From Sulfobacillus thermosulfidooxidans (lineage in GTDB: Bacteria; Bacillota; Sulfobacillia; Sulfobacillales; Sulfobacillaceae): a stretch of 64,000 nucleotides of DNA. Both the position numbers and the translations under genes were made by a program. Positions 1-64,000 of this stretch are shown here, piece by piece. Under the pieces are notes generated by a model. The model had not been told where the DNA came from. It made no database searches and saw nothing but the letters and a program-made list of their open reading frames with translations. Numbering within the stretch: position 1 is the stretch's first letter; every line of letters begins with the position of its first letter. The stretch spans positions 1 to 64,000 of the forward strand of contig NZ_LGRO01000002.1 of assembly GCF_001280565.1 (NCBI RefSeq). The letters are read 5' to 3'.

Positions 1-1207
1 TCGTGGGCAAATCCTCCTCGGGTGTCCGTAACGTACGACGCCGAGCAATCGGTTGACCCGGAATGCGTTCGGGTGGGGCGTCTTGGTGCCATGTCTCCGT
101 GCCGACGATCTGATGCGGGCGCGAGGGAATCGCATACCGCGTGAGCTCTTGCGTCTCTTGCCCAATCACGATACCGGTCTCGGAGTAGCGCCTGACGTAC
201 ACCATCGTTCCCGCCGCCGTCCACGGTACCGCAAAACGATGCCCTTGCCAGTGCACAAACGCATCGCGCGTCACTTTACGGGGAAACTGTTCGCCGAAGG
301 CCCACAGCCGCGTCAGGTCATACGGCTGGGCTCCCGCCACGTCGGCCTCCCAGCGATCTGTCGGGCGCTCGAACGTGGTGCCATGAATGCGCAGATCACG
401 TTCCTGGGCCCAGACCATGACACGGACATTTAATTCCTTGAGGGTGATGACCTCAGGGATCCGCGGCCAGAAATTTTGGCGAACATATAACACACTGCGT
501 TCGACTTTTCCCTTGGTTTTTGCCCGATAAGGCCGGGCGGCTTTCGGTCCAAAACCATGAAATTCGGCAAAAGCCGTGAATCGGGGGTTCCAGACGATCT
601 CTCCCCCGCGCGGATGGTCAATGACCATCGGTTTCATGTTATCTGATAAAATCGTCGTGGGGACACAGCCAAAATACGCAAACGCGTTCTCGAGGCAGCG
701 AAACAAGGTGGTTTGGCGCTGATCGTGCACAAATTCGCCAGACATACGCCGCGAAAAACTCATGGTATAAATAAAAATGTAGAGTTTTCGCCGTTGGTCC
801 GGATACACCAACGCCCCGAAGTCGGCCCAATCGCATTGTGCTTGATCCCCGGGATCCGTTTCATAGCGTTGAGCCGGTTCAACACCCCGCTGCGGACGCA
901 GCGGTTGCACCAGCTGTTTGATCAAACTCAGACTGCCCGTGTAACCGTGGGCACGGGCCTCTTCCCAGAGAACAACGGCATTCTGACACCCCTGGTTCCA
1001 CCGTTCTTCGATATACTCTTTGTATGGATCGAGTTTACTCTCACGGGTACGACGGGTCAGGTCGTGCCCGTGTTTTTGGTCGGTGACCACTTTACGAATG
1101 GTTTTGCGATCGCGACCGGTGGCCGCTTGAATCGCCGTAATCGTCTGCTTCTGTTCGTGCATCATCATGATCCTGCGACACTCCTCGGGGGATAGATAAT
1201 ACGCCAT
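1..1207 (-). CDS. istA: IS21-family transposase IstA (C-terminus beyond window edge)
   Basis: An open frame starts at the ATG at 1207 and runs without a stop to the left edge, giving about 402 residues, so the C-terminus is outside the window. The N-terminus (MAYYLSPEECRR) continues into a helix-turn-helix segment (TITAIQAATGRDRKTIRKV). The DDE integrase core follows: QCDWADFG holds the first Asp, TTILSDNMKP the second, and GKVERSVLYVRQNFW the Glu. This is the IstA arrangement of IS21 elements; the partner ATPase IstB would lie to the left, outside the window. Terminal repeats typical of the family lie just upstream. The gene looks intact as far as it can be seen. Confidence 0.85.
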   Translation of the reverse strand, partial: MAYYLSPEECRRIMMMHEQKQTITAIQAATGRDRKTIRKVVTDQKHGHDLTRRTRESKLDPYKEYIEERWNQGCQNAVVLWEEARAHGYTGSLSLIKQLVQPLRPQRGVEPAQRYETDPGDQAQCDWADFGALVYPDQRRKLYIFIYTMSFSRRMSGEFVHDQRQTTLFRCLENAFAYFGCVPTTILSDNMKPMVIDHPRGGEIVWNPRFTAFAEFHGFGPKAARPYRAKTKGKVERSVLYVRQNFWPRIPEVITLKELNVRVMVWAQERDLRIHGTTFERPTDRWEADVAGAQPYDLTRLWAFGEQFPRKVTRDAFVHWQGHRFAVPWTAAGTMVYVRRYSETGIVIGQETQELTRYAIPSRPHQIVGTETWHQDAPPERIPGQPIARRRTLRTPEEDLPT

Positions 1208-1290
1208 GTCTCGCATCGCCTCGGTATTCGGATAGTGCCCGCCCTAGGGACAGGCCCTTTGATACGTTCCTCATAACATCCCGATAATCC

Positions 1291-1439
1291 TGTCGATTAT
1301 GAGGAAATTCAACGGTCGTTTTTGAGGAATTTACCCTACCGTTTTGCGGGAAATTGCGTTGGCGTTTTGGGGAAATTCAACTGTCGTTTTTGGGGAAATT
1401 GAATTGTCCTTATTGGGGATTTTAAACCTGTCGTTGACA
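1291..1439 (-). repeat. IS21 terminal region with six tandem ~22-bp repeats
   Basis: Six imperfect direct repeats with the core (g/c)tcgtttttggggaaatt follow one another at 1291-1312, 1313-1334, 1335-1356, 1357-1380, 1381-1402 and 1403-1424. Five are 22 bp and one is 24 bp. Multiple terminal repeats acting as transposase-binding sites are known for IS21 elements. The likely tip, read on the minus strand, is TGTCAACGACAGG ending at 1439; it starts with TG, and the interrupted transposase frame lies immediately beyond. The exact tip is inferred. Confidence 0.7.
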
Positions 1440-1987
1440 ACCGGAATGCCTTCTCGGGTCCCCAACAGCGTCAGGAGAATTTGACGCAGATCGGGACGAT
1501 GATCCTTGGAATGGCCATAGGTGGGATGCACTCCGGTCTCGGATCCGGTGTCCGGATACGTGCCATAGACCGAGCGAGTCGTACTATCCCAGTGGACAAA
1601 CACCGGACTATCGGGCGTCCACACGTGGTCGTGCAAGAGCGCTCGCGTTGCAACGGCACTGAAGACGGTGGCGCCACCGGCGGCGGCGACTTTATCCAGA
1701 GCCCGTCCGAGGGCATCATCCGTAAAATCGGCCGCGGTGCGGCCGGATCCAAACAACAAGGGCACATCGGTTAACTGAAATTGCTCGTGGACGCGATATA
1801 GAGGTCGACGAGCGGTGAGCAAATTGACGACGAGCGCGAAAATCCGTTCGCCGGGCGACAGGTGGCAACGCTGCGAATCCCACGCAACGGTCTGATTTAT
1901 GGCCTCGACGAATCCAATTTCCTCACAGAGGGCTCGGATGACCGGTCCAGCCCCCACAACAACGGGTGTCGGCATGGGTGTGTTCAT
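1440..1987 (-). pseudogene. IS1634-type (DUF4277) transposase, truncated by IS21 insertion
   Basis: About 182 codons of an IS4/IS1634-type transposase remain from the ATG at 1987. The N-terminal domain (VVVGAGPVIRALCEE, then LSPGERIFALVVNLLTARRPLYRVHEQF) is followed by VHWDSTTRSVYGTY, holding the first catalytic Asp, and GHSKDHRPDLRQILLTLLG leading to TREGIPV. There the frame runs into the IS21 terminal repeats and ends in unrelated codons at 1331. The rest of the gene should lie on the far side of the IS21 copy, outside the window. The gene is therefore disrupted and the element should not move by itself. Confidence 0.8.
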
Positions 1988-2084
1988 AAGAGATTACTTC
2001 GCCATGCGAGACACAATCTCCTTTGCGATCAGCCCCAAAAAAATAATTTTTTTTTTGTTCCCTTCACGTGCGGAAAGTAAGTTA

Positions 2085-2732
2085 TTAGGATCCAGTGCAA
2101 TTTGATGGCTTCTCAGCATCGTCAACCACCTTTTTCATATCTTCGATCAATTTCTGATTCTTACGTGAACGAGAACCATAAAGGCGGGCAGAAAATACCG
2201 TGATGATTTCCAGCACATCCTTGGCAAGGTCTTCTTCAAACGGAGTGTCTTCGCCTTGATTGAGAATGACCACTTCCACCTCTTTCGCCTCGCAAAGGGC
2301 AAAAACCAGTTCTGCTCCCAAACGCCAGAGACGATGGGTATGTGTAATGACCAACCTGCCTACTTCGTCCGGTAAAATGGCATTCAATAGCCGTTGTAAG
2401 CCTTTCTTGTGGTCGTTCATGCCTGATCCAAGATCAGCAACGACCTCATATGTCCATCCTTGAGCAGCACAATACATTTCCAAAACTTGTTTTTGCCGTT
2501 CTAAATCCTCCTTTTGATCATGACTTGAAACTCTTGCGTACGCTACGGTTTTTCTGTCACTGCGTTGGAGTCGGAATAATTCCGGACGCAGTTTGACGAC
2601 ATCATATCTTCGGTGACCGCCGGGGGTCATTGCATCCGGTTGCAAACGGCCTTCTTTTTCCCAGCGCCGGAGTGTGGTGATGGAGACGCCAAGCACTTTT
2701 GACGCTTCACCTATCGTTACTAATCTATCCAT
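2085..2732 (-). CDS. tnpA: IS607-family serine recombinase TnpA (no TnpB partner)
   Basis: 215 residues, the usual length for IS607 TnpA. A MerR-like helix-turn-helix at residues 5-45 (TIGEASKVLGVSITTLRRWE, then GGHRRYD) precedes a small serine-recombinase domain with YARVSSHDQ (catalytic Ser about 69) and an ITHTHRLWRLG segment. In IS607 elements this gene normally overlaps tnpB, the RNA-guided nuclease gene. Here the stop at 2085 is followed at once by sequence leading to the IS1634-type transposase, so tnpB is absent or displaced. The last residues (CTGS) may come from the invading element. It probably acts in DNA strand exchange only if other ends are present. Confidence 0.8.
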   Translation of the reverse strand: MDRLVTIGEASKVLGVSITTLRRWEKEGRLQPDAMTPGGHRRYDVVKLRPELFRLQRSDRKTVAYARVSSHDQKEDLERQKQVLEMYCAAQGWTYEVVADLGSGMNDHKKGLQRLLNAILPDEVGRLVITHTHRLWRLGAELVFALCEAKEVEVVILNQGEDTPFEEDLAKDVLEIITVFSARLYGSRSRKNQKLIEDMKKVVDDAEKPSNCTGS

Positions 2733-2970
2733 ATGGATAGTATGGCATAGTTTTGGATAGATTCAATTAAAACTGTTCAAACCCCTAACGTCCTCGCAGC
2801 GGGTGAGTATTGGAGGCGATCGCCGCGAATCTTCTTGCCATAGCGCAGAGATCGTCACCTCGGAATTCCAATCAAAACCTTGAGGAGGGTGTTGTTGGTG
2901 AGAACCCGTTATCCGCAGCTGCGGTGTCGAGTTATGAAAAACCTTCATTTTCATTTTTGTGTTCTGCCAT

Positions 2971-3642
2971 TCAGTCAAGAACCTCCAGCATGAGTTTAAG
3001 GCACTCATCAGGAGTCAATTTGCCCGTATCCACGACAACCATATCCGGAAGCTGGCGCACAGGATTAACCTCGCGCATCGCATCGCTCGCATCCCGTTCC
3101 CGGAGTTCTCGTCCGACTTCCTCACGACTTATTACCTCACTTGCAGCGCACCGTTGACGCCAACGCCGCTCGATCCGAATCTCCGTGGGAGCATCACAAA
3201 AGAATTTGTGGCCAGCTTCGGGGAAAATTCCCGTACCTAGGCCATGCCCCTCCGCAACCAGACGCATTCCCGCCGTGGCAGTTCTAAAGCGAGCCGCTAA
3301 CCCTCGGCCAACCTCGGGGCGTCTCGTGATACGAGGCAACCATTTGCGTACTTCGTCTGAGTCTAGCTCATCAGGAGGTATCCCATAACCGTTAATATTC
3401 GGCGTGAGGACATTATTCTGGACATCAAAATGCAACTCGAGTCTGCTCAAGTATAATTCGAGCTGTTCAAGATCATTGGGATTAATTCCCTCGTGCAATA
3501 GAACCCATACGTTCAAACGATGCGCCATTCCCGTACTGAGCATAGGCACACCTAAGGAAGATGAGAGTAACCGGGCACAAGTTGATTTGCCTGATGCGGC
3601 GAAGCCGTCAATCGTGATTATCCCAGAACACATTCGAGTCAC
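2971..3642 (-). CDS. Cytidylate-kinase-like NMP kinase
   Basis: A P-loop NTPase of about 223 residues. IITIDGFAASGKST (P-loop at residues 13-21) is the signature of the CMP/dCMP kinase branch, which phosphorylates (d)CMP with ATP in pyrimidine salvage. A lid-like stretch (RIERRWRQRCAASEV) and a DMVVVDTGKLTPDE end resemble Cmk. I place the start at the GTG at 3642, five bases after GGGAG; a TTG at 3666 and an ATG at 3633 are alternatives with worse spacing. The middle is diverged, so this may be a paralogue rather than the housekeeping cmk. It stands alone between the mobile elements and the sedolisin gene. Confidence 0.65.
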   Translation of the reverse strand: MTRMCSGIITIDGFAASGKSTCARLLSSSLGVPMLSTGMAHRLNVWVLLHEGINPNDLEQLELYLSRLELHFDVQNNVLTPNINGYGIPPDELDSDEVRKWLPRITRRPEVGRGLAARFRTATAGMRLVAEGHGLGTGIFPEAGHKFFCDAPTEIRIERRWRQRCAASEVISREEVGRELRERDASDAMREVNPVRQLPDMVVVDTGKLTPDECLKLMLEVLD

Positions 3643-3728
3643 ATCATCTCCCTTTTTCGGCTGCAATAATCCAGATTCTGCTTTTTAATACGTCATGCGA
3701 ATGTTAAACCGGAAACTGATGAAAGTTC

Positions 3729-5621
3729 TCATCCTGAATTTTGCCACGTATCAATCACATCGGCTAATTTTTTCGCATCCGGCACCCCTAAACCGGTCAC
3801 CGCATTCCAACCGGGCCCAGCATTATAGTACCAATTGTTTCCCTGTGTGATTTGCCGCAGTCCTCCACTATTGGCATTGGCATACAAAGCATAGTTTAAA
3901 AGTCCTTGGGGACTTCCTGTATATTGATCAATTAATGCTACAATTCCCGCCCATTGGGGAGACGCAAAAGATGTGCCACCCCACCCATTCATCCATGGGG
4001 CAGTTGGTGATGAGTATACTGAATTGGAATCATAAATGGCGTAACCGGTAAAGGGATCGGCGTTAAATGACACATCAGGCACATCCCGGTTACCGTCATT
4101 CAGCGATTCGGTTTGCCACCATGAATATAATCCCGAGGTGGGCACGGGACTATTTGGCGTAAATAGACTTGAAGAACCTCCTCCAGAACCTATCGGATAA
4201 ATATCATTCTTCCATCTTGCCTCGCTTGTGACTCCAAAATTTTCATAATATGGGAGAAGATAACTCCATCCCCAACCTTGCTCGCCATTCATGGGAATAG
4301 TTCCGCCAGGAATCACGACGACACCACCGTTAATCGTCGGATTGGGATTGGTCGCACTGACTTGCGGCAAGGTTGTTCCCCCCACCGCTAAAATGTCAGG
4401 AGAGGAAGCTGGCAGATCAACACTTAAATTTTTGTCTGTAGGATAGCCATCGTAAGCCCCATAATCACCTGATGCAACCATCATCGTCATGCCTTCTGCA
4501 GCCCCTTGCATGAAGGCCTGATTCATCATATAGGCATAGGAAAACGGCGTAAAAAACTCACTTTCACCCCAACTACATGTCATCACCTGCGCCGTATCCT
4601 GGCTCACGACCGCTTGAAATAAATCAAGAAATCCAGGGGTCGTATTAGGCGCTTCATAGACAATAATATTAGCCCCTGGTGCCATTGCGCCGGAGCGTTC
4701 TACATCTAAACTCGTTTCAGAGCCCCCAATTCCCTTGCCAGAGGCATTAACATTTTGACCATCAACACCCACTTCGGACAAGGTTCCCGTGCGGTTAATC
4801 CCGTAATAGTTCCAGAACTGCTCAGCATCACTAGGAATGAACGGTGCCAACGTGGCCACGGCAATCGTTACACCTTTTCCTGTCACAGCATGGGGATTTT
4901 TATACAAGGGAGAGACATTGTAAACCTGAGCCATCTGTTGGGGTGAATATCCTTGTGGTGTGGTTGATCCAGATTGACTAGGGGTCTCGGATTGATTCAC
5001 CATATGGTCAGAAATCGCATTATACGTGGTCATTCCGGCAATTCCTGAGACCAATTGCGCCAAATTATATCCATCATAATTTGTGGGCAATACGGGGTTG
5101 GTATTATTGGCTAAATACGACCGGCCCTGATACAAATAGTTATTAATAGAAACTTGAAAAGCTCGTTCAACATTCCCAATAGTTCCCTCTACATTAATAC
5201 CCAGTGGATACGCGATTTGCTGGCCATTAACTGTTACAGGCTGAATGTCATATTGAGCCAGGTAATTTAATAAGGCGTGCACTGCTTGCGAAGACGGTGC
5301 ATAAGTCGCCGCAAAGGTTGATGCATTCATAAAATGATGGAAATAAGGTGAACTTGGCGTCACTGAATCTTGAATAAATTGGGCAACCGTTGAAGGATAA
5401 GACGAGCCTAGAGGGGCGTTTTGAAAATTAAAACCAATATAGAGCGTAACATGGGCTGAAGGAGAGGCTGGATTTCCCTCGCTGGAAGCATCCAAGAGCG
5501 CGTGAGCAACATTTCCGTGAATAATGCCCATAGACGCTGCTTGTACAGATCCGCCATAGCCCATAAGAGGCCATGCCGCCAACGCCGAAGCCAGTGTTAA
5601 AGCCCACACTTCTTTTTTCAC
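3729..5621 (-). CDS. Secreted sedolisin/kumamolisin (S53 serine-carboxyl peptidase)
   Basis: A 630-residue pre-pro-protease. Residues 1-28 form a signal peptide (MKKEV, hydrophobic stretch, SVQA). An S53 activation pro-domain follows to about 210 (PYFHHFMNASTFAATYAPS). The catalytic domain carries Glu302 and Asp306 (GSETSLDVE), Asp386 (VASGDYGA, oxyanion hole) and Ser551 (GWGGTSFASP). The C-terminal Ca site is GPGWNAVTGLGVPD. All residues of the Ser-Glu-Asp triad are present. S53 enzymes work at low pH, which fits protein scavenging or turnover outside an acidophile. The start is a GTG preceded by GGAAGGGAG. The gene is monocistronic with about 290 bp of non-coding DNA upstream. Confidence 0.93.
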   Translation of the reverse strand: MKKEVWALTLASALAAWPLMGYGGSVQAASMGIIHGNVAHALLDASSEGNPASPSAHVTLYIGFNFQNAPLGSSYPSTVAQFIQDSVTPSSPYFHHFMNASTFAATYAPSSQAVHALLNYLAQYDIQPVTVNGQQIAYPLGINVEGTIGNVERAFQVSINNYLYQGRSYLANNTNPVLPTNYDGYNLAQLVSGIAGMTTYNAISDHMVNQSETPSQSGSTTPQGYSPQQMAQVYNVSPLYKNPHAVTGKGVTIAVATLAPFIPSDAEQFWNYYGINRTGTLSEVGVDGQNVNASGKGIGGSETSLDVERSGAMAPGANIIVYEAPNTTPGFLDLFQAVVSQDTAQVMTCSWGESEFFTPFSYAYMMNQAFMQGAAEGMTMMVASGDYGAYDGYPTDKNLSVDLPASSPDILAVGGTTLPQVSATNPNPTINGGVVVIPGGTIPMNGEQGWGWSYLLPYYENFGVTSEARWKNDIYPIGSGGGSSSLFTPNSPVPTSGLYSWWQTESLNDGNRDVPDVSFNADPFTGYAIYDSNSVYSSPTAPWMNGWGGTSFASPQWAGIVALIDQYTGSPQGLLNYALYANANSGGLRQITQGNNWYYNAGPGWNAVTGLGVPDAKKLADVIDTWQNSG

Positions 5622-5915
5622 GAGGCACCGCTCCCTTCCTCTTCTGTTAAAATCTTACAACAGCGTAGCATACTTTATTCGAAATAATGACTCTTTTTTA
5701 GTCAAGGTTCTTGGTATCTTTGACAATCTGTAAAACGCCGACCAATGTTAAAAGTCTCATTCACCTATAACCTCGTTAACTTGCCGGATTGCGGAAAGAT
5801 AACGCCTCGGCCTGCACCGCATATCTAAAATTCCAAGTCACGATGCAGTGTTCATTATTGTCGAGGAGCAAATAAAGGCACAAAAAACCACATCTTTCAC
5901 CAGAATTTCCTAGCA

Positions 5916-6239
5916 TCAATCATCAACATCGATCAAAAAGATACCCTCGTAAAATCCACCACGATGTTGACGTTTTGCCTCTTGAATGTGTCGAAGTTGT
6001 TGCCAGGTTCGTCCATGCACCACAGCTAACGCATCAATGACTTCTAATAGATCGGCCAGCTCTTCTACAGCCGTTTCGTCAGACCTCGCACTGAGATATT
6101 CTTTCAACTCTTCTTGGAGTTTGGCTTGTAGCATATCTTTTCTCTCTTCGGGGGCAAGCACACGAGTTCGGAAGCTTTTTCCTGTGGCTTTGATGATATC
6201 CGGAATGTTGTCTCGTACCAATTTGTTATACTGCGGCAT
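5916..6239 (-). CDS. MazG-like nucleotide pyrophosphohydrolase
   Basis: 107 residues with the start YNKLVRDNIPDII, typical of the small all-alpha NTP pyrophosphatase group (COG4997). The metal-binding pattern is split between EELKEY (Glu43, Glu44, Glu47) and VEELADLLEVIDA (Glu60, Asp63). Relatives hydrolyse unwanted nucleoside triphosphates to the monophosphate and pyrophosphate as house-cleaning enzymes; the substrate here cannot be read from sequence. The gene stands alone, divergent from the acyl-CoA synthetase gene. Confidence 0.8.
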   Translation of the reverse strand: MPQYNKLVRDNIPDIIKATGKSFRTRVLAPEERKDMLQAKLQEELKEYLSARSDETAVEELADLLEVIDALAVVHGRTWQQLRHIQEAKRQHRGGFYEGIFLIDVDD

Positions 6240-6458
6240 ATTGCAATCCCATCTTTCTCAAGCTCAACCTCAAGCTCAACGTAGAAAAAATAATTTAAAG
6301 CATAATTCGCGACAGATCGCTTTTTTCCTGCTGAGATAATGAAAAATCGGCATGGTCTTGAAAATTATTCCTAACATTTACATCATTAACCTAAGAAGTG
6401 CACGAATAGTATGCCACTTGACCAAAGGAGTTGATTTTCTGCGGAACGGAGGTTTGTC

Positions 6459-8201
6459 ATGGTTGCTGATGTAGAAAAAAGACGGCAATATCTCATGAAT
6501 CTTATCCCGAGATGGACACGCCGAACTATAGCGGAACATTTTCATGTTTACTCACAAATGTATGCTCAGCGCCTCTTCTTAGCATCACCACGGAGACAAC
6601 TAACGTATCAACAAACTTGGAATGAAGCTTGGACTTTAGCCAAGGCACTTTTAGCCCTAGGAGTAAAACGACGTGAGCATGTCGCGCTGTTACTTCCTAA
6701 TGAACCCCAGTTCATGACATTATGGATAGCCATTGATCTGGTCGGCGGTATCGTTATCCCCTTAAACAGTATGCTACGCCAAAATGAACTGGAATACATC
6801 ATGCAGCAGGCTGATGTCCGCATACTCATTTTTCAAGACAAAATAGGTCGCGTCGCTTATGATCGCATAATCGAAGACCTGTGGCAAACATTACGTCATG
6901 AAAATATGCCTTCGGCACTTGAACACATTGTCATGATATCCTCAACACCAGATTCATCGCCATCGTCCACCCCATTTATACCGTGGGCGCGTTTTATTTC
7001 CGAAGGAAATCAGATCTCGGACGACACAGTGAAACACCGGTGGGAACAGAGCCGTTATCCAGATGAAGTAGCAGCCATTATTTATACTTCCGGATCCACC
7101 GGTCGTCCAAAAGGGGTAATGTTAACGCATGATAATTTCCTTCGCTGTGCGTATAGTACGTGTTTAAGCCGAGCTTTTGAAGATGGGCGAAAAATCTTTA
7201 CTCCTCTTCCCCTCTACCATGTTTTTGCCCTTGAAGAAGGCGTCCTCGCCTCGTCATTTGTTGGAGGCACTCTCATTCTCCAGCCGCATTTTCAACCGGC
7301 TCAGGCTCTTTCACTCATGGCCCAATATCAGGTAAACGATGTTTTATGCGTCCCTTCGATGTTGATTAATCTTGTGAATCATGCCAGCGCACAACGCTAT
7401 GATTGGTCCCATCTTTATGCCTTAATGTGCGCTGCGGCGCCTGCTCCCGTTCCCATTTGGCAAAAGGCTGTAGATCTTTTTGGATTAACCGAAATTTGTA
7501 CGGGGTACGGCGGCACTGAGGTTACCGCGTCGACCACGCATACGGAGGTTGGTGATCCCATTAATGTCGTAGTGTCCCGGGTAGGCCGGATTAAGCCGGG
7601 AGGCGTATCGGGCTTGCCCGAGTTTCAGGGCGCCAATGTCCAATATAAGGTCATAGACCCTGAAACGGGGCAAGATCTACCTCCTGGAAGTATCGGAGAA
7701 TTAACAGTGCGAGGAAATATTGTATGCCGAGGTTACTATAATAAGCCAGAAGAAACCATGGCGGCCTTCGACAAAGATGGCTGGTTTCGCAGTGGCGATT
7801 TGGGTCGTATTGATGAGAACGGTTATATTGAATTTTTAGGCCGTAGCAAAGATTTGTTCAAGGTATCGGGAGAAAATGTCGCTCCCAAAGAAGTCGAAGA
7901 GGTTCTTAGTCAACACCCAGCTGTCAAACAAGCATATGTTGTTGGGGTCCCTGATCCCGTGACAACGGAAATTGGGGCAGCCTTTATCGAACTCCATGCT
8001 GAGACCCAGGTGACGCGCCGAGAATTATGGAATTGGTGCCAAAATTCATTGGCTCGCTTCAAGGTTCCTCGGTATATCTTTTTCGTTTCCCCTGAAGAGT
8101 GGCCCTTAACAGGCTCGGGTAAAATCCAAAAATTTATCTTGCGAGAACGTGCGCTATCTCTAATCAAATATGATTTCTCATCGTCGGACAACGTCGAATA
8201 A
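6459..8201 (+). CDS. Long-chain acyl-CoA synthetase (AMP-forming)
   Basis: A 580-residue ANL-superfamily ligase that activates a carboxylic acid, probably a fatty acid, to acyl-AMP and then acyl-CoA. Visible motifs are the A3 loop YTSGSTGRPKGVMLTH (209-224), GYGGTEVT (A5), DGWFRSGDLGRIDENGYIEF (A7), GRSKDLFKVSGENV (A8 hinge) and the C-terminal GSGKIQK with the catalytic Lys (A10). The start ATG follows GGAGG by seven bases. No beta-oxidation genes adjoin it, so the role (uptake, degradation or membrane remodelling) is open. An acyl-ACP desaturase lies 1.1 kb downstream on the other strand. Confidence 0.9.
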   Translation: MVADVEKRRQYLMNLIPRWTRRTIAEHFHVYSQMYAQRLFLASPRRQLTYQQTWNEAWTLAKALLALGVKRREHVALLLPNEPQFMTLWIAIDLVGGIVIPLNSMLRQNELEYIMQQADVRILIFQDKIGRVAYDRIIEDLWQTLRHENMPSALEHIVMISSTPDSSPSSTPFIPWARFISEGNQISDDTVKHRWEQSRYPDEVAAIIYTSGSTGRPKGVMLTHDNFLRCAYSTCLSRAFEDGRKIFTPLPLYHVFALEEGVLASSFVGGTLILQPHFQPAQALSLMAQYQVNDVLCVPSMLINLVNHASAQRYDWSHLYALMCAAAPAPVPIWQKAVDLFGLTEICTGYGGTEVTASTTHTEVGDPINVVVSRVGRIKPGGVSGLPEFQGANVQYKVIDPETGQDLPPGSIGELTVRGNIVCRGYYNKPEETMAAFDKDGWFRSGDLGRIDENGYIEFLGRSKDLFKVSGENVAPKEVEEVLSQHPAVKQAYVVGVPDPVTTEIGAAFIELHAETQVTRRELWNWCQNSLARFKVPRYIFFVSPEEWPLTGSGKIQKFILRERALSLIKYDFSSSDNVE

Positions 8202-8297
8202 GTTAAAATATCCGCGCATCCTGCCAATCCTCTTATTCTTAGAACCTAAAGGGATACGCGGTTCAATCTTTTCCTTCGAATTATTACCCATCTTTTA

Positions 8298-8474
8298 TTA
8301 CCCATCTTTATGAAACAATCGGCGCATGAGCCGAGAATGACGAAGAGCCGATCCCAAAATCCACACGATAGCAAACCAGGCAAATGTTAATGTGGTGGCA
8401 AAAAGACTATGCATTTGCTGACTTTTATAAATGACCTGTCGCCATGTTAAGGGACGTGATAAGTTATCAGACAT
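8298..8474 (-). CDS. Small membrane protein, 58 residues
   Basis: A short frame with a good ribosome site (AAAGGAAGAAGAAT, then ATG at 8474). The protein starts MSDNLSRPLTWRQ and has one transmembrane segment at about residues 23-43 (TTLTFAWFAIVWILGSAL), ending in a basic tail (RHSRLMRRLFHKDG) that should face the cytoplasm. It ends in TAA at 8298. I recognise no family. It lies between the acyl-CoA synthetase and GNAT genes, on the GNAT strand. Confidence 0.6.
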   Translation of the reverse strand: MSDNLSRPLTWRQVIYKSQQMHSLFATTLTFAWFAIVWILGSALRHSRLMRRLFHKDG

Positions 8475-8536
8475 ATTCTTCTTCCTTTAGAAAGCATATG
8501 ATAATCAAGATAGAATCCGGCCGATAATGTTTTGCG

Positions 8537-9028
8537 TTAAATTTTGCGCATGTACCGTAAAGACACTAGGTTTTCCCCATCGACTTGAGCATAAGCCGGA
8601 ATGACTTGCTGGAAAACAAAACCACGAGATTCGTAGAAAGGAATCCCTTTGAGATTTCCTGGAGTGACAGACACCCACTGAGTTTTAGCCCCTTGAGCCC
8701 GACATTCTTCCGTAATGGCATCTAACAAACCTGATCCTATCCCGTGATAGCGCCAGCGAACATCAACATAGAGAACATACAACTCGCACACATCCGTTCC
8801 CGTCATTCCTCCCGAGCCGGCACCCAGAACACCATCATTGTCTTTGGCAACCCACCATTCTTGATGGGTCACCTCGCTAACAACGCGTGTCGGTTGGTAA
8901 AATTGATCGACAATCCGAGCGATATAAGAAGACGGGAGAATCCCTGTGTAAGTCTCCCAATAGGATTCTCGGCACACACGGCAAATGCCCATGACATCGT
9001 GTTCGTTCGCTTTTTGAATGGTTATCAT
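8537..9028 (-). CDS. GNAT-family N-acetyltransferase
   Basis: 163 residues from the ATG at 9028; the frame is open further upstream, but the family match starts at MITIQKANEHD. Motif A, which binds acetyl-CoA, is the VDVRWRYHGIGSGLLDAI stretch (R/Q-x-x-G-x-G). VTPGNLKGIPFYESRGFV is the usual C-terminal GNAT segment. The acceptor could be a small molecule or a protein N-terminus; context does not decide. An AAGGA element lies about 12 bases before the start. It is followed by the 58-residue membrane protein gene's region in the same direction after a gap. Confidence 0.8.
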   Translation of the reverse strand: MITIQKANEHDVMGICRVCRESYWETYTGILPSSYIARIVDQFYQPTRVVSEVTHQEWWVAKDNDGVLGAGSGGMTGTDVCELYVLYVDVRWRYHGIGSGLLDAITEECRAQGAKTQWVSVTPGNLKGIPFYESRGFVFQQVIPAYAQVDGENLVSLRYMRKI

Positions 9029-9313
9029 AGAGTCGAACCGTCCTTTTTGTCGGCACATTGAGAAATTCCCGTCCGAAAAGGCAAATCTCTGGATTGGTGT
9101 TCCGGTATTATACCTTCTACCAATTGAGGAGCACGTGAAGAGTTTTAACTCAATCACATTATATAGAAAAAACACCTAGGTAACCCTAGGGTTTCGGTGA
9201 AGCAGGAACGTTCTGTTCGAATAGCAGATGATCTAACGTTAACACATCTATACCAGTCAAAATGAATATGCCGCCCTATCATGAATAGCCTTAAAAGCGT
9301 GTGATAATTTGTT

Positions 9314-10183
9314 TTAAGCTTGCGCTGTTTCCCGTTGGGCTACACGCCCAAGTTTAGATAAATATCGGTCCAGCGTTTGGCGAGCTTCTTTGGTACTACT
9401 CGAGACATCATATTGCAAAATGCCCCAGAATTCTAGCGCCACCCGTAAAACGCTATTATAGTAATCTTTCACGCCATAGTTGGCATATTGGGCAATCACT
9501 TTGAGCCGTTGGCGGAAATTTGGCATACCAAAGCCAGGCATCACAAAACGGGGAATCACTCGGCATACCGTAGCAATGCGCGACGGATCATCTTCAATAT
9601 AGGCTTTGGCTGCATCCCGGTAAAATGCGTAGTGCAACGTCTCATCTTTAGCGACAGCACGTAATATCGTGGTCAATACGGGATCTTGCGCCTCAGCCGC
9701 TCGAGCCAAGTTTAAATAAAACACGCGAGTAGCCAGTTCTTGCAAGCTCGTATAAATCATCATGGCAAAAGGATCGGTAGCTTCTGCTTGCCACCCGGCT
9801 TGAATCACATTTTTTCGAATATGATCACGTGTATCGGGATCTCCATTGCGGCTTAAAAGAAGGTACACATCCAAAATGCGTGCATGTTGGTCCTCTTCTC
9901 GTGTCCAGGTGTGAATAAAATGCTTCAGAGCCGAAGGAGCCTCAGCAAATACTGCTTGCAATCCCGTGGTAAACCATGGTAAATTGATTTCGGTAAGCAT
10001 GGCCGTCTCAACGGCTACTGTCAATTCTGGTGAAATCGTGCCTTGATTTTCGTTCCAGGGTTCATCGATAAAATTGCGTCCTCGTTCCCACGGCAATAAG
10101 CGATGATAACCCCAGTCGACCTTATTGCTAAGTTCTAAATGCCGCTGGTACAAGGTATCCAGGGTGCTATTGAGAAAACCCAT
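9314..10183 (-). CDS. Acyl-ACP desaturase-like diiron protein
   Basis: 289 residues of the ferritin-like fatty-acid desaturase 2 family. Two E-x-x-H iron-binding motifs are visible: EEDQH (Glu97, His100) and KDETLHYAFYRD (Glu181, His184), with additional carboxylates in TEINLPWF (about 65) and SLQEL (Glu149). The family inserts a double bond into acyl-ACP using O2 and reduced ferredoxin, adjusting membrane fluidity. It is soluble with no membrane segment. AGAGGTG precedes the ATG. No ferredoxin gene adjoins it. Confidence 0.85.
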   Translation of the reverse strand: MGFLNSTLDTLYQRHLELSNKVDWGYHRLLPWERGRNFIDEPWNENQGTISPELTVAVETAMLTEINLPWFTTGLQAVFAEAPSALKHFIHTWTREEDQHARILDVYLLLSRNGDPDTRDHIRKNVIQAGWQAEATDPFAMMIYTSLQELATRVFYLNLARAAEAQDPVLTTILRAVAKDETLHYAFYRDAAKAYIEDDPSRIATVCRVIPRFVMPGFGMPNFRQRLKVIAQYANYGVKDYYNSVLRVALEFWGILQYDVSSSTKEARQTLDRYLSKLGRVAQRETAQA

Positions 10184-10349
10184 AATATCTGATACACCTC
10201 TTTTACGTTTGATTCAGTCTAACACAGCGTCGCCCAGAAGTCATGAAGAATTTTCGGAATGTCGTGGCAGTCGCAAAATCGGCCTAACGATTTATTTTTC
10301 ATTTTACGTTTTTTGTCTCCGGCCTCTCGTTTAAGAAAAGGAGCGTTCC

Positions 10350-11159
10350 ATGCATCAATTTTTCATCGCTTCAACCCTCAATATCCTAAAAGATTGGGCC
10401 GCCAAGCCCAATAAAAATCCCTCATCGTTGTTACAATCACTCAATCTCTCGAAGAAAGAATGGGAGGAGTTAAGCACCTTTGGTTGTATGTCTTTAGACG
10501 AGAGTAATTTGGATACCTTTCATTCTCTTTTAGACGCCTTTAATACCCTCCGAATCCAAGAGGTTGTTATGGAGAGTCTTCATCACATCACCAGCCAATA
10601 TCCACTCATTCATCCCTTAACCATTAAATTATGGCCGATGGATCCGGCTGATAAATTCGGCCGGAATCAACTCCAAGGTGTCTCGGCATTTACGACCTAT
10701 CAAGGAGAAATTTCGTTGATCATTGCTCCCTTATCCCAGTCTCTGCCCACTTTAGAAGCTGTCATCGCTCATGAATATCACCATCATTGGCGCATTCACG
10801 CCCTTCACCTTGACGAAGAGAACGAAACATTACTCGAGCGCATGATTTTAGAAGGTCTCGCTGATCATTTTGCTGAACACGTTGTATCTACGCATGGATC
10901 CATGCCGTGGACAAAATTCCTAAACCTAGCAGATGCCGAGAAGCTATGGCCATTATATCGTCAACAGTTGTTTGTGCAAGGAAAAGATACCAGCCAGTGG
11001 CTTTTTGGCTCAGCGGACCTCGGCCTCCCTTTGTGGACTGGGTATGCCGTGGGATATGAGATCATTCAGTCTTATCGTGAGAGCCATCCGTTATGTTCGT
11101 GGGATCAGCTCACCATAAAGTCTGCCACCGACTTCCTTGAATCGCCATTTACTGTTTAA
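10350..11159 (+). CDS. DUF2268-type putative zinc protease
   Basis: 269 residues. The zinc motif HEYHHHWRIH (H-E-x-x-H at 141-145) is followed by LEGLADHFAEHV (Glu168), the glutamate-plus-helix pattern seen in DUF2268/YjaZ proteins of Firmicutes. There is no signal peptide, so it is probably cytoplasmic. AAAAGGAGC precedes the ATG. Its 3' end overlaps the 3' end of a decayed gene on the other strand by four bases. The substrate is unknown. Confidence 0.75.
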   Translation: MHQFFIASTLNILKDWAAKPNKNPSSLLQSLNLSKKEWEELSTFGCMSLDESNLDTFHSLLDAFNTLRIQEVVMESLHHITSQYPLIHPLTIKLWPMDPADKFGRNQLQGVSAFTTYQGEISLIIAPLSQSLPTLEAVIAHEYHHHWRIHALHLDEENETLLERMILEGLADHFAEHVVSTHGSMPWTKFLNLADAEKLWPLYRQQLFVQGKDTSQWLFGSADLGLPLWTGYAVGYEIIQSYRESHPLCSWDQLTIKSATDFLESPFTV

Positions 11160-11856
11160 GCCCGAAATAACTGCCTGGTTTTTTGAGGAACCGTCGACGG
11201 TTTTCCCCATCCTTCGGTTTGCGTCCACAATTCATTCAACGCCTCGTGAATGATCAGATGACTGGGGAACTTTAAAGCATGTAAAAGCTTAATCAATACG
11301 GGATTGGCTGCCCGTATTTCACGCCATATTGTGCGTTCACTGCGAAAAAGTTTCTTTGTGAACAATGCCCACCGAAGAGCAGCCAACCATGCCAGCGTCC
11401 ACGATCATAAAATTCGGTCAGCATCTAGGTGATTCATTGCCGCGCGCCATTTATAGGCCCATTCATAAAACATGCACCACGACTCCTATAACGCGTGGTC
11501 AAATGCGTTAGGCGGAATTTGTTTGGCATGAATGCGCCAACGATCAAATCAACAACCCGGATCCCATAATCCCCGTTGATGGCGGTACGCATCGGTTTCT
11601 AGCCCCCGTTCTCCTATTACCCGGTGCGCCCCGGCGAACAATTGTGATGGGCTCAGCACATCACATTCGACAGGAATATCGCCAGAAAAAAGCGTTCTTC
11701 ATGAGGCGCAATGTTCTCACACCCCACAATCATCATTTCCAAATCTGATCAGGGAGTCATTTCGTTATAGGCTACAGAGCCGAAGATTCCTGCCGCAATC
11801 ATTTGCGAGGGATATTGTTTTTGATATTCAGCAAGAATGTTCCAGGGCCTCTTCAT
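11156..11856 (-). pseudogene. Decayed nucleotidyltransferase (kanamycin-nucleotidyltransferase-like)
   Basis: Reading the minus strand from the ATG at 11856 gives MKRPWNILAEYQKQYPSQ, then IAAGIFGSVAYNEMTP, an in-frame TGA, and SDLEMMIVG. This is the G-S...D-x-E core of a nucleotidyltransferase with a nonsense codon inside it. After a frameshift the sequence resumes as DIPVECDVLSPSQLFAGAHR, with further stops, and ends in an open stretch from 11386 (LFRSERTIWREIRAANPVL, then LNELWTQTEGWGKP). The order of segments resembles ANT(4')-like enzymes, though that similarity is remote. At least three lesions make it non-functional. Confidence 0.6.
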
Positions 11857-12049
11857 TATCGGGCAAAGACTCCGGTTATGCGTAAAATTTGTCAGGTCAT
11901 CATGCTCTTGCCTATGGCCTATGGATGGCGCGTGAGGTTGATGCACCATGTCATAATGCCATCAAAACAGGAGCGTGATGATCCCGATTTCGGATTAGCG
12001 GGTTTGAAAATCACTTGTGAATCATGTTAACATACGGGCAACACAATGA

Positions 12050-12280
12050 TGAAGACCAGTACGACACACTCTTTGGTAAAGCGAGTCATGAGGGGTGAAA
12101 GTGTGACCCAAAGACTGTCGGAAGACGCTTCGGAGTGCTAACGTGAACGCCGAGTAGCGTTAGCCGGTTTGCCTCGTTATCGGCCCCGAGGCTCGCTATC
12201 CTCCAATGCGAGTAAAATGCGGTGGCACCACGGAACCCGGATTCCGTCCGCAAAAATATTCCGGGGACAATTTGGAGGTT
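12050..12280 (+). promoter_or_regulatory. T-box riboswitch leader of aspS
   Basis: The conserved T-box is at 12216-12233 (AATGCGGTGGCACCACGG), inside an antiterminator fold: ACGGAA pairs with TTCCGT and TGCGG with CCGCA. Upstream, GGTGAAAG (12094-12101) matches the distal-loop consensus of Stem I, and GCTAACG...CGTTAGC (from about 12137) is a perfect separate stem. A GAC triplet at 12124-12126, after GGAA, is a possible Asp specifier; this is tentative. No strong U-tract terminator precedes the gene. Instead CCTCCAA (12200-12206) is fully complementary to the ribosome site TTGGAGG (12272-12278), so control may act on translation. Uncharged tRNA would be the activating signal. Confidence 0.85.
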
Positions 12281-12285
12281 TTTTT

Positions 12286-13581
12286 ATGTCTCGTTCTTTG
12301 ATCGACGCGGTGTTTCCCCTTCGTATCGAAAATGTCTCTCACTATTTAGGCCAAATCATCCAGACGGCAGGATATATCCACCATGTTCGGCATATTGGGG
12401 GAATTACCTTTGTTTTGTTGCGAGATGCCACAGGTCTCGTGCAAATCGTCACCCGCGAGCCCTTAACGCCGCCTATGAAACCAGAAACTACCGTCCTCGT
12501 GCGTGCTTATGTCCAGCAAGAGCCCCGGGCACCGGGCGGCATTGAATTAATTAGACCCCACTTTACCATTTTGACGGAGCCCCACTCAGCTCGGCCTTAT
12601 GACCTGACCCACCCGCTTGACGAAACCCGTCTAAAATTTCGTTTGGATTTTGCGCCATTTATGCTACGCCATCCGCATTGGCGCATGGTTTTTCAGATTG
12701 CATCCCAATCGGTCCAAGCCTTTCGTCACGCCCTCATCAAGAGTGGTTTTATTGAGATTCATACGCCCAAAATTTTAGGGACAGCCACGGAAAGCGGCGC
12801 CGCCGTATTCCCTGTCCAATACTATGGCAAAAAGGCCTTTCTCGCCCAAAGCCCACAGTTTTACAAACAAATCCTCTGCGGCGTTCTTGACCGTGTCTAT
12901 GAAGTCGGACCAGTATTTCGGGCCGAACCTCACGATACGGTAAGGCATTTAAGCCAGTATACCTCGCTTGATGCCGAAATGGCTTACATTCGGGATCATC
13001 ACGATGTTATGCGCGTACTCACCATCGTCATTCAAGAGATGGTTGAGGCGGTGTCATCCCGTCTCGCTCCCTCCCAAAGGCCGTGGCTTCCCAATGAAAT
13101 CCCGGTCATTTCGTTTCGAGAAGCCCTGTCTCACTTATCTCAGGCGTTCTCCTGTGACTTATCCGGCGAGAGGGATTTGGCTCCTCAACACGAAGCATGG
13201 CTGGGGACATGGGCCCGTGAAACCTTTCATTCCGACTTCTTATTTGTTGAGGGTTATCCCTTATCCAAACGCCCTTTTTACACGCATCCTGACCCGGATA
13301 ATCCGGAGGGCTCCCGGAGTTTTGATTTGCTTTTTCGAGGCCAGGAGCTGGTCACAGGAGGGCAGCGCTTGCACCGTTATGATGATTATGTATCGGCTTT
13401 AACAGCCAGGCATCTCAGTGTCGAACTGTTTGATTCCTATCTCATGGCCTTTCGTTATGGGATGCCTCCGCACGGTGGATTCGCCATTGGATTAGAGCGA
13501 TTTGTCGCGAGGCTCTTAGGCATTGCCAACATTCGGGAAGCCGTCCTCTTTCCCCGGGACATGACCCGTTTGACGCCATAA
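12286..13581 (+). CDS. aspS: Aspartyl-tRNA synthetase, archaeal/non-discriminating type
   Basis: 431 residues from the ATG at 12286, seven bases after TTGGAGG; the open frame further upstream lies in the T-box leader. An N-terminal OB fold (residues about 15-105) precedes the class II catalytic domain: motif 1 near SGFIEIHTPKI, motif 2 VFRAEPHDTVRHLSQYTSLD, and motif 3 GFAIGLERFVARLLG. SFDLLFRGQELVTGGQRLHR and the end VLFPRDMTRLTP favour AspRS of the short archaeal type over AsnRS. Such enzymes often charge both tRNA-Asp and tRNA-Asn. The motif-2 loop has HLSQ where relatives commonly have HLNE. T-box control suggests a starvation-responsive copy. Confidence 0.85.
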   Translation: MSRSLIDAVFPLRIENVSHYLGQIIQTAGYIHHVRHIGGITFVLLRDATGLVQIVTREPLTPPMKPETTVLVRAYVQQEPRAPGGIELIRPHFTILTEPHSARPYDLTHPLDETRLKFRLDFAPFMLRHPHWRMVFQIASQSVQAFRHALIKSGFIEIHTPKILGTATESGAAVFPVQYYGKKAFLAQSPQFYKQILCGVLDRVYEVGPVFRAEPHDTVRHLSQYTSLDAEMAYIRDHHDVMRVLTIVIQEMVEAVSSRLAPSQRPWLPNEIPVISFREALSHLSQAFSCDLSGERDLAPQHEAWLGTWARETFHSDFLFVEGYPLSKRPFYTHPDPDNPEGSRSFDLLFRGQELVTGGQRLHRYDDYVSALTARHLSVELFDSYLMAFRYGMPPHGGFAIGLERFVARLLGIANIREAVLFPRDMTRLTP

Positions 13582-13724
13582 TCCCCCGCAGTTGAAAAGA
13601 GGATGATGCCATAATTTGGGCACGTGTTCACGAAGGGGTTTACGCAGTGCCGAAAACCATGGTGTGGCCGCATGCAGGGCACCGCGTAACACTCCCACCT
13701 CGATGTATTGCCCATTACAGCAAT

Positions 13725-13762
13725 GGGCTGGCAAGAAACCCAGAGGGTTTGCCAGCCCTTTG
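13725..13762 (+). terminator. Rho-independent terminator downstream of aspS
   Basis: GGGCTGGC...GCCAGCCC form the outer stem and AAACCC-AGA-GGGTTT the inner stem, followed by TTTGTTGCCTT. It lies about 145 bases after the aspS stop, on the same strand. Confidence 0.7.
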
Positions 13763-13818
13763 TTGCCTTAACAGAGCCACAACGTTATTGTTTTTTCCCC
13801 TCGTCGAGCTTTAAGGGA

Positions 13819-15543
13819 TTAGGACGATTTGGTCATGTACCAATACTGGGGCGATGACCGGTATTTTAAGGTGTTGTGCACATTTATCGCATGTTCTCGA
13901 AACCGTGCGGCATCTGGAATGTAGACACCGGGCAGATTGAGAGCCGCATACATTTCATACTGGTATAGGCGTTGAAGAATTTGTTGGGGAGTTCCGGGTT
14001 CGTAAGTAGCTTCAATGAGGCGATCCATCGTAGGACTGTTGTAACTCCCCGAATTTTCGGCGGCATTGGTGGCAAAGAGCACACCGCCCGTGGGGTAGCT
14101 CCCGCCATATCCCCAGCCTCCACCCCAGAACTGCATCGCCCACTGGGAGGCATCAGCCGGACTATAAGCAATAATGGTATCAAATGGCTGGGGCACCAAC
14201 GTCACCTTAATGCCTTCTTTGGCCCAATCTTGCTGTAACAATTCCACAATCGACTCCGCAGTTGAGGATCCACTCACGTAGTCGAGGACAAATTGTAAGC
14301 TCAAAGAACCCTTATGCATGACCCCGTTAACGAGGTGCCAACCATTCTTCTCCAAGAGCTGTTTGCCACGTTCGGGATTGAAAGGATAGGGATTTTTGGC
14401 TAAGGCCGGATCAAAGAATTTTGTCGGCGGTTTCGCCACGACCGGACCATAACTCGGTACGGCATACCCATGATAAAATGTCTTGATCATAGCCGCCTGA
14501 TCGACACCATATTGTAAGGCTTGACGTACCGGCAGCTCCTGAAACGCCAAACCAATACCATTTGGAGCTTTGGGACTTAAATTCGGCAAAATATAATTAA
14601 AGCTCGGGGTGTAATACGCGGAAAAGACGTCGTGGGTCAATTGACTTCTGACATTAAACAGCGACTGCGGAAGATAACCCACGTCAATAGTTCCTGTTTT
14701 GAGTCCCGTGAACTCGGCTGAACTCGATGACTCATATTGGTAAATGAGTTTAGAGTATAACGGTTTATGACCGTCATAATGAGGATTAGGGACAAACACC
14801 CAGTCTTGATTAGGCGCATAAGATTTAAACTCAAAGGGCCCGTCAACGACCTTGAAGGGTGCAGCCGTTGGGGTATTAGCCACCGATTTGATGTAGGCCA
14901 GTTCCTGAATCATATTATCAGGATATTTATCCCAAACAGACTTCGGTACAGGCGTGATTTGAGCCAATCCGTTGTGCAAAAACCACTCTTGATTACGAGG
15001 TTTGGTGAGGGTGACGACCACGGTATCGGCATTTTTCGCTACCACACTCTTCCAAATGGTGGGAACGCCACCAGATCCCATTCCCGCAAATCCCCAAGGT
15101 AGGTTAGACGCCCCAGAACTGGCTGCTTTCATCACATCCCACGAAAACACCACATCTTGAGCTGTAACCGGCGTCCCATTAGACCAGTGCCATTTGGGAT
15201 TTAATTTGATTGTGTATTGAGTCCCTTGCGGATTCCATGTCACTTGCGAAGCAATCGAACGAGATGGTTCGAACTGGTCGGTCCGCGAGGAAATATAAAT
15301 CAGCGGTTTGTACAATAACGAGTCAATCTGCACATTGACCCCACTATCAGCCGTTAAGGACAACTCGGGAAAATACCAGTTGGGCGAAACCTGAGGGGAT
15401 AGTGCCACTACAATGGTCCCCTTAACTATGGAACTACTCGCTTTCGCCGCAGTCGTAGACGGACTGCCACATCCTGCTAAATCAAGACTTAATGCCAATA
15501 AAGGAATAATCCCTGCCCATCGTCTGATTTTTCTCACAACCAC
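13819..15543 (-). CDS. Peptide/solute-binding lipoprotein (SBP_bac_5 family)
   Basis: 574 residues. A lipoprotein signal (RKIRRW, hydrophobic core, LDLAGC with Cys25 as the lipid site) precedes a family-5 extracellular solute-binding domain: IASQVTWNPQGTQYTIKLNP, WHWSNGTPVTAQDVVFSWD and VRQALQYGVDQAAMIKTFYHG are typical of OppA/DppA proteins. It would bind oligopeptides, or another ligand such as nickel or sugars, at the outer face and deliver it to an ABC permease. No permease or ATPase gene adjoins it, so it is an orphan subunit. The start is a GTG eight bases after GGGGGAGG. Confidence 0.88.
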   Translation of the reverse strand: MVVRKIRRWAGIIPLLALSLDLAGCGSPSTTAAKASSSIVKGTIVVALSPQVSPNWYFPELSLTADSGVNVQIDSLLYKPLIYISSRTDQFEPSRSIASQVTWNPQGTQYTIKLNPKWHWSNGTPVTAQDVVFSWDVMKAASSGASNLPWGFAGMGSGGVPTIWKSVVAKNADTVVVTLTKPRNQEWFLHNGLAQITPVPKSVWDKYPDNMIQELAYIKSVANTPTAAPFKVVDGPFEFKSYAPNQDWVFVPNPHYDGHKPLYSKLIYQYESSSSAEFTGLKTGTIDVGYLPQSLFNVRSQLTHDVFSAYYTPSFNYILPNLSPKAPNGIGLAFQELPVRQALQYGVDQAAMIKTFYHGYAVPSYGPVVAKPPTKFFDPALAKNPYPFNPERGKQLLEKNGWHLVNGVMHKGSLSLQFVLDYVSGSSTAESIVELLQQDWAKEGIKVTLVPQPFDTIIAYSPADASQWAMQFWGGGWGYGGSYPTGGVLFATNAAENSGSYNSPTMDRLIEATYEPGTPQQILQRLYQYEMYAALNLPGVYIPDAARFREHAINVHNTLKYRSSPQYWYMTKSS

Positions 15544-16191
15544 ACATCTTGCCTCCCCCTTCGTGTTTTAGGACATCCTATCATGATGCGTGATTGTAGA
15601 GTTGTGCGGTATACCAAAATCCCCTGGGATGAATTCGTAATCATGTACAAATGACGCTTTAGGTCTTTCACAATGCGCTAAGGTCTCACGCTAGGATCCA
15701 ACGGTTAAGACAAAGCCAGATCGTGATAGACCTCATTCAGTGGACATAATCAAGATTAGCAACCATTCTCATACCCTTTCCGATGAGACGTTAGAGTTAC
15801 ATTTCGCGGCACTGAAAACTTTGACGGTTTTTAAACACAACGGCGAACACTGTGGTAGCAAGCCCATCAGTAGTACCGCGAAACACATAAAAAAGACTTC
15901 CGCGCAGGGAAGCTCTCAATAGACCAGATTTGACCAAAAAATTTTGGGGACATGCAATAAAAAAGACATCGAAAAACACACCATGGTGTCACCACACATC
16001 CATATTATGAGTATAAATCCTGAAAAATTATCAGTCTACACATTCCACGAATTTTTTTCTATGATAAGCCAACCCCGGGGTATCATTTCAGCATTATGAC
16101 GCTTCATTACCATGTCATGTCCGCTGTTTTTCAAAGATCAGCTTTATTTCGTTTTCTTTCACTTTATTTCTCAAGAAAGGAAAGGCCATGA
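15544..16191. other. Intergenic region, no gene supported
   Basis: About 650 bp between divergent genes. Short frames exist (for example 15740-15922) but none has a ribosome site or family features. The stretch is AT-rich near 15920-16080 and should contain the promoters of both flanking genes. AAGAAAGGAAAGG just before 16192 is the ribosome site of the MFS gene. Confidence 0.6.
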
Positions 16192-17433
16192 ATGAGAAAA
16201 TCGTTAATCACTCGCGGATCCCTTAGTTATCCCTCATTCCGCCAGTTCTTTTTAGCCCGGAGCATTTTATTGTTAGGCAATGCCATGACTCCCGTCGCTC
16301 TGGCCTTCGCTGTGCTTGAAGCCCCTCAGGGACAACGCCTGTTAGGGGATGTCCTGGCCGTTGAGCTTTTGCCCCACATTGTTATGCTCCTCATTGGTGG
16401 ACAGTTCGCCGACCGCTACCGTCGACAACGGATATTGTTATGGACAACTTTGGGATCAGGATTATCTCAACTCAGTATTGCCACCATTGTGCTTACCGGG
16501 ACAAATGCCGAATGGATTCTCCCATGGGCAATGGTTAAAGGGATATTAGCCGCATTTTCCGAACCCGCACTGCGCGGTATTATCCCCGAAATGGTTGATA
16601 CCCCGCACCTTCAACAAGCTAATGCCCTTTTAAGTACCTCACGCGGTTTCGCAAGGATTATAGGGCCCTCCGCAGCAGGCATTCTCGTCGCCACGTGGAG
16701 TGGCGGCTGGGCCATTCTATTCAATGCCTTCAGCTCTTTTCTGGCTGCCCTGTTGATTACACGCATTCATCTCCCAGAGCGCGGAAAACCTACTGCCATG
16801 TCTGTTCTCCACGCGCTGCACCAAGGGTGGGAATATTTTCGCAAGACCCCATGGATTTGGTCTATTACCGTCGCCTGGGCCTTTATGAACGCCTTACAGA
16901 TGGGAGCATGGCAAGTTCTTGGTCCCATCATTGCCCAGCGAAGCTTCGGCTCGACAGGATGGGGGATGGTACTCAGCTTTAGAGCCATAGGCCTTCTTAT
17001 TGCAGGTCTGGTCCTCACTCGGGTACGTGTTGTCCGCCCCTTGCGTGAAGCCATGTTGGCAGCGGCCGTGGGCGGCTTGCCCCTCATTATTTTAGGGCTA
17101 GGACAGGGCGTTTTGTTCCTCAGTGCCACTGCCATGGCTGCAGGATTAGGACTGGGAATATCCACGACACTGTGGGACAGCACCTTGCAACAAGGGGTTC
17201 CCCGCAACAAAATTTCCCGCATTATGGCCTTGGATGATATGGGCGCATTTGTATTGATTCCGTTGGGCGAAATGGCCTCTGTGCCTATTGCCCACCAGTT
17301 CGGTCTTTATTCCGTAGAAAGGGTTGCGGGTTTACTTTTTTTGTTTATAGCCTTAGCACCTATCACTCTTCATTCTGTACGCACGATGACCCCACACGAT
17401 ATCCAAAGACATGTCAAACAGCCCTTGTCCTAA
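16192..17433 (+). CDS. MFS transporter (MFS_3/EntS-like exporter)
   Basis: 413 residues with about twelve hydrophobic segments. The MFS loop 2-3 signature is GGQFADRYRRQRILL, and RGIIPEMVDTPHLQQANALL is characteristic of the MFS_3 group, which includes the enterobactin exporter EntS and macrolide pumps of the MefA kind. It probably exports a small molecule by proton antiport. ATGAATGAG holds two overlapping starts: the upstream ATG leads to a 12-codon frame, and the second, at 16192, gives the transporter. It is monocistronic. Confidence 0.85.
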   Translation: MRKSLITRGSLSYPSFRQFFLARSILLLGNAMTPVALAFAVLEAPQGQRLLGDVLAVELLPHIVMLLIGGQFADRYRRQRILLWTTLGSGLSQLSIATIVLTGTNAEWILPWAMVKGILAAFSEPALRGIIPEMVDTPHLQQANALLSTSRGFARIIGPSAAGILVATWSGGWAILFNAFSSFLAALLITRIHLPERGKPTAMSVLHALHQGWEYFRKTPWIWSITVAWAFMNALQMGAWQVLGPIIAQRSFGSTGWGMVLSFRAIGLLIAGLVLTRVRVVRPLREAMLAAAVGGLPLIILGLGQGVLFLSATAMAAGLGLGISTTLWDSTLQQGVPRNKISRIMALDDMGAFVLIPLGEMASVPIAHQFGLYSVERVAGLLFLFIALAPITLHSVRTMTPHDIQRHVKQPLS

Positions 17434-17517
17434 TCCGTGTGGATATGCCATCGAATCTTATTTGGAGAATAGTTGGTCATGCCAAACTATTCCCTTGTGA
17501 TCTAGCTCCTGCTAGAT

Positions 17518-17563
17518 GACAAAAATAAAGATTGGCGGTGCCATTCCAATCTAAAGCACCGCC
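17518..17563 (-). terminator. Terminator of the DHA2 exporter gene
   Basis: Perfect 8-bp stem GGCGGTGC/GCACCGCC (17534-17541 and 17556-17563). On the minus strand it is followed by AATCTTTATTTTTGTC. It sits 20 bases after the stop of the gene starting at 19073. Confidence 0.75.
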
Positions 17564-17582
17564 ATAAGATAAACATTCTTCA

Positions 17583-19073
17583 TTACCATTCTAGTGGCAT
17601 TTTCTCCACGGTTGTCGCTTTTTCTCCCGCTGCTACCCGGAAAACGGAAAGTAAGGAGGCCAGTAAAGAGAGAGCGACGAGGACATAAAGAGCATAACGC
17701 GTTGCAGGAATCCATGGCGGTTTCGGTCCTCCAGCCCGTTCAACCCCGCCATTTAAGGCCAGGAACGTCGCCATAATGGTGCCCGAAATTGCCGTGCCCA
17801 TCGCCATTCCCAAAGAACGGGCCATGTTTAAAATACCTCCGCCAACACCCAAACGTGAGCTGGGTAAACTCCCCATGACCGACGAATTGTTTGGCGGCGT
17901 AAAGATTCCAAGACCTGCCCCCACTAAAATCAATTCGATAATCATGGGGATTAAACTGGCATGAATCGCTACGGTAAAGGCTAAGCCCACAATAGCTAGG
18001 CCCGTAAGTGCCATGCCTCCTGTTGTCAGAAGCCGCGGTCCATAACGGTCTGCCAATGCCCCGGCTTTCGGTGCTGCAACAGTCATTCCAAGGGGCACGG
18101 CCGTTAAAATGAGCCCGGATACTGCCGAGTCAAAGCTTAGGACTCGTTCAAAATAGAAAGGCATTAAAAAGAGAACACCAAACATCGCCAGATATGACAG
18201 CAATCCGGTAAAGTTCCCGATACTAAATACCGGAATTTTAAACAGACGCATATCTACTAAAGGTGCCCGGAATTTTAATTCCCGCCCAATAAAAGCGAGC
18301 AAAAAGAACAAGGCTCCGGCAAACATTCCGAGAATTCGTGGCGATCCCCATCCCCACGACATACCTTCGGTCAAGGCCATCATGACGAGCACTAAAAACG
18401 GCGTCATAAACAAAGTGCCCCACCAATCAAACGTGGTCTTTTTCCCGCTTAATTTGTCTTTCGGTAAAATCATCGCAGCCATGGCGGTGCCAATCAGACC
18501 AACGGGCACATTCACATAAAATATCGCTCGCCAGCCAAACAATGCAATCAGCCCGCCTCCAATAGCCGGACCTAAAGACAGGCCAATCGCCTGAGCCGAG
18601 CCTTGAAAGCCAATGGCCCTGCCCCGAACAGACGGCGGCACCGTGGCGGTGATAATGGCAACGGAATTCGCCTGCAGCATCGCTGCGCCTGCCGCTTGAA
18701 AGACCCGGGATACAATGAGCATGGGTAAATTGACGGCCGCTCCACACGCTGCGGATCCAACAATAAACACTAGAAATCCAAATGTGTAAAGGGGCCGGCG
18801 TCCAAGCATATCCGCTAAACGCCCAAATAAGGTTAACAAGGTGGTCAACGTTAATAAATAGGCAATGAGTACCCAACTCACGAGAGATGCACTGGCATTA
18901 AAATAGGTGCTCATGTCGGGCAAAGCCACATTGACAATGCTGGCATCCAATGCGGCCATAAACGCCCCAATACAGACAGTTGACACGACTAACCAAATAT
19001 AGTTCTCGCGTGTGGTAAATCGTGTCAGAGGCATGGAATGCCAAATACTGCGAATACCTGTTGCCTTAGCCAC
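17583..19073 (-). CDS. MFS drug:H+ antiporter, DHA2 (EmrB/QacA) family
   Basis: 496 residues with about 14 hydrophobic segments. The DHA2 motif D1 is ALDASIVNVALPDM, motif A is GRLADMLGRRPLYTFG, and motif C in helix 5 is QAIGLSLGPAIGGGL. Such pumps expel lipophilic cations, dyes or antibiotics using the proton gradient, which is steep in acidophiles. The substrate cannot be told. It lies downstream of the oxidoreductase operon on the same strand, with 38 bases from its start to the anchor gene stop, so read-through from that operon is possible. A terminator follows. Confidence 0.88.
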   Translation of the reverse strand: MAKATGIRSIWHSMPLTRFTTRENYIWLVVSTVCIGAFMAALDASIVNVALPDMSTYFNASASLVSWVLIAYLLTLTTLLTLFGRLADMLGRRPLYTFGFLVFIVGSAACGAAVNLPMLIVSRVFQAAGAAMLQANSVAIITATVPPSVRGRAIGFQGSAQAIGLSLGPAIGGGLIALFGWRAIFYVNVPVGLIGTAMAAMILPKDKLSGKKTTFDWWGTLFMTPFLVLVMMALTEGMSWGWGSPRILGMFAGALFFLLAFIGRELKFRAPLVDMRLFKIPVFSIGNFTGLLSYLAMFGVLFLMPFYFERVLSFDSAVSGLILTAVPLGMTVAAPKAGALADRYGPRLLTTGGMALTGLAIVGLAFTVAIHASLIPMIIELILVGAGLGIFTPPNNSSVMGSLPSSRLGVGGGILNMARSLGMAMGTAISGTIMATFLALNGGVERAGGPKPPWIPATRYALYVLVALSLLASLLSVFRVAAGEKATTVEKMPLEW

Positions 19074-19110
19074 GCGGCTACACCTCCGAGATTGTATTTA
19101 ATCCTATCCG

Positions 19111-20055
19111 TTAACGAGCCACTTGGGAAGGTCTTTTCGGCTCGTCGGCAAACCAAACTCGAGAACTATGTGTGGCATCTCCAAAAAACATCCAGCGTTC
19201 CACAATTAATCCCAAACTCCCACTGACTAAGGCCACGATTGCTTGATCGAATCCCGGGGAGAGCACTAACAACATCACCGGAATGACCCATAGTAAGAAG
19301 GCCATAAGTCCATAGCCCCATCCGCGCTGTGCAGCTGTCAAGGCTGGCCAAATTTGAGTCTGGTGACGATATGGGGGTTTGGTGGTGCCCGTGTCCATCA
19401 CGCGGTAGGGCTTTTGAGATAAACCGGTTCCTGTGCTAGACATCACCATATGCTCCGCTTCGCGGAAATTGCGAATTTGCAGAGCTTTCAATACCGCCGT
19501 GATCACCAGCACGACCATGAGTGCCATGGGCAATCCCGGTATCCTTTCATGAAGCATTCCACTGATGCCCCATGCCCACAAGGTTCCGCTCAAAGCCGCT
19601 GCTCCAAAGAACATCAGCACTGTCAATGGAGAATGCCAGCTGCGCATCGCCCGGATAGTGGCATAGAGCATTGCCGTGATATACACCGCAGCCACGCCGA
19701 AAACGGCGGCAATAACGCTTAGTATCTGCCACAATCCCGAAATCGGCAAAGCCGCCAAATGCACCAAAACGGTTAAGGCCACAACCATCATGTATAAACC
19801 CGTACTAAGTGCTTCCCGGCTGAGCCAAGAGGTTTTAAGCCGGCGCAACACGTATTTGGCTCCTTGAAGCCGGTGCATGTGGAAGATCGAGGACAGTCCC
19901 CCGATCCCCCCTGTGATGAATGCTGTCCCTTGCAGAGCAAAAATCATTTTGGGATCCTGAGGCTCAGTAAACAGGAGTATTGCCGCTATACTCATCAAGC
20001 CCACCGACAATCCCTGAAGTAACGTTAAAGCTAAAAGCGGCCAGGTTGGTTTCAT
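19111..20055 (-). CDS. DmsC-like membrane anchor of the molybdopterin oxidoreductase
   Basis: 314 residues with about eight hydrophobic segments, starting MKPTWPLLALTLLQGLSVG. GGIGGLSSIFHMHRLQGAKY and a conserved-looking LKTSWLSREALSTGLY stretch fit DmsC-type quinone-reacting subunits. Its ATG overlaps the stop of the iron-sulfur subunit gene by four bases, so translation is coupled. It should anchor the two soluble subunits and exchange electrons with quinone. Confidence 0.82.
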   Translation of the reverse strand: MKPTWPLLALTLLQGLSVGLMSIAAILLFTEPQDPKMIFALQGTAFITGGIGGLSSIFHMHRLQGAKYVLRRLKTSWLSREALSTGLYMMVVALTVLVHLAALPISGLWQILSVIAAVFGVAAVYITAMLYATIRAMRSWHSPLTVLMFFGAAALSGTLWAWGISGMLHERIPGLPMALMVVLVITAVLKALQIRNFREAEHMVMSSTGTGLSQKPYRVMDTGTTKPPYRHQTQIWPALTAAQRGWGYGLMAFLLWVIPVMLLVLSPGFDQAIVALVSGSLGLIVERWMFFGDATHSSRVWFADEPKRPSQVAR

Positions 20056-20717
20056 AATTCACTCGCCTCCAGTACCCGGTCGATCTCATCATTGGTGACT
20101 TGATGCGGAATCGGACGTCTCGGCAGATAATGGACAGAAGGACGGGCGCCGAGCTCGGGCAACAATGTAAAACCTTGCCGTTGAGCCACCAATTTGGACA
20201 CTTCAGAATCCGGATCGTCTAAATCACCAAAAGTTCTCGCGTGCGTCGGGCAACTTTGGACACAAGCTGGTTGCCGTTCATTAGCGGGCAGTGTTTCATC
20301 TTCGATGCGGTCAATACATAGCGTGCATTTCTTGACTACCCCTTCATGCTCGTCAAATTCCCGCACCCCATAGGGGCAAGCCCACATGCAAAGCTGACAA
20401 CCGATACAGGCATCGTAATCAATTAACACGACCCCGTTATCCGCCCGTTTATAAGACGCGCCAGTGGGGCACACGGGCACGCAGGGAGCATCATAGCAGT
20501 GCATACAGGCTTTAGGCAGGTACATCACCGAAGCCATGGGATATTCTCCCGCTTCCACTGACAGGACCCGGTTCCACCACATTCCATCAACTTCCCCGTA
20601 AGGTTCGTGGTCTGGCACAGGGCCGAATTCTCCTGAGGTGTTATGCTCTTTACACGAAACCTGACAACTCTTGCATCCCACACATTTGTTGAGGTCGGTG
20701 ATAATCGTCAACTGCAT
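20052..20717 (-). CDS. Four-cluster ferredoxin subunit (DmsB/PsrB type)
   Basis: 221 residues with four Cys groups for [4Fe-4S] clusters: CVGCKSCQVSC (12-22), CMHCYDAPCVPVCP, CIGCQLCMWACPYG, and CTLCIDR with CVQSCP. This is the standard electron-transfer subunit linking a molybdopterin catalytic subunit to a membrane anchor. The gene starts three bases after the catalytic-subunit stop, with its ribosome site AAAGGAG inside that gene's end. Confidence 0.93.
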   Translation of the reverse strand: MQLTIITDLNKCVGCKSCQVSCKEHNTSGEFGPVPDHEPYGEVDGMWWNRVLSVEAGEYPMASVMYLPKACMHCYDAPCVPVCPTGASYKRADNGVVLIDYDACIGCQLCMWACPYGVREFDEHEGVVKKCTLCIDRIEDETLPANERQPACVQSCPTHARTFGDLDDPDSEVSKLVAQRQGFTLLPELGARPSVHYLPRRPIPHQVTNDEIDRVLEASEL

Positions 20718-20720
20718 CGT

Positions 20721-23591
20721 TTAACGGGCTCCTTTCCGGGTGGAATAACGTAAGTGGGTCAATTGTGTCATCTCAACCTGCTTGGGTTTTCTTGCCGCCA
20801 CTTTCGGCCAGACCTCATGAAGTTCTGATGGATAAATCCGCACCCGGGTATCATACCAACCCGCTTGACCGGTAATAGGATCATTGTTAAATAAGACGCC
20901 CGAGTCAGTGGGCAAGGTATCAGGAACAATATGATTGACAAGAATGGCCCGTTGACTTTCAGGCGCTTTGGGATCGAGTCCCCAAGACCCCGGAGCTTTG
21001 GCAATCGCATTCCACGTCCATACGGTACCGGGTTCAACCGCGTCGGAAAAACGCAAGGTAGCCGTCATCCGTCCCTGGCGGGATTCCATCCAGACCCATT
21101 GCCCATCTTTTAATCCCAGTTTGGTCGCCGTTTGCGGATTGACAAACAAGGGATTTTCATGCAGCAATTGCCGGAGCCAAGCATTTTGGGATCCCCAAGA
21201 ATGGTAATGCGTCATGGGCCTTTGGGTAATCATCACCAACGGATATTCCTCAATGGGTGCCATCACCATCTCCAGAGGCGGATGCCAAAATGGCAAGGGA
21301 TCAAAGTACGTCACTAAGCGTTCTCGCAAGGCGGGATCGGTAGGTTTCTTTCCGGGCCATAATCCTTGCCCCGCCAACCGAAAGGTCTGTAATGCATCCG
21401 AGTAGAAATTCAAGATGATTGGATCACTGCTCGGATTAAATTTGACCTCTTTGGACCAGTTAAGGTACTCCACATTCGCCATACGGTAATATTTCCGACT
21501 TTCCGGTAGGGGCTGGAACCAAAACGCCTTATTTTTTGCATAGGCCTCCAACTGACGCGGGTTTGGTTCCCCGACCAATTGGGATTTGCCGTCGCGCCCA
21601 CGAAATCCCGCCAAAATACCCACACCCGATCCGGGTTGAGTTTCCCATAACTGGATAAAGTCTTTATACGTCTTGTAACGTACTTTCCCATTTTCCACAA
21701 ATCCGGGCAACTGCAAACGGTTGGCCAATTCAATTAATGTATCCGCTGCAGGACGCACGTCACGAGGAGGAGGAACAACGGGTTGGCGAATGGAATCTGC
21801 CGGTCCTTCTGGTTCAGAAATCGGCCGGTCTTGCAAGGACGAGGCATCCCATCTTTCCAGATAGGTCGTATCCGGAAAGACAATATCGGCAAATGCTACT
21901 GTTTCCGAGTCATAGGCGTCAATCACCACGACATGGGGAATTTTATAGTTCCCCTTTTCATCTTTGGCCGTTAACATTTGCCGGGTTTCAAGCGTGTTCC
22001 AACTCGAGTTCCACGCAATATTGGCCATATATATCATCAATGTATCGATACCGTAAGGCCTTTGATCATGGGCATTCCGAATAACGTTTTGAATCACCCC
22101 GTGTGCGGCCAACGGATATTTCCATGAATAGGCCTCATCAATCCGAATAGGTGTGTCACCCTCAACCAGCAGGTCGTCGGGAGAGGTAGGATACCCCAAT
22201 AGAGGCTTGGGGGCAGCCTGATTGGGCTGGTAATCCTCCCGGTTGGGAGCTGGACTCACAGGGGGTGGTGCAGCTTTCGGATAAGGGCTCTTATAACGAA
22301 AACCGCCTGGGGTATCAATCGTCCCCAACATCATCATCAAATCAAACAATGCGCGAATAGTCTGAAAGCCATTGGTATGAGCTGCTAAGCCCCGCATTGC
22401 ATGAAAAGCCACGGGCCTCCCGATGGTGTGGCTATGACGTGTCCCGTAAAAATCTGTCCACGGTTCGGGTAAAAATACCGGATGTTTCATAGCCGTTTGA
22501 CCCATCTCTAAGGCCAAACGCACAATGGTTTTACGCGGGACATGGGTGATCTGTTCCGCCCATTTCGGGGTGCATGTGCGCAAGCGGTCCTTAAGAATTT
22601 GAAATGCTGGCATAAATGTGCGGCCTTGAAAAGTATACGTGCCTTCCAATTGCCCTTGGCCTTGAGCGTCTTTAAACGGAACAAATTGACCAGAAGGCAA
22701 AACCACCATCATGTCGCCATTCTCAGCTTGCCAAATCCGGCCATCACGTTCGGTTCCCGGGGCTTGTTCCACGAGTGCGGCGGCATTGGTATAACGGCGT
22801 AGAAATTCGGCATCATATAATCCTTCTTGGACAAGGACGTGCATAAACGCCATCAGTAACGCCCCGTCAGTTCCCGGGTGAATCGGAATCCACTCATCGG
22901 CTAAGGCCCCATAACCGCTACGAACCGGATTGACTACGACAAAACGGCCTCCCCGGTCTTTTAACTTGGCTATGGCCAATTTTAGTGGATTCGACGGATG
23001 GTCTTCCGCCACCCCAATCAATATAAACAGGCGAGCGTGTTCCACATCCGGCCAGCCAAATTCCCAAAAACTCCCGCCAATCGAGTACATGCCCCCTGCG
23101 GCCATATTCACCGAACAAAATCCCCCGTGAGCCGCCCAGTTAGGTGTGCCAAATTGTTTCGCCCAGTAGCCATTGAAAGCTTGCATCTGGTCACGGCCGG
23201 TAAAATAGGCCAGCTTGGCCGGATCAGTATTCCGAATCTCTCTCAGCCATCCTTCAACGGTGGATAACGCTGTTTCCCAGTCAACGGGTACCAGCTCCCC
23301 TTCGCCCCGTTCACTGCCCGGTGCTCGCATGAGCGGGCTGGTCAATCGGGCTGGAGAATATTGAGTCATGATACCCGCGCCGCCTTTGGCACACCATACA
23401 CCGTGATTCACAGGCGATTCGGGTATACCCGAAATAAAGCGAATACGCTCATCTTCAACCGTCACTTCGATGCCACACCGACATGCACACATATAACATG
23501 TGGTATGCACTCTGCGCGTTGATGCCGGCGTCGGTTGCGGGATTACGTTAAGTTCTTCAGCCGTTTGCACATTCTCGGCATCTACCGCCAT
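20721..23591 (-). CDS. Molybdopterin oxidoreductase catalytic subunit (CISM family)
   Basis: 956 residues from the ATG at 23591, seven bases after GGAGGGGG. An N-terminal [4Fe-4S] site (CYMCACRC: Cys32, Cys35, Cys39, plus Cys67 in GVWCAKG) is followed by molybdopterin domains; GGFCSVNMAAGG gives Cys159 as the likely Mo ligand. The C-terminal dinucleotide-binding domain has MITQRPMTHYHSWGSQNAWL. There is no twin-arginine signal (MAVDAENVQTAEELN), so the subunit should stay in the cytoplasm. That favours an inward-facing enzyme such as SoeA-like sulfite dehydrogenase over periplasm-type polysulfide or tetrathionate reductases, but the substrate is unproven. First gene of a three-gene operon. 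Confidence 0.85.
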   Translation of the reverse strand: MAVDAENVQTAEELNVIPQPTPASTRRVHTTCYMCACRCGIEVTVEDERIRFISGIPESPVNHGVWCAKGGAGIMTQYSPARLTSPLMRAPGSERGEGELVPVDWETALSTVEGWLREIRNTDPAKLAYFTGRDQMQAFNGYWAKQFGTPNWAAHGGFCSVNMAAGGMYSIGGSFWEFGWPDVEHARLFILIGVAEDHPSNPLKLAIAKLKDRGGRFVVVNPVRSGYGALADEWIPIHPGTDGALLMAFMHVLVQEGLYDAEFLRRYTNAAALVEQAPGTERDGRIWQAENGDMMVVLPSGQFVPFKDAQGQGQLEGTYTFQGRTFMPAFQILKDRLRTCTPKWAEQITHVPRKTIVRLALEMGQTAMKHPVFLPEPWTDFYGTRHSHTIGRPVAFHAMRGLAAHTNGFQTIRALFDLMMMLGTIDTPGGFRYKSPYPKAAPPPVSPAPNREDYQPNQAAPKPLLGYPTSPDDLLVEGDTPIRIDEAYSWKYPLAAHGVIQNVIRNAHDQRPYGIDTLMIYMANIAWNSSWNTLETRQMLTAKDEKGNYKIPHVVVIDAYDSETVAFADIVFPDTTYLERWDASSLQDRPISEPEGPADSIRQPVVPPPRDVRPAADTLIELANRLQLPGFVENGKVRYKTYKDFIQLWETQPGSGVGILAGFRGRDGKSQLVGEPNPRQLEAYAKNKAFWFQPLPESRKYYRMANVEYLNWSKEVKFNPSSDPIILNFYSDALQTFRLAGQGLWPGKKPTDPALRERLVTYFDPLPFWHPPLEMVMAPIEEYPLVMITQRPMTHYHSWGSQNAWLRQLLHENPLFVNPQTATKLGLKDGQWVWMESRQGRMTATLRFSDAVEPGTVWTWNAIAKAPGSWGLDPKAPESQRAILVNHIVPDTLPTDSGVLFNNDPITGQAGWYDTRVRIYPSELHEVWPKVAARKPKQVEMTQLTHLRYSTRKGAR

Positions 23592-23985
23592 AACTACGCC
23601 CCCTCCATGGAAACATAAATTCTTAGGTTCATTGTAACTAGTCCTTTTTAACCCTGGCATACAGAATCATTAATGGCTCTTCTCGTCATTTCTGATAGCT
23701 CGATAAAATGACAAGCACGCTATTCGATATAATCATTTTTATACTTAAAGATAAAAAGCCCTAGTCCTCTTGCATTAGGCATTCGAGATGTTCATGCATT
23801 TTACAGGCATATCGAACATTTGGCTGGGCTTCCCCTCTATTTCCAATATTTTTCACGTCTCAGCAAAAAAGGCTTCCCCTGACGGGAAAGCCCAGCCTAC
23901 ATTAGCCATTGCTTTATCCACTTCGCGATGAAATCCTCTTGACCGTTCGTTTATTACTAAGCGCTTCTCGGAAGGACTGCCTTGC
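23592..23985. other. Intergenic region with promoter of the oxidoreductase operon
   Basis: About 390 bp with no supported gene. It must hold the promoter of the operon starting at 23591 and contains the terminator of the upstream lipoprotein gene (23865-23892). Confidence 0.55.
23865..23892 (-). terminator. Terminator of the cupredoxin-like lipoprotein gene
   Basis: On the minus strand GGCTTTCCC and GGGAAGCC pair with one bulged base, followed directly by TTTTTT. It lies about 95 bases after the stop at 23986. Confidence 0.75.
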
Positions 23986-24375
23986 TCATGAGTGAACCGA
24001 GATAGTTCCATGGATGTAGGTCATGGTTTCCGGTTCTATGGTATATGTTCCGGATGTCTTAAACGTATACTGCCATTTTCCTCCTTGGTTTAAATCCGGT
24101 GATCTCGCAACTAAATGTCCTTGATTCAAAAGATCTAAATGATCTTGCCCCATACCGTCAAATACAAATGTCAGGGTTTGTCCTTTCGCGATCTGAATAT
24201 GAGCGGGGTGAAAGTGGCCATTGGACAACACCACTTGTCCGGATTTCGCTGCTGATGATGATGACGTCATTGGCGAAGATGAGGACATGGCTTGAGACGA
24301 AGAGGACTGGGTTCCGCACCCCGCAATAATGACAGAAAGAACCATGACGGGTAATAGGTAACGGATATGCGCCAT
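23986..24375 (-). CDS. Cupredoxin-like lipoprotein lacking the copper cysteine
   Basis: 129 residues. A lipoprotein signal ends in VIIAGC (Cys20), followed by a Ser-rich linker (SSSSQAMSSSSPMTSSSS) and a beta-sandwich domain from about residue 46: VVLSNGHFHPAHIQIAKGQT is the usual cupredoxin start. At the end, where type 1 copper proteins have a C-x-x-x-x-H-x-x-x-x-M loop, this protein has TYTIEPETMTYIHGTI: His and Met are present but no Cys. It may bind copper differently, like His/Met copper carriers, or have lost metal. It should sit on the outer membrane face. AAAGGAT precedes the ATG. Confidence 0.72.
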   Translation of the reverse strand: MAHIRYLLPVMVLSVIIAGCGTQSSSSQAMSSSSPMTSSSSAAKSGQVVLSNGHFHPAHIQIAKGQTLTFVFDGMGQDHLDLLNQGHLVARSPDLNQGGKWQYTFKTSGTYTIEPETMTYIHGTISVHS

Positions 24376-24785
24376 AAAAAGTCATCCTTTCCAGGACTTA
24401 TCTTTACTAAACCTTCATCTTGGAAACTAAAATTTTCCTCAATGTTTCGGATCCAAAAAAACATCAAGAATAATTTTTTCGGTTAAAGAGCTGACGAGGA
24501 ATTGTGATCCAAAACACTTTTGTTATACTACTTATTGTAGTTTATAACAAGGCGTTAGCGCATCTAGACCTTATTCTTTCGGCTGGGACTATGGATTTTA
24601 TGTTATGGGACCGACCCCAACAAGAAAACGCTTCACCAGATGAATGACGATACAACAATATTTCTCATCTACCGGTGAAAAGAATTTTTGAGGGATTGAC
24701 AACTTAAGTGATTGCACATGCAGTAAAATAGTAAAGAAATAGGTGTTAATCATTTAACTCAGTTTCTTAGTAAGGAGTGAATACT
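24376..24785. other. Intergenic region, promoter-bearing
   Basis: About 400 bp between divergent genes with no supported frame. A TTGACA lies near 24697, but the next -10-like TAAAAT is 22 bases away, so I do not call a promoter. AAGGAG before 24786 is the ribosome site of the next gene. Confidence 0.5.
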
Positions 24786-25001
24786 GTGCTGCGACTTCTC
24801 GTGCTTATTACACCATTATTTTGGGCTCTGGTCTTCTATCTCATTTGGCAACGACAAAAACACCGTTCCCAAGAAGAGGCAAGATTATCCGCAACCAAGG
24901 GCAAAAAAGCGCGGCACAGCAAATTAGCGCCAGTTATCCCGCTATTTCCGGATCCGCCGACATCGCGCAAAGCCCATCCCAATGATGATCATCATGAATA
25001 A
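24786..25001 (+). CDS. Small single-span membrane protein, 71 residues
   Basis: Start GTG at 24786, eight bases after AAGGAG; an upstream in-frame GTG at 24777 overlaps the ribosome site and is unlikely. The N-terminal hydrophobic segment (LRLLVLITPLFWALVFYLIW) is followed by a basic, polar tail (QRQKHRSQEEARLS... to DDHHE). No family recognised. The layout (short helix, charged cytoplasmic tail) resembles small regulatory or assembly membrane proteins, but no function can be given. Confidence 0.6.
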   Translation: MLRLLVLITPLFWALVFYLIWQRQKHRSQEEARLSATKGKKARHSKLAPVIPLFPDPPTSRKAHPNDDHHE

Positions 25002-26254
25002 TTCTCGGTCAAATTCCCTGGGGAGAATTTAGAACGATTATCCGTGGAGTCTGCCATTCGGTCAGATGGCCCTCGCGTAGGCTTCATTATTTGGCTGGCG
25101 AAGCCTGTTAAAAACGAACACGTTCGAAACGCGGTAAGTTGTGCATCAAAATAATCTTCATTAATTTGGTCATGGCAGGTTTCCCGGTTTGCGAAAGGGT
25201 TGCCGACACCTGTGGTAATGGTAATAACCATTCAAGGCTATAGGTAAAGTCAGCTCCATGAGATATGTTGTTACGACGCTACAAATTCTTTTCGGGCTCA
25301 GATTACAGCACTCTTGGGCTTCCCCATTTTCTCTGTGCTATGTCCTTCAAAAATTTGTGAGAATCCTCTTGTGTCATCTACGATAATTGTACTGAAAACC
25401 AGCATCCACCCAATCGCCGAATTATCCTCATCAAACTCTTGGGGAATTTTGGGATGGTTCCACGACAGTCCGTTGTTGACATCCTAATTATGTGGCGGAA
25501 TCCGGATGCCACGCAGGTCCTGCCGGGCCACTGACCGGTGACTCTGATGATTACTGCGCAGTCTTTTGTCAGGATCCGCTCACGGGACAGATCCACATGA
25601 TGAGCCCTGAAGGATTCGAATAGACGGGTCCCCTCTCCAAAAAAGGGAACCCTTCCCACTTTGCCGGGGCATCCAGTGCTGGTCACAAGATGTGTCCTAT
25701 CGCGCATCCTCTTAAAGAACGACCGGCGAATCTCTACGCCGATTAATCGGGCCAGCAACAATGGATCCGGGAATAGGCCCATGGCACGGCCGTGGAAGGG
25801 ATGAACAGTCGATTGCACGTCTCGTTGGGGGAGAACTTCCTACCATTCTAGCCTTTAGAAGATGCACACCGGAGCGGGATCACTCTCATTGTTTTGTTAG
25901 CGCTGGCGTTGGAGCGCATGCGGCAACGGCAATTAGAGTGGATGTGCCGGTTCGTCGGGTAAATTCTGCGATCAACCCTCAATACATCGTGGGACTGCGT
26001 GAGCGGCTCAGCGGGTCGTTGGTCGGCATAACCCGTTGTCGGCGATCATGGGATGGCCAAAGGAGGAACGGAGCTCATAGATCTCGGCCGCAAAAGGACG
26101 CGCGGTAGATCCGCAGAAACCGAAATCGGCCGCAGCCCAAAAAATTCGCATTGAGAAAGGTTTGAATCTGGATGATTGGAGGCATGAAACCCGTCCGCGT
26201 AGGACAGAAGCCTGGTGTCAAGGGCTTTGGGAGCAGAAAACAAGCCAGACCGAT
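25002..26254. other. Long non-coding or degenerate stretch
   Basis: About 1.25 kb without a gene I can support. Open frames exist on both strands (25378-25818 minus, 25761-26108 plus) but they lack ribosome sites and recognisable domains. Frames with protein-like runs such as HPFHGRAMGLFPDPLLLARL (minus) and TLIVLLALALERMRQRQLEW (plus) end abruptly. This looks like remains of lost genes or mobile DNA next to the GC-rich oxidase gene, but no parent family can be named. Confidence 0.45.
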
Positions 26255-27655
26255 TTAGTCGACAGCCGGGTCGATGTTGGCGTTAAACCGAAACATGTTG
26301 GTGGGGTCGTACTGTTTTTTGAGCGCCTTGAGCCGGTCATATTTGGGTCCATAGGCATTTTTCAAAAGCCCCACCGGGTCATAGGCGAGATCGGTAATGT
26401 TAAGATAGGTGCTGCCGTTGTGTGCAAACTCCGAAAGCGCAGTGCGGGACTGTTGTACCCATTGGATGCCGTGAACGGAGTCTGATCGATCCATCCAGCC
26501 GGCCTCCAGCATAACCACCAAACCAGCGGACCGATCGCCAAATGCCATATCCTCTGTATTCTCGGCCATTTTTCCGCCCAACGGCCACAACATTACACCC
26601 TGGCCAGGCCTGGCCTCGGCAGCGAGTTCGACAATCTTCTCGATCACGGTGTCTGAAAACGCGTTGACGTACAAGGATTCGACGTGTCCCATGTGAGCCT
26701 CTGGCATCATCTGATCGAGAATACTGTGAAGAGCCTGGTAGCTCATCGGTCCGGTCATGTCCATGATGGGCTTGGCCAGATGCCGTAGCGGCTCAACCGC
26801 TTCCAGCGCCTCGGCGAGATTGGACCCGGAATGCATACCGCTTACCATGATAATGCTTCGTCCGCGGAAGGGGGGCGGAAGCTCCGGCGCCGGCGGAATT
26901 GACAATACGTCAATGTTGAGGCTTACCTCATTGCCGGCCTGTGCGAGATAGTCGCGGCATCCGGTCAGCACCGCTTTGGCATCTGCGGCTCCATAAATGG
27001 TATGAATTCCGGCGACCATAGGCCCCACCGGAACCAGACGGAAATACAGGGTCACCGCTACTCCGAAATTTCCGCCGCCGCCGCGGATCGCCCAAAACAA
27101 ATCCGGATAGTGCTCGGCATCAACATGCCGGACCGAACCGTCCGCCAGAACCAAGTCGGCTCCCAAAAGAAAATCGCAGGTCAGACCATGACGCCGGCGC
27201 ATAAATCCAAAACCACCGCCAAGGGCCAGCGCCGCGACCCCGACCCGGCCGATGTTGCCGGTCGGCAGCGCCAGTCCAAAGAGCTGTGTTTCCCTAATGA
27301 CGTCAATGGCCCGGGCCCCGCCATGCACCACGGCCGTGCGGGTTTCCGGGTTGACGCTCACCCCGCGCATTAATGACATATCAATCATTAGTTGCCCATC
27401 ACACGCCCCCAGCCCGGAAACATGGTGTCCGCCACTTTTGACCGATATCCCAAGACCGTGCTCTTTGGCAAAACGCACCGCTGCCGCCACATCATGGGCT
27501 CCCGACGGGCGAACGATGAGAGCAGGTTTCCGGTCGTGATGGCGGTTCCACACCTGGCGCGCGTTGTCGTACGCCGGATCGTGGGGCAAAAGGACCAATC
27601 CGCCGAGCGAGTCGGAAAGCTTTCTATATTCTTCTTCCATGTTCGCGAGAGCCAA
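26255..27655 (-). CDS. FAD-linked oxidase of the berberine-bridge/6-HDNO type
   Basis: About 466 residues. The FAD-binding PCMH domain has IVRPSGAHDVAAAVRFAKEH, KSGGHHVSG (His77 of this numbering is the likely covalent FAD site) and ALALGGGFGFMRRRHGL. Where bicovalent enzymes have a second Cys link, this one has TGNIGRVGVAAL, so attachment is probably single. A BBE segment closes the protein (YGPKYDRLKALKKQYDPTNM). It oxidises an alcohol, amine or sugar with O2; the substrate is unknown. I choose a TTG at 27655, seven bases after AAGGAGG; an ATG lies 15 bases further in. The gene is visibly richer in GC than its neighbours, suggesting transfer. Confidence 0.82.
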   Translation of the reverse strand: MALANMEEEYRKLSDSLGGLVLLPHDPAYDNARQVWNRHHDRKPALIVRPSGAHDVAAAVRFAKEHGLGISVKSGGHHVSGLGACDGQLMIDMSLMRGVSVNPETRTAVVHGGARAIDVIRETQLFGLALPTGNIGRVGVAALALGGGFGFMRRRHGLTCDFLLGADLVLADGSVRHVDAEHYPDLFWAIRGGGGNFGVAVTLYFRLVPVGPMVAGIHTIYGAADAKAVLTGCRDYLAQAGNEVSLNIDVLSIPPAPELPPPFRGRSIIMVSGMHSGSNLAEALEAVEPLRHLAKPIMDMTGPMSYQALHSILDQMMPEAHMGHVESLYVNAFSDTVIEKIVELAAEARPGQGVMLWPLGGKMAENTEDMAFGDRSAGLVVMLEAGWMDRSDSVHGIQWVQQSRTALSEFAHNGSTYLNITDLAYDPVGLLKNAYGPKYDRLKALKKQYDPTNMFRFNANIDPAVD

Positions 27656-28297
27656 ACTCCATCCTCCTTGAATCAATTTGTCAAGCTGCATCATCTTCGG
27701 CACGCTGGTTTCACTATAGCAATCCGCGCCTCATGGAGAATCTCATTTTTGTCTCATGTTAACTGCCCTGACCTAAAGCTCGACGCTTAGATCCGAACTT
27801 CACCGCCATGCTAAAAACCTTTTCAGGCGCTTAGCTTGGGTTTCACCATCCGACCCATCAGGGCTAACCCGTCCCCATCCAGTCCGGCAGGATAAGGAGC
27901 GTTCGTTGGGTGATATTGCGACCTTCTACTAAAATATCCTGAGAAAATAACAAAGAGAGCCATGACCGCTGTGAAGCGAATCATTCAGTGGGCATTGGCT
28001 GTTCTTGAATGTGTTTTGGTCACTGGGGTTATAAATGAAATGAGGATCCACAAACGCCTGGACAGTGAGTCTTTGTGATCACCTATCCGCAGTTAGTCTT
28101 CCTCAAAAGAAATCTTAAAAGACTGGTAAACGATTTTTGCCACCATGTATCGAGACTTCGAAGCCACCGTGGAGAAATTTGACCCAGAGAGGCAGGTTAG
28201 CTACCCGCAAAAGGTCGCGATAGGTGAATTGAAGTATCAACTCCTATATTTGTAACTCCACCCTATCGCTCGCCCTTATTCTGATGACAGATGCGCT
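27656..28297. other. Intergenic region upstream of the FAD oxidase
   Basis: About 640 bp. It contains the oxidase ribosome site and a possible 38-codon frame listed separately. Otherwise I see no gene and no clear terminator. Confidence 0.45.
27962..28078 (+). CDS. Possible 38-residue membrane peptide
   Basis: ATG at 27962 with a weak AGAGAG ribosome site; the product starts MTAVKRIIQWALAVLECVL and ends RIHKRLDSESL. One hydrophobic helix flanked by basic residues is plausible for a small membrane protein, but nothing else supports it. Confidence 0.25.
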   Translation: MTAVKRIIQWALAVLECVLVTGVINEMRIHKRLDSESL

Positions 28298-29236
28298 CTA
28301 ATAGCCCCGTTGCCGATCGACCCATCCATATAAAGGTTCGTGATTTATATAGCGCTGGACATTCGTCACAAAATATTGGGCCACATACTCATCGACACTC
28401 GGTCCCGCAATGTGGGGAGAAATCCGTACTCCCGGCAAGTCCCACAAAATATGACCAGAAGGCAAAGGTTCGGTTTCAAACACGTCAAGCACCGCGCCTG
28501 CAATTTGGCCTGTTGTCAGGGCGTCCACTAAAGCCTTTTGATCGATCACTTCACCACGGCCGACATTGATAATCAAAGCCTCCGGTTTCATCGCCCGGAG
28601 CACTTGCTCACCAACAATCCCCCGCGTTTTCTCGGTAACCGGCAAGGTAATCACCAGATAATCCAATGATTCCACAAACGGAATCCATTCTGCGGAACTA
28701 AATGCTTTATCGACCATTTCCGGTTTTGGAACACTGCTTAATCCATACACCACCATATCGAATGCCCGCGCCTTACGCACCAATTCTTGTCCAATCGATC
28801 CCAGCCCCGCAATCCCAATCCGCTGGTTTCGTAGGGTTCCCACTGCAAACGGCTCCCATAAATGGTCTTGTTGTTGCTGACGCAAGCGATCTAACTTGCG
28901 CACATGAGCTAACAGTTCAGCAAAAACGAATTCGGCAATAGGTGGCCCAAATTGGTCCACAATCCGGGTGATTATTACCGTAGAAGGAAGATAGGGATTG
29001 CTGACTAAATCATCAACGCCTGCTCCCATCGATTGAATCCACCGTAACTGGTGCGCTTTACGAAACAGGTGAGGCGGAATCTTCCACCCAAAGATGATCT
29101 CCGCAGATGGCACTACTTCTCTAAATTCATCTAATGTTCTTGCCGTGATAATCTCTCCAGGACAGTTCATTTCCTGCAGTATTTCACCGATACGTTCGTG
29201 CCCACTGCGGTAGACAATAATTCTGGGGCATGCCAA
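28298..29236 (-). CDS. D-2-hydroxyacid dehydrogenase (GhrA-like)
   Basis: 312 residues. The NAD(P)-binding motif GLGSIG is at 144-149. The catalytic set is Arg227 (NVGRGEVID), Glu256 (DVFETEPLP) and His275 (ISPHIAGPS). The family reduces 2-keto acids such as glyoxylate or hydroxypyruvate to D-2-hydroxy acids. The substrate-binding N-terminal domain is shorter than in phosphoglycerate dehydrogenase and lacks an ACT domain. The start is a TTG six bases after AAGGAG. It stands alone. Confidence 0.87.
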   Translation of the reverse strand: MACPRIIVYRSGHERIGEILQEMNCPGEIITARTLDEFREVVPSAEIIFGWKIPPHLFRKAHQLRWIQSMGAGVDDLVSNPYLPSTVIITRIVDQFGPPIAEFVFAELLAHVRKLDRLRQQQQDHLWEPFAVGTLRNQRIGIAGLGSIGQELVRKARAFDMVVYGLSSVPKPEMVDKAFSSAEWIPFVESLDYLVITLPVTEKTRGIVGEQVLRAMKPEALIINVGRGEVIDQKALVDALTTGQIAGAVLDVFETEPLPSGHILWDLPGVRISPHIAGPSVDEYVAQYFVTNVQRYINHEPLYGWVDRQRGY

Positions 29237-29570
29237 TTTTTTCTCCTTCTCTCTTCATTATGCTGTTCTGACAACGCAAAGCTGTCCTGAGCAGGGTTTG
29301 CCCATTCGCCATTCCTTACGGATTACAGTGGGAATTGCTCAGATAACATAGCATTTACATAGGATCTAGACAGCAGCAACAAGCTAGGTAATAGCCTGTG
29401 CACTCATCCGGAATCTCATCAAGGTGAGCCAAGATAGGTCATCGACACCACCCCGCTAGATTTTAGTACGGGCTATGCGTATGATGGGAACAAGATCACT
29501 CCATCCAACATCTGGGGTAACCCGTTTAAAATTTTTTCGCTATGTATCATCTATCAACTGTACATTGGTC
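29237..29570. other. Intergenic region, nothing recognised
   Basis: About 330 bp between two minus-strand genes; no frame with a ribosome site and no clear hairpin-plus-T terminator. Confidence 0.45.
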
Positions 29571-29945
29571 TTAAACGTCACGGGCTAAAAGGTTTTGCGT
29601 GGTCATCAGCGTTAAGGCAAACTGTCCATTTGCAAAAATTTCATCGACCACGGCAAAGTGTATTCCCTCTGATGCTGTGCGCACCACAAAGTGCAAATGC
29701 GTCCGTGACAATCCACGCACCACATACTGCTCCGGTTCTTTGATGGTGTGACGAATCTGTTCAGCCTGCTCCCGTGATGTAAATAAAGGAATAACATGAT
29801 GATCTTGATAAGGAATCATCCATAAAGCTCCCGTCAAATGATTGTGATTCCACTGCATCAGGGCCCAATACGGATCCCCGGAGACCGTTTCATCAGGTAA
29901 CAAAGCCGATAATAAGCGTGTCATCTGGTTGTCTTGCTCATTCAT
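29571..29945 (-). CDS. Hypothetical protein, 124 residues
   Basis: Start ATG at 29945, nine bases after GGGAGAGGGG; the frame is open upstream but has no ribosome site there. The protein starts MNEQDNQMTRLLSALLPDET and includes GALWMIPYQDHHVIPLFTSR, which recalls SseB-type segments where a value is followed by a 'PLFTS' strand. The match is too short for a family call. No signal peptide or membrane segment. No informative neighbours. Confidence 0.55.
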   Translation of the reverse strand: MNEQDNQMTRLLSALLPDETVSGDPYWALMQWNHNHLTGALWMIPYQDHHVIPLFTSREQAEQIRHTIKEPEQYVVRGLSRTHLHFVVRTASEGIHFAVVDEIFANGQFALTLMTTQNLLARDV

Positions 29946-30619
29946 TGCTCTTAGCCCCTCTCCCAGTGTGTGAACAATAAATCTATCGTACACTATGCCT
30001 GAAGTTATGAGCACTAAGAACAAATTTGTTCCGGAATTCCTGTTGAGTCAAAACATTGGGTTATACCACTATAGTTATTGAGATCAGGCTGACACCGATT
30101 CATATCTGAAATCACAAGGCATGCGTCCCAAAGACGAAATTTAGCGTGTTACGGCATATAAAACCGAGGCAAATATTGCGAATCCGGTAAAAATTGTGGT
30201 CAAAATATGGATTGTCATAACCTCCTTAAACACCGCGGCAAGCCGTCAACTCTTCCGGTTCAGTGAGTGGTTTATTTTCCATTATCGGATCTCTAGTTAT
30301 CTATGCCAAATCCTAACAGAGAATTTACGGGTAAATTTGTTCGGTCTTTCACATAGTATCGTTCAACCAAGGGAGAAATCTCTGATCCGCTTGTATACCG
30401 ATTCCATAATTATCGAAGATTATGGATACTTTGTGGTAACATGGATTCTAGCCTGTTCTTTGGTGTTTTGGAATGATGAGGTTCCATGACACCAAAGAAG
30501 AGGACTTTTATTGGGCACACGGCTTTGGCATAAATCGCAGCACTATTCCTAAGTCATAACAGGCCAACATGCCTGCACTACATATTTGTGGAATCATGAA
30601 ATCGAGGAGCAATCAAATC
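29946..30619. other. Intergenic region before the ABC exporter operon
   Basis: About 670 bp. Contains one possible tiny membrane peptide on the minus strand (listed). A 97-codon plus-strand frame at 30196-30489 lacks a ribosome site and is not called. The exporter promoter must lie in the AT-rich part near 30300-30560. Confidence 0.45.
30141..30218 (-). CDS. Possible 25-residue hydrophobic peptide
   Basis: ATG at 30218 directly after TAAGGAGGTT; the product MTIHILTTIFTGFAIFASVL plus YAVTR is one hydrophobic helix. The ribosome site is strong in sequence but only two bases from the start, so this is doubtful. Confidence 0.3.
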   Translation of the reverse strand: MTIHILTTIFTGFAIFASVLYAVTR

Positions 30620-32362
30620 ATGGGGCACCGTCTCGTTCGCGATTTTTTTCGTGAGCATCTCCGTCAATATCTGCTAGCTATCGCGAGTATTGGTATCGCG
30701 AAAGTTATCCAAGTCCAAATTCCTTTTATTATTGGGGAGTTTATTGATCAATTCCATCACGGCATCACCCCACTAGTCATAGAACATTACGCCCTAAAAC
30801 TGGCGGTGATATCAACCCTGTATGTCGGTCTTTTTGGCATTGGGCAATTTACTATTGGAAAATTAGCGAGAATATTTGAAGGAAATCTGCGTCGCCGACT
30901 CTTTCAACACTGGGAGACACTCGAATTAGAATATTTTAGTCAACACACCGTGGGCGATTTGCTGTCCCATGTTCTTAATGATGTCCCGGCCATTCGACAA
31001 GCATTAGCCGGAGGCATTAACCAAAGTCTTCAGGCCATTTTTCTGTTTGCGGCGACACTCGTGATGACCATCAAGGATATTAATTTGAGTTTGACGCTTA
31101 TCAGTCTCATTCCTCTCTTATTAATTCCTGTGGTCGTGGTGAAATTAGGGCCCAAAATCCGTCAACAATCCCGCATCGTGCAGGAATCCCTTTCCCGCAT
31201 GTCGGATTTAACTGAGGAAAGTTTGCAAAGTATCCGGTTAATCAAGTCAACGGGGAATGAGGCCATTGAACGCCAGCGTTTTACCACAAAAGTCGATACG
31301 ATTTATGATAATTCCATGCAGCTTGTCCGCCTCAATACCACATTTCAGGCTATAATTCCGCTTTTGAGCGGGATTAGTTTTGCCATAACATTGATGTATG
31401 GGGGATACTTAACGCTCCACCACAACATTTCAATTGGGGCTTTTGTCGCTTTTACCGTTTACTTGAGCATGATGGTCCGTCCCTTAATGCAATTTGGGAA
31501 CGTGATCAATATCTTTCAAAATTCGTCCGCGTCGTTACTGCGAATCCAAATCCTCTTAGAAGCCGAACCGCAAATCACGGATCCTGTTATGCCAAAAGCT
31601 CTGCCCCAAGCAGGTGCCATCACATTCCATGACCTCAGCTTTTGTTATGACCACAGTGATCATTGTGCCCTACAAAATATCCGTCTGCGCATTCCTCCAG
31701 GCAGCATTCTTGGCATCGTCGGACGCACGGGAGCAGGCAAAACGACCTTAGCACGGTTACTGCTAAGGGAAATCGATCCGCCCCCCGGAACCATTTTCAT
31801 TGGCGATACCGATATCCGCGACGTCAGTCGCGAAGCCTTGCGTGATTATATAGCCTATGTCCCGCAAGATGGGTTTCTGTTTTCTCTGAGTATCGGGCAA
31901 AATATTGCCTTTCCTCTGCCCCAACCAGACCCCGAGAAGATCCAGCAAGCAGCATCTGAAGCGAATATTTTAACAGCTATCCAAGCGATGCCTGAGGGCT
32001 TTTCAACCATCGTAGGCGAACACGGCTTGACATTATCTGGTGGTCAACGTCAACGGATCGCTATCGCGCGGGCGTTGATGAAAACCCAAGCTCAAGTGAT
32101 TATTCTCGACGATTCCCTCAGTGCTGTCGACAGCGTCACCGAATCAATTATTTTGGACACGTTAAAAAAATTGCATAACCAGGGTCGCACGCTAATAATT
32201 ACCAGTCACCGTCTTTCCGCATTAAGATTGGCTGATCACATCATGGTTCTTGATGACGGAAAAGTCATCGAATATGGTACCCACGCTCAACTCTTAGCCC
32301 AACACGGTTTTTACGCTAGACTCTATGACATCCAGTCGCAAGGAAGTGAACAGCATGCCTAG
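30620..32362 (+). CDS. ABC exporter half-transporter, subunit 1 (degenerate Walker B)
   Basis: 580 residues from the ATG at 30620, nine bases after GAGGAGC. About six membrane helices (ABC_membrane) precede the ATPase domain: Walker A VGRTGAGKTT (near 365-375), signature LSGGQRQRIAIARAL, and Walker B IILDDSLSAVD near 493-503. The usual catalytic Glu after Walker B is Asp, the mark of the degenerate site in heterodimeric exporters such as BmrC/D and TM287/288. It pairs with the next gene, whose start overlaps this stop by eight bases. Likely an exporter of drugs, lipids or peptides. Confidence 0.9.
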   Translation: MGHRLVRDFFREHLRQYLLAIASIGIAKVIQVQIPFIIGEFIDQFHHGITPLVIEHYALKLAVISTLYVGLFGIGQFTIGKLARIFEGNLRRRLFQHWETLELEYFSQHTVGDLLSHVLNDVPAIRQALAGGINQSLQAIFLFAATLVMTIKDINLSLTLISLIPLLLIPVVVVKLGPKIRQQSRIVQESLSRMSDLTEESLQSIRLIKSTGNEAIERQRFTTKVDTIYDNSMQLVRLNTTFQAIIPLLSGISFAITLMYGGYLTLHHNISIGAFVAFTVYLSMMVRPLMQFGNVINIFQNSSASLLRIQILLEAEPQITDPVMPKALPQAGAITFHDLSFCYDHSDHCALQNIRLRIPPGSILGIVGRTGAGKTTLARLLLREIDPPPGTIFIGDTDIRDVSREALRDYIAYVPQDGFLFSLSIGQNIAFPLPQPDPEKIQQAASEANILTAIQAMPEGFSTIVGEHGLTLSGGQRQRIAIARALMKTQAQVIILDDSLSAVDSVTESIILDTLKKLHNQGRTLIITSHRLSALRLADHIMVLDDGKVIEYGTHAQLLAQHGFYARLYDIQSQGSEQHA

Positions 32363-34154
32363 TAAACCTTCAAAATCGCCGAATGTTCCTATCCACAGTC
32401 CGATAAAGGGCTTGCTGGTTTATGCACTACCCTATACCCGCCTTTTTGCCGGTGTCATTGCTCTCGTCATCCTCTATAACCTGACTCAAGTCATTCAACC
32501 TTATTTAGTTAAGGTAGCCATTGACCGTTATTTGTTGGTCAAACATTCCATTTTATCTCCTTTAATTCAAATCGGGTTTCTTTATCTCGCGATCACATTG
32601 GTGGGGTTATTAGCCAATTTGTATCAAACCCGTGTCATCGCGTCAGCCGGGCAGCAAATCGTTCGGCAAATTCGGATTGATTTGTTTTCCCACATTGAAT
32701 CGCTATCTATGGATTATTTTGAAACGCATGATACAGGCCGTCTTATCACCAATGTAGCAAGCGATACCACACGCATTAGCCAGTTTTTCACACAGTTTCT
32801 GTTGAGTGTCATCCGCGACGGATTAACCATTATTTTGGTTATGGGGGCCATGCTTTTGTTAAATTGGCGGTTGGGTTTGCTAAGTGCCTTGGTCATTCCT
32901 TTAATTGTGCTGATTTCGGCGATTTTCCGTCCGCGTTTGCATAAAATTTATAATACTACGCGTTCACGGCAATCTCGGTTAATTGGCTTCATCGCAGAGA
33001 ACTTGTCGGGCATGCGCATTATCCAAATCTTTCATCAAGAAAAAAAGCAGCTCGATGCCTTCAATCAGCTCAATTTGCCGTATCAAAATGCTAATGTCAA
33101 CGAATTTCGCTGGGATGTGTTATTTAACCGGAGTTTTGACTTACTCGGCAATTTGGCCGTCGCGTTTATGGCCTGGGCAGGAGGATTGGCCGTTTTCCAC
33201 CACAGTATCAAAATCGGTGTCCTTTATGCTTTTATTTCTTACATACAGCAATTTTTTGAACCGATTAATTCTTTGACACAAAACTGGAATACCTTGCAAT
33301 CGTCTATGATTTCATTCGAACGGGTCAGTTCCGTGTTGGCCACTTCTCCAACCCTCAAAGACCCCGATTCCCCTTATTCGTTGGATCCATCCTCAGTTTC
33401 TATAGTAGGACAGGTGGATTTTGATCACGTGTCTTTCGCTTATAAGCCGGAAGCTCCTATTCTCCAGGACATTACCATGCATATCGCTCCCGGACAATTT
33501 ATAGGCATTGCCGGCGAAACAGGTGCTGGCAAAAGCACGTTGATCAGTCTTTTAGCGCGGTTTTACGATGTAAGTGAAGGAGCCATTCGCATCGATGGGA
33601 TTGACATTCGCCAAATCCGGCAACAGGACCTACACAAGATTGTGGCCATCGTGCAGCAAGATGTGAATCTTTATTCGGGCACGATCGCCGATAATATTCG
33701 TCTATTTCGTGACGACATTTCTTTGGAACAAATTGAAGAGGCGTGTCAGATCACTGGGGCGGATCTCTTTATTCGGCGGCTGCGCCAAGGCTATGATACC
33801 TGGCTGACTCCCCATGGTTCCAACTTATCAACCGGTCAACGACAACTGTTGGCTTTTGCTCGCACCATTCTGCTCAATCCCAAGATTTTAGTGCTTGATG
33901 AGGCTACCGCCAATTTAGATGCCGTCAGTGAGATGGCAGTACAAAAAGGATTAATGGAAGTAGCCAAGAATCGCACCACCATAGTCATAGCTCACCGGTT
34001 GTCAACCTTGCGCTTTGCTGACCGCATCTTCGTGCTAGACCATGGACGGATCGTGGAATCCGGTACCCATGACGAATTACTGGCCCATGACGGGTATTAT
34101 GCCCATATGATTCACAAATCCGCATGGATGCTGGAGCCCACCGGTTCGGCGTGA
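32355..34154 (+). CDS. ABC exporter half-transporter, subunit 2 (catalytic Walker B)
   Basis: 599 residues. Six membrane helices, then Walker A AGETGAGKSTLISLLARFYD (near 384), an altered signature LSTGQRQLLAFARTIL, and Walker B ILVLDEATANLD with the catalytic Glu. The altered signature would face the degenerate Walker B of subunit 1, while this subunit's intact Walker B pairs with the normal LSGGQ of subunit 1; this is the expected asymmetric arrangement. The ATG at 32355 overlaps the upstream stop (ATGCCTAG), and AAGGAAGTG serves as ribosome site, so the two are co-translated. Confidence 0.9.
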   Translation: MPSKPSKSPNVPIHSPIKGLLVYALPYTRLFAGVIALVILYNLTQVIQPYLVKVAIDRYLLVKHSILSPLIQIGFLYLAITLVGLLANLYQTRVIASAGQQIVRQIRIDLFSHIESLSMDYFETHDTGRLITNVASDTTRISQFFTQFLLSVIRDGLTIILVMGAMLLLNWRLGLLSALVIPLIVLISAIFRPRLHKIYNTTRSRQSRLIGFIAENLSGMRIIQIFHQEKKQLDAFNQLNLPYQNANVNEFRWDVLFNRSFDLLGNLAVAFMAWAGGLAVFHHSIKIGVLYAFISYIQQFFEPINSLTQNWNTLQSSMISFERVSSVLATSPTLKDPDSPYSLDPSSVSIVGQVDFDHVSFAYKPEAPILQDITMHIAPGQFIGIAGETGAGKSTLISLLARFYDVSEGAIRIDGIDIRQIRQQDLHKIVAIVQQDVNLYSGTIADNIRLFRDDISLEQIEEACQITGADLFIRRLRQGYDTWLTPHGSNLSTGQRQLLAFARTILLNPKILVLDEATANLDAVSEMAVQKGLMEVAKNRTTIVIAHRLSTLRFADRIFVLDHGRIVESGTHDELLAHDGYYAHMIHKSAWMLEPTGSA

Positions 34155-34281
34155 GAGAACCGGCGTCAAGATGGATAACATCGCGCAATTCCAAGCTCTG
34201 GCGATCTTATTGGGTGTTCCCGACGTTCTGAACGAAAAGCGAATGAGATAGATAATTATTGCGATCAGAGGAGTGGATCTC

Positions 34282-34608
34282 ATGGTCACGTACGACATCT
34301 TAGACGCGGATATCGCTATATGGAATGAAGACACGGTCCTCGCGACCATCCGGAAATTGGCTCAGGAATTCGGCTTGCTCGTCAAGGAAGAGACCACGTT
34401 ACTATCGAAAAAAGGGTCGACTCACTGCCATTTAGGACACCCGCAGTATTCTGGACTTCTTGAAATAACAGTATGGCCCCCGCGGAACGCCATCTGGATC
34501 GACATCCATGCCAATCGGCGGACAGGATGGAATGAGGCAATGATTGAGCCCGTGGCTCAAAGACTAGCCGATCGGTTTGGAGGGCACGCTAAGAAGCGCA
34601 ACTCATGA
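34282..34608 (+). CDS. Hypothetical protein, 108 residues
   Basis: ATG at 34282, eight bases after AGAGGAG; an in-frame GTG at 34273 overlaps the ribosome site. The protein starts MVTYDILDADIAIWNEDTVL and holds GSTHCHLGHPQYSGLLEITV and WIDIHANRRTGWNEAMI. It is soluble with no recognised domain; the GLLEITVWPP...IWIDIHANR pattern suggests an alpha-beta fold. It follows the ABC exporter by 127 bases and could be the operon's last gene. A GAGGGAT...ATCCCTC imperfect inverted repeat at 34627-34679 follows it. Confidence 0.6.
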   Translation: MVTYDILDADIAIWNEDTVLATIRKLAQEFGLLVKEETTLLSKKGSTHCHLGHPQYSGLLEITVWPPRNAIWIDIHANRRTGWNEAMIEPVAQRLADRFGGHAKKRNS

Positions 34609-34891
34609 AGTGCGCTCCGTCAATTGAGGGATTGTCATGGAGCCCCCAAGCTTGCAGACGTTTTTCGTGACGATCCCTCACGGAACTAACGCACCAAAGC
34701 AGGCGAAGATGCATAAGAATGTGTGAGTCTCATTCCGTCCCACTCCTCGTCATGGGCATATTATACATGCCCGAATGTCAAGCCCCATCTTTTGATTTTC
34801 GCTTTCGGTGACGAGACATATGGCGTTTTGATGGTATAACGGGATCCTTTAAAAAAAATTCCCGGCACTCGCCGTCTTGACCCTCTCTGCC

Positions 34892-35632
34892 TTACCATTG
34901 AAGCTGATGGCCATAGTCCTTAAGCCATTTCTTGTCCTGGTGATAATCCGGAAGAATTTGACCGACTGCATTCCAAAACGGTTTCTGATGGTGCGGATAA
35001 CTTAAGTGCGTCAATTCGTGGACCAGCACATAATCAACCACTCTAGCAGGAGCTTGCACTATGCGCCAATTGAAAGCAATCAAGCCATCTTGGCGGCAAT
35101 ACCCCCAGCGACTGCGATATTCATGAATTTTGACATGGGCAGGAAATTGCCCCAGTTGCTGGGCCCATGATTGAAAACGTGGTACTAAACTTTTCACAGC
35201 CTGTTCATAATACCACTGAATTAATTGGTTCCGCACAAATTGTGAGGGATCCTGATACCCGATTAATGACATGTTACCGACGATAAGTTGGCCATTTTCC
35301 TGACGCACTATGGGCCACGTATAATCTTGGCAAAAGGAAAGGGTCAATGGCTCGCCGTAGAATGAAAATACTTCGCCCTCGCGAAAAGTTTTGGCCTCAT
35401 ACTGCTGTACGGTCTGATGATGTTTGAGAATCCAGGGGATATTTTGCTGGACAAAAGACTGAACCCGTTCCATGGGATATCCGGGCGGGACTAGAACCGT
35501 TAATGAGCCGTCTGCCTCAATTCTTAATGCTGCTCGCCGCCTATTAGGCCGCATAATCACATGGTACGTCAAACGCGTTGTGCCGCTGGAAATCTCTTGT
35601 GTGGCGATAATTTGTCCTTTGACTGGGCCCAT
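34892..35632 (-). CDS. YgjP/WLM-type metallopeptidase
   Basis: 246 residues from the ATG at 35632. The zinc motif is HELTHLSYPHHQKPFW (His205, Glu206, His209 and a third His at 214/215), the pattern of the YgjP (DUF45) family; KIHEYRSRWGYCRQDGLIAF is the other conserved block (x-S-R-W-G). No signal peptide; cytoplasmic. AAGGAG is 14 bases from the ATG, longer than ideal, and the stop of a short overlapping frame (TAATG) coincides with the start. The cellular role of the family is not settled. Confidence 0.8.
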   Translation of the reverse strand: MGPVKGQIIATQEISSGTTRLTYHVIMRPNRRRAALRIEADGSLTVLVPPGYPMERVQSFVQQNIPWILKHHQTVQQYEAKTFREGEVFSFYGEPLTLSFCQDYTWPIVRQENGQLIVGNMSLIGYQDPSQFVRNQLIQWYYEQAVKSLVPRFQSWAQQLGQFPAHVKIHEYRSRWGYCRQDGLIAFNWRIVQAPARVVDYVLVHELTHLSYPHHQKPFWNAVGQILPDYHQDKKWLKDYGHQLQW

Positions 35633-35903
35633 TACTCTGTGACTGGCTCCTTTTTCTCCAATTTTCTCGGCGCAGGGCAGGAACATCCCGAAACGCTGGC
35701 CTCTTCATGAGGGATTTTTCCTTCACCTAAGGTGCCTTGGAATCCGCATTCCCTAGTATAGCAAGATGAGAGCGGATACGGCATGGCAAGATTTATGACG
35801 CGTTTATAGGGGATAAAGTTTTGACTATGGCACAATAAGAATCAACGTCTTGTACAATTCCTGTGAAATTCAGAAGAAAACCAACTGCAATGGAGGGTTT
35901 GTG

Positions 35904-36998
35904 ATGAATATGGTTCCACCTCTGGCTCCCGCAAAAACGAGTCGCTTGGAACGCATTAAAGATAGTTTAATGGTCGTGATTTTAGCCGGTATTATCATCT
36001 TTGCTGCGGAACACATCTTAAGCCGATTACACGAAGTCGTCATTGTCCTCGTGCTCTCGGTCACCATTGTCATCATGTTAAATCCACTCGTTAGATGGCT
36101 TTCACGCCGCATTCGACGCGGTTGGGCAGTTCTGATTGTCGTTTTAGGATCTCTTGTCGTATTCTTCGGCGGTATTGGCGGTCTGTCCTCAATTATCGTC
36201 ATGCAGTTACAGGTTTTAGCGAAGCAATTACCCAGCGACGTTGAACGCCTCATCCCGCTCATTCTGACATTCCTAAGCAATGCCGGTATTCATTTGAACA
36301 TCCAGCAAATTGAACACACCGCGCTCCAGCATGCTTCAGCCGCATCGTCAGCAGCCATTCATGACACTGTGCGGGTCTTAACCAGTATTATTAAAGGACT
36401 GGTTGATACGGTATTAATCATTATCCTCACGGTCTACATGTTACTCGATGCCCCACGCATTGAGTCGTCGCTCGAACATCTGATTCCCCCAGGTCCCCTG
36501 CCCGCAGTCCTTGCCGTGGAACAAACGGTTGCCCGCGTGGTCGGTGGATATGTCCGCGGGCAGCTCTTATTATCCGTACTGATAGGACTAGCCTTTGGCA
36601 TCGGCACGTCCCTCATCGGCCTGCCCGATGCGGTCACTGTCGGAGTCATTGCCGCGGTGGGAGAACTGATTCCCTTGCTGGGTCCGGTAATCGGTTCCCT
36701 ATTGCCATTAATTTTTGCGTTATTGGATCATCCCTCACTTCACGTTCCCGAAGTCTTGATTATGTTACTCGGCATTCATCTTCTTGAATCTGATGTACTC
36801 GGCCCGCGCATAATGCGCGACCAATTAGGATTACATCCCATCATTTCGATTATTGCGCTACTCATTGGTGCCACCTGGTTAGGCATCTGGGGTGCCTTAT
36901 TTGCCGTGCCAGCCGCTGGCATTGCCGTGGCTGGCATTCGCGCCGGAGCAGGCGCTTGGCGTGCTTATGCAAGTTCACCGCCTAAAGATGCCAGGTAA
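35904..36998 (+). CDS. AI-2E family permease (PerM/TqsA-like)
   Basis: 364 residues from the ATG at 35904, six bases after GGAGGG. About eight membrane segments with the family blocks VARVVGGYVRGQLLLSVLIG and AVGELIPLLGPVIGSLLPLI near the C-terminus, and HLLESDVLGPRIMRDQLGLHP. Members include autoinducer-2 exporters and Na+/H+ antiporters, so the name does not fix the substrate. Monocistronic, divergent from the YgjP gene. Confidence 0.87.
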   Translation: MNMVPPLAPAKTSRLERIKDSLMVVILAGIIIFAAEHILSRLHEVVIVLVLSVTIVIMLNPLVRWLSRRIRRGWAVLIVVLGSLVVFFGGIGGLSSIIVMQLQVLAKQLPSDVERLIPLILTFLSNAGIHLNIQQIEHTALQHASAASSAAIHDTVRVLTSIIKGLVDTVLIIILTVYMLLDAPRIESSLEHLIPPGPLPAVLAVEQTVARVVGGYVRGQLLLSVLIGLAFGIGTSLIGLPDAVTVGVIAAVGELIPLLGPVIGSLLPLIFALLDHPSLHVPEVLIMLLGIHLLESDVLGPRIMRDQLGLHPIISIIALLIGATWLGIWGALFAVPAAGIAVAGIRAGAGAWRAYASSPPKDAR

Positions 36999-37449
36999 TA
37001 CCTTAAAATCAAGACGGACAGAACCTTTGTTTTTGTTTTGGGATAGTCCGCCCATAGGTCAAACAAATCCCCTGTTTAACTTTCCTCCAGGAGTTTTGTG
37101 GCGGGAACCGGCAAAGATCTCTTTTCTGATTGCCAATTTCCCGTCACAGATTTAAATGGCGCCTTCGTCATTTCAAAGGCTATACCTGGGGACTGAATCC
37201 CTCATTACAGTGTCGAGCATTGCGGTGATAGTTCTGTGATTTCAACCGCCTATGAGCCTTTGATACAGCATTGGAAAATTCGCTCTCATCCTCCCTGCCC
37301 TGAGGACGGGAACTCCGCGCCGGGTTTCTGGGGAATTGTTTGACACCGCCTGATAGGTGTAGTGATGTGGATTTCCGTAAGAGAAACAATATTCTTCGCT
37401 ATCCTTTTTGCAATAGGGGTTAATTTGTTTTCAGGACTACAGATGCCAT
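36999..37449. other. Intergenic region with an apparent transposon end
   Basis: 450 bp with no intact gene. It carries an IS200/IS605-like right-end remnant on the minus strand (separate entry); the rest holds nothing recognised. Confidence 0.45.
37280..37350 (-). mobile_element. Remnant resembling a TnpB-type element right end
   Basis: On the minus strand the sequence includes GGAGTTCCCGTCCTCAGGGC followed by AGGGAGGATGAGAG: a short hairpin (CCCGTCC/GGCAGGG) ending in GGAGGATG. This layout matches what I know of the 3' ends of IS200/IS605 and IS607 tnpB genes, where the gene tail and the guide-RNA scaffold hairpin coincide. The translated tail (HLSGGVKQFPRNPARSSRPQ) also looks like a TnpB C-terminus. 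No tnpB body is present. The call rests on pattern memory only. Confidence 0.4.
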
Positions 37450-38190
37450 TTACACAGGGATCATTAATTTTAAACCCACCAAGGTCAGCACGACCAAGAC
37501 CACTTCTTGAAAAAGTTTTGCATTAATGCGCAAATGGACTTTATTGCCTATCCATAATCCTAATAACATAGCGGGTAATAAGGCGAGATAACCGAGACCA
37601 ATTTGAAAAGTTAGCAACCCCAAAGCTATATATAAAATGCCGCGCAGCACATTATTCATTCCCGCGACCAGTTGCATCGTGGCACGAAACTGACGCTTGT
37701 CCAATTTCCGCAATTGCAAATATGCCACCAAGGGTGGACCACCGCCACCATAGAGACTCCCTGCTAATCCACCCAACAATCCTAAAGGAATGGCCCAAAA
37801 TGTGCGAATTTTGGGTAGCCGATCCAATTTCACCCACACGGCATAGAGCACATAAATGAGGATAAACAAACCCAAGATAAACGTTACGCTGCCAGGAGAA
37901 GCCTTTTTGAGAATGAATCCGCCAATTAACACACCTATACTAGCAAACGGCAAGAGCCATAATACATCGCGCCAGACAACTTGTTTAACATCATAAGATC
38001 CCAAAACCAGTGCGGCCGTCAAATCCAATAAAAATACCAGGGGCACAGCCAGCTTTACTGGCATTAACAAAATTAAACTGGCGACAGCAATTAACCCGGA
38101 TCCAAATCCAATCGTACCACGAACAATAAACGCTATGACCACGATAAAAAAAGCTACACTATAAAGACTCAGGCTATGAAAAATTCCCAT
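37450..38190 (-). CDS. TauE/SafE (TSUP) family permease
   Basis: 246 residues with about eight membrane segments. The two family repeats start VRGTIGFGSGLIAVASLILL and GLLGGLAGSLYGGGGPPLVA. TSUP proteins move sulfite, thiosulfate, sulfoacetate or related anions; in this sulfur-rich context sulfur anion export or uptake is plausible but unproven. A second, only distantly similar member is encoded at 51179-51943. AAGGA precedes the ATG at 13 bases. Confidence 0.85.
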   Translation of the reverse strand: MGIFHSLSLYSVAFFIVVIAFIVRGTIGFGSGLIAVASLILLMPVKLAVPLVFLLDLTAALVLGSYDVKQVVWRDVLWLLPFASIGVLIGGFILKKASPGSVTFILGLFILIYVLYAVWVKLDRLPKIRTFWAIPLGLLGGLAGSLYGGGGPPLVAYLQLRKLDKRQFRATMQLVAGMNNVLRGILYIALGLLTFQIGLGYLALLPAMLLGLWIGNKVHLRINAKLFQEVVLVVLTLVGLKLMIPV

Positions 38191-38571
38191 CGTCTTTGCT
38201 CATTCCTTCTTTCCTCCCGGAGGTCATTTATCCCATCATTCCGGGAATTCTAAGCAAACAACGGCTTGTCTAAAAGACAAACCGTCGACAACAATATTCG
38301 ATCGCGTTATTCAAATTAGATCAAATCATTCCACGACGGAATCTGTCAAGTTTTCATTCGGATGGGAAAAGAAAATTAGGCATTTCGCCAATATTTCGGG
38401 TTACGGCCCCAATCATCAAAAAGCGTTGTGCACCATTCTTGTGTCCTTATTCCACGGATAGGGCAGGCATCAAGAATAAGACTTTAGTCGTAAAGAAAAA
38501 GTTGTACCCGTCAAAGGGTACTTCAACACCGTATAATCAAGCCATACACCGACAACCAGACAGGAGTTTTA
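38191..38571. other. Intergenic region between TSUP and histidine kinase genes
   Basis: 380 bp between divergent genes with no supported frame. It must hold both promoters; I see no clear operator. AGGAGTTTTA before 38572 is the kinase ribosome site. Confidence 0.45.
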
Positions 38572-40200
38572 GTGACGCCCATGTCAATGAATGCAGAACG
38601 CATCCATCTCTTGAAAAATATTGCGGAAGCCTTAAACGAAGCGACGGATATCGATATGACGGTCAGCCGATTGTTGAAGCTTACGGTCCATTCATTAGGA
38701 TTACAGACTGCGTGGATCTTTCGCTATGATCCCGCCCGCTTGTATTTTGTCGAAATGGGCGCGAGCGGACTGCCACCCGCACTATCTCACCACGGGGCCC
38801 ATGCGCTGAAAGTTGGTTGGTGCGAGTGTCAGGACCGTTTTGTACGTGGACGTCTTCACACCGCTGTCAACATTGTGCGCTGCAGCCGTCTTCGAGATGC
38901 TTCCGGAGACAAACAAGGATTAGTTTTTCACGCCAGCGTGCCCTTGCGGTCGCAAGAAAAACTTTTAGGTATTCTCAATGTTGCATCCGCAGGAAAAAAA
39001 CCATTTTCTCAAGACACCTTGAGCCTGTTAAGAACCATTGGGTACCAGGTCGCCGTGGCCTTAGACCGGTCAACACTTTTGCTGGAACAATCCCGGTATG
39101 CCGATCGTCTTCGGGCTCTAGCCAACTTGGCCAATCATCTCATTGTGACGATGGACATTAACCACATTTTAGACCATGCTTGCCAACAGCTGGCCCACAT
39201 CTTGGATTATGATGCGGTCGCCATATTCTCCGCCCACAATCCTCTGTCTCTTGTAGCCCAATGTGTTCGTGAAAATATCCATGAATTTGCTTATCGTTAT
39301 GATGAGATCGATCCGGGAAAAAATTTGTCGCAATCTCCCGGCCTTTTAATAGCAGGCGACGTATCGGGATTATGGCAAGAGATCCCGCAGACGCCCTACA
39401 GGATCCGTGCCGAAACCCGCCAAATTCGAGCATTCCACCCCTTCGACCGAGAGTTGCTCATCACGGCGGCTTGGCATATTGCTACGGCAGTGGAAAATGT
39501 TCGTCTTTATGAAAAATCACGGCAAGAAGCCCAGCAACACGAACGACGCTTGCTCGCAGCGACACTGCACGATTCCGTGAACCAACGGTTGTTTTCCGCT
39601 CAATTATTAACGCGCAGTGCAACGGTCTTGTGGCGGGCAGAACCCGAACATCCCAAAATTGCAGAGTTTTTGCAACGCATTAGTGCCCAACTCGTGCAAA
39701 GTCAAATCGAAATGCGTCGGTTAATTGGGGCCTTACGTCCCGCCGCGGCGGCAGAATGGATTAACCAGCTAAAAAATGACCTATCGCATGTGACCATGGC
39801 GACCGGCCTTCATTTTGATACGTCTTTGCCCGAACAAATTCCGGCTCATTGGAATCAAGAAGCCCTTCATATATTGAAAGGCATTATTGACGAATGTCTT
39901 CACAACACGCTGCAACACGGCCAAGCCCACCATGTCCAGTTATCTTTAAATTATGATGTCCAAAGCCTTTATGTGCACATCGAGGACGACGGAAAAGGAT
40001 TCGATCCCGCGGCGACTGAACCGGGGTATGGATCTCGTACGATTGAGGAACGCGTTCGGTCATTAGGCGGCCAGTTCTCCCTCCACAGCCAACCGGGACA
40101 CGGCACCCGCATCGTAATTACCTTGCCATTAGAGCCATATTTCTATTCATCTCCCTCACAAGGGCCAAAGGAGAAATCTCATCATGACGAAATTCCTTAA
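38572..40200 (+). CDS. GAF-GAF sensor histidine kinase (NarX/DegS type)
   Basis: 542 residues, no membrane segment, so a cytoplasmic sensor. First GAF domain at about 28-165, second at about 195-310, then HisKA_3 with the phosphorylated His333 (ATLHDSVNQRLFSAQL) and an HATPase domain (DDGKGFDPAATEPGYGSRTI). The first GAF domain has WCECQ (Cys84, Cys86) and IVRCSRL (Cys104), possible ligands for an iron-sulfur or redox switch. GTG start five bases after GGAG; an in-frame ATG at 38581 is an alternative. Its end overlaps the response-regulator gene by 17 bases. Confidence 0.88.
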   Translation: MTPMSMNAERIHLLKNIAEALNEATDIDMTVSRLLKLTVHSLGLQTAWIFRYDPARLYFVEMGASGLPPALSHHGAHALKVGWCECQDRFVRGRLHTAVNIVRCSRLRDASGDKQGLVFHASVPLRSQEKLLGILNVASAGKKPFSQDTLSLLRTIGYQVAVALDRSTLLLEQSRYADRLRALANLANHLIVTMDINHILDHACQQLAHILDYDAVAIFSAHNPLSLVAQCVRENIHEFAYRYDEIDPGKNLSQSPGLLIAGDVSGLWQEIPQTPYRIRAETRQIRAFHPFDRELLITAAWHIATAVENVRLYEKSRQEAQQHERRLLAATLHDSVNQRLFSAQLLTRSATVLWRAEPEHPKIAEFLQRISAQLVQSQIEMRRLIGALRPAAAAEWINQLKNDLSHVTMATGLHFDTSLPEQIPAHWNQEALHILKGIIDECLHNTLQHGQAHHVQLSLNYDVQSLYVHIEDDGKGFDPAATEPGYGSRTIEERVRSLGGQFSLHSQPGHGTRIVITLPLEPYFYSSPSQGPKEKSHHDEIP

Positions 40201-40822
40201 CATTCTCATCGTTGACGATCATCCGGTGGTACGTGAAGGACTGCGCACATTTCTCGGGTTAGCCGCGAACATTAAACGAATCTGGGATGCTGAGACGGGA
40301 GAGCAAGCCATAAATCTCGTCAAACACAATCTGCAGCACATTGACGTGATTCTCATGGATTTAGTTTTAAATGGGGAAATGACCGGCATAGAAGCCATTA
40401 ACCACATTCATAGGTTATCTCCCCGTATCCCCATTATTGTGCTGACCTCGTACCAAAATTCTGAACGGGTCCACGCTGCCATCCAAGCTGGTGCTAAAGC
40501 ATATCTCGATAAGAGTGTCGATCCCGATAAACTTGTCGCAACCATTCATTATGTGCTTGAGGAAAAAACGGCAAGCGGGATCACTCTGCCGTCAAATTCT
40601 GCAGGAATCGCCGGTGCAGACCATGTCCCATTAACGGCCCGGGAACTAGAGGTATTAAAAGCGCTTGGACAGGGCATGTCCAACAAAGAGATTGCCAGTC
40701 ACCTGGGAATTGCCGAAAAAACTGTTAAAGTACACATGTCGCACATTTTCGCTAAATTTGGTGTGTATGACCGGACTCAAGCCCTGATTGCAGCATCACG
40801 AAGAGGATTAATCAATCCCTAA
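40184..40822 (+). CDS. NarL/LuxR-family response regulator
   Basis: 212 residues. The receiver domain has Asp11/Asp12 (IVDDHP), phospho-acceptor Asp59 (VILMDLVLNG), Thr88 and Lys110. The C-terminal HTH is LTARELEVLKALGQGMSNKE with AEKTVKVHMSHIFAKFGV. It should be phosphorylated by the overlapping kinase gene's product and regulate transcription. Targets are unknown; nearby candidates are the convergent DsrE-like gene and the TSUP gene. A 13-bp inverted repeat starts within its last codons. Confidence 0.92.
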   Translation: MTKFLNILIVDDHPVVREGLRTFLGLAANIKRIWDAETGEQAINLVKHNLQHIDVILMDLVLNGEMTGIEAINHIHRLSPRIPIIVLTSYQNSERVHAAIQAGAKAYLDKSVDPDKLVATIHYVLEEKTASGITLPSNSAGIAGADHVPLTARELEVLKALGQGMSNKEIASHLGIAEKTVKVHMSHIFAKFGVYDRTQALIAASRRGLINP

Positions 40823-40856
40823 CGGCTCTGAAAACCAGGGGCATTAGGGATTGATT
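40810..40856 (+). terminator. Perfect 13-bp inverted repeat at the end of the regulator gene
   Basis: AATCAATCCCTAA (40810-40822, including the stop codon) and TTAGGGATTGATT (40844-40856) pair perfectly around a 21-base loop. No T-run follows, so it could be a weak terminator, a shared hairpin for the convergent genes, or a protein site. Confidence 0.5.
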
Positions 40857-40881
40857 GACGACATGTCATGAGCAGGAGAAA

Positions 40882-41226
40882 TTAGAATGTTAAAACTTGA
40901 TAACCATAGCGAGAGCGTGCGATCACTTCTTGTCCACCAATCACATAAGCGTCAGCGGGGAACATATCATCTTTGGTAAGTTCTGCGGTTTTCATAGCGT
41001 TTGTGCAGGCGGCTAACCGAATTCCCAGCCCTTGCAGTTCTCGTAGCAAAGGGCCAAAAAGATCTGCGTATTCACCATTCTTGCGAAAGACTTCAATGCC
41101 CGTGCTTAAAGCTAACACTTCCACATTGACACCATGCTTGACCATTTCACGAGCCATGTGCAAAATTCCCCGAACGCTATAGGGTTCGGAGGTGAAGCGA
41201 GAAAGCACTATCAAAGCTGAACGCAT
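40882..41226 (-). CDS. DsrE-like sulfur-relay family protein
   Basis: 114 residues of the DsrE/DsrF-like fold: MRSALIVLSRFTSEPYSVRG start, VNVEVLALSTGIEVF, and IRLAACTNAMKTAEL with Cys74 at the position where sulfur-carrying family members hold their active cysteine. Such proteins carry or sense sulfane sulfur in the cytoplasm, which suits a sulfur oxidiser. It is convergent with the two-component pair and lies downstream of a 51-residue membrane protein gene on the same strand (53-base gap), likely one transcript. Confidence 0.82.
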   Translation of the reverse strand: MRSALIVLSRFTSEPYSVRGILHMAREMVKHGVNVEVLALSTGIEVFRKNGEYADLFGPLLRELQGLGIRLAACTNAMKTAELTKDDMFPADAYVIGGQEVIARSRYGYQVLTF

Positions 41227-41279
41227 TGAATGCCACCTCCATTATGATGAGTCGCTCTCGACTCTCTTTCGTGCGGTAT

Positions 41280-41435
41280 TTAAAGAACATGTGCAAGATT
41301 ATGAAGCCCGGCAAAAATGAGTCCTAACACAGACCATCCTCCCACTAACCCTAGTCCTGCCAAGACCAAGATGACCGCTTTATCGATGAGTGTTTTCGAA
41401 TCAGGTTCATCAAAGTGTAAATTTTGTTGCGCCAT
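41280..41435 (-). CDS. Small membrane protein, 51 residues
   Basis: ATG at 41435, nine bases after AAAGGAG. A polar N-terminus (MAQQNLHFDEPDSKTLIDKA) is followed by one long hydrophobic stretch (VILVLAGLGLVGGWSVLGLI) and an end in FAGLHNLAHVL. No family recognised. Its position just before the DsrE-like gene on the same strand suggests a joint function, for example anchoring a sulfur carrier at the membrane; this is inference. Confidence 0.65.
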   Translation of the reverse strand: MAQQNLHFDEPDSKTLIDKAVILVLAGLGLVGGWSVLGLIFAGLHNLAHVL

Positions 41436-41544
41436 AGTACACCACTCCTTTCACCTGCACAACTTGATTATATATTACCACTACACAATAGTTTAAGTTA
41501 TTTGATTCACAATTAATTTTTCTTATTAGAGGTTTTAAGGCAAA

Positions 41545-41572
41545 GTTGCAGTATAAGCCAACATGCTATAAT
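41545..41572 (+). promoter_or_regulatory. Probable sigma-A promoter of the gene at 41596
   Basis: GTTGCA (41545-41550) and TATAAT (41567-41572) are 16 bases apart. Transcription would start near 41579, a short leader before AAAGGA and the ATG at 41596. Confidence 0.5.
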
Positions 41573-41595
41573 TCTTTCCATATAAAGGATTTCAA

Positions 41596-42027
41596 ATGTC
41601 TAATAATCTATTAAGGACTAGATTCGTGATGTCGAAAAAATTCTGCTCCACGACCATTGACTGGGATGTTAATGATTCGACTATAAACATCCGCTACGAC
41701 GGTGAAACCATTATGTGTCTGGCTCTCAAAGAATGCGTCCGGCGCAAATACGCTCACACTGATTCGCCGTTTGGAATCGCTCACCCTATGCTAAAACCCA
41801 GAGATGATAACCATATGGCTTTCTATTTCTTTGATGACGCCCCGGCCATCTGGCTGCACCATTACGTCGTGCGCATTGACGCGGCGTTGGCTAATAAGAC
41901 CCTGACCGATCACGATTTTCGTCAATGGATAACAGAAATCCTCGAAGATTTGCGCGCCTTTAACCATGAACACTTCCCGCGCGATTCCCCCACCCTGGAC
42001 GCCATCCGAGACATGGCCACACGCTAG
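41596..42027 (+). CDS. Hypothetical protein, 143 residues, possibly truncated
   Basis: ATG at 41596 after AAAGGA; a second ATG at 41629 is possible. The protein has DWDVNDSTINIRYDGETIMC and FDDAPAIWLHHYVVRIDAAL, with no recognised domain or signal. Past the TAG at 42025 the same frame continues with a protein-like stretch (QQFFFHDGPDPYDDDTIENI) to a TGA near 42104, so the TAG may be a nonsense mutation shortening the original protein. It opens a small accessory cluster that includes a broken toxin gene. Confidence 0.5.
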   Translation: MSNNLLRTRFVMSKKFCSTTIDWDVNDSTINIRYDGETIMCLALKECVRRKYAHTDSPFGIAHPMLKPRDDNHMAFYFFDDAPAIWLHHYVVRIDAALANKTLTDHDFRQWITEILEDLRAFNHEHFPRDSPTLDAIRDMATR

Positions 42028-42194
42028 CAACAATTCTTTTTCCATGATGGCCCCGACCCTTATGATGATGACACAATCGAAAACATCTCTCCCTCACTCT
42101 GCAGATAATGGGTTAAGAAAAACCCAGCCATCAATTCCTTATTCCTGCTCCACCCTCATAAGATAATTCACACCGTCCTCATCCCATCTGGCTT

Positions 42195-42214
42195 TGCGGC
42201 CCTGACGGGCCGCA
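42195..42214 (+). promoter_or_regulatory. GC-rich hairpin upstream of small gene
   Basis: TGCGGCCC-TGAC-GGGCCGCA is a perfect 8-bp stem with a four-base loop. It lies about 15 bases before the AAGGAGG of the gene at 42243. No T-run follows; it may be a terminator for upstream transcripts or an RNA stabiliser. Confidence 0.45.
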
Positions 42215-42242
42215 TACGCGACCTTCTCAAGGAGGCGACAAT

Positions 42243-42479
42243 ATGACTACGCCCTTATTACCCTTACATGACAAAGCGTTAACCTGTAACGATGCAGCCA
42301 ATCTTCTTCGAGGCATCGCCGAACTCTTAGACGTTTACCCCGCCGGCGGCGTGCTGCTCACCTTAACGTTAGACGCGATTGGGCCTTCTATACCGCCAAC
42401 ACCCGTTCAGCTAAATCAACAAAATGCATCACGAACACAAAACCTTAAGCATTGCATTTATTTCGGTTATTTCGTATAA
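42243..42479 (+). CDS. Small hypothetical protein, 78 residues
   Basis: ATG seven bases after AAGGAGG, the best ribosome site in this cluster. LTCNDAANLLRGIAELLDVY and PAGGVLLTLTLDAIG look like real protein; the C-terminal 30 residues look like chance translation, so the 3' end may be altered. No family recognised. It lies just upstream of the antitoxin-like gene. Confidence 0.45.
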   Translation: MTTPLLPLHDKALTCNDAANLLRGIAELLDVYPAGGVLLTLTLDAIGPSIPPTPVQLNQQNASRTQNLKHCIYFGYFV

Positions 42480-42535
42480 TGCAGTTGATCTTATAGGGAT
42501 CGGTGAAGGAAACAGAGACAGGAGAAACGATAAAT

Positions 42536-43003
42536 ATGTCAGACAACGTGCTCATCACGCCGAAAAAGCAAGACATCGAACCAATTAAGCGTGTGGCAGA
42601 AGACCTCGCAGCGCGTCCGAACTCTCATCGGCTGGTTCTGATGGATGACGCTCAGCATGACGCCGTGGATCTCCCCACACCGCTGGTTCACGTATTGATG
42701 GAGGTCGCTAATCAATTGGCCCAAGGGCATTCCGTCGCGATTTTGCCTGACGACAAAGAGCTGACGACGCAACAGGCTGCGAATCTGTTGCAAGTCTCCC
42801 GTCCATTTTTGATTAAGCTGCTCGAAACGGGCCATATCCCATATCATACCGTGGGATCGCATCGTCGTATCCTTTTGAGGGACCTCATGGAGTACAAGCA
42901 GAACCGGGATCGTTTGCGTAAGGATCGTATCCATCAGATCGTGCGCCTGTCCGAGAGCATAGGATTGTATGAATCGGAAGATTTCGTTGAGCGGGAGCCG
43001 TAA
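42536..43003 (+). CDS. Antitoxin-like protein with excisionase-type HTH
   Basis: 155 residues from the ATG at 42536 (AGGAG 11 bases upstream). The C-terminal half holds ELTTQQAANLLQVSRPFLIK and HIPYHTVGSHRRILLRDLME, the MerR/excisionase-like DNA-binding helix set found in antitoxins paired with PIN-domain toxins. The N-terminal half (residues 1-70) has no known domain. The toxin gene starts two bases after its stop, the usual antitoxin-first order. It probably represses its own promoter and once neutralised the toxin, whose gene is now frameshifted. Confidence 0.78.
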   Translation: MSDNVLITPKKQDIEPIKRVAEDLAARPNSHRLVLMDDAQHDAVDLPTPLVHVLMEVANQLAQGHSVAILPDDKELTTQQAANLLQVSRPFLIKLLETGHIPYHTVGSHRRILLRDLMEYKQNRDRLRKDRIHQIVRLSESIGLYESEDFVEREP

Positions 43004-43005
43004 AC

Positions 43006-43582
43006 GTGGCTTTTGTCACGTTCTTAGACGCGTGCGTCCTGTTTCCTCCGAATCTCCGCGATGTCATTCTCACCGTCGCTGAAACCGGTATCTGTCAAAT
43101 CCGCTGGAGTCCCGATGTCTTGGATGAGATGCAACGAAACATTGTCCAACGCGCGAAAATCGAAGATCCTGCCGTAGCCCAATCCAAAGCGGCCTTCGGC
43201 GTGTGATGGAAGACGCTTTACCCGACGCTATGGTAGAGCGCACTCTGTATGAGCATTTCATTGACGTCATGCCGAATGACCCAAAAGATCGGCATGTGTT
43301 AGCTGCCGCCATCGCTAGTGACGCAGATGTTTTAGTGACGGCGAACCTCAAAGATTTTGTTGTGCCTTCCGGATTCTGCCGGGTGGACATTCAGCACCCA
43401 GCCCCGTTTCTTCGCCATCAGTTAGACTTGCCCCACACGAATTTTTTCATGCGCTCCAAGATTTAGCCGCCGAACGGCATGCCCCCATGAATTTGGTGCT
43501 TGCTATCTTGAACTCCCTCCAAAAAACGGTGCCCGATTTTGCGTTGCAGGCAAAAGACATGTTATCTGACGACCATCATTAA
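43006..43582 (+). pseudogene. PIN-domain toxin gene with two frameshifts
   Basis: A GTG at 43006 opens AFVTFLDACVLFPPNLRDVI, the PIN start with its first acidic residue, and continues to a TGA near 43205. The match resumes in another frame as RVMEDALPDAMVE and includes NDPKDRHVLAAAIASDADVL and VTANLKDF, the second acidic cluster. Near 43430 it shifts again to APHEFFHALQDLAAERHAP and ends in LSDDHH at the TAA at 43582. PIN toxins are Mg-dependent RNases. With two frameshifts, full-length toxin should not be made unless sequencing errors or recoding are involved. Confidence 0.75.
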
Positions 43583-43659
43583 AGACATCTTCTTGTGCCA
43601 TAAGCACTGACATCTTACTGGTTTCTCGATTGTTTTTTGAGTGAAAGGAGTGCTTATCC

Positions 43660-43902
43660 ATGGGCTGAAATTGTTATGCCATCAAAATCACAGATGCCCC
43701 CGCTAAATGGTTTGCTGACCTGGAGCCGTCCTTACCCTCCGACCTCTTTCATCCTCACGCCACCGGTTTTCATGTCAGCCGACTTGCAAACATGATAGGA
43801 CAAATCACGAATATCCCGCTTAATAAACCCTTAATTAGCAACAACGAAATCACCGAAATGGCTGAGGCCTTGCATGCAAGAATGGATCGACGAACATCCT
43901 GA
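43660..43902 (+). pseudogene. Short gene with TGA as third codon
   Basis: AAAGGAG eight bases upstream marks an ATG at 43660, read as Met-Gly-TGA, then a clean frame NCYAIKITDAPAKWFADLEP to RRTS at 43902. In a second frame the text continues as MQEWIDEHPETDWKDFPTSD, so a frameshift near 43875 is also likely. A TGG-to-TGA change (Trp codon) is the simplest explanation for the third codon. No family recognised. It lies between the broken toxin gene and an IS3 fragment. Confidence 0.45.
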
Positions 43903-43968
43903 AACCGATTGGAAAGATTTCCCCACGTCCGACACGTCGATTTCCTTTTCGACCATCGTTAGACTCAC

Positions 43969-44184
43969 CCAAAAAATGCCTATATCGAATCGTGGCATGC
44001 CCAGTTAGATCACAAATGTTTGATCCAAGCATTGGCCACGTATGCCGAGGCTTACGCCACTATCACCCGGTGGATTGCCTTTTATAACCAAGACCGGCTT
44101 CATGGCAGTTTACCATTGTGGTCTCCCGTCACGATGCGAGAACGCGTTGCCGGAGGCCAAGCCCACTGGGCCGCCCCTATTTAA
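43969..44184 (+). mobile_element. IS3-type transposase OrfB C-terminal fragment
   Basis: About 70 codons: NAYIESWHAQLDHKCLIQAL, then ITRWIAFYNQDRLHGSLPLW, SPVTMRERVAGGQ, ending TAA at 44184. NAYIESWH holds the catalytic Glu of the rve_3 integrase domain, and YN-x-x-RLHGSL is its usual C-terminal mark. The rest of the transposase and element ends are missing, so this is a relic. Confidence 0.72.
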
Positions 44185-44349
44185 GCCAAATGCTATCGGC
44201 GCCGCGTCGATTGCCGTTCAAGACGGCTTTCGCCTTCTAATGGGGTTCATCCCGCTCATTTTCCTATTTCTTGCTTATATTGTCATCCGCCGCTATGATG
44301 TGCCTGGTAGTCCTCTTATCATTGGCAGTGATTAGTATAGAGCTTCTCT
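44185..44349 (+). other. Possible transporter C-terminal relic
   Basis: A short frame reads SIAVQDGFRLLMGFIPLIFL and FLAYIVIRRYDVPGS before a TAG at 44335. This resembles the last membrane helix of a sugar:cation symporter or MFS protein. There is no start and no upstream part. Confidence 0.3.
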
Positions 44350-45000
44350 TTATTTGGCGAAGTTATCTTTTCCATCCTCATCCAATGCCTGCCGCATTAA
44401 CTGGGCAAGCGTGTGATCCCCACAATCTTTTTGCGCTAATAACGCACCAATCGCATTGATACGGCTACTCCGGGAACGGTTTTGTCCTAGTTTGGCCTTG
44501 CCTTCCATTTTTTGAATCTGAATCGATATCCCAACAATCTGCGACAACATTTGCCGGTAAGGTGATTCTCGCAAATTGTGCGACCAGACAGCATGCTGGC
44601 CGGGTTCAAACTTCTCGAGCAGTGTGGCCACAATATCCATGGTTTCTTCAAAATCTTGAATGATCCGGCAAATGCCGTGCACTTGGACGGCAACATAATT
44701 CCATGTTGGCACACTATGTTCTTCTTGGTAGTAGGTGGGCGAAATATAAGCATGGGGACCTAAAAATGACACCACTACCGGTTTTTGATCCATCTCCCGC
44801 CACTGCGAGTTGGCCCGGGCCATATGCCCGATGAGAAACCCTTCCACGGCTTGCTGAGAAGCTTGATAAAGAAAGGGAATATAGGAAATGCGGATTTCAC
44901 CGTCCTGATGCGATATGAGCTGACCTAAGGGATAGGTATGGATCACATCAATTAGGCGTTCGCGACTAGCGATGTGAAACTCGGGTGGATTGTACATCAT
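44350..45000 (-). CDS. PaiB-like FMN-binding regulator
   Basis: 216 residues from the ATG at 45000 (YNPPEFHIASRERLIDVIHT start is the family beginning). GHMARANSQWREMDQKPVVV and the FLGPHAYISPTYYQEEHSVPTWNY block match PaiB, a pyridoxamine-oxidase-like FMN-binding protein linked in Bacillus to polyamine and sporulation control. The start is inferred from homology; GAGGA is 11 bases away. It is divergent from the K+ channel gene with promoters in between. Confidence 0.85.
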   Translation of the reverse strand: MMYNPPEFHIASRERLIDVIHTYPLGQLISHQDGEIRISYIPFLYQASQQAVEGFLIGHMARANSQWREMDQKPVVVSFLGPHAYISPTYYQEEHSVPTWNYVAVQVHGICRIIQDFEETMDIVATLLEKFEPGQHAVWSHNLRESPYRQMLSQIVGISIQIQKMEGKAKLGQNRSRSSRINAIGALLAQKDCGDHTLAQLMRQALDEDGKDNFAK

Positions 45001-45099
45001 TATGGGCCACATCCTCTGTAAACAGGATAAGACATGCATTTCATGCAATTTTTTCGGCTGCATGCGTATTCGGTCAGCTTTTTCCCACTAATCGTACAC

Positions 45100-45105
45100 T
45101 ATAAT
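45100..45105 (+). promoter_or_regulatory. -10 element before the potassium channel gene
   Basis: TATAAT at 45100-45105, 20 bases before the GTG start. The -35 region is weak. The mirrored minus-strand sequence (TTATAG) may serve the PaiB-like gene. Confidence 0.4.
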
Positions 45106-45125
45106 CGAGTAAGGGAGGATATGGT

Positions 45126-46085
45126 GTGACGATTTTTATTGTACTCTGGCAGAAGATTCGGCGGCATCAAATTCTTTTTTTGTTTATTTTGGCGCTTCTC
45201 ACATTATTGATTGGAGCGGGTCTCTTTGCATCCGCGGAACACACCACGTTTTTTACTGCACTTTATTGGGCCATAACCACAGCGACTACCGTCGGTTACG
45301 GGGATGTTATTCCGCACAATACGGCTGGCCGTCTTATCGCCATGGGCGTCATGTTGACTACAATTCCCTTAATGGGCGCGGTTTTTGCAGCTTGGGCAGC
45401 TGGTTTAGCCTCACTTCATATTAGGAGGTTATTAGGTTTGGAACACAATTGGACACATGGTCATGATCTGGTAATTTACGGGTACAGTCCAACTGTCGCC
45501 AATTTGCTGCCAGATTTGGTACAAGCCCATCGCAGCATTTTACTGGTGGCTGACGTCGAATCCAGTCTCATTCCGCAAGACGTGCAGCTAATGGCTGGTG
45601 ATAGCACCAATACCCGTATAATAGAAAAATCTGCACCACACAAGGCGAAAAAAGCCCTGATTGCGGGCAACACGGACGGGGAAGTTCTGCTTACAGCCAT
45701 AGCTCTTCGCCATTTAGCTCCGGCTCTGCCCATTATGGCGATGACGCAAAGCACGAAAGTGGCTCAAGCCTTAAAAGATCTTGGCATCCAATATACCGTC
45801 GCTACCGACAACCTCATGGGACAAACGATCGCCAAAAGTTTGGAAACTCCGCACGCCGCGGATTTGCTCTTGAGTATTTTGGGTTCTGACCGTTACCGGC
45901 TCAATGAAGATGCCGTAGCAGATAACTGGGTGGGTCTTCCGTTAAGCCAACTCCGCCGGGAATTTTCTGGCATTCTCTTAGGTTTGGTTCACAATTCTGA
46001 AGTAATTTTAGGAGTTGAACGAGATCCCGTGGTAGCTAGCGGGGATCACGTGCTGTATTTGACCCCCACCACAAAACAGCAATAA
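45126..46085 (+). CDS. Two-helix potassium channel with TrkA-N (RCK) domain
   Basis: 319 residues. Two membrane helices (about 14-34 and 68-92) flank the pore loop with selectivity filter TTVGYGD (54-60). A cytoplasmic Rossmann domain (DLVIYGYSPTVANLLPDL, from about 114) and a C-terminal TrkA-C-like part follow. Such channels conduct K+ in a ligand-gated way and matter in acidophiles for maintaining a reversed membrane potential. GTG start after GGGAGGATATG. Confidence 0.9.
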   Translation: MTIFIVLWQKIRRHQILFLFILALLTLLIGAGLFASAEHTTFFTALYWAITTATTVGYGDVIPHNTAGRLIAMGVMLTTIPLMGAVFAAWAAGLASLHIRRLLGLEHNWTHGHDLVIYGYSPTVANLLPDLVQAHRSILLVADVESSLIPQDVQLMAGDSTNTRIIEKSAPHKAKKALIAGNTDGEVLLTAIALRHLAPALPIMAMTQSTKVAQALKDLGIQYTVATDNLMGQTIAKSLETPHAADLLLSILGSDRYRLNEDAVADNWVGLPLSQLRREFSGILLGLVHNSEVILGVERDPVVASGDHVLYLTPTTKQQ

Positions 46086-46158
46086 TGAATTTCTACTCCT
46101 TTTCATGTCTTCATGCAAAAAGACTTCAACCCTTTCTGACAGGTTTCCATCGTAGAGC

Positions 46159-46197
46159 CACAACGCGTCTAGCGAATAAAACGGCAGACGCGTTGTG
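46159..46197 (+). terminator. 12-bp inverted repeat after the channel gene
   Basis: CACAACGCGTCT (46159-46170) and AGACGCGTTGTG (46186-46197) pair perfectly around 15 bases. It lies between convergent genes and probably ends transcription from either side, though no T-run follows. Confidence 0.55.
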
Positions 46198-46331
46198 CGA
46201 CTTTCCACCCGGGCGTATCCTCTTCTTTCAACTCCATAGACTCATAAGAGTCTTATCCCTAAGACATTCCGAGAAAATCTTCCCCAGCGTTTTAGGAGAT
46301 GGAGGAGCAGCATATGAATGATGACCTCGGT

Positions 46332-47135
46332 TTATTCTTCAATTTGAATACTCACCTGCAAATCCTCATCACGCGTTCCCCAATACACCCCGCGAACCGG
46401 TGTAACGTCGCCATAGTCGCGTCCTAAGGCCAACCAAATATACCGGTCATTGGTAAAAGTACCGGAGACCGGATCAAATCCCGTCCATTGTTTAGAGCGA
46501 AACTCCCCGGTATAGACGGCAACCCAAGCATGACTGGCCGTAGGCGCTTCGTTTTCGGGTATCAGATAGCCACTCACATACAGAGTCGGAATCTGAAGAT
46601 AGCGGCAGACACTAATTAAAAAATGCGCAAAATCCTGGCACACGCCGCGCTTGAGACGCATAAAGTCTTTTGCCGTATCGAGCACAGTCGTGACTCCTGC
46701 TTCGTAGGTAAAATATTGGTGCGTAGCCTGTGTCAATTGGTGTACCCGTTCCAATACCGGCAGCTCGGGATGGTCTATCTCATAAATCCATGATTTCGTC
46801 TCCTCATCGATCATCGTCCGCATCGTTGGCGTGAGACTTTCATAACCTAAAAAACCTGTGGGCATACGGTATACAAAGGGCTGATCCATCGTGATGACGC
46901 GCGATACCGCACTAATTTCCACGGTTTGCAAATGCCGAGGAATCGTAAAATGATGGACGGTATTACCAAACCGATCGATATAATCGTACAAGTGGGTTGA
47001 TGGACTCGTCATTATTTGAAAAGATTCCACAATTTGACGGGCATTGTTTAACGGCCGCAAATGCAGTTCTGACGCCAAGCTGAAAATGGGTTCTTTATAC
47101 CGGTAAATCGTGTCATGACGCAGGACAATATTCAT
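46332..47135 (-). CDS. Transglutaminase-like protease-fold protein
   Basis: 267 residues. An N-terminal beta domain (IVLRHDTIYRYKEPIFSLAS) is followed by the transglutaminase core with Cys166 (LKRGVCQDFAHF), His202 (TASHAWVAVY) and Asp221 (WTGFDPVSG). No signal peptide. Its ATG overlaps the stop of the alpha-E gene (ATGA). This protein is a regular partner of alpha-E and ATP-grasp proteins in many bacteria; it may cleave or form amide bonds on a product made by the ATP-grasp enzyme. Substrate unknown. Confidence 0.88.
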   Translation of the reverse strand: MNIVLRHDTIYRYKEPIFSLASELHLRPLNNARQIVESFQIMTSPSTHLYDYIDRFGNTVHHFTIPRHLQTVEISAVSRVITMDQPFVYRMPTGFLGYESLTPTMRTMIDEETKSWIYEIDHPELPVLERVHQLTQATHQYFTYEAGVTTVLDTAKDFMRLKRGVCQDFAHFLISVCRYLQIPTLYVSGYLIPENEAPTASHAWVAVYTGEFRSKQWTGFDPVSGTFTNDRYIWLALGRDYGDVTPVRGVYWGTRDEDLQVSIQIEE

Positions 47136-48037
47136 ACTTCTTGCACCTCAGGTTGGAAATATCGGATCGTGAGCCCATCATGAATTTTCTCGAACTGCGT
47201 AATGAGGCGCCGCACATAAACTTCTGGTGTCGCCTCCATAACCAAATCCATCGTATCGTAGGACAACTGCGCAAAAACACGTCCGGCAAGGAGGCGCGGC
47301 GTTCCCCCGGGCTCTGGCAAGGCTTGCAGTTCCCGTAATAAATTGCTACCCGCGCACACCACCGAACGCGGAAAAGCCGGTTCAAATAAGAGAAACTGGA
47401 TGACGTCGGGAACATGGAGCTGTTTTCGGTAGGCACGGCGGAAGGCTCCATAACCGGTGACACTTTTTAAAGCATTGACAGCATATAACGGTTCATTATC
47501 CCAAAGACTTAGCGTACCGCAATAGGATAACAAAAGTCGTAGGGTCGAAAGAGCGCGTTCCAACATAGTGCCAATCATCATAAAATGATAGGCTTCATCT
47601 TGTAAAATGGTTGAAACTAAAAGCGACTGAAAGGTCAGGGCGTCCATCGTCACCTGAGACAACAGATCTTCCCATGATTCATCATCGATATCTTCAACCT
47701 GACCACTCACGGTATTTTGCATACGTGTTAAAATTTGCCACATTTCCGGACTCACCATATCCCGAGCCATCCGCGCATTATCACGGGCCATTTTGATATT
47801 GGTGCACAAGGAAATCGGACAGGCGGCATCACAAATCACATGCCGTAAAATCGATGAAGGCTCTTCCCCATCTCGCGCATGGGGATCCCCAAATACCCGA
47901 AGGAAATCTCCCCACCGCTCGCGGGTAATCATTTGCGCACTTTGCGTCTTGCGAATGGCTAAAATTCGCGCGAAGTTTTGCGCGCGTTCAACATAACGCG
48001 CCATCCAATAGACATCATCGGCTACACGACTTAGCAT
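47132..48037 (-). CDS. Alpha-E domain protein
   Basis: 301 residues from MLSRVADDVYWMARYVERAQ, the hallmark start of the alpha-E (DUF403) family; the ATG at 48037 is 11 bases after GGGAG and nine bases past the upstream stop. The protein is all-helical. The function is unknown. The middle gene of the three-gene operon. Confidence 0.88.
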   Translation of the reverse strand: MLSRVADDVYWMARYVERAQNFARILAIRKTQSAQMITRERWGDFLRVFGDPHARDGEEPSSILRHVICDAACPISLCTNIKMARDNARMARDMVSPEMWQILTRMQNTVSGQVEDIDDESWEDLLSQVTMDALTFQSLLVSTILQDEAYHFMMIGTMLERALSTLRLLLSYCGTLSLWDNEPLYAVNALKSVTGYGAFRRAYRKQLHVPDVIQFLLFEPAFPRSVVCAGSNLLRELQALPEPGGTPRLLAGRVFAQLSYDTMDLVMEATPEVYVRRLITQFEKIHDGLTIRYFQPEVQEV

Positions 48038-48045
48038 TTGATTGT

Positions 48046-49494
48046 TCACTCCCGAAGAACCCAAGTATCCTTAATGGCGCCTCCTTGTGATGAATTGACC
48101 ACGAGCGATTGGGAACTCCCTGACACCCGCGTCAATCCTCCTGGTAAAATCCATGGGTCTTTGCCGAGCAGGCAAAAAGGCCGGAAATCTACATATCGCG
48201 CTTCAAAATGACCTTGATGATAAACTGGGGCCGTTGAGAAGGTAATCACAGGCTGGGCAATAAATTGACGAGGTTGGCGGCAAATCATCTCTTTCCACTG
48301 TTCCCGCTCTTCTTGGGACATGTCCCTTCCAAACGCTAAACCTTTACCCCCGGACTCGGCGACGGGTTTGATGACCAGCTCATCCCAATGACTAAAAATA
48401 TAATCCCGCTCCCGGTCAAACACCGGCAAATATGTGGGAATATTAGAGAGGATTGGTTCTTCCCCTAAATAATAGCGGATAGCATCCGGAATAAAGCGGT
48501 ACATCCCTTTATCGTCAGCAATGCCGCAGCCAACAGCATTGACTAAGGCTAATGCGCCATGCATTAAGACATTGCCTAATCCCGGCACCCCAATTAAAGA
48601 GTCGGCACGAAAAACCAGGGGATCCAGAAAATCTTCATCGACCCGGCGATAAATGCCATCAATCGGTTTCAACCCCTGAGTCGTTTTCACATGGATGCGG
48701 TTGCGGTAAACCACTAAATCCCGACCCTCAACTAAATCAAGTCCCATTTGGCTCGCTAACAAGGAATGTTCAAAGTAGGCACTGTTATAGACACCGGGTG
48801 TGAGAACCACCCAGGCACCCGGAGAAAGACCAAGCAAGGTTTCTAATAAACGTTGGGGATATTCCACAATCGAATGCATACTCACAGAGCGCATCACTTG
48901 CGGCCAAATCGATGAAGAAACCAAGCGGTTTTCGAGAACATAGCTGACACCAGAGGGGCTGCGGACATTGTCTTCGAGCACAACATACTCATCTTCGCCC
49001 GTGCGGACAATATCAATGCCTGCGACAGATACCCAGCGGTTTTGTGGCACTGCAACTCCCATCATCCGAGGCTGCAATAAAGGGCTCGAGTACACGAAAT
49101 CTCTGGGAATCACGCCAGCTTGTAATATCCGCTGATCACCATAAATATCGCCCACCAACAAGTTTAAGGCCACAAGCCTCTGTGCCAATCCGCGTTCCAA
49201 ATGTTGCCAATGCGCATGGGACAGAATGCGCGGAACGATGTCAAAAGGGATGGGCCGCTCAATGCGCTCTGCACTGGATCCTAATGCAAAGGTCACACCC
49301 CGATGATGAAAAATCTGATCCGCAATATGTTTACGCCGATCCCATTGATTGAGACGTCCTTGCAATAATGGGAGGAAGACACGGTATAATGGCCGAATAT
49401 TGCCACGGGCATCAAAAAATTCATCAAGGCCTCCTCGTGGATAATAACGCCACGGATCGGGTTGCGGCGGGGAAGACAACACTTCTGACGACAT
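48046..49494 (-). CDS. Circularly permuted ATP-grasp protein
   Basis: 482 residues of the CP_ATPgrasp_2 type. Visible blocks are NLLVGDIYGDQRILQAGVIP, YVVLEDNVRSPSGVSYVLEN, DGIYRRVDEDFLDPL, VNAVGCGIADDKGMYRFIPD and VIKPVAESGGKGLAFG, the last being the ATP-binding part. The family is thought to make peptide-like bonds with ATP; no substrate is known. First gene of the operon with the alpha-E and transglutaminase genes. A strong ribosome site (GAGGGGGGAT) precedes the ATG. Confidence 0.88.
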   Translation of the reverse strand: MSSEVLSSPPQPDPWRYYPRGGLDEFFDARGNIRPLYRVFLPLLQGRLNQWDRRKHIADQIFHHRGVTFALGSSAERIERPIPFDIVPRILSHAHWQHLERGLAQRLVALNLLVGDIYGDQRILQAGVIPRDFVYSSPLLQPRMMGVAVPQNRWVSVAGIDIVRTGEDEYVVLEDNVRSPSGVSYVLENRLVSSSIWPQVMRSVSMHSIVEYPQRLLETLLGLSPGAWVVLTPGVYNSAYFEHSLLASQMGLDLVEGRDLVVYRNRIHVKTTQGLKPIDGIYRRVDEDFLDPLVFRADSLIGVPGLGNVLMHGALALVNAVGCGIADDKGMYRFIPDAIRYYLGEEPILSNIPTYLPVFDRERDYIFSHWDELVIKPVAESGGKGLAFGRDMSQEEREQWKEMICRQPRQFIAQPVITFSTAPVYHQGHFEARYVDFRPFCLLGKDPWILPGGLTRVSGSSQSLVVNSSQGGAIKDTWVLRE

Positions 49495-49673
49495 GCGGTT
49501 ATCCCCCCTCAGTTTTTGTCATGTTTTACCGTGTTTCTCTTAAAAAAGATAACATGATTTAACCAAAACGAAAACAGAAATTTGTCCAATAAAGGACATA
49601 TTACATAAATCAGTCGGTTTTCTCTATTTTTCCTTACAACATTGTCATATAACAATCCGACGACACGGCGATA

Positions 49674-50294
49674 TTAAAACATCCATTCCCGTACGAGTTG
49701 CCACAAAGTTTGCACCGCGATAAACCACATCAACAGTGCCGAGATTTTTCCTAACAGGGGACGAACATGTTGTCTTTTGCGAGAGATGAGCACGCGTCCA
49801 AATAGTGCCAAACCCATAAACCAAAGCCACGACACCAAAATTGCTCCCATACTAAAAGCCCAGCGGACATCTTCTAGACGATATAAGCTGGCTTGCCCCC
49901 CTAAAATCACGACGGTATCCATGACCGCATGCGGATTTAAGAGCGATACGGAAAGAGAATGGCGAACCTGAGTTCTCCAGGGAATGTCATGAGGAGATTC
50001 CCCGTCGTCTTCTACCATGCCCCGCCAGGTATGAAGACCCATAACAAAAAGGAATAATGTTCCGGCCGCTGCGAGCAAGACGCGAAACCATCTCCAGTGG
50101 ACGACAACGGCGGCCACGCCTCCTACGGCTAAAATGATTAAGAGCGTGTCAGACAAAGCGGCCGTGATAATCGTGGGTAACACGCGGAAGATAGATGAAC
50201 GCGTCCCTTGGTTTAATACAAACGCATTTTGCGGGCCTATAGGCAAAATTAACGCCAGAGCCAGCATAAAACCATGCCAAAATGCCAACAGCAT
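49674..50294 (-). CDS. LysE-family amino-acid exporter
   Basis: 206 residues, about six membrane segments. ALILPIGPQNAFVLNQG is the family signature; SLLNPHAVMDTVVILGG is the second conserved block. It likely exports basic amino acids or related compounds. I take the ATG at 50294 (GAGG ten bases upstream) over the GTG at 50315. It is upstream of the ATP-grasp operon on the same strand with a 180-base gap, so a link to that operon's product is possible but not shown. Confidence 0.87.
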   Translation of the reverse strand: MLLAFWHGFMLALALILPIGPQNAFVLNQGTRSSIFRVLPTIITAALSDTLLIILAVGGVAAVVVHWRWFRVLLAAAGTLFLFVMGLHTWRGMVEDDGESPHDIPWRTQVRHSLSVSLLNPHAVMDTVVILGGQASLYRLEDVRWAFSMGAILVSWLWFMGLALFGRVLISRKRQHVRPLLGKISALLMWFIAVQTLWQLVREWMF

Positions 50295-50535
50295 TGGATT
50301 AACCGCCTCAATCACAAGGGTTTTGTGTTCTTATTGGGAAAGAAATCATGACAAGGATCGGTCATAACGTCTCATATGAGGTAATGTTCTCCCGCCAACG
50401 ACTAATCTTTTTAAGTGTACCAAATTTTTTGGCTTTGGCGGACGGCCTCTTCACCATTCGAAGCAAATTTACTTGCATGGTCACAAACGATTTTCGCCAT
50501 AATAACGGCAGTAAATTACAAGGTAAAGGAGTCTC

Positions 50536-51030
50536 ATGATGGATAACGAATTAGAAAATCGCCTGGCTTCCGATATCGAACACGCCGATTTTGCAACCGA
50601 ACCCCCACCTGATGCCAGTGTTGATCGAGATGAAAGCCGCATTATCTTTCAGACCAAATCAGTCAATATGCAAGTTGCCGCGTTATCTGACGTATTTGAA
50701 GATGCGCGCTTTCATATCGGAGGGCTTGATGACCCCCGCATCATTACTCCTTTGGGAGCAGAAGTGACCATGACCATCCAAAATCAGGATGAACTACACC
50801 CACATGGCTGGAAATTAATTAAAGACACACCCCCTTTTGCCCACCCCGAAATCGCAGCATCTGCGCCTCCTGCATTTCCGGGCGCAGAAATTACTCACAT
50901 AGCTCCCCATCATCAAGAAACCATTCACTTCACTGTAGATCAGCCCGGTGTTTATACCTATCTCTGTCCTGATTTATCCGACAACGATGTGGGCTTATAT
51001 GGGATCTGGGAAGTCGCCCCGGGCCATTAA
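50536..51030 (+). CDS. Cupredoxin-fold protein with incomplete copper site
   Basis: 164 residues, no signal peptide or membrane helix. A cupredoxin domain follows an acidic N-terminus: IITPLGAEVTMTIQNQDELH, HPHGWKLIKD (His88, His90) and QPGVYTYLCPDLSDN (Cys144). In rusticyanin and sulfocyanin a His and Met follow the Cys; here the loop is CPDLSDNDVGLYGIWEV, with neither. So one His and the Cys remain but a normal type 1 site is unlikely. AAAGGAG precedes ATGATG. A strong terminator follows. Confidence 0.7.
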   Translation: MMDNELENRLASDIEHADFATEPPPDASVDRDESRIIFQTKSVNMQVAALSDVFEDARFHIGGLDDPRIITPLGAEVTMTIQNQDELHPHGWKLIKDTPPFAHPEIAASAPPAFPGAEITHIAPHHQETIHFTVDQPGVYTYLCPDLSDNDVGLYGIWEVAPGH

Positions 51031-51045
51031 AAGCCTCTGTGCACA

Positions 51046-51095
51046 AAAAATGTCCAAGATAGCGTGTGTGCGTTCAAACTATCTTGGACATTTTT
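51046..51095 (+). terminator. Strong bidirectional terminator
   Basis: A perfect 17-bp stem (AAAAATGTCCAAGATAG with CTATCTTGGACATTTTT) around a 16-base loop, with the T-run inside the right arm. It closes the cupredoxin-like gene and, in mirror, the TSUP gene coming the other way. Confidence 0.85.
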
Positions 51096-51178
51096 ATTCC
51101 CATTATGAGGTGTGGCTTGATGTTCGTCCTTCGAGTGACAACCCCTTATCTACAAAGGCCATATTTTTACGATATGAA

Positions 51179-51943
51179 TCACACAACCTGCGGTAACATC
51201 GTCAGGCCAATCACAAATAGCAAGGTCCCAATGCCTCCTGCTTGAATGCGTTCCGGCAAACGCGGCACCATGCGAGCCACCAAGTAACCTACTACCATGG
51301 AAATCACGCCCACAATGAGGACCGCGGTCCAATAGACTTCATGGTGCAAACTGTACCCCACTGCCCCACTGAGAGCCGAAATGGCCATGATAATGACCGA
51401 AGTTCCCACCGCTGGTCTAACCGTATAGCGCAGACCATAGACCAAGGCCAATAGATACATCACCCCACCACTGGCACCAAGCAGTCCCGTGATAATTCCG
51501 ATGATTAATCCCAAAATCACAACGCCGGCGGTCGATTTCCATGTTGGATCATGGACGGCAGTCCCAGATACCATCGGAATATTTCTCACTGCATGATAGA
51601 TAAAATTGGTGCCAAACAAAATCATGGTCACCGCAAAGAATAAGCCAAGCCACTGAGTCGGCATTCGGTGGGACAACCAAATGCCAATCTGTGGCCCTAA
51701 AATGGCCGTGATAAGAAATATCCAACCTCGTTTCAATTGAATATTTCCTGATTTCGCATAGCCAAAAGACACTAGGGCTGAGGTCAGCACATCGACTGTT
51801 AAGGACGTGCCGACTGCCATACGAAACGGAATGTGAAGAAACTGGGTCAGTGCCGGCACCACAATCACGACCGCGCTACCGCCCCCAAAACCGGTTAAGG
51901 CTCCGGTAATGAGTCCGATGACGACTAATAACACTGTCGACAT
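51179..51943 (-). CDS. TauE/SafE (TSUP) family permease, second copy
   Basis: 254 residues, about eight membrane segments; repeat blocks GALTGFGGGSAVVIVVPALT and GIITGLLGASGGVMYLLALV. It shares only family-level similarity with the member at 37450, so the two probably differ in substrate or direction. The start ATG is at 51943. Confidence 0.85.
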   Translation of the reverse strand: MSTVLLVVIGLITGALTGFGGGSAVVIVVPALTQFLHIPFRMAVGTSLTVDVLTSALVSFGYAKSGNIQLKRGWIFLITAILGPQIGIWLSHRMPTQWLGLFFAVTMILFGTNFIYHAVRNIPMVSGTAVHDPTWKSTAGVVILGLIIGIITGLLGASGGVMYLLALVYGLRYTVRPAVGTSVIIMAISALSGAVGYSLHHEVYWTAVLIVGVISMVVGYLVARMVPRLPERIQAGGIGTLLFVIGLTMLPQVV

Positions 51944-52039
51944 GCCTCACGTCACCCCCCGACAAATTTATTGTCCTGAAAAATTCACTGGATAAACTAT
52001 ACGCTTTTTAGATGACGATCACTAGATGCTTAAGAACTA

Positions 52040-52459
52040 TCAAGATCGCTTTAAAAACGCCACCACGATCAGGATGAAGAGCACAGGTATAATGGCCAGC
52101 ATGAATAGCTCTTTAATCAAAAGATATCCCAGTGGAATCCCAATAATGAGCATCAACCACGTTCGCAAGGCCCTAGGTCTTAAAGACGGCTGTCTTACCG
52201 ACGCCTTTACAAGTCTTAGGGGATACGACCATAAGGGAAACAACGACGGCGCTAGGGGTTTTAGGATTGGAGGCGTTGGATGTTGATGAGGTGGTGTCAA
52301 TAAAATGTCTCGCGCACGCGTCAACAGCTGAAATTGCGATGATTCACCCCCAGCATCGGGATGTAAACGTCCACATTGCTTCCGGTATGCTTGTTTTATC
52401 ATCTCAGGCGATGCATCTACTGGTATCCCTAAAAGGTCAGCCGCGTCTTGCCGGGTCAT
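52040..52459 (-). CDS. J-domain membrane protein
   Basis: 139 residues. A short J domain (residues 3-55) with HPD at 33-35 (KQCGRLHPDAGGES) is joined by a Pro-rich linker to two hydrophobic helices near the C-terminus (about 98-135). It should recruit DnaK/Hsp70 at the membrane. AGGAGG is 11 bases before the ATG. The client is unknown; no chaperone gene adjoins. Confidence 0.82.
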   Translation of the reverse strand: MTRQDAADLLGIPVDASPEMIKQAYRKQCGRLHPDAGGESSQFQLLTRARDILLTPPHQHPTPPILKPLAPSLFPLWSYPLRLVKASVRQPSLRPRALRTWLMLIIGIPLGYLLIKELFMLAIIPVLFILIVVAFLKRS

Positions 52460-52663
52460 GGCGAAGGAATCCTCCTGCTCTCATTCGTCGTCGCACGCGT
52501 TTTTTCGTGTCTACCGGTGCTTGCGCTTTATTGTTCTCTCCTTTCAGAGTATAAAGGAATTTCCCAAACATTCACATGGCTCCGGTGCTATCTTAATATA
52601 TGATGGTCATCAAATAACATGGACAATAACAGCCAAAACATACCGTCCACCAAGGGGGAAAAT

Positions 52664-53398
52664 ATGTCAGAGAGCGGATACGACCATTTCGCCTGGTTAT
52701 ATCATCAACATTGGGATGATTTTACCGACCAGGTGTGGCCAGTTATTCAGGGCTTTGTTCTCCCTTATGCGCCCAAAGGTAGTCATATTGTCGATTTGTG
52801 CTGTGGCACAGGAAAGATGGCCCGGCGCCTGCTTGATGCGGGATATTTAGTCACTGGCATTGATAATTCTAAGGAAATGCTGCAATGGGCTCATCAACAG
52901 GCCGGGGATGCGACTTTGTTATGTCAAGACGCCCGCGAATTTGAGCTCAACCAACCAGCCCAGGTGATTGTGTCTCTCTTTGATAGCCTGAATCATATGA
53001 TGCACATTAATGATCTCCAACAGGTATTTTCGCGTGTGTTCGATGCTTTGGTTCCAGGTGGTTTATTCTTTTTTGATATGAATACCGTACAAAAATATGA
53101 GTCTCGCTGGACATCTCAAAATGCTCTCATTTACCCTGATCATGTCGCCGCGCTTTCTGCCCATTACGACTTAAAAACCCGGATTGCCTCATTTGATGCC
53201 GCCATTTTTCTCAAAGACCAAAAAGCTTGGATCCGCCGTGACGTTCACCTCACTCAAAAAGCGTATGCCGTCAACGAAATACAACAAGCGCTGATAAACG
53301 CCGGATTTCCTGAGGCCCACGTTCTGGATGGGGTGAAAGATTTGTCTATTTCCGATTTTTATGGCCGATTGTTTTTTTGGACCCAAAAGGTAAGCTAA
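52664..53398 (+). CDS. Class I SAM-dependent methyltransferase
   Basis: 244 residues from the ATG at 52664, after AAGGGGG. Motif I is VDLCCGTGKMARRLLDAGY (43-61), with Asp67 (GIDNSKEML) for the ribose; GGLFFFDMNT is a later strand. The start (YDHFAWLYHQHWDDF) resembles the methyltransferase 25 group. The acceptor is unknown. It is convergent with the LemA-like gene; AAGCTAA...TTAGCTT between the stops may serve both as a weak terminator. Confidence 0.85.
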   Translation: MSESGYDHFAWLYHQHWDDFTDQVWPVIQGFVLPYAPKGSHIVDLCCGTGKMARRLLDAGYLVTGIDNSKEMLQWAHQQAGDATLLCQDAREFELNQPAQVIVSLFDSLNHMMHINDLQQVFSRVFDALVPGGLFFFDMNTVQKYESRWTSQNALIYPDHVAALSAHYDLKTRIASFDAAIFLKDQKAWIRRDVHLTQKAYAVNEIQQALINAGFPEAHVLDGVKDLSISDFYGRLFFWTQKVS

Positions 53399-53408
53399 AC
53401 CGTTGTGC

Positions 53409-53942
53409 TTAGCTTAAAGAATGAGGATGATCATAGGGAAGGCTTGTACGAGGTTCTCGATCCACATGAGGCAACGTCCAGTGATGTTCACTCATCCATA
53501 AGCGGTTAAATTGGTGCATGGTCATCGTTTGAATCATCACTTGACACACTGTGAGGTCCTCTCTCAAAGCCCTTTGAGCGGCAGTCACTGCTCCGTCGAC
53601 ACGGGAATTCATGCTGAACATTCCAGAAGGCTGGGCTAGAGCCATTTCGGTTAATTCTTGAAATAAGGCAAACATGTGATCCCGGAAGTCACTGAAAGGA
53701 ATATATTGCAAATCGGCTTGCCAGCCATCTAACAATGTCAAAATATGTTGTGCCGATGGCAACTCCCCAGCTCGCAATAATGTAATCAGAGCTTGTGCAC
53801 GAATTCGGGTCATACGCACGCTGAGTAACGCCTGATCTTGCCAGGTCAGCAACAATTTCCGCATGATATTCGCTTTATAGCGCCACATAATAGTGGCGCT
53901 AACCGCCCAGCACAACAACAAGATACATAAGATTGTGGACAT
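53409..53942 (-). CDS. Membrane-anchored helical protein, LemA-like (weak)
   Basis: 177 residues from the ATG at 53942, preceded by AAAGGCG. One N-terminal membrane helix (TILCILLLCWAVSATIMW) is followed by a long helical region: LLLTWQDQALLSVRMTRIRA and GAVTAAQRALREDLTVCQVM occupy places comparable to LemA helices, but identity is weak. LemA proteins often sit with HtpX-like proteases, and one lies 1.5 kb away. It starts 13 bases after the stop of a 41-residue peptide gene, so the two share a transcript. Confidence 0.5.
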   Translation of the reverse strand: MSTILCILLLCWAVSATIMWRYKANIMRKLLLTWQDQALLSVRMTRIRAQALITLLRAGELPSAQHILTLLDGWQADLQYIPFSDFRDHMFALFQELTEMALAQPSGMFSMNSRVDGAVTAAQRALREDLTVCQVMIQTMTMHQFNRLWMSEHHWTLPHVDREPRTSLPYDHPHSLS

Positions 53943-53955
53943 GAATCGCCTTTCT

Positions 53956-54081
53956 TTACAGTACCATGTGGTAGACGTCGGTAATCGGAGAAGGGGCAGG
54001 AATATATCCATCCGCGGGTTTAAAAGTTGCCATCCATAGCAATAACAATGAAATCATAGTGACAAGCTGCCAATGCTTCAT
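53956..54081 (-). CDS. 41-residue peptide with secretion-type N-terminus (candidate signal peptide precursor)
   Basis: ATG at 54081, nine bases after GAGGAGGAG, a very strong ribosome site; stop at 53956. The product starts MKHWQ, has a hydrophobic core (LVTMISLLLLWMATF), then KPADG and a polar tail YIPAPSPITDVYHMVL. Length and layout resemble precursors of RRNPP signalling peptides (PapR, NprX), in which the C-terminal residues are the signal. It is divergent from an HTH-TPR receptor-type gene across 200 bp with operator-like repeats. It could equally be a small membrane partner of the LemA-like gene it precedes. Confidence 0.6.
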   Translation of the reverse strand: MKHWQLVTMISLLLLWMATFKPADGYIPAPSPITDVYHMVL

Positions 54082-54137
54082 GATGCAACTCCTCCTCATC
54101 TACACTCTTTATACCTGAACGCGATATACTTGTGTTA

Positions 54138-54154
54138 TGTAACATCTAGTTACA
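54138..54154. promoter_or_regulatory. Inverted repeat between divergent genes
   Basis: TGTAAC and GTTACA face each other across five bases (ATCTA). It lies 57-73 bases before the peptide start and 131 bases before the HTH-TPR start, a suitable place for a dimeric regulator. Confidence 0.45.
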
Positions 54155-54176
54155 GCATTTGTATCTATCATTAGAC

Positions 54177-54209
54177 CAATTGATGAACAATTGAAGAACG
54201 ATTGAAAAA
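54177..54209. repeat. Three contiguous 11-bp repeats upstream of the HTH-TPR gene
   Basis: CAATTGATGAA (54177-54187), CAATTGAAGAA (54188-54198) and CGATTGAAAAA (54199-54209) follow without spacing. An 11-bp period puts each copy on the same helix face, as in iteron-type operators. Chance repetition in AT-rich DNA is possible. Confidence 0.45.
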
Positions 54210-54262
54210 TGAGCCATCTAATTCCTGTTCATCCGAGCCATTGCCAAGAAAAAGGGGGGAAA

Positions 54263-54278
54263 GACCGGACTACCGGTC
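54263..54278 (+). promoter_or_regulatory. Hairpin between ribosome site and start of the HTH-TPR gene
   Basis: GACCGG-ACTA-CCGGTC is a perfect 6-bp stem lying between GGGGGG (54254-54259) and the ATG at 54285. Linear spacing of 25 bases is too long for initiation; folding the hairpin leaves about nine. As DNA it is also a palindrome that could bind the regulator itself. Confidence 0.5.
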
Positions 54279-54284
54279 ACAATA

Positions 54285-55481
54285 ATGTCCCTAGGTCAGC
54301 GAATACGGCAAATGCGTCTACAACAAGGGTTATCACAGGCCGAATTGGCCGGTCATCAGTTATCTCGTGCCTATATCAGCCGGATTGAATCGGGATCCTC
54401 CATTCCGTCCCGAGAAACATTGGAATATCTAGCCAATCGACTCGATCGACCTGTCGATTTTTTTCTGAGCAATCATGATATCGAGCAGAAGGCCGAAGAA
54501 CTCATTCGTGAATCTCAGATGACCTTACAAAACAATCAGCCGGACAAAGCCCTGGAATTAGCCCAACAAGCTGTGACTACCAGCTTACTGACCCACTCTG
54601 AATCATTAATTGCCGATGCACGTTATCAGATCGGATGCTGTTATGCCTATCAGAATGATGTCGACAAAGCCTATGATGCCTTGCAAGACGCGCTATGGAC
54701 CTATTTGCGATTAAATGACCGGAAAAAGGAAACTCAAACCCTCTATTACCTTGGTAGTGTCTGTTTTAATGGCGAAGAATTTAAACAAGCCGCGCGTTTT
54801 TTCCGTACGGCGCTAGCGCGGGCCCGGGAACACAAGCGATTTCTACCTTTGTATTTACGAACGTTGACGGCTTTGGGCTCGACATTATTCCGGTTAGGAC
54901 AATTGGACGAAGCCTTTAGTCAATACCAGGAAGCCCAGCAATTAGCCGAGCAAATGGGAGAGACCGCACGCCAAATTGACGCCATGATGGGCATGAGCTG
55001 GATTCAATTCCGTCAAGGGTTGACGGAAGAAGCCATTGTGCTGGCCGAAAAAACGCTGGAACTCAGTGAACATTTTCGCCATTATCAGAGCGTGCCGCTC
55101 AAGCAAAATTTAGGGATCATGATTTTTGACAAGGCCCCAGAAAAAGCCCATCAGTTGTGGATAGAATGTCTCGAATATTACCGTGAGCATAATGACCGCA
55201 TCGGTCAAGTCACCATTTTAGAAGAATTGGGCCGCTATCATATCTTTGACCGTGATTTGGCTAAGGCCGATTATTTGTTTCATCAAGCATTAGCCTTAGC
55301 TCACGCTATTCCTAGTATCTACCTCGCCGGGCGGCTATACCGCGATCTTGGTGACGTCGCCCTCTTACAAAAGCTGCCTAAGCAAGCGGATGAATTATTC
55401 CGTTTAGCCTATGGCTGTTTTCGGACATTGCACGCGGAAGATGAATTACGCGAAACCGAAAAACGTTTTGTCAACGATTAA
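54285..55481 (+). CDS. XRE-HTH plus TPR regulator (RRNPP-like receptor)
   Basis: 398 residues. An N-terminal XRE helix-turn-helix (5-60: IRQMRLQQGLSQAELAGHQL, RAYISRIESGSSIPSRETLE) is joined to a run of about seven to eight TPR repeats (66-395), for example ALELAQQAVTTSLLTHSESL, DKAYDALQDALWTYLRLNDR and DEAFSQYQEAQQLAEQMGET. This is the architecture of PlcR, NprR and Rgg, whose TPR groove binds an imported peptide. Its upstream region has a palindrome, 11-bp repeats and a hairpin before the start. Its 3' end overlaps the HtpX-like gene by four bases. Confidence 0.88.
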   Translation: MSLGQRIRQMRLQQGLSQAELAGHQLSRAYISRIESGSSIPSRETLEYLANRLDRPVDFFLSNHDIEQKAEELIRESQMTLQNNQPDKALELAQQAVTTSLLTHSESLIADARYQIGCCYAYQNDVDKAYDALQDALWTYLRLNDRKKETQTLYYLGSVCFNGEEFKQAARFFRTALARAREHKRFLPLYLRTLTALGSTLFRLGQLDEAFSQYQEAQQLAEQMGETARQIDAMMGMSWIQFRQGLTEEAIVLAEKTLELSEHFRHYQSVPLKQNLGIMIFDKAPEKAHQLWIECLEYYREHNDRIGQVTILEELGRYHIFDRDLAKADYLFHQALALAHAIPSIYLAGRLYRDLGDVALLQKLPKQADELFRLAYGCFRTLHAEDELRETEKRFVND

Positions 55482-56392
55482 TTCCAGTAGCGATGTAAGC
55501 GGGCAATACGTTCGTCTGTCGAGGGATGAGAAGCCAATGCCGACCACTTGCTCACACCCGTCCAAATAAAGCCCAGCAACTGAGCGGCTTCTACCGTGCG
55601 CAAATCCTTAGGCAAAACAGGTCGTTTCTTATGGCCGGAGCGCACTAACTGTGTCGTCACATAGTGGCGGTTGATCGCCTCACAATTTTCTAAGGCTTTA
55701 ATCAATCCTACCGGGCTGCCTAATAACACACTCGCCGTCTCATCCGCGGCCAACTCCCGGTAGCGCGAAAATAACCGTGTGAGTAATGTGCTAACAGCCC
55801 ATGTTAGCGTAATGCCCGCCATCACGATTCCTACTGGGTTATTGTTGGACTGGCGAAAGGACAATAAGTTACCCAAAATCCACCACCGCTGCATGAGAGC
55901 ATTTAAGACCAAGTTTAAGCTACCGGCGACGAGAATCATTGTCATATCATGATGCGCAATGTGTGCCACTTCATGCGCTATCACCGCATCAAATTCATCA
56001 GGCTGGAGATCTCGTAATAATGTATCGGTCACCACAATCGCATACCCTTTCCCCGTCCACGAGCGTACAGTAAAGGCATTGGCAACGGGAGAGGATATTT
56101 GAAATAATACAGGAACGGGAATATCCGCTAAAAACGCGATCCGTTCTAGCCGTTCTTGCCACTTGGGTCCTAACGGTTCCGCAGAAGCCATAAACAGACG
56201 CGGAGAGAGAACCCACCCGCCGACAAGCATCACAAGAGCTAAGATGAATCCGACGCCGATTTCGAACCACCAGGGCCAATGCAACTGGTGATGGATAAAC
56301 CAAACAAAAAACAGATCGAGGGCCATAATCCCTATGAGTACCATTATCATTCGTGAAATGAGTACAAAATTAGGACGTTGCCATGATTTCAT
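55478..56392 (-). CDS. M48 family membrane metalloprotease (HtpX-like)
   Basis: 304 residues. Two N-terminal membrane helices (about 10-34 and 44-64), the zinc motif HEVAHIAHHD (His140, Glu141, His144), two more hydrophobic segments, and the third ligand in SRYRELAADETA (Glu213). HtpX proteins degrade misfolded membrane proteins at the inner face. It is convergent with the HTH-TPR gene. M48 proteases also process peptide pheromone precursors in some Gram-positive systems, which is worth noting given the adjoining candidate cassette. Confidence 0.88.
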   Translation of the reverse strand: MKSWQRPNFVLISRMIMVLIGIMALDLFFVWFIHHQLHWPWWFEIGVGFILALVMLVGGWVLSPRLFMASAEPLGPKWQERLERIAFLADIPVPVLFQISSPVANAFTVRSWTGKGYAIVVTDTLLRDLQPDEFDAVIAHEVAHIAHHDMTMILVAGSLNLVLNALMQRWWILGNLLSFRQSNNNPVGIVMAGITLTWAVSTLLTRLFSRYRELAADETASVLLGSPVGLIKALENCEAINRHYVTTQLVRSGHKKRPVLPKDLRTVEAAQLLGFIWTGVSKWSALASHPSTDERIARLHRYWN

Positions 56393-56834
56393 GTCATCCC
56401 TCCTACTTGTCCAGAAGCACGTGTTCCAACGGGTTACGCTTATTTTAGCAGATTTTTCGGAAAACGGTTATGGCATTCATTCCAAAGAGGAATCGTCTTC
56501 ACAAAAATCCACAAGAATCGAATGGTTGGTCTGTTTGTTAATGTCTTGTCCATATCGGGTTTAGCAAAGAATACGCGATATCATGATTTTCATCGTCAAT
56601 CCCATGCTCGATAGATTTTTGGTGCAATATATCAGCAAAAAATTCTTTGGCAAAACCCCAAAATCTTAGAGAAAATATCTTGAACTAAAAAATTCCTATT
56701 TTCATAATGTCTTTATTGCTAGTTCTTTTTTCTCTGATAAGTTTAAAGCATTACTTCCTTGTGATTTAAGTGTTTGAAACATTTTTTGCGATCAGTCATT
56801 GTGACTTAAATATCAATGGTTTGAGGTGTAAATA
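56393..56834. other. AT-rich intergenic region
   Basis: 440 bp, very AT-rich from 56580 on, between divergent genes. No frame supported. It must hold the promoter of the phosphotransferase-like operon; no single clear -35/-10 pair stands out. Confidence 0.5.
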
Positions 56835-57716
56835 ATGCATATCCGATTGTTAAACGGAAAACCTCATCCCCCTCAAGAGGTTGGTTACAAAGCGGCAGCA
56901 CTCAATGAGTTAATGGCTCATCACATTTTGATTCCCCGAGCTTTTGTCGTGACGACAACTCTTTACCACCAATTTCTTCAAGAAAATGGTCTCGATTTTC
57001 CTCAGCCCATTACGCCTCAAGAGATTACTCAGGGAAGATTTTCCCCGTCACTCCAAGCGGTTATTTCTCAGGCATTACAAGATTTTTCCCCAGATGCACG
57101 CTTGGCGGTGCGCTCTTCCTCCTTGTTCGAGGATACTAAAGAAGCCTCATTTGCCGGCCAATATGCCACAGTGCTCGGTGTCTCTCAAGCGGGAGTATTT
57201 GATGCCATTAAGCACTGCTGGAGTTCGGTGCCCCAAGAACATGTGAAGGCTTATGCCATGAGGCAAGGCATTTCCCTAGAGACTGGATCGATGGCTGTCA
57301 TTGTTCAGGCGTTAGTTCATGCCGACGTTTCAGGTGTGAGTTTTAGTGTTCATCCTGTCACGGGTGATAACCGGGTGGTTATCAATGCGTCTTATGGCTT
57401 GGGTGAGGTGATTGTGGACGGAACTGTCACGCCGGATGTTTTTGAAATTGATAAGGACACGGGAAGCGTGAGCCAACATATGGGTTTCAAAGAATGTTGG
57501 ATGCAGCTTAACCCTGAAGGAGGCACCGAAATCCGGGACACTCCCTTAGACCGTCAATCTTGCTTTTGCTTAACTTCACACGAGATACAAGCCATTTATC
57601 AATTGACCTGCACATTAGAACAGATGGCTCGATGTCCTATTGATGTCGAGTGGGCCATAGCGGATCGCGTCTTATATTGCTTGCAAATGCGTCCCATAAG
57701 TACTCCTCAATTTTGA
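56835..57716 (+). CDS. PEP-synthase/rifampin-phosphotransferase-like ATP-binding subunit
   Basis: 293 residues of the PPDK N-terminal ATP-grasp fold alone: EVGYKAAALNELMAHHILIP start, RLAVRSSSLFEDTKEASFAG, and SGVSFSVHPVTGDNRVVINA with SYGLGEVIVDGTVTPD; DVEWAIADRVLYCLQMRPIS closes it. It matches the first ~300 residues of rifampin phosphotransferase and PEP synthase but has no swivelling His domain; that is on the next gene. It would transfer the beta phosphate of ATP to the partner's His. GAGGTG precedes the ATG. Confidence 0.85.
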   Translation: MHIRLLNGKPHPPQEVGYKAAALNELMAHHILIPRAFVVTTTLYHQFLQENGLDFPQPITPQEITQGRFSPSLQAVISQALQDFSPDARLAVRSSSLFEDTKEASFAGQYATVLGVSQAGVFDAIKHCWSSVPQEHVKAYAMRQGISLETGSMAVIVQALVHADVSGVSFSVHPVTGDNRVVINASYGLGEVIVDGTVTPDVFEIDKDTGSVSQHMGFKECWMQLNPEGGTEIRDTPLDRQSCFCLTSHEIQAIYQLTCTLEQMARCPIDVEWAIADRVLYCLQMRPISTPQF

Positions 57717-57766
57717 CACGTCATGCCGCCAATTTGCAGATTTGCACATTAATTAGGAGGGAATAT

Positions 57767-59392
57767 ATGTCAACACAAAGCGAAATTACCTTATCATCCC
57801 AAGACTTAGCAGAGCATTTTTGGGTTCAAGATGGCCTGCACTTTAGCCGACCTCTTACCCCTTTATTTGCATCCTATATGATTCCTGCGATCAGCGACGG
57901 AACCCAACGCGCCATGGCTGCTCTAAAAGGTCCGGTTCGTCAATTCATCGGCAAGGTGCACGATGGCTATTATTATCAGGCCGTGATTCCCTTGCCAGGC
58001 GATCCCAAAGACACACTGTACCAGCATCAAAATGCTTTAAAACCTTTTATGAGCCAACAATCCGCTCAGATGAAAGAGATCGTGGATTCAGTTCTCATGC
58101 CGCTGCATCAGGAAATTACAGATTGGGCAAACCAGCCCCTTGATGACCGAACGGCCATTCAAGCGTTAATCCGTTTACAAGAGATTTACCTCACATTTTG
58201 GGAGTGGCATTTTCGTATTGTTGTACCCCGCATGGCGGCAGGATTTCGTTTCGAAGAAACTTACCACCAGGCATTCCCCTCACACCATGCTACCGACGCA
58301 TACGATTTGTTGTTAGGCGTTATGAATAAATCCCTGGAAACCGATCGCGCTCTGTGGCTTCTCGCTCAAGAAGCCAAAACCCGTGCAAGTGTTAGGCGAG
58401 CTCTTGAGGCCAATGACTTTCAAACCGCATTACAAAACGACCCTGAGGCCCAATCGTTCCAGCAATCGCTGAGTGATTTTCTCGAGGTCTATGGATGGCG
58501 CTCGGTCAACTCCCATGAGTTCGTTGATGAGACTTGGATTGAACGTCCCGATTATTGCATAACCATTATCAAGGGATATATCGAACAAGATTTTGATTTT
58601 GACCATCACTGGACCCGCGTGGTTCAACAACGCGCACAGCATCTTGACGAGATTCTCACACAAATCTCTGACCAATCTATGCGCTCTCAATTTATCGCAG
58701 CGTATCAAGACGCTCTAGATGCTTGGCCTATCGATGAAGACCACCATTTTTATATTGATGCCATGTTGCCCGCGAGAGCCCGCTACCTTTGTCTTAACGT
58801 GGCCAAACATCTTCAAAACAAAGGAATACTGTCGCGCCCTGATGATATCTTTTTCCTTTTTCTCGATGAAGTCCTTTCTCTGCTGACGGACCCCAATGCC
58901 ACGGATCCCTCTACCATCATCGCAGAACGGCGCACTCTTTATCAGCAGCAACTAAAAAACACCCCCATACCTCAGTTAGGAACGGCTCCAGATGCCCCAA
59001 GAGATCCTGACTTATTATTAGTACGAGTGTTTGGTGATGGATCGCCCGCCATAGGCATGGAAGGGCCGATGCGCGAAGTGCGCGGTTTTGCGGCGTCACG
59101 GGGCCGCTACCGGGGACCAGTTCGGATTATTCATGGCCCTCACGAGTTCTTCAAAGTGAAACCCGGAGACGTGTTGGTATGTCGTAGTACCGCCCCATCC
59201 TGGACAGGACTTTTTGGCATTGCCGGCGCTATTGTCACGGAAACAGGAGGCATCTTATCGCATGCGGCCACTGTCGCCCGTGAATACCAAATTCCTTGTA
59301 TTGTGGGAACACGCAATGCTACCCACGTGTTTCACGAGGGCGATATTGTGCTAGTGGACGGCACGCTGGGAACAGCCATAATCGATGGTTGA
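57767..59392 (+). CDS. Substrate-binding plus phospho-histidine subunit of split PEP-synthase/Rph-like enzyme
   Basis: 541 residues from the ATG at 57767, five bases after GGAGGG. Residues 1-420 are helical and resemble the substrate domain of rifampin phosphotransferase; the C-terminal mobile domain has VLVCRSTAPSWTGLFGIAGA and ETGGILSHAATVAREYQIPC with the phosphorylated His499. Together with the upstream gene the length (293+541) is close to a single Rph (~870). Phenylphosphate synthase of anaerobic phenol users is also split this way, so a phenolic substrate is an alternative. It overlaps the MFS gene by eight bases. Confidence 0.8.
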   Translation: MSTQSEITLSSQDLAEHFWVQDGLHFSRPLTPLFASYMIPAISDGTQRAMAALKGPVRQFIGKVHDGYYYQAVIPLPGDPKDTLYQHQNALKPFMSQQSAQMKEIVDSVLMPLHQEITDWANQPLDDRTAIQALIRLQEIYLTFWEWHFRIVVPRMAAGFRFEETYHQAFPSHHATDAYDLLLGVMNKSLETDRALWLLAQEAKTRASVRRALEANDFQTALQNDPEAQSFQQSLSDFLEVYGWRSVNSHEFVDETWIERPDYCITIIKGYIEQDFDFDHHWTRVVQQRAQHLDEILTQISDQSMRSQFIAAYQDALDAWPIDEDHHFYIDAMLPARARYLCLNVAKHLQNKGILSRPDDIFFLFLDEVLSLLTDPNATDPSTIIAERRTLYQQQLKNTPIPQLGTAPDAPRDPDLLLVRVFGDGSPAIGMEGPMREVRGFAASRGRYRGPVRIIHGPHEFFKVKPGDVLVCRSTAPSWTGLFGIAGAIVTETGGILSHAATVAREYQIPCIVGTRNATHVFHEGDIVLVDGTLGTAIIDG

Positions 59393-60728
59393 GCCTCGCC
59401 ACCCTTACCGCGTCCTCACTGCGCTGATCATGGCCAGCATCCTCATTCCCTTGAACTCCACCATGATCGCCACGGAGTTGGATCCGATAGCCCAAAGCTT
59501 GTCCACGTCATTGTCATCCGTGGTATGGGTCGTCACAACCTATCTCATCATGATGGCCGCGGTGCAGCCTATAGCCGGAAAACTGGGGGACTTATATGGT
59601 TCGCGCCGGATCTTTAATCTCGGTTTATGGCTGTTTTTGCTGTCTTCTATCACCGGAGCTATGATTCCTGAGTTCTTTGCATTAATTGCCGCACGCCTCG
59701 GTCAAGCGTTGGGCGGAGCAATGATCATACCGAATGCCATGGCCATTGCCCGCCACAGTTTTCCTGAAGACTCCTTACGTGAGAGTCTTGGAATCATCGG
59801 AATGGCTCAGGGTTTAGGAGCCGCGACGGGTCCTTTACTTGGCAGCATCCTCACCCATCTCGGCGGCTGGCCAGCGATGTTTTGGATAAACGTTCCGGTT
59901 ATCGCCAGTGCCCTCATAACTAGCGCACTAGCCCTCCCTCACGATCTTCCCTTAAAAGCCGCCCCGATTGATGTCCTTGGCGCCTTGAGCTTAGCAGGAC
60001 TTTTGATCCTCTTTTCCCTATCGATTCCTGATACCCCTATGATTTTTGGGAAATTCCGTCTTCTCTGGGCGGTGGCTGCCGTCATCCTATTCATGATTTT
60101 CGCCCGGATAGAACACCATAGTCCTGCCCCCATCGTCTATTTTCCCTTCTTTCGTCAACCTGCATTTTTTTATGCCAACGTCGCCAATCTCGCCAACAAT
60201 TTCTTCATGTACAGCACCCTGCTCTATGTGCCCATTGTTCTAAGGCACCTGCACTTTGCCATTGCAGCCATTGGTGGGTTACTCTTTTTCTTTTCGTTGG
60301 TCATGTCATGGATGTCATGGTTCGGTAGCCGGTTAGGCTTTATTCGCTTCAGGCGGCTTCTCATTCTGATCGCTTTTCTCTTGGACTTCATAGTCGTCGG
60401 CTGGTATGAGCTTTTGCCATCCGAGCATAGCTGGGCCTTTCTGATTGTTGGCTTATTGATCGCAGGCATGGGAAGTGGAATCGGCAATGTCTCTATGCAA
60501 AGCACCGTCCTCGAAGCAGTAGACGTCAATGCTGCTGGCTCTGCATCCGGTATCTATGCCACATTCCGCTATATCGGCAGCATTTTGGCCGCTTCACTAT
60601 TAGACCTCATGGTTCAAAGACCGGCTCTTCATCTGCTATTCCTCCTGACTATCGTCGGTTTAGGTCTCATGATGGCCCTGGCCCTTCCAAAAATCCGCGG
60701 TTATCCGCCTTCTTCTTTATCCTTGTAA
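59385..60728 (+). CDS. MFS exporter of the DHA2 type, coupled to the phosphotransferase genes
   Basis: 447 residues, about 12-14 membrane segments. PLNSTMIATELDPIAQSL is motif D1, GKLGDLYGSRRIFNLG motif A and GMAQGLGAATGPLLGSIL motif C. The ATG overlaps the upstream stop, so translation is coupled and the three proteins probably act on one compound: chemical inactivation plus export. The substrate is unknown. No terminator is obvious downstream. Confidence 0.87.
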   Translation: MVEPRHPYRVLTALIMASILIPLNSTMIATELDPIAQSLSTSLSSVVWVVTTYLIMMAAVQPIAGKLGDLYGSRRIFNLGLWLFLLSSITGAMIPEFFALIAARLGQALGGAMIIPNAMAIARHSFPEDSLRESLGIIGMAQGLGAATGPLLGSILTHLGGWPAMFWINVPVIASALITSALALPHDLPLKAAPIDVLGALSLAGLLILFSLSIPDTPMIFGKFRLLWAVAAVILFMIFARIEHHSPAPIVYFPFFRQPAFFYANVANLANNFFMYSTLLYVPIVLRHLHFAIAAIGGLLFFFSLVMSWMSWFGSRLGFIRFRRLLILIAFLLDFIVVGWYELLPSEHSWAFLIVGLLIAGMGSGIGNVSMQSTVLEAVDVNAAGSASGIYATFRYIGSILAASLLDLMVQRPALHLLFLLTIVGLGLMMALALPKIRGYPPSSLSL

Positions 60729-61069
60729 CCCATGACTGCCGTTTCTACGTAAGAGAAGCATAAGGCCAAATCTCTTAACAGCTTAAGTCTTTTCCTATGA
60801 CGAGATACGCTAGGAATCGCGCAAACTTTCCGATAGAAATGGTTGCGCGTAGGGTACTTCCCATGGGCAATATCTTGCCCGCAACGGACGATCAGAAACC
60901 TGGCCAATTGAGACAGGCTTAAAATATTTCTTGTCACTGCAAAACCAAAAGAAGGGAGAGTGGTCCCCCTCCCCCATCAATTTCGAAAACAAACTGGGTG
61001 ACCCACGCCTTCACTAAGCCCTTCGCATCGTCATCCATCCCTAGTTTTTCCCGAGAATTCATATCAATG
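60729..61069. other. Intergenic region between convergent genes
   Basis: 340 bp with no supported gene. Frames in it are short and lack ribosome sites. No perfect hairpin with T-run seen. Confidence 0.45.
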
Positions 61070-63202
61070 TTAGAGATAGGTTTCAAAAAACTCGCTGCGC
61101 TTTCTCGCAATGCTATAAAGCACGTCATAGCCTCGCGGCATATGTCGCGTTTTTGGTAAGGCCAGTAGCGAAAAGTCTTTGTGAGCAGCGACCAATGCAT
61201 CAACTAATAGAGCCGTATGCCGGAAATGAACATTTTCGTCGATCATCCCGTGAATGATGAGTAATTTTCCTTCGAGTTCGGGCACAAAATTGAGAACAGA
61301 AGCTTGCTCATAGCCCGCATGATTCGTCTCGTCAGTCCCCATATACCGTTCCGTATAAGCTGTATCATACAGCCTGAAATCGGTTACAGGAGCTCCTGCT
61401 ACTCCTACCTTAAACACATGCGGAGCTTTCATGAGCGCCGTTAACGTCATATATCCCCCATAACTCCATCCATAAATCCCGACCCGAGCGGGATCCGTGG
61501 GATAGTGTTGATGAATCCAGTTCAAAGCCTGAATTTGATCATCGAGTTCAATAGTCCCAAAGCGGTGAAACAAAGCCTGTTCAAACGCCTTTCCGCGGTT
61601 GGCACTTCCCCGGTTATCCACTTTAATAACGAAATATCCCTTTTGAGCAAAATATTGCGCTTGCAGATCCACGGTTAATGCCCAGGTATTGGTGACCAGC
61701 TGCGCATGGGGTCCTCCATACACCGAAACAATCACGGGTGCTTTGATATGGGGTTCAATATGCTCAGGTTGGTAAACCGCCCCGTATAGTGTGGTGCCAT
61801 CTTCCATGTCAATCGTCACTAGTTCTGGCGGCTTAACATGAAGTGTTTTGGCATCTACAGGGGCATTACCGATAAGGATTGGTTTCGTAACATGAGAGTC
61901 ACCGAGACGTGTTAGTAGCGTCCGCGTACTCATCGATAAAGAAGAGACCTGATCAATTATCCACCGAAAATCAGACGAAACTACTGCCTTATGGATACCC
62001 GGCTCCTCACTCAAACGCGTCATTTCACCCGACAAGAGATCCACTTGATAGATATGCCGTTCGAGTGGTGATTCTTTAGTGGCTTGAATGATTACAGATT
62101 GTTCATCGGGGCTCACCCCAACAATTTCCGTAACCATCCACGGGCCCTTGGTAATCCACCGGAGCTGAGAATCCCGGCTTCGAATCACAACATGGCGAAA
62201 GCCATCAGGGTTGTTTTCACTGGTTGTTAAAATGTCGCCCGAGTGCAAGACGAAAAGGTCATGGGTAATATTAATCCAATCGGGCGCGGTTTCGGTCCAC
62301 AACACATACCGTGAATGGTTTACCGGATTATAGCCCAAAACGATCAAACTTTTTTGGTCTCGCGTCAAAATTTGCACAATCATTTCCTGATCGGTATGCC
62401 AATGCACGTCAATTAAATAGCATTCGCCAAATTCTTCCCAGGTAATCCACTGAACCTCTCCCCCTACGAGGGGCATTACACCAAGACGGGTCACTGCGTT
62501 GGCTTGTCCGACAAAAGGATAGGCATGCTGTTCCAAGAACACCGGATCCTCTGCCACGTGTGCAATCGTATAGGGTGGAATGCTAGCCGTATTGACTTCT
62601 TCAAAGGCGATCCAGGTCTCTTCAGGACTGACAAAAAAGCCGTGGGCACGATCAAACTCTTCTTGGGCCACATATTCGGCGACACCATAATGGATTTGGG
62701 GATCTTCCGACAGCATAAGGGGACGTTCTTGACGCGTCTTGACATCAAAGACCCAAAGAGAGCCATCGCGCACAAACACGATTCTTTGCGCCCGTGGGGT
62801 TAAATATGGATCCTCGACACCCTGTAATTGTTCAATGACATCCCTTTCCATGGTTTTGACATTAAGAATTTCTAATGAGGACGAGTGGGGGATTAACACA
62901 TTGTCCGACGCTTGATGTGCGAACTGATATGTGGTAATGCCTTCCCACGGTATGCGTTGGCGTTCCCGCCGCAATTCCTCCTCCAATGTGCGCGTCTTGG
63001 AGGACCCCTCTCCCGCCAACTGACGCTGTTCTTGGTTGGCTAAATCCAAAGCCCATAAGGACAGTTGAGCAGATCCTGAAGGACTGTATAAATATGTTAG
63101 CAAGGTATTGTCCGGGCTAAAACGTAATTGAATAGGAAATTGCATGCCGGGTGCAGGAATCGAGGCGATACGCTCCCATGTAATATGTTCCAAGGTTTGC
63201 AC
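61070..63202 (-). CDS. Prolyl oligopeptidase family S9, dipeptidyl-peptidase-IV-like
   Basis: 710 residues. An N-terminal beta-propeller (to about 450) has the DPP-IV marker YVAQEEFDR (Glu181, Glu182), which binds the substrate N-terminus in aminopeptidases of this group. The alpha/beta hydrolase domain carries Ser580 (GWSYGGYM), Asp655 (IIHGMIDENVHF) and His687 (KTRHMPRG). There is no signal peptide, so it acts in the cytoplasm on imported peptides, for example sedolisin products. GTG start ten bases after AAGGGAG. Confidence 0.9.
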   Translation of the reverse strand: MQTLEHITWERIASIPAPGMQFPIQLRFSPDNTLLTYLYSPSGSAQLSLWALDLANQEQRQLAGEGSSKTRTLEEELRRERQRIPWEGITTYQFAHQASDNVLIPHSSSLEILNVKTMERDVIEQLQGVEDPYLTPRAQRIVFVRDGSLWVFDVKTRQERPLMLSEDPQIHYGVAEYVAQEEFDRAHGFFVSPEETWIAFEEVNTASIPPYTIAHVAEDPVFLEQHAYPFVGQANAVTRLGVMPLVGGEVQWITWEEFGECYLIDVHWHTDQEMIVQILTRDQKSLIVLGYNPVNHSRYVLWTETAPDWINITHDLFVLHSGDILTTSENNPDGFRHVVIRSRDSQLRWITKGPWMVTEIVGVSPDEQSVIIQATKESPLERHIYQVDLLSGEMTRLSEEPGIHKAVVSSDFRWIIDQVSSLSMSTRTLLTRLGDSHVTKPILIGNAPVDAKTLHVKPPELVTIDMEDGTTLYGAVYQPEHIEPHIKAPVIVSVYGGPHAQLVTNTWALTVDLQAQYFAQKGYFVIKVDNRGSANRGKAFEQALFHRFGTIELDDQIQALNWIHQHYPTDPARVGIYGWSYGGYMTLTALMKAPHVFKVGVAGAPVTDFRLYDTAYTERYMGTDETNHAGYEQASVLNFVPELEGKLLIIHGMIDENVHFRHTALLVDALVAAHKDFSLLALPKTRHMPRGYDVLYSIARKRSEFFETYL

Positions 63203-63595
63203 GTCGGTAAGGCTCCCTTCTCTTGTCTCTTGGTGTTCAACGTGGTCTTCTCACGATGTACAAAAAGATGAGGTCTAATCCCGTCAAATATCATCTCTTC
63301 GTCATTATAGAATGCGAAATAACAAATCGAAAGAATAGCATGGGAGAACTTGCTTGCCAGAACCTGTCTTAATGTTTTATCGTGCTTTTATGAAACGGTG
63401 CGGGTGGAAGGGGTTCGAACCATACCCCAAATGCTTGTCGTGGACGAGTTCAAATGCGCTGAACCGACATATCGTGGGGAAGCACGGGCCGAAACGTGAT
63501 GGACTTCGATTAGGTTCTGCCAGTCAAACGTGGTATAACCCGCATCGCGCCGTCACAGTTCTAAAGAAACTAAACAGATAAGGAGTTTTGCCTAC
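63203..63595. other. Intergenic region between divergent genes
   Basis: 390 bp. A T-arm-like GGGGTTCGAACC at about 63408-63420 does not extend to a tRNA fold. A 75-codon plus frame at 63354-63581 lacks a ribosome site. AAGGAG at 63579-63584 is the ribosome site of the next gene. Confidence 0.5.
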
Positions 63596-64000
63596 ATGGC
63601 GATTGTATGGAGTTTTGTTGGCAGCATTGTAGCGTTTCTTAGCGTGTGGGCCATTCTCCAACGTTCTGAACATATTACCCTGCATGTCCCAAGTCCACGC
63701 CCATCTCCTAGGGCATTGATCCGTCTTTTAATTTTGATCTTCATCATGGCTTTTATCGAAGAAGGTATCTTCCGTTGGCTCTTGATTGGTGAAGGACATC
63801 GCTTCATCGGTTTAGGTCCGGCCTTTGCCCTCTCCGTCATACTATTTACCTGGGCACACCGACACAACGGGCCCTTGTCATTTTTGGCGACCATTAATCT
63901 GGTTCTGGTCGGCTTAATTTTAGGCGTCATTTTCTGGTGGTGGGGATTTTTGTCAGCCGTTGCCGCCCATTTTGGATGGAACGCCATGGAATGGCTAACA
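63596..64000 (+). CDS. CPBP-family intramembrane metalloprotease (C-terminus beyond window edge)
   Basis: The frame from the ATG at 63596 (ten bases after AAGGAG) runs open to the right edge, 135 codons seen. Membrane segments include MAIVWSFVGSIVAFLSVWAI and ALIRLLILIFIMAFIE. The family motifs are present: FIEEGIFRWLL (E-E-x-x-x-R), FTWAHRHN (His) and AAHFGWNAMEW (His-x-x-x-N). Members process peptides or prenylated proteins in the membrane; the role here is unknown. Confidence 0.82.
   Translation, partial: MAIVWSFVGSIVAFLSVWAILQRSEHITLHVPSPRPSPRALIRLLILIFIMAFIEEGIFRWLLIGEGHRFIGLGPAFALSVILFTWAHRHNGPLSFLATINLVLVGLILGVIFWWWGFLSAVAAHFGWNAMEWLT

Follow-up and report, generated by a model that had tools for sequence, protein, structure and literature searches.

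The window, a 64,000-nucleotide stretch of the Sulfobacillus thermosulfidooxidans genome analysed here, contains a predicted self-contained peptide-signalling (quorum-sensing) cassette of the RRNPP type, a reading to which we assign a probability of about 0.72. The cassette is formed of a gene for an XRE-HTH and TPR regulator, a divergent small ORF encoding a candidate signal propeptide, and a third gene, ORF2, located behind the small ORF on the same strand (Table 1). The RRNPP-type idea was put forward in an initial annotation of this DNA. Its central part, a regulator with a divergent secreted peptide, is supported and gains much strength from paralogous pairs found in related genomes, whereas the proposed links to an M48 protease and to a set of 11-bp repeats are not retained.

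Table 1 Features of the cassette and of the flanking gene in the window
Feature	Position	Strand	Description
ORF2	53409-53942	-	177 aa; membrane segment at the N-terminus followed by a helical domain; separated from propeptide stop by 13 bp
Candidate signal propeptide	53956-54081	-	41 aa, MKHWQLVTMISLLLLWMATFKPADGYIPAPSPITDVYHMVL; SD score 6; signal-peptide-like profile; kept in G003
Shine-Dalgarno sequence of propeptide ORF	54090-54097	-	GAGGAGGA; 8 nt before ATG; identical in G003
Probable -10 box of propeptide promoter	54108-54113	-	TATAAA; assigned by inspection; conserved in G003
Inverted repeat, candidate operator	54138-54154	.	TGTAACATCTAGTTACA, TGTAAC-ATCTA-GTTACA; exact; identical in G003
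Three imperfect 11-bp repeats	54177-54209	.	Deleted in G003
XRE-HTH + TPR regulator, candidate peptide receptor	54285-55481	+	398 aa; Pfam, AlphaFold2, G003 orthologue
M48 (HtpX-like) metalloprotease, flanking core gene	55478-56392	-	Pfam Peptidase_M48

The small ORF is separated from the divergent regulator gene by a gap of 203 bp. The N-terminus of its product has a basic start and a hydrophobic segment at residues 9-19, passes a crude hydropathy filter and, by inspection, contains an ADG/Y site that fits the -3/-1 rule. An alternative in-frame ATG at 54099 would extend the product to 47 aa, but it lacks a strong Shine-Dalgarno sequence. The earlier description of a 41-residue divergent ORF that combines a strong ribosome site with a secretion-type N-terminus is borne out by the position of the Shine-Dalgarno sequence and, by inspection, by the N-terminal profile. 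The C-terminal end of the propeptide is SPITDVYHMVL. A match to residues 21-41 (52%) in contig C90 of genome G005 lies inside a glycosidase-like ORF and was rejected as due to chance.

ORF2 is likely the co-transcribed output gene of the propeptide operon, and the best reading is that this membrane protein, anchored according to prediction, is the output of the cassette here. It matched no entry in searches of Pfam and NCBIfam, and a two-sequence helical model of moderate quality had no match in the PDB and no Foldseek match below E 0.001. A guess that ORF2 is a LemA-like partner of HtpX found no Pfam hit and no Foldseek match below E 0.001. The gene was overlooked in the initial annotation of the cassette.

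The region between the divergent genes contains the TGTAAC-N5-GTTACA inverted repeat noted previously, which is exact. The repeat is present in a single copy in each of the window's own genome (G000, nearly complete at 3.83 Mb, with the window on contig C2) and genome G003, with no other exact copy in either. Near copies with up to two mismatches are fewer than those of a reversed control pattern. Because exact copies are lacking elsewhere in the two genomes and near copies are not enriched, a role of the repeat as a genome-wide regulon box is unsupported. The repeat lies just upstream of the TATAAA of the propeptide promoter, which by inspection has a poor -35 box; a consensus promoter scan returned no promoter for the small ORF. 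The position beside the propeptide promoter is where an activator would bind. The three 11-bp repeats from the earlier description are present, albeit imperfect, but they are not a conserved element because they are deleted in G003. In view of their absence from that genome they were rejected as the operator, and they probably have no role in the mechanism.

Among the genus genomes compared, the cassette was found in one further species only, represented by G003. The regulator, the small ORF, and ORF2 are 94%, 93%, and 86% identical in protein sequence between the two genomes, the inverted repeat is identical, and the stretch from the repeat to the start codon is nearly unchanged. Conservation of the small ORF beside the regulator, which the initial annotation had named as a check, is therefore upheld in this species. 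The small ORF differs from its G003 counterpart by five synonymous and three non-synonymous changes (dN 0.03, dS 0.21). The dN/dS ratio is about 0.15 for the small ORF, calculated from few sites, 0.05 for the regulator, and 0.14 for ORF2. The DNA of the small ORF may itself be constrained, since its dS is well below those of the regulator (0.65) and ORF2 (0.50). In genomes G001, G002, G006, and G007, the regulator, peptide, and ORF2 are absent, and the M48 gene adjoins the same methyltransferase gene with 0.1-0.3 kb between them. The cassette site of G005 contains a frameshifted, decayed remnant of ORF2 (alignment score 87 versus a shuffled maximum of 37), but neither the regulator nor the peptide could be recognised there. 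The four junctions and the remnant indicate that the cassette is gained or lost as a unit among the genomes, with ORF2 belonging to that unit and the M48 gene lying outside it.

The regulator has Pfam matches above cut-offs to HTH_3 (4e-12) and TPR_12 (1.3e-21), in agreement with the domain assignment made initially; a match to RNPP_C is below its cut-off. The AlphaFold2 model (pLDDT 93) contains approximately nine TPR-like helix pairs, and most of its TPR domain can be superposed on NprR and Rap (Z about 26-27). Complexes of Rap and NprR with peptides are among the top bacterial fold matches. However, unrelated TPR proteins reach equal or higher scores (LGN 30 and MalT 27.6, against Rap 27 and NprR 26.6), and the modelled fold is therefore compatible with RRNPP proteins but not diagnostic of them. 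Neither sequence nor fold comparison of the regulator distinguished RRNPP proteins from TPR proteins of other kinds, and no significant sequence similarity singling out NprR was found. RRNPP proteins hold the peptide backbone through one conserved asparagine of helix A, such as Asn227 of RapF (PMC3601957). In the regulator from the window, N275 is located on a TPR helix and shows almost no variation across the peptide-linked regulators, as does Arg192; the register differs from one matched chain to another, which makes any correspondence of N275 to RapF Asn227 tentative.

The pairing of such regulators with small ORFs was examined in HTH-TPR genes gathered from the genus, family, and class, which comprised 91 non-identical genes, 88 of them with enough upstream sequence. 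A small neighbour was counted when it had an ATG start, a Shine-Dalgarno sequence of at least five bases, and a crude signal-peptide profile, and was located within 350 bp. A divergent upstream ORF of this secreted type is present at 15 of the 88 genes, compared with none in the same-strand upstream, four in the same-strand downstream, and one in the opposite-strand downstream placement. The 187 control genes from the same loci yielded no independent case (Fisher p = 1.6e-8, which is a guide only because related genes are not independent), and the seven control-gene hits are the same peptides viewed from their other neighbour. This type of regulator is thus statistically coupled to divergent secreted small ORFs. 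The peptide is not universal to such regulators, because no such small ORF accompanies the 440-aa paralogues, which form a large clade found across the whole family (23 tree rows). In the regulator tree, the peptide-linked regulators are not all united, the peptide label switches several times, and the regulator from the window forms its own long branch. A contig search with this regulator alone gave no matches; a search with the regulator alignment gave matches in named relatives, including Sulfobacillus harzensis, which belongs to the same family as the window genome.

The signal parts of the paralogous peptides look unlike each other, but a [ILV]T[DN]PG-like C-terminus recurs (..GLTDPGAP, found twice, ..SVTDPGSPS, ..GITNPGVPA, ..DVTNPGVS, ..DVTSPGVV, and ..GITDGGPA; Table 2). 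The motif is present in 9 of 13 peptides compared with a mean of 0.1 in shuffled tails, where the motif was chosen post hoc and some of the peptides are close relatives. The propeptide from the window matches the recurring motif by ITD only (shuffle p 0.037, weak when taken alone). Segments are repeated in tandem in the peptides of loci L133 (LADWMGPGVLD, twice) and L199 (TTNPPVSD, twice), and several tandem copies are present in the peptide of a relative from a Priestia plasmid (L225). Tandem copies are likewise described for known pheromone precursors (PMC11343458). SVTSPGVG occurs in the divergent small ORF of a gene from an Alicyclobacillus plasmid (L227), and a viral contig (L219) carries a divergent small ORF too. 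Short intergenic palindromes follow the regulator clades: TTCAC-N3-GTGAA is positioned between the divergent genes of L034 and L183, L182 and L178 have versions of it that differ at one or two positions, and GTCACATTTGTGA is found between the divergent genes of L138 and L159.

Table 2 C-terminal ends of related peptides and genes encoded behind them
Locus	Peptide end	Gene behind peptide
L034 (own genome)	VLPNGLTDPGAP	Radical SAM
L178	GTGLTDPGAP	Radical SAM
L182	QTSVTDPGSPS	TauD
L183	PPSGITNPGVPA	
L120, L122	SPSDVTNPGVS	Class II tRNA-synthetase-like + cytochrome P450-like ORF, the latter by inspection (L120/L122; L161, L163)
L010	TPTDVTNPGVS	
L084	TPSDVTSPGVV	ThiF (L084/L160)
L138	NPQGITDGGPA	B12-type radical SAM (L138/L164)
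L162, L198		FGE-sulfatase

The enzymes encoded behind the related peptides raise the question of whether the small ORF is a signal or a substrate. In related loci the small ORF is the first gene of an operon that includes genes for radical SAM, B12-radical SAM, ThiF, TauD, FGE-sulfatase, or class II tRNA-synthetase-like proteins, which would fit a small ORF encoding the precursor of a secreted or modified product, such as a RiPP or bacteriocin, controlled by the neighbouring HTH-TPR regulator. However, the related small ORFs have Sec-type N-termini, which are unusual in the cytosolic RiPP substrates of enzymes. The C-terminus is common to loci with unrelated enzymes and tracks the regulator clade rather than the enzymes encoded behind it, and two supported regulator clades retain their peptide type while the downstream genes change. 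Furthermore, in locus L034 of the own genome the radical SAM gene is followed by another small ORF, of leader type and with Cys residues (..SGNNCPC, within 5705-5860), which makes a better substrate, and the window encodes no modifying enzyme. The constancy of peptide type within clades of varying enzymes, together with the separate Cys-containing ORF, favours the peptide being a signal for the regulator, and the precursor function is unlikely.

It is quite unlikely that the small ORF encodes a small membrane protein that partners ORF2, for example in a membrane complex, while the TPR domain of the regulator senses something else. The hydrophobic N-terminus of the small ORF and its operon with the membrane-anchored ORF2 are consistent with such a function. 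Nevertheless, many related regulators have a divergent small ORF followed by genes that do not encode membrane proteins, the ADG/Y site obeys the -3/-1 rule by inspection, and the paralogues share a motif at the extreme C-terminus.

The M48 protease is, as described earlier, convergent to the regulator gene, with overlapping stop codons, but the suggestion that it processes the peptide as a working part of the system is highly improbable, since orthologues 62-73% identical are kept beside the methyltransferase gene in the four genus members without the cassette, which rules the protease out as a cassette component, and since the M48 active site of HtpX-type enzymes is predicted at the cytosolic or membrane face.

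The interpretation of the cassette as a signalling system agrees with the five parameters used by RRNPP_detector (PMC10075063), the Sec signal sequence being a candidate recognised by inspection. The regulator is within the receptor size range of 250-500 aa and has the C-terminal TPRs and the usual N-terminal HTH; the adjacent propeptide is within the limits of 10-100 aa and of a gap from -60 to 400 bp. Oligopeptide uptake is represented by 15 homologues of SBP_bac_5 oligopeptide-binding proteins in the own genome, which is weak evidence given that the family is common. The steps that we infer are export, processing, uptake, binding, and a direction of regulation. The 41-aa propeptide would be exported via the Sec pathway, and signal peptidase would probably cleave it after ADG (25/26) to release YIPAPSPITDVYHMVL, which would be trimmed to a short C-terminal peptide. 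An oligopeptide permease could re-import the short peptide, which would then be bound by the regulator in its TPR superhelix. The peptide-loaded regulator may act at the inverted repeat beside the weak propeptide promoter. The more likely direction is activation of the propeptide-ORF2 operon, which would create a positive feedback loop with ORF2 as its output.

The cassette resembles several known systems. Like NprR/NprX and the QssR-type RRNPPA systems (nine-TPR, clan B, PMC12700828), it has a regulator of about 400 aa with an N-terminal HTH and approximately nine TPR-like helix pairs, and a putatively secreted propeptide of about 40 aa encoded next to the regulator gene. In Bacillales systems including NprR, however, the propeptide gene is immediately downstream of the receptor gene (PMC9765709), whereas that in the window is divergent, and the host taxon is outside the Bacilli. 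Because of the divergent propeptide, and because NprR was not singled out in the comparisons, the cassette falls outside the NprR subfamily as defined. The Rgg/SHP systems of streptococci, including those driving radical-SAM RiPP clusters (PMC13361665), also pair a regulator of HTH-TPR-like build with a short pheromone gene beside it, and L034, in which a regulator and a divergent peptide occur with a radical SAM maturase and a separate Cys-containing small ORF, is similar to the latter. In contrast, SHPs are about 20 aa long and exported by PptAB without a Sec signal, whereas the propeptides from the window and related loci are longer and Sec-like; Rgg contains five degenerate TPR-like repeats, whereas the TPRs of the regulator in the window are canonical. 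The cassette is not a member of Rgg/SHP as defined. The DPG motif is widespread in mature peptides of AimR/AimP and of AloR / Paenibacillaceae subfamily 08 (PMC12700828), and three peptides of the Sulfobacillales type end in TDPG[AS]P, which resembles it. However, AimR/AloR-type receptors have degenerate TPRs, and the peptide from the window contains no DPG.

Reports of RRNPPA proteins come almost exclusively from Bacilli, with some from Clostridia (PMC9765709; PMC12700828), and published surveys of acidophile genomes for quorum sensing covered AHL, AI-2/AI-3, and DSF signals (PMC9040811; PMC10972369). In the literature searched, no paper links Sulfobacillus with RRNPP systems or peptide pheromones, and cell-to-cell signalling of the RRNPP type in the Sulfobacillus group seems to be previously undescribed. 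The best reading of the cassette is that it belongs to a group of previously undescribed systems within the class to which Sulfobacillus belongs; some of these systems are located beside RiPP-type clusters. Somewhat better than even is the chance that peptide signalling extends through the lineage, in Sulfobacillales and related classes, with an HTH-TPR receptor and a divergent Sec-type, T[DN]PG-like propeptide forming a mobile control module that fronts varied enzyme clusters (radical SAM, ThiF, TauD, FGE-sulfatase, and others), and with the variant in the window controlling a membrane protein. If the signalling interpretation is right, biomining bacteria would possess a peptide language of their own, for which the sequences supply explicit candidates open to synthesis and testing, and peptide signalling may switch on cryptic RiPP-type clusters.

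The small ORF of the window and its leader (53935-54167) are more conserved in DNA sequence between the window's own genome and the other species of the genus carrying the cassette than the synonymous sites of the neighbouring genes would lead one to expect. The dS value is 0.21 at the small ORF, versus 0.50-0.65 in the neighbouring genes. Further along the window, two adjacent ORFs look like a single PEP-synthase-type enzyme divided into N-terminal and C-terminal parts.

Positions of the additional loci and of the neighbouring ORF pair
Feature	Sequence	Positions	Description
L034	G000:C1:299000-306000	3059-5860 of locus	second system of the window's genome
L036	G000:C1:562000-569000	3220-4492 of locus	third candidate system of the same genome
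L219	IMGVR_UViG_2609460177_000004	2760-3549 of locus	viral contig
L225	Priestia aryabhattai plasmid pB2.1	1498-3102 of locus	HTH regulator and repeat-built protein
Two neighbouring ORFs	window	56835-59392	PEP-synthase-type resemblance

At L034, a 54-residue predicted secreted peptide with the C-terminus GLTDPGAP is divergent from an HTH-TPR regulator. A radical SAM/SPASM maturase gene overlaps the end of the peptide ORF, and the locus also contains a cysteine-containing small ORF and an MFS exporter; it is probably a RiPP cluster under peptide control. The stop codon of the HTH regulator at L036 is overlapped by a 31-residue, predicted secreted ORF ending in GPLSGAIPPPMH, the classic downstream arrangement.

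The hypothetical protein adjoining the plasmid regulator of L225, where asnB is divergent, consists of several near-identical copies of NDPNPIVSIDKVAL and resembles a tandem pheromone precursor. The propeptide at L133 and L165 (genome G140) contains LADWMGPGVLD twice, and the small ORF is upstream of the regulator. On the viral contig, a 42-residue predicted secreted ORF with a strong ribosome site, ending in FIKQMSDQIGA, is divergent from a related HTH-TPR gene; the pair is possibly a phage communication system.
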